From contig NJDH01000010.1 of NCBI GenBank assembly GCA_002254405.1, positions 1 through 32,416 of the forward strand: 32,416 nucleotides of DNA. Reading direction: 5' to 3'. Position 1 is the first letter of the stretch. The number at the start of each line of letters is the position of its first letter. Below, one piece after another: positions 1-32,416 of the stretch. Source of the stretch: Candidatus Altarchaeales archaeon ex4484_96. Lineage in GTDB: Archaea; Altiarchaeota; Altiarchaeia; IMC4; QMZM01. The position numbers and the translations under genes are program-made. The notes below the pieces were generated by a model. That model made no database searches, had not been told where the DNA came from, and worked only from the letters and a program-made list of their open reading frames with translations.

Positions 1-504
1 CGTTTCGGCGCAGGCTGCGAGGGCATCATGTTCAACCGGGTGAAACAAAAAAAAGATGAATACATCATGCAGGAGTATATTGAAGGCGTTGACGCCAGCG
101 TGAGCTTATTTTCCAACGGAGCTGAATCCATGGCGGTATCGCTCAATAAACAAAAAATAATACAAACAGGCAATTACCTGAATTACTGCGGAGGCGTTGT
201 TCCATTAAAGCATGTTTTACGGGATGAAGCCTTTCAGCTAGCCGAAAAAGCCGTGGATGCAATAGGGGGTCTAAAAGGATGTATTGGGGTGGACATGATC
301 TTATCAGATAAACCTTATGTTGTTGAAATCAACCCAAGAGTCACAACCTCCATGACAGCCCTGCAGCAGGCGGCTGATTTTAACGTAGCTTATCGCTCGC
401 TGAAGGCCTACCAGGGCTTTATGCCGGATAAACCAAGATTTAATAAGGTGATAGAGTATAACATAACAGATAAGGGAATAACATACAGCAGTCAGGCAAT
501 ATAA
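1..504 (+). CDS. mfnD: ATP-grasp protein, C-terminal part (probable tyramine-L-glutamate ligase, MfnD-like); 5' end outside window
   Basis: Open reading frame 1 from base 1 (RFGAGCEGIMFNRVKQ...), ATP-grasp signature GVDMILSDKPYVVEINPRVTTSMTAL; directly upstream of an mfnF-like gene. Confidence 0.75.
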   Translation, partial: RFGAGCEGIMFNRVKQKKDEYIMQEYIEGVDASVSLFSNGAESMAVSLNKQKIIQTGNYLNYCGGVVPLKHVLRDEAFQLAEKAVDAIGGLKGCIGVDMILSDKPYVVEINPRVTTSMTALQQAADFNVAYRSLKAYQGFMPDKPRFNKVIEYNITDKGITYSSQAI

Positions 505-518
505 TCCAACAGAAAAAA

Positions 519-1484
519 ATGAGGTTACTGGGTTTAGACATAGGCGGAGCAAACACCAAAACATCATTCACTGACGGTGCTGAACTGATAAAGCGCTCAT
601 GTTATTTCCCGATATGGAAGAAAAAACATCAGCTGCCTTCTCTTCTTTCAGATTTGATTAATGAGTATAATCCCGTCAAAGTCGGCTTAACCATGAGCGC
701 GGAATTATCCGACGCCTTTATAAATAAAAAAGAGGGAGTATACTATGTTTTAGATTCTGTTGAATCCGCCTTCAAGGGTGAGATTCATGTATTAAGCTCA
801 GATGGCGTTTTCATAAGCCCAGATGAGGCCAAAGCCAATCATATGCGTGTTGCATCCGCTAACTGGGCTGCTACCTCAGGATACGCTGCTAAGAGATATG
901 ATAATGGGGTTCTCGTTGATGTGGGGAGCACCACAACAGATATCATACCGTTTAGGGGGGGTGAGGTTGTTGCCTTGGGTAAAACAGACCTTAGAAGGCT
1001 TCAATGCGGCGAGCTGATATACTCCGGGATTCTTAGAACCAACATCGCCACCCTCACAGATTGCGTACCCGTTGATGGGGTGAACACAAAAATATCAGCC
1101 GAGTTTTTTGCTCAGACGGCAGATGTCTACACGATTCTGGGATTGCTCAAACAAAAGGATTACTCATCTGAAACGCCAGACGGCAGAGGAAAAAGCATCA
1201 AAGAATGCTGCGCGAGGATAGGCAGAATCGTGTGCGCAGATAATCTGATGCTGAAAGACAAAACAATAAAGGAAACAGCATTTTACCTGAAAAAACAACA
1301 GATTAAGAAATTAAGCCAAGCAATAAAAAAAATCAGCGAAAAATGGGGCATCAACCAAGCATACATATGCGGGAGCGGTTTCCCCCTGGGAAAGGAGGCT
1401 GCCACTAAAGCAGGTCTGAAAGCACATAAGCTTGAAATTGACTCATCAACTGCTTTGCTGGATTTACTAAACAAAAACAGTTAA
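519..1484 (+). CDS. mfnF: Hydantoinase/oxoprolinase-like ATPase-fold protein, probable MfnF of methanofuran biosynthesis
   Basis: MRLLGLDIGGANTKTSF and VLVDVGSTTTDIIPFRGGEVVALGKTDLRRLQCGELIYSG motifs; adjacent to MfnD-like gene. Confidence 0.8.
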   Translation: MRLLGLDIGGANTKTSFTDGAELIKRSCYFPIWKKKHQLPSLLSDLINEYNPVKVGLTMSAELSDAFINKKEGVYYVLDSVESAFKGEIHVLSSDGVFISPDEAKANHMRVASANWAATSGYAAKRYDNGVLVDVGSTTTDIIPFRGGEVVALGKTDLRRLQCGELIYSGILRTNIATLTDCVPVDGVNTKISAEFFAQTADVYTILGLLKQKDYSSETPDGRGKSIKECCARIGRIVCADNLMLKDKTIKETAFYLKKQQIKKLSQAIKKISEKWGINQAYICGSGFPLGKEAATKAGLKAHKLEIDSSTALLDLLNKNS

Positions 1485-1516
1485 ATTTATATTGCTTGGT
1501 TTATAGAATATACAAT

Positions 1517-2089
1517 ATGGAAGAAACAAACGAGTTTATTTCAGGGGGGATTTTTTCTGCACTAGAGGATTTACCTGAAGGATACATTACACTCATCACC
1601 GTTAAGGCAGATGATTACCTGAGGGCTAACATGAACATCCTAAAGTATCTATGCAACTTCAAAAACCTGCAAGGCATATATGTAAGCATCAACAGACCCT
1701 ATACTTCAAGCACCACAATAATGAAAGAAAACGACATAAAAACCGACAACATTTTTTTTGTGGACTGCATATCAGTGCTTCTGGGGGACACACCATTCAG
1801 AACAAAAAACTGCCTTTTCACCTCACCTGAGAACCTAACCGATATCGCCGTATTAATCGACCAGTGGGTCAGCAGCCTGCCTAAAGGCGATAAATTCTTG
1901 TTCCTTGATTCGTTATCCACCCTGCTGATATATAATTCAATCGGGACTGTAACCAAATTCTCCCATTTTCTGACAGGCAAGATGAGACAATGGGGTTTAA
2001 ACGGTATCCTTATGTCTCTTGAGCGGGAAAACAATCCCGAGATACTGGATAACATATCACAGTTCTGTGATAAGAGAATAAACCTGTAA
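1517..2089 (+). CDS. RecA/KaiC-like fold protein lacking a Walker A motif (copy A)
   Basis: ORF 1496-2089 (ATG at 1517 preferred over TTG at 1496); Walker-B-like KFLFLDSLSTLLIY; no GxxxxGK[ST]; paralogous to 3448-4017. Confidence 0.6.
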   Translation: MEETNEFISGGIFSALEDLPEGYITLITVKADDYLRANMNILKYLCNFKNLQGIYVSINRPYTSSTTIMKENDIKTDNIFFVDCISVLLGDTPFRTKNCLFTSPENLTDIAVLIDQWVSSLPKGDKFLFLDSLSTLLIYNSIGTVTKFSHFLTGKMRQWGLNGILMSLERENNPEILDNISQFCDKRINL

Positions 2090-2090
2090 A

Positions 2091-2418
2091 ATGATGCTCA
2101 TAGAAGGATATATGAAAGTAGAGTACATAGTCCTTTATATCATAGCTTTCATGTGTTTTATTTCCTACATATGGATGAAACAGAGCACAAACAAACTCAC
2201 AGAAGGCCACATAAAGGAATTCTTCAAATACATAATATGGATTGTGAAATGGGGTTTTCTGCGCTCTATGGCTTGTTATTCTTCAGCTTAGGTTGGTTAA
2301 CCTCAGTTATTCAAGCATCGTCTCGTCATTCGCTGTTTTCATATCCACTCTTTTCCTGATAGTGTCATATATCGCGGTTAAGATGAAGGAATTAAACGAT
2401 ATCTTCGGCTTCAAATAA
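2091..2418 (+). pseudogene. Small membrane protein, copy A, interrupted by a frameshift near 2256-2262
   Basis: First frame MMLIEGYMKVEYIVLYIIAFMCFISYIW...IIWIVKWGF then stop; shifted frame from 2257 reads CALWLVILQ...TLFLIVSYIAVKMKELNDIFGFK* to 2418, collinear with intact paralog 4019-4363 (WGFLFAVWLF...ILFMIVTYTASKLKMLSEIYGFKNK). Confidence 0.75.
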
Positions 2419-3403
2419 TTTTTTTTAGCTCAGATAAGCCGTCAACCACGAACTCAGCCCCCAGCTCGCTGAATCTCTCCCTTAAATCTCTTTTCCCCCC
2501 ATCATCAGGTATTGATGCCGTCACCCCGATGAAACGGAAACCAGCTCTTTCAGCGGCAACAGCGTCATCGGGTACATCCCCAAGGTAAGCTATTTCATTC
2601 CCCGGGATAACGCCCTGCTTTTTCTCCATGCGCTTTTTGCATTCCAGAAGCTGAGCCGGGTCGGGTTTGCCTACAGCATAATCGTCGCTTCCAACAACAT
2701 ACTCTCTCCTAAAAAATGAATTAAAACCATGATATCCTAAAACAGCATCTATCTCAAAATGCTCCCTGCCCGATGCTATACCCATCAGGTAGCGTTTAGA
2801 TAATGTGCCCAGCAGCTCACCCCCTATAAGGGGTTTTTCATCCGCCATGAAACCCGCACCATCATAGTATTTCGGCAAAATACCGTATTTTTCCTCAAAC
2901 AACACTCTACCAAGATACATTTCCTGGAATATCCGCTTAATCAAATCAGTATCCCACATTTCTTTTGCTTTAGTGAGATTAGCCGCGTAAACACCCCCTA
3001 AAACCTTAAGCAGATTAACAAGACCCCCACCCTCATCCGCAGCTAAAGCGAGTAGTAAGTCCAGGTCAGGTTCGGTTTCATCACCTAAAACATAACCCGA
3101 TAAGTCTTTTATAGAATCAACCCGACCACCACCGGATTCGATATTGTGCACAGCCGAAGCCAGATAGCATAATACGGCAGCGTATGTTATCTCCCAGTCG
3201 TTGTTGAATCCCCCCGATAGCTTGAATTTCTGGGTGTCAGCGAGAGACAAAATATTTTTTTCGAAACGAAGCCCGATTACTTCAGATAGATAATAATCTG
3301 TTGCTTCAATAATAGCCCTCCGATATGAAGCCCCGACATAAACCAACACCCCATCTATATCCCAAATAAGAGCCCTTAAACCTAAATCCATCATAGATGA
3401 CAT
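2411..3403 (-). CDS. HAD-superfamily hydrolase (subfamily IA-like)
   Basis: ALIWDIDGVLVYVGASYRRAI motif I, ASGREH motif II, VGKPDPAQLLE and YLGDVPDDAVAAERAG motifs III/IV. Confidence 0.8.
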   Translation of the reverse strand: MSSMMDLGLRALIWDIDGVLVYVGASYRRAIIEATDYYLSEVIGLRFEKNILSLADTQKFKLSGGFNNDWEITYAAVLCYLASAVHNIESGGGRVDSIKDLSGYVLGDETEPDLDLLLALAADEGGGLVNLLKVLGGVYAANLTKAKEMWDTDLIKRIFQEMYLGRVLFEEKYGILPKYYDGAGFMADEKPLIGGELLGTLSKRYLMGIASGREHFEIDAVLGYHGFNSFFRREYVVGSDDYAVGKPDPAQLLECKKRMEKKQGVIPGNEIAYLGDVPDDAVAAERAGFRFIGVTASIPDDGGKRDLRERFSELGAEFVVDGLSELKKII

Positions 3404-3447
3404 TATATAATCATATCTGTATTAAATAAGATTAGGTAATAAAAAAA

Positions 3448-4017
3448 ATGCTTGACATCAGCAAACTCGAGGCTGATCTCGCGGACCTGCCAAGCAGATA
3501 TGTTGTTTTGGTCACCGGAGCGGGGAGAGAATATCAGGAAGCCAAGCTCATGGTGTTAGATAACCTCTGTAATAAAAAAAAGCTCGACGGCATATATGTT
3601 ACACAGAAAACACCGGTTAAAAAAATACTGCCTTATTTCAAGAAAAAAAATATCCCCGTGAAGCGGATGTTTTTCATCGACGCCACAAGCAGAGACTACA
3701 GGAACACAAAAAGAACCGGCAGATACCTTTATCTATCACCCCAGCAGATAACCGATATAGCCATCGCAATAGAGAGCTGGATAAGGTACCTGCCGAGAGG
3801 AGAGAAATTCTTGTTCTTAGACGAATACTCTGCTATGTTCATATACAGCTCCCTTGGCTCGGTTAAAGGCTTCAGCAACTTTCTGAGAAACAGGATGCGC
3901 CTCTGGGGGCTGCGTGATGTCTTTATGTCCATAGAAAGAAGTTATGATTTAAAAGTACTCGATAAAATGTATAATATATGTGATAAAATAATCGAGGTAC
4001 ATTCAATAGGTAAATAA
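3448..4017 (+). CDS. RecA/KaiC-like fold protein lacking a Walker A motif (copy B)
   Basis: Paralog of 1517-2089: LDGIYVTQKTP / LQGIYVSINRP, ITDIAIAIESWIRYLPRGEKFLFLDEYSAMFIYSSLGSVKGFSNFL / LTDIAVLIDQWVSSLPKGDKFLFLDSLSTLLIYNSIGTVTKFSHFL. Confidence 0.65.
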   Translation: MLDISKLEADLADLPSRYVVLVTGAGREYQEAKLMVLDNLCNKKKLDGIYVTQKTPVKKILPYFKKKNIPVKRMFFIDATSRDYRNTKRTGRYLYLSPQQITDIAIAIESWIRYLPRGEKFLFLDEYSAMFIYSSLGSVKGFSNFLRNRMRLWGLRDVFMSIERSYDLKVLDKMYNICDKIIEVHSIGK

Positions 4018-4018
4018 G

Positions 4019-4363
4019 ATGATTCCCGAAAACCTATCCTATCTTGACCTAAACTACCTGATGCTTTTTATTATCGCAGCCTTCTGTTTCATATCATATG
4101 TCTGGATTAGAGAGGGTATTAAAAGAGTCAGCCTGGGTATTCTCGAGGACCTGCTTAAAACATTTCTCTGGATTATTAAATGGGGTTTTCTCTTTGCTGT
4201 CTGGCTTTTTATCGTAGAGGTTGATTACTTTAAGATAAGCATTGAACCAGCTCAAAAAACGCTCATTGACTCGTTTTTTCTGGCCATACTCTTTATGATA
4301 GTCACCTACACCGCATCCAAGCTGAAAATGCTAAGTGAAATCTATGGATTCAAAAACAAATAA
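4019..4363 (+). CDS. Small multi-helix membrane protein (copy B)
   Basis: Hydrophobic stretches LNYLMLFIIAAFCFISYVW, WGFLFAVWLFIV, FFLAILFMIVTYT; one base after the KaiC-like gene. Confidence 0.65.
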   Translation: MIPENLSYLDLNYLMLFIIAAFCFISYVWIREGIKRVSLGILEDLLKTFLWIIKWGFLFAVWLFIVEVDYFKISIEPAQKTLIDSFFLAILFMIVTYTASKLKMLSEIYGFKNK

Positions 4364-4393
4364 GTTTTTAGCTCTGAAACAGTATTCTATTGT

Positions 4394-5305
4394 ATGGAGC
4401 TTGTTTTCCTGGGAACAAGTTGCGCTGTTCCCACAGAAAAAAGAGGATTACCCGCCGTGTTGCTTGAATACCTGAACAATTTTTTTCTCTTCGACTGCGG
4501 GGAGGGCACTCAACGGCAGATGAGGAAGGTGGGGTTGAACTTTATGAGAGTGGATAATATTTTCATAACACACCTGCATGCTGACCATTTCATGGGCCTT
4601 CCAGGTATGATTCAGAGCATGGATTTCATGGAGAGAACAAGAACCCTAAACCTCTACGGACCGGTGGGTTTCAAGGATACCATGTATCATATGCTACGTT
4701 TAGGGAATTTTTCGATGGATTATATGAGCATCAACGTCAATGAGGTGAAAAAAGGCCCTGTGCTGAATGGAGAGCGTTACTCTGTAAGCTGTTTTAACAC
4801 GGAGCACACCAGCAACTCTATTGGATATGTTTTTGAGGAAGAGGATAAGAGGGTTTTTCTAAAACAAAAAGCGCTTGATTTAGGTGTGCCTGAGGGCAGG
4901 CTTTTCAGCAGACTCCAAAATAATCACGAAGTTGAGGTAAACGGTAAGGTAATATCCCCCGATATGGTCTTATCCGAGCCTGTCCCGGGTAGAAAGGTCG
5001 TTTATACAGGGGATACGCGAGCATGTGATAGCGTGATTAAGGCTGCAGCTAACGCTGATGTGCTGATACATGATTCAACGTTCAGTGACGCCGAAGAGGA
5101 GAAAACACAACAGATGGCTCACTGCACCGCAAGGCAGGCAGCCGGGGTCGCGAAAAAAGCCAACGCCAAAAGACTTTATTTAACGCATTTAAGCCAGCGC
5201 TACACCAACCCGCAGCTTTTGGAGGGGGAGGCCAGGGAGGTATTTAAGGAAAGCTATGTTGCCCAGGATTATATGAGGGTTAAGGTAGATAAACACAGCC
5301 GCTGA
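4394..5305 (+). CDS. rnz: Ribonuclease Z
   Basis: MELVFLGTSCAVPTEKRGLPAVLL, FDCGEGTQRQM, THLHADHFMGLPGM, YTGDTR and YLTHLSQRY motifs. Confidence 0.92.
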   Translation: MELVFLGTSCAVPTEKRGLPAVLLEYLNNFFLFDCGEGTQRQMRKVGLNFMRVDNIFITHLHADHFMGLPGMIQSMDFMERTRTLNLYGPVGFKDTMYHMLRLGNFSMDYMSINVNEVKKGPVLNGERYSVSCFNTEHTSNSIGYVFEEEDKRVFLKQKALDLGVPEGRLFSRLQNNHEVEVNGKVISPDMVLSEPVPGRKVVYTGDTRACDSVIKAAANADVLIHDSTFSDAEEEKTQQMAHCTARQAAGVAKKANAKRLYLTHLSQRYTNPQLLEGEAREVFKESYVAQDYMRVKVDKHSR

Positions 5306-5310
5306 TTAAC

Positions 5311-6045
5311 ATGGAAGCCGTATTATTGGCAGGAGGGAGGGGTACCAGACTTAAACCCCTCACAGATGAGGTCCCGAAAGCATTGATGCCGGTTGAAGGC
5401 AAACCCCTGATTGAGCAATTAATAAGAGACTTATCTGATGCGGGCATCAGCTCATATACTACAGTGGTCGGATGGCTCGGGGGGCAGATAAGAGATTACC
5501 TGGACTCTATAAATGACGGTAGATGGCAGATACAATACGTTAATCAGAAAAAACAGTTGGGGTCAGCTCATGCCTTAAAGCAGATTAAAGCGCCTGAGGC
5601 GGATTATCTGGTTTCGGCCTGTGATTGCCTCTATCCTGTAAGTCACCTGAAAAAAATGCTTTCATATCACGCCGAAGGCAGCCATGATATCACCCTGTCT
5701 TTGAAGCAACTGCCCCCCGATAAAATAACCGAATCCAGCACAGTACTGTACGAGGATGGTTGGGTTGAAAAAATAATAGAAAAACCCACCTTAAATGAAT
5801 TACTCTCCAACATAGCATGTAACCCGCTATATATTTTACCCCCTCAAAGCATGAAATACATAAACGAGACAGATAAATCAATCCGGGGAGAATATGAGAT
5901 AACATCAGCTCTGCAGGCGATGCTTGAGCAAGGATACAAAACCAAGGGGGTTTTAACGGATGATTGGGTTCACTTAACAACCCCCGCTGATTTTCTTCGA
6001 CTAAACTTCCCTTACCTAAAAAAAATGCTTGATGAAATGATTTAA
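5311..6045 (+). CDS. Sugar-phosphate nucleotidyltransferase
   Basis: MEAVLLAGGRGTRLKPLTDEVPKALMPVEGKPLIE; NTP-transferase signature. Confidence 0.88.
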   Translation: MEAVLLAGGRGTRLKPLTDEVPKALMPVEGKPLIEQLIRDLSDAGISSYTTVVGWLGGQIRDYLDSINDGRWQIQYVNQKKQLGSAHALKQIKAPEADYLVSACDCLYPVSHLKKMLSYHAEGSHDITLSLKQLPPDKITESSTVLYEDGWVEKIIEKPTLNELLSNIACNPLYILPPQSMKYINETDKSIRGEYEITSALQAMLEQGYKTKGVLTDDWVHLTTPADFLRLNFPYLKKMLDEMI

Positions 6046-6085
6046 TGGATTTATAGCTGTGTGTAGATAGTTTAATTGTTGTAAA

Positions 6086-7564
6086 ATGAGCGAAGTACTC
6101 GCAAGCTACGGTAGAATCCAGCTAACAAGTGAGGTAGACAGCAACATACCCTATTATAATGTTTCCGAAATCAACTGGACCCAACAGGAAAAAGAGATAC
6201 TAGATGACCTTAAATCGTTTATCACCGAGTATAAGCTGATTCAGAAACAGGTGGATGCGATAAGAAACATACAAGAAAAAGAAGAGTTTCTTAAGGGGAT
6301 TATAGAGGATAGAATCAAACAGAAGAAAATAGTAACCGAAAACACTAACGAACTCGTCAACGCCGTAATAGATAATCTTTTTTTCGGATACGGAAAGCTG
6401 GGTACTCTTATGAGAGACGACATGCTCGAGGAGATAATGATAAACGGGGTTAACATACCCATCTATGTATTCCACCGAAAATACGGTATGTGCGAGACGA
6501 ACGTCAAATACGAGGACAAGACCAGCATAAACGAGTTCATAGACGCCACAAGCCGTTTCGTGGAAAGAGAGGTGGGGTTTGATAACCCGCTGCTGGACGG
6601 ACACCTCATAGACGGCAGCAGGATAAATATATCAACACCCCCGGCCGCCCCTCATGGCCCATCTATCACCATACGTAAGTTTCGGAAATCGCCTTTGACG
6701 ATAATAGATTTGATACTGAAGAAAACAATATCCATCGAGCTTGCGGCTTTTCTCTGGGTTGCGGTGGAGGGTCTTGGAATACATCCCTGCAATATACTTG
6801 TGGCAGGGGGCTCGGGTGCCGGTAAGACCACCCTGCTTAATGCCTTAGCCATGTTCATCCCCGAACACGAGAGGGTGGTGACGGTTGAGGACACCCTGGA
6901 GTTGAATTTTGAGTTCCTGAAAAACTGGGTGCCGCTTGAGGGAGTACCCTCCCTGGGCAAAGAGGATAAAGGCAACGAGGTCACTCTGGAGGTGCTGGTA
7001 GAGAACACACTCAGGATGAGACCGGACAGGGTCATAGCCGGTGAGGTTCGGGGCAGGGAAGCCGAACCACTTTTTGTTGCAATGGACATCGGCTTAAACG
7101 GCTCTATGGGAACAATACACAGCAACAACAGCAAGGAAACAGTTACCAGATTAGTCAACAAGCCGATGGATGTTGCCATCAGAATGCTCACCCTGCTTCA
7201 GCTTGTAGTAGTATTAAACAGACACTACGACAGGGAGAAAGGAATGTATCGTAGGGTATCAGAGGTCGGGGAGATAACCGGGATAGAAGGGGATGTGGTC
7301 CAGATAGGTGAAATATACCAATGGGACTATAAAACAGATAAGATTAAACGAACAGAGTACCCGATTCTTCTCAAGGAAAAAATATGCAAGTGGTGCGGTC
7401 TCAGCAAGAAGGAACTAAACAAGGAAATATTCATCAGGGGCAAGATACTGGAGCATATGGCCAAGAAAGGCATACGTGAAAGAGATAAGGTCATCGCTGT
7501 GTTCAGGGAATACCACTATAATCCCCAGATGGTGCTGGCTAAATTCAGGAAGGATAATCCCTGA
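6086..7564 (+). CDS. Type II/IV secretion (archaeal pilus-type) ATPase, CpaF/GspE superfamily
   Basis: Walker A ILVAGGSGAGKTTLLNALAMF, TVEDTLEL, LRMRPDRVIAGEVRGREA, GTIHSNN. Confidence 0.9.
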   Translation: MSEVLASYGRIQLTSEVDSNIPYYNVSEINWTQQEKEILDDLKSFITEYKLIQKQVDAIRNIQEKEEFLKGIIEDRIKQKKIVTENTNELVNAVIDNLFFGYGKLGTLMRDDMLEEIMINGVNIPIYVFHRKYGMCETNVKYEDKTSINEFIDATSRFVEREVGFDNPLLDGHLIDGSRINISTPPAAPHGPSITIRKFRKSPLTIIDLILKKTISIELAAFLWVAVEGLGIHPCNILVAGGSGAGKTTLLNALAMFIPEHERVVTVEDTLELNFEFLKNWVPLEGVPSLGKEDKGNEVTLEVLVENTLRMRPDRVIAGEVRGREAEPLFVAMDIGLNGSMGTIHSNNSKETVTRLVNKPMDVAIRMLTLLQLVVVLNRHYDREKGMYRRVSEVGEITGIEGDVVQIGEIYQWDYKTDKIKRTEYPILLKEKICKWCGLSKKELNKEIFIRGKILEHMAKKGIRERDKVIAVFREYHYNPQMVLAKFRKDNP

Positions 7565-7565
7565 T

Positions 7566-8888
7566 TTACCCGCTTAATTTAGCATATCTGAAAAGCAAAA
7601 GCGCCACAATAAAGCTTGTGAAGGAACCGAATACAATACCCCACCACACACCATCTAGCCCGTAATTTAATTTAACAGCCATTATGTAGGCTGCTGGAAC
7701 CGCAAAGAGGATTATTCTGGAACAGTTCACCAGCAAAGCAAGATGCGCCCGACCCGCGCCCAGAAAAGCACCCCCTATGGATAAGGCAACCCCCATCACT
7801 ATGTAGCTGAAAGGCAGAATCCGAAGCAGGGAGGTACCGTACTCAACCACAAGAGGCTCGGAGTTGAAAACCGATATAATCCATGGTGCAAAAAGATAAA
7901 AAAACAAACCAATAAACGACATGAAAGCAGAGGATAATAAACCCGCCTTCAACGTCATACTTCTGGCTCGATTAACCTTGCCTGCTCCGATATTCTGCCC
8001 CACCATACTGACCAGGGCTATTGAAACACCCAGGCCGGGTAGTATAACAAGGCTGTCAAGCCTGAATCCAACACCGAAGGCTGCTAAGGCATCTACTCCG
8101 AAAAAACCCACGATTATAGTCAACATAAACATGCCCACGCTCAGGCTGATGTTGGATAAAGCAGAGGGTATGCCAACCGAAAAAATGCGTTTAATGTAAT
8201 CGAATTCAAAACTGAAGTTTCTAAAATCAAGGCTCACCCAAGCCCTCCTGGAGTGAATGTAGTATAATATGAACACCATAGCATAGAATCTGGATAGCGC
8301 CGTAGCCAAAGCAGCACCCTTAACACCCAAGCCTAAACCGAAAATCAATATCGGGTCGAGGATAATATTTAATAATGCCGCCGAGCCGATAACCTTCATA
8401 GGGGTTATCATATCACCCTCACCCCGCAGTATGCTGTTTCCCACGAAAGCCATAAGCATCAGGGGGGCGAAAAACAATAAAACATTGATATAGTCGAGAG
8501 CTAAATCCTTAAGAGAGCCTGAGGCTCCCATGATATCAAAAAGATGGGGGGTGGCTGCTAATCCGGCCAGGCTCAGAGTTAAACCCGCCACTAAAGCAAT
8601 AAGCAGTCCATGCTCTGAGGCATTATCGGCATTTTTTTGCTTTTTTGCCCCAATAAAGCGGGATGTCACCGAGGTCACCCCCACCCCGATGCCCGAACCA
8701 AGGGAGATAATCAAAAACACTATAGGGAAGCTTATGCTGACTGCTGCAAGAGCCTCTGAGCTGATTTTTCCCACAAAAAAAGCATCAGCGAGGTTGAAGG
8801 CACTCTGCAATAGAAAAGCAACAACCATCGGCCAGGATGTCTTAATTATGGTCTGGACAATATGTCCCTGAGTTAAATCCTCACCCAT
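7566..8888 (-). CDS. MATE-family efflux transporter
   Basis: LTQGHIVQTIIKTSWPMVVAFLLQSAFNLADAFFVGKISSEALAAVSISFP; about 12 hydrophobic segments. Confidence 0.9.
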   Translation of the reverse strand: MGEDLTQGHIVQTIIKTSWPMVVAFLLQSAFNLADAFFVGKISSEALAAVSISFPIVFLIISLGSGIGVGVTSVTSRFIGAKKQKNADNASEHGLLIALVAGLTLSLAGLAATPHLFDIMGASGSLKDLALDYINVLLFFAPLMLMAFVGNSILRGEGDMITPMKVIGSAALLNIILDPILIFGLGLGVKGAALATALSRFYAMVFILYYIHSRRAWVSLDFRNFSFEFDYIKRIFSVGIPSALSNISLSVGMFMLTIIVGFFGVDALAAFGVGFRLDSLVILPGLGVSIALVSMVGQNIGAGKVNRARSMTLKAGLLSSAFMSFIGLFFYLFAPWIISVFNSEPLVVEYGTSLLRILPFSYIVMGVALSIGGAFLGAGRAHLALLVNCSRIILFAVPAAYIMAVKLNYGLDGVWWGIVFGSFTSFIVALLLFRYAKLSG

Positions 8889-8930
8889 GCATTAGGATTG
8901 TGACCCACCCGATAAAAAATCTGAGCTTAT

Positions 8931-9332
8931 TCAGTCAACATAAACTTCTTTGGGTTCAAATACCTTAACGCCATCAACCTCGAGTTTATCGTCTGCTAGC
9001 CTGCGGTAAAAACAGCTCCTATAGCCCATGTGACAGGCTCCACCCACCTGCTTAACCTTGAATAGTAAGGCATCGCCGTCACAGTCCACGTAAACCGACT
9101 TAACTTCCTGGATGTTGCCCGATGACTCCCCTTTTTTCCATAAACTGCGTCTGCTGGTGGAAAAATAATGCATTAGCCGGGTCTCCAAGGTCAGCTCAAG
9201 GGATTTCTCATCCATGAAAGCGCACATCAGCACCTCATCGGATTTATAATCCTGCACCACAGCCAGAAATAAACCATCTAAACCGTCAACCGACCTAGGC
9301 TTTAATGTATCAAAAAGGCTGCTTTTTTTCAC
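8931..9332 (-). CDS. hisI: Phosphoribosyl-AMP cyclohydrolase
   Basis: VLMCAFMDEKSLELTLETRLMHYFSTSRRSLWKKGESSGNIQEV...DCDGDALLFKVKQVGGACHMGYRSCFYR. Confidence 0.95.
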   Translation of the reverse strand: MKKSSLFDTLKPRSVDGLDGLFLAVVQDYKSDEVLMCAFMDEKSLELTLETRLMHYFSTSRRSLWKKGESSGNIQEVKSVYVDCDGDALLFKVKQVGGACHMGYRSCFYRRLADDKLEVDGVKVFEPKEVYVD

Positions 9333-9383
9333 TTTATTGCATTTATAGTTGGACTATTAAATATTAGATTGACAGCAAAAAAA

Positions 9384-9713
9384 ATGACAGCTAAACCAAC
9401 CAAAAGAAAAAACGAGCCAGATCAGCAGATTATCAGGGTAAGAGTCCCCAGAGGCAAGCAGGTGCTTGGGGAAGTAGAGCAGATGCTCGGAAACAGAAGA
9501 ATGCTTGTCCGATGCACGGACGGCCACATAAGGCTCTGTAGGATACCGGGGAAGATAAGGAAAAGAATCTGGATAAAAGACGGCTCGATAGTATTAGTGG
9601 ACCCCTGGGAGGTACAGTCAGAGGAAAGAGGCGATATTCTTTGGAGATACAATAAGGGTCAGGTCAGCTGGCTGAAAAGAAAAAACTTTCTGAAGAAACT
9701 CGAGGAGGAATGA
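9384..9713 (+). CDS. eif1A: Translation initiation factor aIF1A
   Basis: IIRVRVPRGKQVLGEVEQMLGNRRMLVRCTDGHIRLCRIPGKIRKRIWIKDGSIVLVDPWEVQSEERGDILWRY; ATG at 9384 within ORF 9369-9713. Confidence 0.93.
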   Translation: MTAKPTKRKNEPDQQIIRVRVPRGKQVLGEVEQMLGNRRMLVRCTDGHIRLCRIPGKIRKRIWIKDGSIVLVDPWEVQSEERGDILWRYNKGQVSWLKRKNFLKKLEEE

Positions 9714-9744
9714 TTAAATCAATTCTTCTGCTAAATAGTAACTG

Positions 9745-10446
9745 ATGAAAAAAACACAATACGAGCTTCGAAAAATATATGCCGGGGTCTTTGACAAATC
9801 AACCCTGCTTGCCCTGGCTGAGCTTATAAAAAAGAACCACATAGACGACATAGACTCTATTGTATCGACAGGTAAGGAATCAAACGTCTACCATGGCGTC
9901 ATAGGCGAAAAAGAGATAGCTGTGAAGATATACGCCATAGAAGCCTCATCCTTTAAGAACATGGAGAGATACATCATAGGGGATAACAGATTCAGAAGCT
10001 GGAGAAACAGGAGGCAGCTGATATATAACTGGGCTCAAAAAGAATACAAGAATCTTTCAAGAGTATATGATTGCATTGAATGCCCCAGGCCACATCATGC
10101 ATACAAAAACATCCTGGTTATGGATTTCATGGGTGAAGGGGGGGTTTCATTCCCCACGATGAAGGACGCACCACCCCATGATGCGAAAAAATACTATGAG
10201 ATAATCAAGGGATATCTGAAATCCATGTACGGGAGGGGATTGGTTCACGCTGATTTCTCAGAGTACAATATCCTCAATTCAGGGGCGAAACCCATTGTCA
10301 TAGACCTTTCAACTGGCGTCTTAGCTGATCATCCCTTGGCTGGTGAGTTCCTTAAAAGGGACGTGCACAATATCATCCACTTCTTTAAGTCAATGGGTGT
10401 TGATTGCAGTGAGAAGAATCTGCTCTCTGAGGTGAAAAATGGGTGA
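9745..10446 (+). CDS. rio1: RIO1-type serine protein kinase
   Basis: STGKESNVYHGVIGEKEIAVKIY, YKNLSRVYDCIECPRP, GLVHADFSEYNIL, VIDLSTGVLADHPLAGEFLKRDVHNI. Confidence 0.93.
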   Translation: MKKTQYELRKIYAGVFDKSTLLALAELIKKNHIDDIDSIVSTGKESNVYHGVIGEKEIAVKIYAIEASSFKNMERYIIGDNRFRSWRNRRQLIYNWAQKEYKNLSRVYDCIECPRPHHAYKNILVMDFMGEGGVSFPTMKDAPPHDAKKYYEIIKGYLKSMYGRGLVHADFSEYNILNSGAKPIVIDLSTGVLADHPLAGEFLKRDVHNIIHFFKSMGVDCSEKNLLSEVKNG

Positions 10447-10864
10447 TTATCTGATGGATGAATTTAGCGCATCAGGCCATCCAAACGTCTGCGCTAAACA
10501 TAAAACAACCCTGGAGCTCACAACCGATGATTATCTGACGCCAAGAGGGGATTGTATCATCGCCATCAAGGCGGATAAAAGCCTTAAGCAACTGCCGGAT
10601 ATGTTGCTTGATAAGCTTAGAAAAAATGAATCCCGTATTAAACTATTAATCGAATGCAATGGCGTCCAGGACGAGGTATTCGCTTGGGGGAGCGCGGATT
10701 TGATATTAAACCATCCGGCTGATATGGTGGTGCGAAAAAGCGATTTCATATGCCCCAGAACGCTTGCCATAAAAGCCAATAAAGCAGCGGCTGACCTAAA
10801 AAGAGAGCTGGTTGGGGAACTGAGAAAGGGATTGGATGTGAAAATAAGCTTAAAGGTCTACTAG
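10439..10864 (+). CDS. DUF371-family protein
   Basis: FSASGHPNVCAKHKTTLELTTDDYLTPRGDCIIAIKADKSL...DFICPRTLAIKANKAAADLKRELV; overlaps rio1 3' end. Confidence 0.75.
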   Translation: MGDYLMDEFSASGHPNVCAKHKTTLELTTDDYLTPRGDCIIAIKADKSLKQLPDMLLDKLRKNESRIKLLIECNGVQDEVFAWGSADLILNHPADMVVRKSDFICPRTLAIKANKAAADLKRELVGELRKGLDVKISLKVY

Positions 10865-11505
10865 CTCACTATTCTGATGCTCATGCTCTCGTTTATTAAA
10901 TCATCCCTGTAGAGGGTCAGCGAAAAATATATTCGGGTAACAGCCTCCTCCAGGTAATCGAGCTTGCGGGTGTAGCCGACTAAAACGATTTCCTGCTCTT
11001 CCCCTCGTTTAAGCTCTCCATAGCTGCCGTACCTGAACAGGTTGACGCTCATCAGCGGGGATTTAATTCCCTTTTGGTGATAGGAATCCATTAGCCTGTA
11101 TTCGTCGGATAACGGCTTAATCAGACCTATCACCTTATCAATGTAGCTTACCTTAATTCGAGCCCCGGAGACAAGGCTTTCGTTTTTATCAATCGAGTAT
11201 TTGATGTGTAGCCTGAGTACAAAAGTCGAGTTTTCTTTTATTTTATCTTTAATACCCTCGCGTGTATAAACCCAATTGTATTTGGAGTGGATTAATTTTT
11301 CAAGATCGTTTTGGGAGCTCAGGTTGACTATGGGTATGTCAAGTGTGTCAAGCAGCTCAATTTTTAGCTCAGGTGATCCCGCTGATTTTTGAGTGTATGA
11401 TTTCGGCGCCCCCATTGTGCTCTGGAGGGGGTAAGTTGTACATCCCGCTAAAAGTAGGAAAATAAATGCATATATAGTCAACAAAAATATTTTTTTACAG
11501 GTCAT
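10861..11505 (-). CDS. Putative archaeal lipoprotein, unknown function
   Basis: N-terminal signal peptide with lipobox-like FLLLAGCTT. Confidence 0.6.
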   Translation of the reverse strand: MTCKKIFLLTIYAFIFLLLAGCTTYPLQSTMGAPKSYTQKSAGSPELKIELLDTLDIPIVNLSSQNDLEKLIHSKYNWVYTREGIKDKIKENSTFVLRLHIKYSIDKNESLVSGARIKVSYIDKVIGLIKPLSDEYRLMDSYHQKGIKSPLMSVNLFRYGSYGELKRGEEQEIVLVGYTRKLDYLEEAVTRIYFSLTLYRDDLINESMSIRIVS

Positions 11506-11616
11506 TGTTCAATCAAATGATATAGTATATGGATTATAAATTGAAGTATTAAACTGTTGATTAAAAACAACATAAATGCAATAAAATAATGAATAATTAA
11601 TTGACAACCCACTAAA

Positions 11617-12988
11617 ATGATAAAACAAACCCACCCCTATGATAAAGAAAGCGGGGAATTATTTTTCAGGGGCGTGAGCGCCCGGATGAACCACCGGGGA
11701 GGCAACGCCCTGATGCAAAGAGAATATGAGAAAATAGTTGGTCCAACAACAAAAACAATACATAAAACAATCACAAAAAAAAGAAATCAATCAGTTAATT
11801 GATTTATTGCCTTCCTTAGGATACGGTGTGGTGAAACTGACGGGATGGAATCCCGAAAACAACGAATACCTGATTAAGGTCTTAAACTGCTATAATACGG
11901 TAGGATACCCTAAAACAAAAAAACCAGTATGCTATGGTATGAGCGCCAAACTCGCGGCTTTATTTGAGATAGTACACAACAAAAAAGCAGAATGCATGGA
12001 AACCCGATGCGCGGCAAAGGGAGACCCATACTGCGAATTCAGGATACGTTTGCGAGATGAGCAGCCGGGATTAATACAAAAACCACGCAGCGTACAGGAA
12101 AAAAATAAAAAATACTGGGAAGCCCATATATTGTTTAATAAAATAAAAGGGGAGATTTTCTTCGAAAACGACAACTGCACCATAATACCCAGAGGGGAAA
12201 CCCCCCACATAAAAAAAGAATTCGAGGATATGATAGGGACAACAGCACATACTATAAGCTACAACGCAGGTAAACGGGCGTCTAAGGAAACATTAAACAA
12301 TTATCAGAAGGGATTAATCAAGATTATAGCATTAACGTCCAAGAAAAAACTCTCCCAGCAGATGCTTAAACAGATACCAAAAAGAGGATTCGGCAAAGCA
12401 CAGATGATTGATTTCAGCGAAGAAAAGGATTTCATTAAATTCAGGGTAACAAATTCCATGGAAGCACAGGACTACGAAGACAGTGAAATACCCGAATGCT
12501 CTATTCTAACCGGTGTGATAGCCGGAGCCGGGGAAATAGTATTCAACAGGGTCATGGATTGCATTGAAACCAGATGCGCTGCTATGGGAGACCCGTACTG
12601 CGAATTCGAGCTCTACAGGAAAAAAGCAGTCGAGGAGAGACTACAGCAGATACTTCATGATTTCGTGATGGCGGGGGATGTCGAGGGGGCGCTTATCATG
12701 TCGAAAAACGGGATATTAATCGCAAGCTGCCTTCCGCCTGAAATAAATGCTGAAAGACTGGCTATGATAGCCTCAACGATAACGGGGGCGACAGAAAAAA
12801 GCACAAGCGAGTTGGGGAGAGAACGCTTTTATAGGATAACCGTGGAAACCGGTGAAGCAGGCCTGATAATAAGGAAATCAGGTAAGGGCTCCGAGCTGAT
12901 AGTCATAACCAAACCAGATGCAAGCCTGGGATTCGTATTCAACGAGATGAGAATAATAAGCGATAAACTAAGGGAAGCAATGCAGTAA
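11617..12988 (+). pseudogene. V4R-V4R-Roadblock/LC7 protein, frameshifted in the first V4R domain at an A8 run
   Basis: Frame from 11617 (HPYDKESGELFFRG...EYEKIVGPTTKTIHKT) continues as V4R only in the frame of ORF 11738-12988 (KKEINQLIDLLPSLGYG...ETRCAAKGDPYCEFRI); second V4R ends IETRCAAMGDPYCEFEL; C-terminal LC7-like ILHDFVMAGDVEGALIMSKNGILIAS... Confidence 0.8.
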
Positions 12989-12991
12989 AAA

Positions 12992-14023
12992 CTAAGGGCT
13001 TAAACCAACCGACTCCAATCCCAAAGATTCATCAAAGCCCAGCATCAGGTTCATGTTCTGTACCGCGGTCCCAGAACCCCCCTTTATCAGGTTATCTGTC
13101 GCCGAAAGGATGAATATACGTTTCCTTGTGCCGTCGTAGTATGCGCCTAAATCACAGAAATTGGTGTTGACAACATCCTTGATGTTGGGTGTGGTCTTCT
13201 CATCCGAGCCGATAAACCGGATGAAAAACTCTCCCCCATGATACTCAGTAAATGCTTGAGCTAAATCAAACTCATGGCTTGTGAAGAGGTTGACATACGA
13301 TAGTATACCCCGGGAATAGTTGCCCACCGAAGGGGTGAATGAAATATTTAAATTTGTTTTATACTCCCGCCCAAGGATATGCTCCATCTCAGGGGTGTGC
13401 CTGTGCTCTAAAACCTTATAAGGCCGCAGGTTAGAGCTCATCTCGGGATGATGCAAAAACCTGGAAGGTCCCGCTCCGGCACCAGATGAACCGGAAACAG
13501 ATGAAACCACTATCTTATCTAAATCAAGTATCTTACTTTGGGATGATAAAGGCGCTAGAGCAAGAATTATTGAGGTAGTATAACATCCGGGGTTAGCGAT
13601 AAATCTTGCTTTGCTAATTTGTTCCCGGTACAGCTCAGGCAGACCATATACGACCTCATCCATGAGCCGGGTGTTGTCGAAGCCGGGATATATTTTTGAA
13701 TCAATTAAGGGGTCTTTTATGCGGAATTTACCCCCCATGCTTACTACCCTGATGCCCTTATCCAAAACAGCCGGTATGCTGTTAATCCACTCGCCCGGGG
13801 GGGCTGCAACATATACAAAGTCGGCGTCCAGTTTCTCTAAATCCGTGTTGATAAATTCAACATCCAAGAAACCACGTAGATGCGTTAGATAAGATGAAAC
13901 CTTCTTTCCGGCTAGGCTCCGGGATAAAGCAATTATTTTGTCTATTTTAGGGTGGTTGACAAGAATCCGAAGCAGCTCGGATCCGATGTATCCTGATGCC
14001 CCAACAACAGCAACGGAGGTCAT
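12992..14023 (-). CDS. argC: N-acetyl-gamma-glutamyl-phosphate reductase (or LysW-type homolog)
   Basis: VAVVGASGYIGSELLRIL, FIANPGCYTTSIILALAPL, GGSGTAVQNMNLMLGF. Confidence 0.9.
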   Translation of the reverse strand: MTSVAVVGASGYIGSELLRILVNHPKIDKIIALSRSLAGKKVSSYLTHLRGFLDVEFINTDLEKLDADFVYVAAPPGEWINSIPAVLDKGIRVVSMGGKFRIKDPLIDSKIYPGFDNTRLMDEVVYGLPELYREQISKARFIANPGCYTTSIILALAPLSSQSKILDLDKIVVSSVSGSSGAGAGPSRFLHHPEMSSNLRPYKVLEHRHTPEMEHILGREYKTNLNISFTPSVGNYSRGILSYVNLFTSHEFDLAQAFTEYHGGEFFIRFIGSDEKTTPNIKDVVNTNFCDLGAYYDGTRKRIFILSATDNLIKGGSGTAVQNMNLMLGFDESLGLESVGLSP

Positions 14024-14238
14024 TTTTGTTCCCTGGCAAGCCTCACATCTTCATGGGTTATTGTTTTCCTGCCAGCGTGTTTAGAGTATATCGCGGATTT
14101 CTTCGATAGTTCCACAGCAATCGACTCAAGCTCGTCTCTTAGCTCCTGCACAGCTCTCTCACTCACCCGGTCAACCCCTTCGGATAACCCGATTTTTCTC
14201 ATAATCCGCTCAACCGGTGCTAGAGGTAATTCAGCCAT
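14020..14238 (-). CDS. Archaeal histone (HMf-like)
   Basis: MAELPLAPVERIMRKIGLSEGVDRVSERAVQELRDELESIAVELSKKSAIYSKHAGRKTITHEDVRLA. Confidence 0.95.
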   Translation of the reverse strand: MAELPLAPVERIMRKIGLSEGVDRVSERAVQELRDELESIAVELSKKSAIYSKHAGRKTITHEDVRLAREQK

Positions 14239-14296
14239 AGTGTATTATTGCATTTAGTGGTTAATAAATTATTTTTTGGATGGAATATTTATTTTG

Positions 14297-14307
14297 TAAT
14301 GATTAAT
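14297..14307. promoter_or_regulatory. TAATGATTAAT element upstream of ppsA, identical to the left 11 bases of the palindrome at 16503
   Basis: Exact 11-base match in an AT-rich intergenic region between histone and ppsA. Confidence 0.35.
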
Positions 14308-14341
14308 TAATATAATTACGTTCTGTTTTATGGTGATTTCA

Positions 14342-16476
14342 ATGACATCCAAAGACGAAAAATTCATTCTATGGTTTGAGGAAACAGGTATAGAAGACGT
14401 TCCTCTTGTTGGAGGGAAAAACGCCTCCCTGGGGGAGATGATAAGGGAACTAGCCGGTAAGGGAATAAGCGTGCCCAACGGTTTTGCTATAACCGCAGAT
14501 GCATACAAGCATCTTCTAAAACACGGTGGCGTAGAGGATGAAATAAAGCAGATACTATCGGATCTGGACACACACAACATCCAGAACCTCCGGTCCAAGG
14601 GTAAGCAGATAAGGGAGTTAATAGAAAACATCGATTTCCCGGATGAGCTTACAGATGCCATAAAAAAGGCATACGATGAAATGGGCTCCCGCTTCGACTA
14701 CGGCTCCGACCCTCCGACAGAGCCATATCATACCGCGAGGATAAGGGATTCGGACACTTCGACGTATACCTGTCCATCGCCGTGCAAAAAATGGTGCGCT
14801 CTGATTCATCATCCTCGGGTGTCATGTTCTCGATAGATACCGAATCAGGTTTCAAAAACGCCGTGTTCATAACAGGCTCATATGGTCTGGGCGAAAACGT
14901 TGTTCAGGGAGCGGTCAACCCGGATGAATTTTATGTTTTCAAACCAACCCTCAAAGAAGGCTTTAAACCAATAATAGGGAAAAACCTGGGCAACAAAAAA
15001 ATAAAGATGATATACTCTGAGGGAGGGGATGAGAAAGTAAAAAATATCGACACCTCAAATGAAGAAAGAAAAAAGTTTTGCATAAACAACGAGGAGATAC
15101 TTAAGCTGGCTCACTGGGCCTGCATAATAGAAGACCACTACAGCCAGAAGGCTGGCTACTTCAAGCCCATGGACATCGAGTGGGCTAAAGACGGGGATGG
15201 AACCGATGTGGGCACCGGAGAGCTTTTTATTGTACAAGCTCGCCCGGAGACCGTTCACTCGCAAAAAGACATATCCATAGCAAGAAATTTCATCCTGAAA
15301 GAAACCTGCCATGCGGCCATAGTATCCCGGGAGCTTGGAATACCCTGTGTCATCGGAAGCGAGAACGCAACCGAAAAACTCACCTCAGGCATGGAGGTCA
15401 CGGTATCGTGTGCCGAAGGGGAAAAAGGCAGGGTATACGATGGACTGCTTGAATTCGAAATCGAGGAAATAAACCTCGATAAAATGCCTGAAACCAAAAC
15501 AAAGATTATGATGAACGTCGGTTTGCCCGATAAGGCATTTGTTGAGGGTCAGATACCCAACGACGGAGTTGGTTTAGCTAGAGAGGAATTCATAATAAAC
15601 TCCTACATAGGAATACACCCTCTTGCGCTCATACACTATGATGAACTGAAGGAGAAGGCTCAAAACGACGAAAAGATAAGGCAGGTAATAGAAAAAATAG
15701 ATGAGGCCACATCAGCCTATGAAAACAAGGTGGATTTTTTTATCGAGCAGCTGGCCCGGGGCATAAGCCGCATAGCAGCCGGTTTTTATCCTAATGATGT
15801 TATCGTCCGGTTATCTGATTTCAAATCCAACGAATACGCGAACCTAATCGGTGGATACCTCTATGAGCCAAGAGAGTCTAACCCGATGATTGGTTGGAGG
15901 GGAGCCTCAAGGTATTATGATAAGGGTTTCAAGCCCGCTTTTGGGCTGGAGTGCGCCGCCCTGCTGAAGGCCAGGGAAGAGATGGGGTTGAAAAACATCA
16001 AGGCCATGGTTCCATTCTGCCGGACCGTTGAGGAAGGGAAAAAGGTTGTCGATACTATGCGCGAGTTTGGTCTGGTTCAGGGTGAAGATAATCTAGAGGT
16101 CTACGTTATGTGTGAGATACCGTCTAATGTTATTTTAGCGGACCAGTTCGCCGAGATATTTGATGGATTCAGTATCGGAAGCAATGACCTGACACAGCTT
16201 GCACTGGGTTTAGACAGGGATTCCGAGCTTGTCGCAGAGATATATGATGAGAGAAACGATGCGGTCAAGAGGCTTATCAAGCAGGTCATCGAGGTTGCGA
16301 AAAAACGGGGTAGAAAGATTGGCATCTGCGGGCAGGCGCCCTCTGATTATGAGGAATTCGCCACGTTTCTGGTTGAATGCGGGATAGACAGTATCAGCCT
16401 GAACCCCGATACTGTTATTAAAACCAAGCTGAAGATAGCCGAGAAAGAGAGGGAGCTTGGTATTAAACCTGATTGA
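14342..16476 (+). pseudogene. ppsA: Phosphoenolpyruvate synthase, disrupted (probable missing segments near 14704-14720 and 15295-15308)
   Basis: N-terminal FEETGIEDVPLVGGKNASLGEM...; shifted frame resumes SDRAISYREDKGFGHFDVYLSIAVQKMVRSDSSSSGVMFSIDTESGF...; TCHAAIVSRELGIPCVIG retained; C-terminal NDGVGLAREEFIIN, GSNDLTQLALGLDRDS. Confidence 0.88.
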
Positions 16477-16484
16477 TTTCTTAG

Positions 16485-16492
16485 TTTATATA
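16485..16492 (+). promoter_or_regulatory. Candidate TATA box for the hdr-mvh operon
   Basis: TTTATATA about 50 bp upstream of the GTG at 16541, in the short ppsA-hdrA intergenic region. Confidence 0.5.
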
Positions 16493-16502
16493 CCTGTAAT
16501 CT

Positions 16503-16518
16503 TAATGATTAATCATTA
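16503..16518. promoter_or_regulatory. Perfect 16-bp palindrome TAATGATTAATCATTA, candidate operator of the hdr-mvh operon
   Basis: Sequence equals its own reverse complement; lies where transcription would be expected to start relative to the TATA box at 16485. Confidence 0.5.
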
Positions 16519-16540
16519 CAAACAATATTTTTAGATTAAA

Positions 16541-18721
16541 GTGCGCACAGTCCTGAAAAAAATAAGGAATAAAAGAGTAAAATCAGGTTCAAAACCCCAG
16601 ACAAAAGTCTTTATCTGCACCTGCAAAAACGAGATAATTCTACCAAACGAGCTTGATTTCGGTGAAGAAACCACAATCATAGAGGATATCAACTCAAAAG
16701 ACACGATAGAGAAAATAAAAAAAGCAGCATTAAACAGCAGAGTAATACTGGCCGGACCAAGCCCCAGGATAATGGAAAAACATTTCCCAGAAGGTAACAT
16801 TGAGTTCGTTAACATAAGAGAACACGTCTCATGGGTCGGGCATAAACCCGATAAGATCATAAGCCTGATTTCGGGGGCAATAGCTAAACAAAAAAACAGC
16901 GAAAACATTGAAGCCAAAAAAATCCCGATAAAAAACAAAAGCGCCCTTGTTATCGGTGGGGGAATAGCAGGGCTGGAATCAGCCAGACACATAGCCAAAG
17001 CAGGGATAAAAGTTTTTCTCATAGAGAAAGAACCTTTTCTTGGGGGTGTGGTCGGTAAACTCGATAGACTATACCCTGAAGGGACGCCAAACTCACACAC
17101 ACTATATCCGCTGATAAACGAGGTATTGGGAAATGAAAACATCAAGATATACACCAACTCCGAGATAGAGCAGATAGAGGGTGGATTAGGAGACTATAAG
17201 ATAATAATCAAAACAAAAGGCAACATCATAGAAGGCAAAAACCTGAGAAAATGCGAGGAAGCCTGCCCCATAAGCGTAGACGACGACGGGATTGAGAGAA
17301 AAGCATTCTATTACATGCCAACATACCCGGACAGCTACTGCATCGATTTCAGCTCATGCACCAAATGCGGCGAATGCGTTAAAATATGCCCCGAGATAAG
17401 CCTAGAGGAAAAAACCGTCAGCCTCAATGTCGGGGCCATAGTAGTAGCAACAGGGCTGAAAGATTATGACGCCTCATTGATAAAAGAATACGGGTACGGC
17501 AAATACGATAACGTACTTACAAAGCTCCAATTCGAGAGAAAATTCTCCAGCGGACTTATTAAACCAGAAAGCGTGGTAATAATCAACTGCGCAGGACAAA
17601 GAGACCAAAACTACCTGCCATACTGCAGCCGGGTCTGCTGCATGATAGGCTTGAAGGAAGCTAAATTGATTAAAGACGTGAGCCCTCAAACCGAGGTATA
17701 CGTTAACTACATCGACATGCGAAGCTATGGAAGCTTTGAGGAGCTATATAATACGGTAAGGGAACAATATGGTGTGAGATTCATACAGGGCAGACCATCC
17801 GAGATAATAAAAGACGACGACAAGCTATTAGTGCGCTCAGAGGACATACTTTTGGGTAAAAACATCGAAATCAAAACAGACTACGTGGTTTTGATGACCG
17901 GTTTCGTACCCGACACCGGATTGCTTGATAAGCTTGGCATACCAACAGAAAACGGATTCCCAACAGAATACGTTAACTCATCGCGCTCGGTTGACTCAAA
18001 CCCTAAAAGCGTTTTCATAGCGGGAGCAGCTGCTTATCCGAAAGGGGTCTCCGAGACAATAACGGATGCCAGGGAAGCGGCTCAGGGAGTTACGGAGTTG
18101 CTTATCCAAGAGCATGCAGTATTTAAGACACCGACTGCGATAATAAACAGCGACATCTGCGGGGAAATAGACTGCCGCATATGCCTGTCTGCGTGCCCCT
18201 ACGGAGCCGTTTACCTCAAAGATGAGAAGGTCAGCGTAAATCCAGAATTATGCATGGGATGCGGCATCTGCACGGCAACCTGTGCCGCTGGAGCAAACCA
18301 GCTTATAGGGTGTGAAGATAGGGGAATGCTCTCCCAGATAACGAACACAGTAGAAGAAGGAGACATCCTCGCGTTCCTATGTAAATGGAGCTCATATAAC
18401 GCAGCCGACAAAACAGGCTATGAGGGATTAAGCTATCCCGAAAACGTTAAAATAATCAGGATACCATGCACGGGCAGAGTAGACGCCCAAATGATACTTA
18501 AAGCATACAGCTCAGGAGCAAAAAGTGTGCTGATAGCAGGATGCCCCCCCGACGCATGCCACTATTTCACCGGCAACTTCAAGGCAAGGAAAAGGGTCAT
18601 AGCCCTGCGGGAGCTGATAGAGCAGTTCGGAATAAACCCCAAGAGCCTGAGAATAGAGTGGATAGGTAAAGAGGAATCCAAAAGGTTCGTTGACGTAGTA
18701 AATGAGTTAAACAATAAATAA
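16541..18721 (+). CDS. hdrA: HdrA-MvhD fusion protein (heterodisulfide reductase subunit A-like flavoprotein plus MvhD domain), cysteine-poor variant
   Basis: FAD motif ALVIGGGIAGLESARHIAKAGIKVFLIEKEPFLGG; INCAGQRDQNYLPYCSRVCCMIGLKEAKL; C-terminal ferredoxin CGEIDCRICLSACP and CMGCGICTATC; C-terminal MvhD ILAFLCKWSSYNAADKTG...IPCTGRVDAQMILKAYSSGAKSVLIAGCPPDACHYFTGNFKARKR; GTG start. Confidence 0.9.
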   Translation: MRTVLKKIRNKRVKSGSKPQTKVFICTCKNEIILPNELDFGEETTIIEDINSKDTIEKIKKAALNSRVILAGPSPRIMEKHFPEGNIEFVNIREHVSWVGHKPDKIISLISGAIAKQKNSENIEAKKIPIKNKSALVIGGGIAGLESARHIAKAGIKVFLIEKEPFLGGVVGKLDRLYPEGTPNSHTLYPLINEVLGNENIKIYTNSEIEQIEGGLGDYKIIIKTKGNIIEGKNLRKCEEACPISVDDDGIERKAFYYMPTYPDSYCIDFSSCTKCGECVKICPEISLEEKTVSLNVGAIVVATGLKDYDASLIKEYGYGKYDNVLTKLQFERKFSSGLIKPESVVIINCAGQRDQNYLPYCSRVCCMIGLKEAKLIKDVSPQTEVYVNYIDMRSYGSFEELYNTVREQYGVRFIQGRPSEIIKDDDKLLVRSEDILLGKNIEIKTDYVVLMTGFVPDTGLLDKLGIPTENGFPTEYVNSSRSVDSNPKSVFIAGAAAYPKGVSETITDAREAAQGVTELLIQEHAVFKTPTAIINSDICGEIDCRICLSACPYGAVYLKDEKVSVNPELCMGCGICTATCAAGANQLIGCEDRGMLSQITNTVEEGDILAFLCKWSSYNAADKTGYEGLSYPENVKIIRIPCTGRVDAQMILKAYSSGAKSVLIAGCPPDACHYFTGNFKARKRVIALRELIEQFGINPKSLRIEWIGKEESKRFVDVVNELNNK

Positions 18722-18722
18722 A

Positions 18723-19700
18723 ATGGAGCAGGAGAAACTTAAGATAGCAATATGCCGGGGAGCAACATGCTCTGGCTGCGATATCGCCATACTCGACATA
18801 CACGAGAGGATACTCGCTGTCCTGGAGAAAGCAGATATTGTTTTTGCCCCAACCATCATGGACGCCAAATACGAGGACGTTGAGAAAATGGGGGAAAACG
18901 AAATAGACGTATGCTTCTACCACGGGGCGGTAAGAGACTCCGAAAACGAGCATATGGCCAGGCTTATGAGAGAAAAATCCAAGATACTTATAGCATTCGG
19001 CGCATGCGCATGTTTTGGGGGAATATTCGGACTTGCTAATGTCACAAACAAGAAAGAAATATTTAAGGAGGTCTACCACGATACAGCGTCCACGGTAAAC
19101 GAGGATTACGTGGTCCCCCAACCATTATATACCGATGAAATGGGGCATGAGCTGTCTCTCCCAAAGTTTTATGACGACGTTTATGCTCTGGACGACAAGG
19201 TAGAGGTGGATTATTTTGTCCCGCTTTGCCCGCCGATAGCGGACCAGATAATGACATGCATCAACACCATAGTATCGGGTAATCTGCCCCCCAAGGGAGC
19301 TGTAATCGCATCCGAGAGAACATTATGCAGCGAATGCGAGAGGGTGAAATCAGATAAACGCAAAATAACGCGCATATACCGGCCGCATGAGATAGAAATC
19401 GATGAAGAAAAATGCTTCCTCGACCAGGGCCTTCTTTGCATGGGTCCGGCCACCAGAGCAGGATGCGGGACAATATGCATTAAAGCCAACGTCCCTTGTC
19501 GGGGATGCAACGGCCCAACCAAGGAGGCATTCGATCAGGGAGGTAATTTCCTGAACCTGATTGCGACAATATTTGGCATAGAGGATGAGGAGCTTTCCGA
19601 AGAAGATCTGGTGAAATTATTCAAACAGATAAAAGACCCCCTTGGCACATTCTACAGGTTTACTTTACCGAAATCAACCCTGAGGAGGGTTAAAAAATGA
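18723..19700 (+). CDS. mvhG: [NiFe] hydrogenase small subunit, MvhG-like
   Basis: KIAICRGATCSGCDIAILD, AFGACACFGGIFGLAN, CSECERVK, GLLCMGPATRAGCGTICIKANVPCRGCNGPT. Confidence 0.92.
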   Translation: MEQEKLKIAICRGATCSGCDIAILDIHERILAVLEKADIVFAPTIMDAKYEDVEKMGENEIDVCFYHGAVRDSENEHMARLMREKSKILIAFGACACFGGIFGLANVTNKKEIFKEVYHDTASTVNEDYVVPQPLYTDEMGHELSLPKFYDDVYALDDKVEVDYFVPLCPPIADQIMTCINTIVSGNLPPKGAVIASERTLCSECERVKSDKRKITRIYRPHEIEIDEEKCFLDQGLLCMGPATRAGCGTICIKANVPCRGCNGPTKEAFDQGGNFLNLIATIFGIEDEELSEEDLVKLFKQIKDPLGTFYRFTLPKSTLRRVKK

Positions 19701-21190
19701 GCGAAAAAACAGCTAAAAACAATAAAAGAGAGATATTGATTTCCCCTGTAACAAGGCTTGAAGGCCATGCGAAAATAGACATATTCCTAAACGAGGAAGG
19801 TAACGTTCAGGACGCCTATTTCCAGGTAGTGGAGCTTCGGGGTTTCGAAAAATTCTGCCAGGGCAGGCCGGTTGAGGAGATGCCACGCATAACACCCCGA
19901 ATCTGCGGCGTCTGCCCCAACCCACATCATATGGCATCAGGCAAGGCCGTTGATATGGTATTCAGCGTTGAGGCAACCGAGACCGCTAAAAAACTACGTG
20001 AGATGAGCCTGTGCGCCCACTATATGCACAGCCACATAGCACACTTTTACGCTCTAGCCGGCCCGGATTTCGTTGTGGGACCCGATGCCGACCCCGCCCA
20101 GAGAAACATCATAGGAGTAATAGATAGAGTGGGGGTTGAAGCGGGTAAAAAGGTCATCCAGGCACGTGCTTATTCCCAGAAGATACAGGAGATAATAAGC
20201 GGGAGAGCCACACACCCCATAAACAACCTTCCTGGGGGCATAGCCAGAGGAATAAGCGCGGACCAGAGAAAAGAAATAGAGAACATGTCCGATTATCTTG
20301 TGGATTTCGGCAAATTCACTCTCGAAACATTTGAGGATATTGTCTTGAAAAACAAAAAATACGTTGAGCTTATCACCGGAGACTACTACAGGCATGAAAC
20401 CCATTACATGGGCACCGTGGATGAAAAAAACAACGTAGCATTCTATGAAGGCAATATCAGGGTGGTGGACCCTAAAGGACGCGAATACGTCAAATTTAAG
20501 GGAGTTGATTATTTAAAGCACATAGCCGAGCACGTTGAACCATGGAGTTACCTGAAATTCCCTTACCTCAAAAACAAGGGTTGGTCCGGGTTCGTTGATG
20601 GTGTGGATTCGGGCATATACCGGGTCGCACCCCTGGCAAGGCTTAATGTCGCAGACGGGATGGCAACACCCCTAGCGAACCAGGCGTACGAGAAAATGTA
20701 TGATGTTTTAGGGGGTAAGCCAGCGCATGAAACCCTTGCCATGAACTGGGCGAGGGTTATTGAGATAATGTATTCAGCCGAGAGAATAGCTGAGCTGATT
20801 TCTAAACCCGATATCACAAGCAGGGACGTGAGAAACATCCCCACCAGGGTAGCAGGCGAGGGGGTGGGGCACGTTGAAGCCCCCAGAGGGACATTATTTC
20901 ACCACTACTGGGCCGATGATGAAGGGATACTCACCAAAGCCAACATACTGGTGGCCACAGGAAACAACAACGCAGGAATCTGCCTATCCGTGAAAAAAGC
21001 AGCTGAAAAGCTGATAAAAAACTTCAAGGTAGACCAGGGCATACTCAACATGGTGGAGATGGCGTTCAGGGCATATGACCCCTGCTTTGCCTGCGCAACA
21101 CATACTCTACCAGGCAACCTGCCGCTTCAAGTTAAAGTATTTGATTCAGATAAGAAAGTAATCAAAAAAATAAGCAGATTTGAGCAATGA
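19697..21190 (+). CDS. mvhA: [NiFe] hydrogenase large subunit, MvhA-like
   Basis: N-terminal VTRLEGHAKIDI and RICGVCPNPHH (L1), C-terminal DPCFACATH (L2) followed by a 28-residue tail. Confidence 0.94.
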   Translation: MSEKTAKNNKREILISPVTRLEGHAKIDIFLNEEGNVQDAYFQVVELRGFEKFCQGRPVEEMPRITPRICGVCPNPHHMASGKAVDMVFSVEATETAKKLREMSLCAHYMHSHIAHFYALAGPDFVVGPDADPAQRNIIGVIDRVGVEAGKKVIQARAYSQKIQEIISGRATHPINNLPGGIARGISADQRKEIENMSDYLVDFGKFTLETFEDIVLKNKKYVELITGDYYRHETHYMGTVDEKNNVAFYEGNIRVVDPKGREYVKFKGVDYLKHIAEHVEPWSYLKFPYLKNKGWSGFVDGVDSGIYRVAPLARLNVADGMATPLANQAYEKMYDVLGGKPAHETLAMNWARVIEIMYSAERIAELISKPDITSRDVRNIPTRVAGEGVGHVEAPRGTLFHHYWADDEGILTKANILVATGNNNAGICLSVKKAAEKLIKNFKVDQGILNMVEMAFRAYDPCFACATHTLPGNLPLQVKVFDSDKKVIKKISRFEQ

Positions 21191-21639
21191 AAACTCTTGT
21201 GCTCGGAGTCGGAAACCCGATACTCGGGGATGACGGGGTGGGAATACACGTTATCAGAGAGTTGAGAAAAAAAATAAAGGATGTTGACTTCGACGAGGTC
21301 AGCGTATCGGGTCTGGAGCTTGTTGAGTTATTCAGGGGTTACGATAAAGTAATAATAGTGGATGCGATTAAGACAAAGCAAGGCATACCGGGCGAGATAC
21401 GCGAGTTAACGCTTGATAACATACCCACACTCCACGGCATCACACCCCATGATGTTGACTTCAAAACAGCCTTTGAGTACGGTAAAAGGTTCATCGATAA
21501 AATGCCCGATGAGGTCAGGATAATCGGTATCGAGGTCGATAAAATAAACGAGTTTGATGAGAAGCTGAGCGCGAAAGTCAGCGAATCGATTCCAAAGGCG
21601 GCTAAATTAATCAAGGAGGATTTGTTGAATGGATCTTAG
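21187..21639 (+). CDS. Hydrogenase maturation endopeptidase (FrcD/HyaD/HycI type)
   Basis: TLVLGVGNPILGDDGVGIHVIREL, VDAIKTKQGIPGEI, ITPHDVD; overlaps mvhA stop. Confidence 0.92.
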   Translation: MKTLVLGVGNPILGDDGVGIHVIRELRKKIKDVDFDEVSVSGLELVELFRGYDKVIIVDAIKTKQGIPGEIRELTLDNIPTLHGITPHDVDFKTAFEYGKRFIDKMPDEVRIIGIEVDKINEFDEKLSAKVSESIPKAAKLIKEDLLNGS

Positions 21640-22075
21640 GAAGGAGCTTGCCGAAGACGTTGACGGGAAAACCCTGAACTACTGCTTCAGCTGCGGCATG
21701 TGCACCGGAGGATGTCCATCAGCCATGATGACCGAAAGCGAATACAACCCTCGCAGGATACTGCATCGTGCCGTGATAGAGGGTAAACTCGAAGACGATA
21801 TCTGGCTTTGCACAAACTGCTATCTCTGCCAGGAGCGCTGCCCGACGAAAACCAAAGTAGCCGACCTCATAAGCCTTATGAGACGGGTTTACGTTAAGCA
21901 CAAGAGCATACCGGATTTCATCAAACCTCTTGTTGTCAACCTGGGAGCCTGCGGTTTCACCCAGCACATAGGCGAACTCGAGAACAAACGCAGAAAGAGG
22001 ATGAACCTGCCCGAGATAAAGCATACCAGCGAGATCAGGAAGATACTCAAGAAAACAGGTGGTCTCTATGAGTAA
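21629..22075 (+). CDS. hdrC: Heterodisulfide reductase subunit C
   Basis: CFSCGMCTGGCP and CTNCYLCQERCP 4Fe-4S motifs; N-P-R-R-I-L. Confidence 0.92.
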   Translation: MDLRKELAEDVDGKTLNYCFSCGMCTGGCPSAMMTESEYNPRRILHRAVIEGKLEDDIWLCTNCYLCQERCPTKTKVADLISLMRRVYVKHKSIPDFIKPLVVNLGACGFTQHIGELENKRRKRMNLPEIKHTSEIRKILKKTGGLYE

Positions 22076-22934
22076 CAGATACGCCTACTTTATCGGCTGC
22101 ACCACCCCTTTTCGGGAGTCCAACTATGACCTTTCCACCAGGAGAATAATGGAAAAGCTCGACATTGAGCTGGTGGAAATGGAAAAAGCCGGATGCTGCG
22201 GACTATACTATGAGCTGGTGAACGAATTAAGCTATCTTTGCATGGCTGCGAGAGTCATATCCATGGCAGAGGACGAGAAACTGGATTTAATGGTAATATG
22301 CAACGGATGCAACAGCTCCCTTTACCGGGCCAACAAGAAACTGCGTGAAAACCCAGAACTCAAGGAGGAAGTCAACAACGTACTCGCAGACATAGACCGG
22401 GAGTTTAAGGGAACAACAGAAGTAAAGCATTTCGTTAAGGTGCTCTGGGATGAGGTGGGGGTGGACAAGATAAAAGAAAAGGTTACCAACCTGCTTGACC
22501 TCAGGGTTGCAGTACACTACGGATGCCACCTGCTCAGACCGTCTGAGGAGATAAAGTTTGACAACCCCAAAGACCCTGTTAGCCTGGACGAACTTGTTGA
22601 GGCAACCGGAGCAAGCTCAATAGACTATCCGGAGAAAAGTCTTTGCTGCGGCGGATACGTTTTAGCCTCAAACCAGGATATAGCCTATAAGATGACAGGA
22701 CGTAAGCTGATAAACGTCAAAAAAGCAAAAGCAGATATTATGGTAACAGCATGCCCCTTCTGCAACGTCATGTATGATGCTAACCAGAGAGGCGTTGAAA
22801 AGGAGTTAGGGGAAAAAATCAACATCCCTGTACTGCATTATCCCCAGCTTCTGGGTTTAAGCATGGGATACACCCCAAGAGAGGTTGGGTTAGAGCAAAA
22901 CAGGGTCAGAGTCAACCCGAAAATATTCGAGTAA
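22068..22934 (+). CDS. hdrB: Heterodisulfide reductase subunit B with two CCG motifs
   Basis: YFIGCTTPFRESNYD, KAGCCGLYY, CNGCNSSL; HYGCHLLRP, SLCCGGY, ACPFCNVMYD. Confidence 0.93.
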   Translation: MSNRYAYFIGCTTPFRESNYDLSTRRIMEKLDIELVEMEKAGCCGLYYELVNELSYLCMAARVISMAEDEKLDLMVICNGCNSSLYRANKKLRENPELKEEVNNVLADIDREFKGTTEVKHFVKVLWDEVGVDKIKEKVTNLLDLRVAVHYGCHLLRPSEEIKFDNPKDPVSLDELVEATGASSIDYPEKSLCCGGYVLASNQDIAYKMTGRKLINVKKAKADIMVTACPFCNVMYDANQRGVEKELGEKINIPVLHYPQLLGLSMGYTPREVGLEQNRVRVNPKIFE

Positions 22935-22971
22935 CGGCATGTATTTAACCCTGGACTTGTTATTCTTAAAC

Positions 22972-24129
22972 ATGGCTGAGATACCCATAAGTCAGCTAGA
23001 CCGGTTAAGGGATTTAAAAAGATCCACAGGGGGTTTTTTAAACCTGAACCCGATACAGAGAGGAGGTATCTTAACACCCGAAGCGAGAAAGGCTGTTTTG
23101 GATTGGGCTGACGGCTACTCGATATGTGATTTTTGCGATGGAGTGCTCGAGTGCATTAAAAAGCCACCGGTGGATGATTTCGTGCACAAGACGATGACCT
23201 GCTTTATCGGGGCAGACCATGTGAGGCTGACCAACGGGGCCAGGGAAGCCATGTATATGGTAATGCACGCGGTATGTAAACCCGGGGATGTGCTGTTGCT
23301 TGACGCAAACTCCCACTATTCAGCCCATATAGCCGCTGAAAGGCATAATCTTTGGGTTTATGAGATACCCAACAACGGATACCCTGAATACAAAATAAAC
23401 GAAGAGCTTTATGCCGATAAAATCGAGGAAATCAAACGTAAAACAAAAAAAAATCCCGCGCTCGCTTTGATAACATACCCAGATGGGAACTACGGCAACC
23501 TGCCTGATGCAAGAAAGATAGCTAAAATATGCTCTGATTATGATGTTCCCCTGCTGGTTAACGCAGCTTATGCTATGGGTAGGATGCCTGTTAGCCTCAA
23601 ACATTTGAAGGCTGATTTTATTGTAGGCTCAGGCCATAAGTCTATGGCCTGCTCGGGGCCTATTGGGGTTCTGGGATTATCCGAAAGCCTAAGTGATGTG
23701 GTGCTTCGTAAATCCAAGAACTATAAAAACAAGGAGGTTGAGATGCTTGGCTGCGGCCCAAGGGGGCTGCCCCTGATAACATTGATGGCCAGTTTCCCGA
23801 AAGTATATGAGCGAGTCAAACACTGGGATGATGAGATAAAAAAAGCCAGATATTTCATAGACGAAATAGAGAAAATAGAGGGTATTAAACAGCTTGGGGT
23901 TAAGCCAACACAACATGACCTGAACTTCCTTGAGACCAAAGTATTTCACAGGATATCAGAAAAACACAAAAAAGGGGGGTTTTTCCTATATCGCGAGCTG
24001 AAGAAAAGAAACATCATAGGCGTGAAACCAGGCTTGAGCAAGAACTTCAAACTCAGTACCTACGGGTTTAAAAAGGATGAAATAAAAAAGATTATAGAAG
24101 CATTTAAGGAGATTGTGCAAATAAAATGA
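22972..24129 (+). CDS. pscS: O-phospho-L-seryl-tRNA:Cys-tRNA synthase (SepCysS)
   Basis: FLNLNPIQRGGILTPEARKAVLDWADGYSICDFC; PLP lysine context VGSGHKSMACSGPIGVLG; MLGCGPRGLPLITLMASFP. Confidence 0.93.
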   Translation: MAEIPISQLDRLRDLKRSTGGFLNLNPIQRGGILTPEARKAVLDWADGYSICDFCDGVLECIKKPPVDDFVHKTMTCFIGADHVRLTNGAREAMYMVMHAVCKPGDVLLLDANSHYSAHIAAERHNLWVYEIPNNGYPEYKINEELYADKIEEIKRKTKKNPALALITYPDGNYGNLPDARKIAKICSDYDVPLLVNAAYAMGRMPVSLKHLKADFIVGSGHKSMACSGPIGVLGLSESLSDVVLRKSKNYKNKEVEMLGCGPRGLPLITLMASFPKVYERVKHWDDEIKKARYFIDEIEKIEGIKQLGVKPTQHDLNFLETKVFHRISEKHKKGGFFLYRELKKRNIIGVKPGLSKNFKLSTYGFKKDEIKKIIEAFKEIVQIK

Positions 24130-24851
24130 CCACCAAAGTACATGTTACAGGAAAAATACCCAAGAATCCTGTTGTTATAGAAGGGTTCCCAAGCAAGGGA
24201 TTTGTGTCTACCATAGCGACGAGATACCTCATTGAAGAACTGGGTATGGAATCAGTGGGTTATGTGAAATCAGACAGGATACAAAGCATTGCCGTAGTAC
24301 ACAACTCAACCCCCATGTATCCCATTAGGATATACAGGAAGAATAAGCTAGTACTTATTTTCTCTGAGATATCGGTGCCATACCAGTTCGTTCGCGAATT
24401 CGCCGACACATTCGATGAATGGTTTAAGGAGATTAAACCCGAGAAGGTTATTCTTTTAGCCGGGATAAGCGGGCGGGAAACCGAAAAAGAGCATGAGATA
24501 TTCGGGTTGACAACGCATCCCCAGATAAAAAAGAAGATGAAAGACATGAACGTTGAGACCATAGAGGAGGGCATGCTCGCAGGCATATCATCGGATATAC
24601 TGCTGAATTGCGTGGAAAACAATATCCCGGTCATAAGTTTCATGGCCGAGACCAAATACAGCCCCGACCCCCTTGGAGCAGCCTCGCTTCTGAACATACT
24701 CAGCAGTTTTTTGGATATCAAAATCAACGTAGATAACCTCGTGGAAAAAGGCCATGAGATAGAGGAGGACTTTGAAAAAATAACCTCAGAGCTTAGAAAG
24801 GGCAAAACAGACCACAAGGAGATGGATGAATACAGCCCCATGTACCAGTAA
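24126..24851 (+). CDS. PAC2-family protein (proteasome assembly chaperone-like)
   Basis: VVIEGFPSKGFVSTIATRYLIEEL, ILLAGISGR, MLAGISSDILLNCVENNIPVISFMAETKYSPDPLGAASLLNIL. Confidence 0.82.
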   Translation: MTTKVHVTGKIPKNPVVIEGFPSKGFVSTIATRYLIEELGMESVGYVKSDRIQSIAVVHNSTPMYPIRIYRKNKLVLIFSEISVPYQFVREFADTFDEWFKEIKPEKVILLAGISGRETEKEHEIFGLTTHPQIKKKMKDMNVETIEEGMLAGISSDILLNCVENNIPVISFMAETKYSPDPLGAASLLNILSSFLDIKINVDNLVEKGHEIEEDFEKITSELRKGKTDHKEMDEYSPMYQ

Positions 24852-24852
24852 G

Positions 24853-25494
24853 ATGACGGATAAAAGACTGGTGGCTTTCGACCTAGACGGGGTGCTGGTT
24901 AAGGGAACGGGAAGCTGGAGCGAGATACATAAAGTACTTGGAACAGATAAAATATCAGCAGGCCACGGAGTTGACTTCCAAAACGGCAAGATAAGCTTTG
25001 ATGAATGGGCTAAAAAAGACACTGAACTATGGAAGGGCGTTGAGCTTGAAAAAATAAAGAAAATATTATACAAGACCAGGCTCATGAAGGGAGCCGGGGA
25101 TACGATAAACGCCTTAAAGAGCCTCAATTATGATACGATCATAATAAGCGGCGGACTGCAGATACTGGCTGACAGGATAAGAGACGAACTTGGAATGGAT
25201 TATGCCATAGCAAACAGGCTGTTATTCAACAATAACCAGGTCTGCGGCATAGAGCAGAGAGTAGACTTTGAAGGTAAAGGAAGAATACTCGAAAAGATAA
25301 TCAATGAAAAAAGAATAGACAAAAAAGACACTGTAGCCGTCGGGGACTACATCAATGACATACCCTTATTTAAGGCAGCGGGCTTTAGCGTTGCATTCAA
25401 CCCGAAAGACGACAGACTGCTCAAATACGCTGACGCCATTATCCTGGATGAGGATTTAACAAAAATACTGCCTTTGCTTGAAAACAGCAGATGA
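24853..25494 (+). CDS. HAD-family phosphatase, SerB-like
   Basis: LVAFDLDGVLVKGTGSW, IIISGGLQILADRI, VAVGDYINDIPLFKAAGFSVAFNPKDD; ATG at 24853 in ORF 24826-25494. Confidence 0.82.
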   Translation: MTDKRLVAFDLDGVLVKGTGSWSEIHKVLGTDKISAGHGVDFQNGKISFDEWAKKDTELWKGVELEKIKKILYKTRLMKGAGDTINALKSLNYDTIIISGGLQILADRIRDELGMDYAIANRLLFNNNQVCGIEQRVDFEGKGRILEKIINEKRIDKKDTVAVGDYINDIPLFKAAGFSVAFNPKDDRLLKYADAIILDEDLTKILPLLENSR

Positions 25495-25505
25495 AGTAAA
25501 AAAAA

Positions 25506-26672
25506 ATGGAATACGCAAACAGAATAAAAGGAATTCCACCTTATCTTTTCGCTGAAATAGATAGGGAAATAGAAAAAAAGAAAAACCAAGGAATCGATAT
25601 AATAAACCTGAGCGTAGGAGACCCCGACCTGCCCACACCAGATCACATAATCAAGGCCCTATCTGAGGCGGCAGCTAACCCCGCAAACCACCAGTATCCC
25701 TCATATGCTGGAATGCCCGTGTTTCGCCAGGCCATCGCTAAATGGTATGATGATAGATTCAACGTAAAACTGGATCCCGCAGATGAGGTGATGGCCTTAA
25801 TAGGCTCAAAGGAGGGAATAGCCCACATACCCCTGGCTTACATCAACCCCGGTGATGTTGCCCTCGTACCAGACCCCGCTTATCCAGTGTATAAGATAGG
25901 AACCATGCTGGCGGGGGGAACAGCTTATTCTATGCCTTTATTGGAGGAAAACGATTATAAACCAAGGCTTGAGGATATAGACAAAAAAACAGCCTCTAAA
26001 GCCAGGATAATGTTTCTCAACTACCCTAATGCCCCAACCGGCGCCATCTCCGGGAAAGACTTTTTCAGGGAAGTAGTGGATTACGCCGTAGACAACGATT
26101 TAATAGTATTACACGATAACCCCTACTCCGAGATGACATTCGACGGTTATCGTGCCATAAGCTTCCTTGAGATTAAGGGGGCCAAGGATGTTGGAATCGA
26201 ATTCAACTCTCTGTCCAAGACATTCAACATGACCGGCTGGAGAATCGGGATGGCCGTTGGCGCAAGCGAGATAATAGCGGGCTTAGGCAAGGTGAAAGAG
26301 AACGTGGATTCAGGGGCATTCCAGGCTGTTCAGGTGGCTGCAGTGAAAGCCCTGGGAGGGGCAAGGGATTGTGTTAATAAAAACATGAGAATATTTGAGA
26401 AAAGACGCGATTACGTGGTAGACAGCCTGAATGCAGCAGGATGGAATATCAAAAAACCCAAGGCCACGTTTTATCTATGGTTTAATATCCCCGAGAGATA
26501 TGATTCATCTATCAGCTTCTGCTCGAAGCTTCTTGATAAAACCGGTGTGGTTTTAACCCCCGGCGTAGGATTCGGAACTCATGGTGAAGGCTATGTCAGA
26601 TGCGCCTTAACCCAGCCGGTTGAAAGGCTCAGGGAGGCAGTCAGAAGAATAGAGGAAAGTGATATAAGATGA
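25506..26672 (+). CDS. dapL: Class I/II PLP aminotransferase, LL-diaminopimelate aminotransferase-like
   Basis: IDIINLSVGDPDLPTPDHIIKAL, YPSYAGMPVFRQAIAKWY, NYPNAPTGA, EFNSLSKTFNMTGWRIGMAVG. Confidence 0.75.
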   Translation: MEYANRIKGIPPYLFAEIDREIEKKKNQGIDIINLSVGDPDLPTPDHIIKALSEAAANPANHQYPSYAGMPVFRQAIAKWYDDRFNVKLDPADEVMALIGSKEGIAHIPLAYINPGDVALVPDPAYPVYKIGTMLAGGTAYSMPLLEENDYKPRLEDIDKKTASKARIMFLNYPNAPTGAISGKDFFREVVDYAVDNDLIVLHDNPYSEMTFDGYRAISFLEIKGAKDVGIEFNSLSKTFNMTGWRIGMAVGASEIIAGLGKVKENVDSGAFQAVQVAAVKALGGARDCVNKNMRIFEKRRDYVVDSLNAAGWNIKKPKATFYLWFNIPERYDSSISFCSKLLDKTGVVLTPGVGFGTHGEGYVRCALTQPVERLREAVRRIEESDIR

Positions 26673-27190
26673 TTGTTACCGTAGGAGGGCTTGTGGGGGC
26701 GGGTAAATCAACCCTCGGCAAGGGTTTGGCGAAAAAATACGGTTTAGACTACATATCAGCAGGTCAGGTTATGAGAGACCTTGCTAAACAAAAAAACATG
26801 AGCCTGCAGCAGTATTCATCTATTGCCGAGGAAAACCCCGAAATCGACAGATTAATCGATGAAGAGCAAAAAAAAGCAGCACACGATAACTGTGTTGTAG
26901 ACGGCAGATTAGCCGCCTACTTTATTGAGGACGCGGACCTCAGGGTATGGCTTACCGCGCCAGCTGATGTCAGGGCGACCCGAATCGCCTCAAGAGAAAA
27001 CATAACAGTCACCGAATCCGGCAAAAGAATAAGAAACAGGGAAAAAAGCGAAAGAATAAGATACAAGCAGATATATGACATCAAACTGGATGACCTGTCA
27101 ATATATGATCTGGTAATTAACACGGGCGTTTTTCATGAGAAGGCCACACGAGATATTGTATCAAAGGCCCTAGATTATATTCTGGATTAA
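26669..27190 (+). CDS. cmk: Archaeal (d)CMP kinase
   Basis: MIVTVGGLVGAGKSTLGKGLAKKYGLDYISAGQVMRDLAKQ, VVDGRLAAYFIEDADLRVWLTAPADVRATRIASRE. Confidence 0.9.
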   Translation: MIVTVGGLVGAGKSTLGKGLAKKYGLDYISAGQVMRDLAKQKNMSLQQYSSIAEENPEIDRLIDEEQKKAAHDNCVVDGRLAAYFIEDADLRVWLTAPADVRATRIASRENITVTESGKRIRNREKSERIRYKQIYDIKLDDLSIYDLVINTGVFHEKATRDIVSKALDYILD

Positions 27191-27228
27191 CCAGCGCTTT
27201 TAAATAGTTATCTACAATATATTTATTA

Positions 27229-27687
27229 ATGGGATTGGATTCACGTAGAGGTCAAGCAGCTCTTGAATTTCTCATGACCTACGGCTGGGCTATACTTGTG
27301 ATTTTGATAGTGGTTGCTGTACTATGGCAGTGGGGTCTTTTTAACCCATCCGGTTCGGTTAAATCAGGTCAAAGCGGTTTCTGGGGCGTAGTACCCTACG
27401 ACTACAAATACACCCCCAATGGAATCTTCTCCATAGAGTTGCAAAATAACATAGACGATACGGTTACAATAGAATCAATCAAAGTCAGCACCAGCACTAA
27501 ATCAAACAGCTGGAGCGGAGAAGAAAACATCAGTGCAGGCAGCCTTTCCCCGGTATTTAACATAAACAACCTGGACCCCTACAACGGAGGAAGCAGCTAC
27601 GAGGTTTTCGTGGTCATAGAATACAACGACTCAAGGGTTAACACAAGCCTTCTGAGTTCAGGGCGTATCTGGGGCAGCGTCGGATAG
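27229..27687 (+). CDS. Type IV pilin-like / class III signal-peptide-like secreted protein
   Basis: N-terminus MGLDSRRGQAALEFLMTYGWAILVILIVVAVLWQWG; beta-rich soluble remainder. Confidence 0.75.
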   Translation: MGLDSRRGQAALEFLMTYGWAILVILIVVAVLWQWGLFNPSGSVKSGQSGFWGVVPYDYKYTPNGIFSIELQNNIDDTVTIESIKVSTSTKSNSWSGEENISAGSLSPVFNINNLDPYNGGSSYEVFVVIEYNDSRVNTSLLSSGRIWGSVG

Positions 27688-27688
27688 A

Positions 27689-29191
27689 TTAAGTTATGAT
27701 ATCAGATATCACGCTTCCAACCCTGACCGGAATCAGCTTCTCACATATATTGATGGCGTCATCCAGTTTATTGTTATCTGAGGCATAAATAGTGAACAGA
27801 GGGTCATCCAATCTGACCGAATCACCCACCCCAACATGCATGTATATGCCCGCTGATTTAATCCTCGGAGCTCCCGCCGTCCGGGCAATAGATGAAATGC
27901 ACTTGTTGTCTATGAATCTGACCTTACCCTTGTGCTTGGACTTAATAACATGTTTTTTATCCGATACCTCAATGTCCCTGGGTTTAATCTCGGGGTCACC
28001 ACCCTGCAGCTCTATTATCTGCTTCATCTTATCAAGTGCCTTACCAGAAGACAGTATATTCTCGGCCATCTTCCTTCCTTTCCCCTTATCAACCCGCTTG
28101 GACAGCTCAAGCAGCGTCCCCGCTAAATCAAGGGATTTGTTCATCAAATCAATCGGGCCCTTATTGTTTAAAACATTAAGAACATCCCTGGCCTCCAGAG
28201 CAGGGCCTATCCCCGCACCTATAGGCGAGCTACCGTCCGTGATAAGGCACTCAACCGATATACCCAGCTTACATCCAATCTCTATGAAATTACGCGCTAA
28301 TTTTCTGGCCCGGTCGGGTGTAGCTATCTTACTGCCTTTGCCAACAGGAATATCGATTAAAACATAATCAGAGCCTATAGCCATCTTCTTGGCCATAACA
28401 GAGGAAAGCAGATGACCCTCAGCATCCAATGACAGAGGGTACTCTACCCTGATGATTTTATCATCCGCAGGTGCGAGATTAACAGCCCCACCCCATATGA
28501 TGCAGGCACCCGCCGAATTGACTATCTCCCTGACCTCATCTATCCCGAATTGTACGCTTGACAATACCTCCATGGTATCGGCCGTACCCGAGGGTGAGGT
28601 TATGGCGCGGGAGCTTGTTTTGGGTATCGTCAAACCAGCGGCTGCGACAATAGGGACAACAATCATGGTAGTGCGATTACCCGCCACACCCCCTATACAG
28701 TGCTTGTCCACGACATCATCACCGAAATCAATCTGTTTCCCTGTCTTGACCATAGAGGTTGTCAGGGAAACAATCTCCTCGATAGTATAACCATTAATAT
28801 ATCCCCCAGTAACAAAAGAGCTTAACTCGATGCTTGAAAGATTGTTGTTTGTTATGTCGTAGATTATGGAATATATCTCGGATTCATCAAGTGTGTGGCC
28901 GTCAAGCTTTTTTTTGATGAATTCAACAGACGCCGGCTTGCTCGCAGACCTCACCTCAACATAATCTCCAGCGTCTACTTTAATCAAATCATGAACATCC
29001 TTCAAGACACCAATCTCCCCCTCCCGCACAAGAGTCTCGGTGGTATCAACTATCGCAGTAATCTCATGCTCATTGTATTTAATCTTAACACGACCTGACA
29101 CAAAAACCCCAAGATCCTTAGCATCCTCATCGTTTAGGATAACAATAGGTTTATCCACCTCGATTTCATAAAACCTGGTCTTCAGTCTCAT
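27689..29191 (-). CDS. deoA: AMP phosphorylase (archaeal thymidine phosphorylase-family)
   Basis: YTIEEIVSLTTSMVKTGKQI, DKHCIGGVAGNRTTMIVVPIVAAAGLTIPKTSSRAITSPSGTADTMEVL; about 85-aa N-terminal domain typical of archaeal form. Confidence 0.92.
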   Translation of the reverse strand: MRLKTRFYEIEVDKPIVILNDEDAKDLGVFVSGRVKIKYNEHEITAIVDTTETLVREGEIGVLKDVHDLIKVDAGDYVEVRSASKPASVEFIKKKLDGHTLDESEIYSIIYDITNNNLSSIELSSFVTGGYINGYTIEEIVSLTTSMVKTGKQIDFGDDVVDKHCIGGVAGNRTTMIVVPIVAAAGLTIPKTSSRAITSPSGTADTMEVLSSVQFGIDEVREIVNSAGACIIWGGAVNLAPADDKIIRVEYPLSLDAEGHLLSSVMAKKMAIGSDYVLIDIPVGKGSKIATPDRARKLARNFIEIGCKLGISVECLITDGSSPIGAGIGPALEARDVLNVLNNKGPIDLMNKSLDLAGTLLELSKRVDKGKGRKMAENILSSGKALDKMKQIIELQGGDPEIKPRDIEVSDKKHVIKSKHKGKVRFIDNKCISSIARTAGAPRIKSAGIYMHVGVGDSVRLDDPLFTIYASDNNKLDDAINICEKLIPVRVGSVISDIIT

Positions 29192-29284
29192 CTTACATCC
29201 ATGAAATTTATTTCAACCCCAGATTTATATACTTTGTAGTAATGATTTATAACCGTATTGTTTTTTAATAATCAGGTGATTCAA

Positions 29285-29716
29285 ATGGCAGCGAAAAAAA
29301 AGAAAAAAAGCGAGAAAAAAGTATCATCCAATAAAACAGCAAAGAAACCTGAGGCAAAAACCAAGGCCCCAACTAAAACCAAAAAAAAGGATGTTATTAA
29401 GATAGAGCAGTTACCTAAATCTATCATCGTCGAAGAAGACCTGAAAAGCATGGAAGAGAAAACAGGCTCAGGCTCGATTGGGGGAGCGTACACGAAAAAA
29501 GCACCCTCTTTTTATCGCAAATACGCGCTTAAGTGCATGAAATGCGTTAACGAATTCGAGCATAAAACAAGGATACCCTTCGTTAAACAAAAGGTTAAAT
29601 GCCCTGAATGCGGGGAAATACATATAATCGAGTTACAGCCCATATCCGGCAGATACAGGATTAGGTTGCCGAAAACACTGAAGGTGTTGGACAAAAAGAA
29701 AAATAAAAAGAAATAA
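29285..29716 (+). CDS. Zinc-ribbon protein with Lys-rich N-terminal tail, unknown function
   Basis: ATG at 29285 with upstream GGTGAT; MAAKKKKKSEKKVSSNKTAKKPEAKTKAPTKTKKKD tail; CMKC-X17-CPEC. Confidence 0.65.
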   Translation: MAAKKKKKSEKKVSSNKTAKKPEAKTKAPTKTKKKDVIKIEQLPKSIIVEEDLKSMEEKTGSGSIGGAYTKKAPSFYRKYALKCMKCVNEFEHKTRIPFVKQKVKCPECGEIHIIELQPISGRYRIRLPKTLKVLDKKKNKKK

Positions 29717-29717
29717 G

Positions 29718-30860
29718 TCACAACCCTAAATCCATCTTATCAACCATCGAGCTAATCTCCTGCTGCAGGTTGGGGGGGAGCCCGAGGATGTCGACATCAA
29801 GGAAACCCCTTACGATGACTGAAGTAGCATCATCCCGGCTAAGCCCTCTTGACATTAGATAAGTTATTTCTTTCTCGGCTATTTTCCCGACAGCAGCCTC
29901 ATGAGATAAATCCACGTCTTTTCTCGCCCCAACAAGCTCGGGTATAGCATGTATCACAGACGTGTCATCAAGCAAAAGCCCCTTGCACTCCAGATGCCCT
30001 TTAGCCGGAGACGCATTACCCCTGATAATAGCTCTTGCCTTCACATTCGAATTTTCTTTAGCCATGACCCTGGAAACAATCTCGCCCCTGCATCCCGCGG
30101 CGTTGAATACAACCCCAGAACCAATATCCACCCTGGATTCTCCTCTCGCATATACTATGCTGTTTAATTCCGTTTTCGCGTTAACGCCCTCACAATAAAC
30201 CATCGGATACATCTGCAGGTCTTTGACCGGGCTAAGCAGGATATAATTCGATATGAAGGTCGCGTTCTCCTCCAGGCGGGTTGCGCTCCTGGGTCTCACC
30301 TTCATCTGCTCGCTCCAGTTGTGTATCATGGTGTAATTGAGTTTCGCATCTTTTTTGATAAAAAACTCTGATACACCCAGGTGCTCGCCCCTTTCAGCCT
30401 TGGTATGCATTGAACAACCAGTTATTATCCGCGCCTCAGAGCCTTCTTCGGCAATAACGATATTGTGTACCTTTTGCTTTACTTTCTTACCTGATATCAT
30501 AAGACAGCTTTGCAGGGGGAACTCCACACGCGCACCAGCCATAATCCTGATAAAATAACCACCGCCGAACTCCTCAAACACGCTTTTGGTAACCTCATCC
30601 TTATCCGGCTCAATGATATCCCAAAGGTAATCCTGTAACCATGAATATTTATCTAAGGCATCTTTAGTATCCAATAACTCAAGCCTACCCGCAAAGTGCT
30701 CGTTGACCTTGGATAAAACAAGCGAGTGATCAATGTACATGTAGGTAGCGGATCTTTTATCTTCAGATGCTTCAATACCGGACTTATAGGCTGCCTCAAG
30801 TATCTCATGAGGCAGGTCCGTCAGAGAAGAAACCCTTTTTTTTTCTTTATCCCCCATCAT
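29718..30860 (-). CDS. sufB: SufB/SufD-family Fe-S assembly scaffold (SmsB-like)
   Basis: LEENATFISNYILLSPVKDLQMYP, RVDIGSGVVFNAAGCRGEIVSRVMAKENSNVKARAIIRGNASPAKGHLECKGLLLDD, SHEAAVGKIAEKEITYLMSRGLSRDDA. Confidence 0.9.
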   Translation of the reverse strand: MMGDKEKKRVSSLTDLPHEILEAAYKSGIEASEDKRSATYMYIDHSLVLSKVNEHFAGRLELLDTKDALDKYSWLQDYLWDIIEPDKDEVTKSVFEEFGGGYFIRIMAGARVEFPLQSCLMISGKKVKQKVHNIVIAEEGSEARIITGCSMHTKAERGEHLGVSEFFIKKDAKLNYTMIHNWSEQMKVRPRSATRLEENATFISNYILLSPVKDLQMYPMVYCEGVNAKTELNSIVYARGESRVDIGSGVVFNAAGCRGEIVSRVMAKENSNVKARAIIRGNASPAKGHLECKGLLLDDTSVIHAIPELVGARKDVDLSHEAAVGKIAEKEITYLMSRGLSRDDATSVIVRGFLDVDILGLPPNLQQEISSMVDKMDLGL

Positions 30861-31609
30861 TAATCCTCCATCGGGTGCCTGACATGGCATTCAGCGCACT
30901 CCCGATATCCCCTCGCAAGTATTGTGTCATATATCTCCCGGGGATTACCTCGACACCATATGCGTCCGTCCATAAGAACACAAGCGTATTTTGAATCAAG
31001 ATGCTCTAGTATATCACCGTGGTGTGTTATGATAAAAGCCGAGGCACCGCTTGCCTTAAGGTATTTTTGCAGCTCCCTGCCAATCAGCTTCAGGCTCTCG
31101 ACGTCAACACCGGAATCGGGTTCGTCAAGCAGGAGCAATTTAGGCTTTAAAGCCATCATCTGAAGCATCTCAGCCCTCTTTTTCTCACCCCCCGAGAAAC
31201 CCAGGTTAATATCGCGGTTGATGAAATCATCCAGCTTAAAGCGCTTAATGAGATTACGCTCCTCTTTGGTTAAATCATCACCGGGCCTTCCGCCTGCGCA
31301 TATTTTTATCATGTCCCGAAGCTTCACTCCCGTGATCTCGGGAGGCAGCTGAAATCCAGTCCCTATGCCTAGCCTGGCTCTCTCATCAACATCCAGGGAG
31401 GTGATGTCCACCCCGTTTAACGTTATGCTACCGCTCGTGATATTATACCCTGGCATGCCGGCTATCGTCAACAAAAGAGTTGTCTTCCCAGACCCGTTTG
31501 GCCCGAAAAAGAGCATTGTGCTTTTTTCAGGTAGATGCAGGTTGATATCCTCCAAGATTCTTTTACCCTCTACTTCAACAGAAAGATTCTCCAGCTCAAG
31601 GATATTCAT
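30860..31609 (-). CDS. sufC: SufC-like Fe-S assembly ATPase
   Basis: MLFFGPNGSGKTTLLLTIAGMPGY, LGFSGGEKKRAEMLQMMALKPKLLLLDEPDSGVDVESL. Confidence 0.93.
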   Translation of the reverse strand: MNILELENLSVEVEGKRILEDINLHLPEKSTMLFFGPNGSGKTTLLLTIAGMPGYNITSGSITLNGVDITSLDVDERARLGIGTGFQLPPEITGVKLRDMIKICAGGRPGDDLTKEERNLIKRFKLDDFINRDINLGFSGGEKKRAEMLQMMALKPKLLLLDEPDSGVDVESLKLIGRELQKYLKASGASAFIITHHGDILEHLDSKYACVLMDGRIWCRGNPREIYDTILARGYRECAECHVRHPMED

Positions 31610-31613
31610 GCTC

Positions 31614-31967
31614 TCACCTGATATCAATCCTCCGCCCGGTTTTCTTTTTGGGCAGATTTATTTCAAGCAAACCCTTCCTAAATGAACAAACTGCTTTATC
31701 TACGTTTAGCGGGGATGGGAGCTTAATCAGCTTCCTGAAGGACGAGTAGATAACACTCTTCTGGTGTGTGCCCCACCTCTCAAAGCAGTGTTTTGTTCTC
31801 ATCTTAGCCTTAATCTCTATCGTATCCTCTGAGAGATTAACCTCAATATCCTCCTTGTTGACGTAAGGCAAATCCGCTGTCACAATATAAACAGAGCCTT
31901 TGTCCTCTACATGAACCAGAGGCTCAAGTGAACCGCCAATATCCCAGCTAGCAGATTTCTTGGTCAT
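31614..31967 (-). CDS. Hsp20/alpha-crystallin small heat-shock protein
   Basis: VHVEDKGSVYIVTADLPYVNKEDIEVNLSEDTIEIKAKM...FRKLIKLPSPLNVDKAVCSFRKGLLEINLPKK. Confidence 0.85.
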   Translation of the reverse strand: MTKKSASWDIGGSLEPLVHVEDKGSVYIVTADLPYVNKEDIEVNLSEDTIEIKAKMRTKHCFERWGTHQKSVIYSSFRKLIKLPSPLNVDKAVCSFRKGLLEINLPKKKTGRRIDIR

Positions 31968-31970
31968 TTT

Positions 31971-32416
31971 TTACCTATACATCATCGGTATCTCGTTTTC
32001 CTGGCTTTTTTCCATATCATCGAGTGCACTCTCGGTGCGCTTCATTAAATCCCTGGCCTGAATCTTTATCTCCTCCCCTCCCTCAATGAGTTCGTCAACA
32101 GGTATATTTATTTCAAGGATTGAGTTCAGTTTTTTTATAACAGCCGCTGCGGATTCGGGATCAGGGTATTTAGCATGTGATTCAGCCATGAGATATACTG
32201 CATTCATTTTTTTTCTCATGCACTCGTATATGATAAGAGAATGGGCTCCAACACTAATGCCTTCTTCCATCATTTGTATCCCCCATTTATCCAGTATCTT
32301 ATCTGTTTGCTTGTTTACGCTTATACCATAAACAGCCAGATTATCAACCTCCATTCTCTTGGGGTGGGGTACCCCTCCAAGGGGTATAACCAGCTTCACA
32401 TTTTTGTTATTAAACC
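31971..32416 (-). CDS. PAC2-family protein, C-terminal part; probably extends beyond window
   Basis: SVGAHSLIIYECMRKKMNAVYLMAESHAKYPDPESAAAVIKKLNSILEINIPVDELIEGGEEI; only a GTG at 32399 starts the track ORF and no in-frame stop occurs up to the window edge. Confidence 0.65.
   Translation of the reverse strand, partial: FNNKNVKLVIPLGGVPHPKRMEVDNLAVYGISVNKQTDKILDKWGIQMMEEGISVGAHSLIIYECMRKKMNAVYLMAESHAKYPDPESAAAVIKKLNSILEINIPVDELIEGGEEIKIQARDLMKRTESALDDMEKSQENEIPMMYR

Follow-up and report, generated by a model that had tools for sequence, protein, structure and literature searches.

The HdrA-MvhD protein of a soluble [NiFe]-hydrogenase-HdrABC complex from Candidatus Altarchaeales archaeon ex4484_96 is assessed, with somewhat better than even probability, as a non-bifurcating enzyme that has no working ferredoxin route and has a lipoyl-protein disulfide as its likely substrate. 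Loss of the ferredoxin-arm wiring is well supported by the alignments, and we infer from the same changes that bifurcation was lost; the lipoyl substrate and the direction of electron flow are proposed.

Gene and operon

The window (the whole stretch of 32,416 nucleotides that was analysed, contig NJDH01000010.1) belongs to an Altiarchaeota genome of 0.92 Mb that is 60% complete. It contained an operon in the order HdrA-MvhD, MvhG, MvhA, HycI, HdrC and HdrB (Table 1). Profile searches with the fusion ORF showed matches to FlpD (9.1e-41, residues 609-725) and Pyr_redox_2 (3.1e-16), the match to HdrA from solved complexes was 5e-100, and the best NCBIfam match was HdrA2 with 530.6 bits against a cutoff of 1100. 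As in HdrA of soluble HdrABC, there is a TrxR-type FAD domain with C(V)GSRD...YCSxVCC, a C-terminal 2[4Fe-4S] ferredoxin and hdrB and hdrC partners; as in Type Ia HdrA, MvhD is fused C-terminally. An AF2 model from a deep alignment (pLDDT 88.4, pTM 0.84) matched HdrA of 8rvu and 5odc, and the eroded domains were still folded in it, with confidence of 83-90 across the inserted ferredoxin region. The sequence-only reading had not recognised that this gene, which extends to 18721, includes a fused MvhD, nor had it noted the clade-wide change of Cys197 to His or the lipoate link.

Directly 3' of HdrB lies a gene for SepCysS (Sep-tRNA:Cys-tRNA synthase, 2e-167, window 22939-24129). The PPDK gene directly upstream of the operon (window 14330-16476) is split over two frames with profile segments missing; either it is a pseudogene or the assembly is faulty at this spot.

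Table 1. Coordinates of the operon genes and of the HdrA-MvhD features in the window
Feature	Position	Strand	Basis
hdrA-mvhD fusion, 726 aa	16541..18721	+	ORF; HdrA = residues 1-605, MvhD/FlpD = 609-725
VFICTC, last two N-terminal-domain Cys (C26, C28)	16607..16624	+	alignment; four invariant in canonical HdrA
AGPSPR, Pro in place of the canonical A-C-S-P Cys (N4)	16751..16768	+	alignment
YPEGTPNSHTLYPLI, PNSH (His186) replaces canonical DCxxC, whose second Cys is Cys197	17072..17116	+	alignment
Inserted ferredoxin domain, ligands of one cluster gone	17204..17425	+	alignment; AF2 model
RKCEEACP, first inserted motif, Cys a and b gone, c (C238) and d (C242) kept	17246..17269	+	alignment
CTKCGECVKICP, second inserted motif intact (C273, C276, C279, C283)	17354..17392	+	alignment
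FER, Glu332 = M. thermolithotrophicus E356, FAD-tuning residue, kept	17528..17545	+	alignment
INC...YCSRVCC (C350, C362, C366, C367), cluster on HdrC path, and Lys372 = K409	17582..17665	+	invariant in 32/32 clade members
C-terminal ferredoxin domain, eight Cys kept (input clusters HA1/HA2)	18116..18340	+	alignment
MvhD domain, four Cys kept, Ser617 at second Cys of canonical CNWC	18365..18715	+	profile and alignment
MvhG-type [NiFe] hydrogenase small subunit, 325 aa	18723..19700	+	Oxidored_q6; VhuG 2.6e-61
MvhA-type [NiFe] hydrogenase large subunit, 497 aa	19697..21190	+	VhuA 3.1e-123
HycI-type hydrogenase maturation protease	21187..21639	+	PF01750 2.8e-15
HdrC, eight Cys invariant among 14 homologues	21629..22075	+	TIGR03290 2.2e-25
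HdrB, both five-Cys CCG motifs invariant among 14 homologues	22059..22934	+	CCG PF02754; TIGR03288 2.4e-96

Cluster ligands lost and kept

A sequence check located in the window every motif that the sequence-only reading had quoted. Compared with 24-25 canonical HdrA (methanogens, and paralogues from Altiarchaeota and WOR-3), the window protein was without two of the four invariant N-terminal Cys, both DCxxC Cys and two of the four Cys of the first inserted motif. It thus departs from canonical bifurcating HdrA in its N-terminal ligands (2/4 Cys), in having His for Cys197, and in not having two intact inserted clusters. The earlier statement that the motif after the FAD GG has no Cys was borne out, with PNSH standing for DCxxC. 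The Cys of NIREQC, which had also been counted as a lost ligand, was a mistaken case: the window reads NIREHVSWVG at 16811-16840, this Cys is absent in 5 of 24 canonical HdrA, and the solved M. marburgensis HdrA has REHDSWVH.

In 2[4Fe-4S] ferredoxins, each of the two motifs gives three Cys to one cluster and its last Cys to the second cluster. By this rule the missing Cys of the inserted domain are all ligands of a single cluster, so that RKCEEACP signifies that cluster I alone is lost. Four ligands remain for cluster II (C273, C276, C279 and C242), which, judged from these residues, probably survives. The description of the first inserted motif as reduced to RKCEEACP was therefore right as to the two missing Cys, but one inserted cluster probably remains.

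The other ligands were complete, as had been claimed for the second inserted motif, INC...YCSRVCC (the motif itself spans 17582-17641) and both C-terminal clusters (motifs at 18152-18283). The TrxR-domain cluster (4 Cys), the C-terminal ferredoxin (8 Cys) and the FAD residues K409 and E356 were present in 32/32 clade members, the last two as K372 and E332 in the window protein; a FAD-tuning role of E356 has been described (PMC12054007). HdrB and HdrC likewise retain their motifs, with 10 and 8 Cys invariant over 14 operons. In total, 5 of 13 ferredoxin-arm Cys were gone in the window protein and 8 of 13 in the most degenerate relatives, against 0 of 30 in the HdrB direction (12 in HdrA, 8 in HdrC, 10 in HdrB); one-sided counts, which ignore shared descent, gave 0.0013 and 9e-6, respectively.

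Orthologues and phylogeny

Seven orthologues from separately assembled MAGs of the same GTDB family were 62-74% identical, with the same architecture and graded motif loss. Every N-terminal and inserted Cys was kept in L013 and L014. Two inserted-motif Cys were gone in L001, L009, L010 and L015, as were two N-terminal Cys in the three of these that have an N-terminus (L015 ends at a contig edge). In L011 and L012 none of the four N-terminal Cys was left, and the second inserted motif was also missing its fourth Cys. Cluster II ligands were complete in all Altiarchaeota members.

The fusion gene had no internal stops and a dN far below the mostly saturated dS, in a conserved operon. These rates do not demonstrate relaxed selection on the eroded domains, as dS is mostly saturated and the N-terminal domain evolves fast in some intact members too. 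An origin of the losses in faulty sequencing or assembly, or in decay of the gene, to which the frame-broken PPDK gene upstream and the 60% completeness of the genome might point, has a negligible probability, since independent MAGs carry the same motifs and the orthologues, with their reduced or graded motifs, refute it; the absence of internal stops, the low dN and the otherwise perfect motifs also speak against it. The deletion error that the sequence-only reading had named as a possible refutation was thus dismissed.

A public genome scan showed relatives with 46-51% identity in WOR-3/Stahlbacteria and two other bacterial MAGs, and more were found among WOR-3 phylum genomes. P-x-S/G-H replaced DCxxC, and His replaced Cys197, in 32/32 clade members covering the region; the Cys197 position was Cys or Sec in 25/25 canonical HdrA. 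In canonical HdrA of WOR-3 and methanogens (L087-L090, L022, L023, L025), an in-frame TGA (selenocysteine) falls exactly at Cys197.

On a maximum-likelihood tree built without the trait columns, the Cys197-to-His change had a single origin, with clade support of 100/100. The homologues sharing TPNSH, for which a tree had been suggested, do form this one clade (32/32), but in most members the N-terminal cluster and the two inserted ones are still present. The tree places two losses of the first-motif Cys, and two of the N4 Cys, on one shared pair of branches. One leads to a clade of six Altiarchaeota members (support 100/99), in which the Cys were eroded, and the other to the bacterium G065, in which both domains were deleted. 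The G065 protein is without the N-terminal domain and the inserted ferredoxin but keeps K409/E356, and its operon (MvhG, MvhA, HycI, HdrC, HdrB) is intact. A tie between cluster loss and a missing Wood-Ljungdahl pathway was considered and gave no clean pattern, FwdA and CdhA being absent from both kinds of members.

Canonical HdrA copies in the same group

Canonical HdrA copies were found in related genomes. Two of them have every ligand: a canonical HdrA-MvhD in G011, which belongs to an operon for formylmethanofuran dehydrogenase (L116; FwdA, FwdC, FwdF-like), and a canonical HdrA in G001, whose neighbours are MvhD and NAD(P)H-dehydrogenase-like genes (L118). In the window's genome, a second HdrA occurs as a fragment, with a separate MvhD. 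It is suggestive that the HdrA copies plausibly serving low-potential chemistry keep the ferredoxin arm.

Such paralogues could supply the missing arm in a heterodimer, by analogy with a proposal for the tandem or fused HdrA of ANME, in which complementarity of Cys197 and the N-terminal ligands is known (PMC9012536). Canonical paralogues occur in G001, G002, G005 and G011, with a fragment in G000. This arrangement is very improbable here: both halves (Cys197 and the N-terminal ligands) were lost in the same HdrA copy and so are not complementary as in the ANME type, no second HdrA was found at E<=1e-60 in G004, G006 and G012, and the paralogues belong to other operons.

Proposed electron path

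In published models, the low-potential electron route of HdrA consists of HA3, HA5 and HA6 (PMC6019823); HA3 is taken here as the N-terminal cluster. Cys197 from the partner subunit completes the ligand set of the N-terminal cluster (PMC9012536), and electrons bound for ferredoxin or polyferredoxin leave at HA6 (PMC12350162). When the ligand map is laid on this published route, the losses fall exactly on the ferredoxin arm.

Electrons from H2 would then pass through MvhAG, MvhD and the C-terminal ferredoxin to FAD. Their one way out would be the TrxR-domain cluster, then HdrC and finally HdrB with its two non-cubane clusters, where a disulfide would be reduced without bifurcation. The disulfide would most likely be lipoamide on a GcvH/LbpA-like carrier, supplied by a dedicated LipS1/LipS2/LplA cluster; reverse flow, from the lipoyl protein to H2, is also possible. 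Lipoamide (about -0.29 V) is a much weaker oxidant than CoM-S-S-CoB (about -0.14 V). With such an acceptor, H2 oxidation leaves little energy for ferredoxin reduction, so that the arm could decay.

The enzyme may instead still bifurcate, with the FAD tuned canonically and the low-potential electron reaching ferredoxin via the surviving inserted cluster or via His186-ligated or other cofactors. We consider this unlikely. The retention of K372 and E332 (K409/E356), a pair proposed as a mark of bifurcating HdrA, in 32/32 members is the main point against lost bifurcation, yet G065 keeps both residues without either domain. The complete cluster II ligands of all Altiarchaeota members, the folded inserted domain in the AF2 model and the natural variation of the Cys197 site (Cys, Sec, His) also fit continued bifurcation. 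On the other side, some HA3 ligands are missing in the window clade, with zero N-terminal Cys in L011 and L012, and the N-terminal and inserted ligands were lost together twice. His186 is disfavoured as a simple stand-in ligand for Cys197, as it stays in members whose N-terminal cluster is absent. The earlier suggestion of a rewired or non-bifurcating path holds in that all lost ligands lie in the ferredoxin arm and none toward HdrB, and is tempered by the retained K409/E356 and the probable survival of one inserted cluster. Ferredoxin reduction may persist in the clade at large, as most bacterial members and two Altiarchaeota keep every remaining ferredoxin-arm ligand in spite of the Cys197-to-His change.

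Lipoate genes and the HdrB substrate

Mcr was found in 0/13 family genomes, so CoM-S-S-CoB from methanogenesis is not an obvious substrate. A lipoyl-enzyme search that covered glycine decarboxylase found it in 0/13 of the same genomes, which rules out glycine cleavage there as the use of the GcvH-like protein. LipS2 was present in 6 of 8 family genomes with an HdrA of this clade and in 0 of 5 without (one-sided p=0.016, uncorrected for kinship; the G005 match is 1 bit under the cut-off).

In G008, the genes directly after HdrB are LipS1, LplA, an FAD protein, LplA, LipS2, LipS1, M23-like and GcvH-like. The window's genome has its lipoate cluster on a separate contig (C56). G004, G005, G006 and G012 contained the cluster whole or in part, LipS1 adjoins HdrB in G011, and lipoate genes were not found in G002. 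Of six bacterial loci, four have a lipoate ligase (LplA) gene just upstream of HdrC and two more have GcvH-like genes nearby, the one at L050 resting on a tblastn match. The lipoyl Lys is conserved in the archaeal GcvH-like proteins and in L052. Two ORFs without a clear family lie 3' of the GcvH-like gene in the window's own genome (L132:6893-8667).

The HdrABC-like complex of sulfur oxidisers is served by a GcvH-like LbpA that comes with LipS1/LipS2/sLpl genes (PMC6067878, PMC10332631). By this analogy, the GcvH-like (LbpA-like) protein is the best candidate for the HdrB substrate. That HdrB exchanges electrons with protein-bound lipoamide, making the complex a soluble H2:lipoyl-protein oxidoreductase, is put forward tentatively, at a little under an even chance. 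In S. ovata, for which an HdrABC-MvhD system was studied, H2-dependent methylene-THF reduction did not respond to dihydrolipoate or lipoate (PMC9430772); that system differs from the Altiarchaeota one, and the lipoate used there was free and not protein-bound. None of the papers searched reported a hydrogenase-HdrABC-lipoate link.

The WOR-3 operons L045, L047, L052 and L053 adjoin GlcD-type 2-hydroxyacid dehydrogenase genes, with a LarA-type nickel racemase gene in L052; an apparent glycine cleavage system beside WOR-3 operons was actually a regulator and GlcD-type genes. It is somewhat unlikely that the same non-bifurcating wiring serves another HdrB substrate, either a small-molecule or protein persulfide or disulfide or a GlcD-type partner, and that the lipoate genes serve something else. 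The lipoate genes adjoin the Hdr operon in some genomes only and are on another contig in the window's genome, where SepCysS and not lipoate genes stands 3' of HdrB. The GlcD-type neighbours of the closest bacterial loci, too, tell against a lipoyl partner, and persulfide chemistry has been suggested for Altiarchaeota Hdr (PMC8407392). The lipoyl partner is favoured over these substrates by the tracking of LipS2 with HdrA of this clade across the family, by the adjacent lipoate genes in two archaeal genomes and the lipoyl genes near bacterial loci, and by the absence of a glycine decarboxylase to use the GcvH-like protein.

Comparison with known systems

Methanogen HdrABC-MvhAGD HdrA (M. thermolithotrophicus 5ODC; M. 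marburgensis 8RVU) shares with the window protein the fold, FAD residues, TrxR-domain cluster, C-terminal ferredoxin and MvhAG, HdrB and HdrC partners. The window protein differs from it in being without the N-terminal and one inserted cluster, in the change of Cys197 to His, in the fused MvhD and in its occurrence in organisms without Mcr. Type Ia HdrA (HdrA2, HdrA-MvhD fusion; PMC12054007, PMC5296606) has the same C-terminal MvhD fusion and single TrxR domain, whereas the window protein stands in a separate clade (100/100) and a hydrogenase operon and has eroded ferredoxin-arm ligands. In ANME, tandem or fused HdrA without Cys197 or the N-terminal domain show natural loss of the same ligands (PMC9012536), but the losses here are not complementary between copies and there is one HdrA per operon.

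The sHdr-LbpA system of sulfur oxidation (PMC6067878, PMC10332631; sHdrA 6TJR) likewise combines an HdrA without the ferredoxin arm, a GcvH-like lipoate-binding protein and LipS1/LipS2/LplA. The GcvH-like protein with LipS1/LipS2 and lipoate ligase was found on contig C56 and, adjacent to the Hdr genes, in G008. In contrast, the Altiarchaeota complex is hydrogenase-coupled, has a C-terminal ferredoxin and MvhD, and shows neither the hdrC1B1A-hyp-hdrC2B2 arrangement nor a minimal HdrA.

HdrA variants with missing clusters are already known; the clade, the stepwise loss of one arm and the hydrogenase-lipoate context appear undescribed so far. This one orthologous family is a natural series in which the ferredoxin arm alone is taken apart, one cluster after another, with the arm toward HdrB left perfect, and it makes testable which HdrA parts bifurcation needs and whether a change of acceptor leads to its loss. 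It also suggests which disulfide HdrB may act on in non-methanogens, a question raised by Hdr genes throughout the uncultivated archaea and bacteria, as well as a new role of lipoate together with hydrogenases. Annotations of operons as energy-conserving and bifurcating (e.g. WOR-3, PMC12542636) would need revision for the eroded members. If true, an H2:lipoyl-protein oxidoreductase would join methanogen-type Hdr to the sHdr-LbpA world, and the acceptor change would explain an arm decay that began with Cys197-to-His, went on to two lost clusters and ended with both domains deleted.

Further variation in the operon and the fused protein

In the Altiarchaeota genome G008, a [FeFe]-hydrogenase gene (group A, 605 aa) stands directly before HdrA-MvhD, in the place of MvhG/MvhA (L121:229-2046; L041, QMZG01000017.1); one hydrogenase type thus seems to have been exchanged for another in this archaeal Hdr operon. 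On a WOR-3 contig, the HdrB N-terminus is in-frame with the second half of HdrA-MvhD (L053:6561-8444), possibly through an assembly join. The first C-terminal ferredoxin motif (window 18152-18199) is C-x4-C-x2-C-x3-C in the Altiarchaeota members, L078, L086 and L098, and C-x2-C-x2-C-x3-C in WOR-3 and canonical HdrA. The second Cys of the MvhD CNWC motif (window 18374-18397) is Ser in most clade members and Cys in L086 and L098, and four MvhD Cys are left for the [2Fe-2S] cluster of the fused domain.
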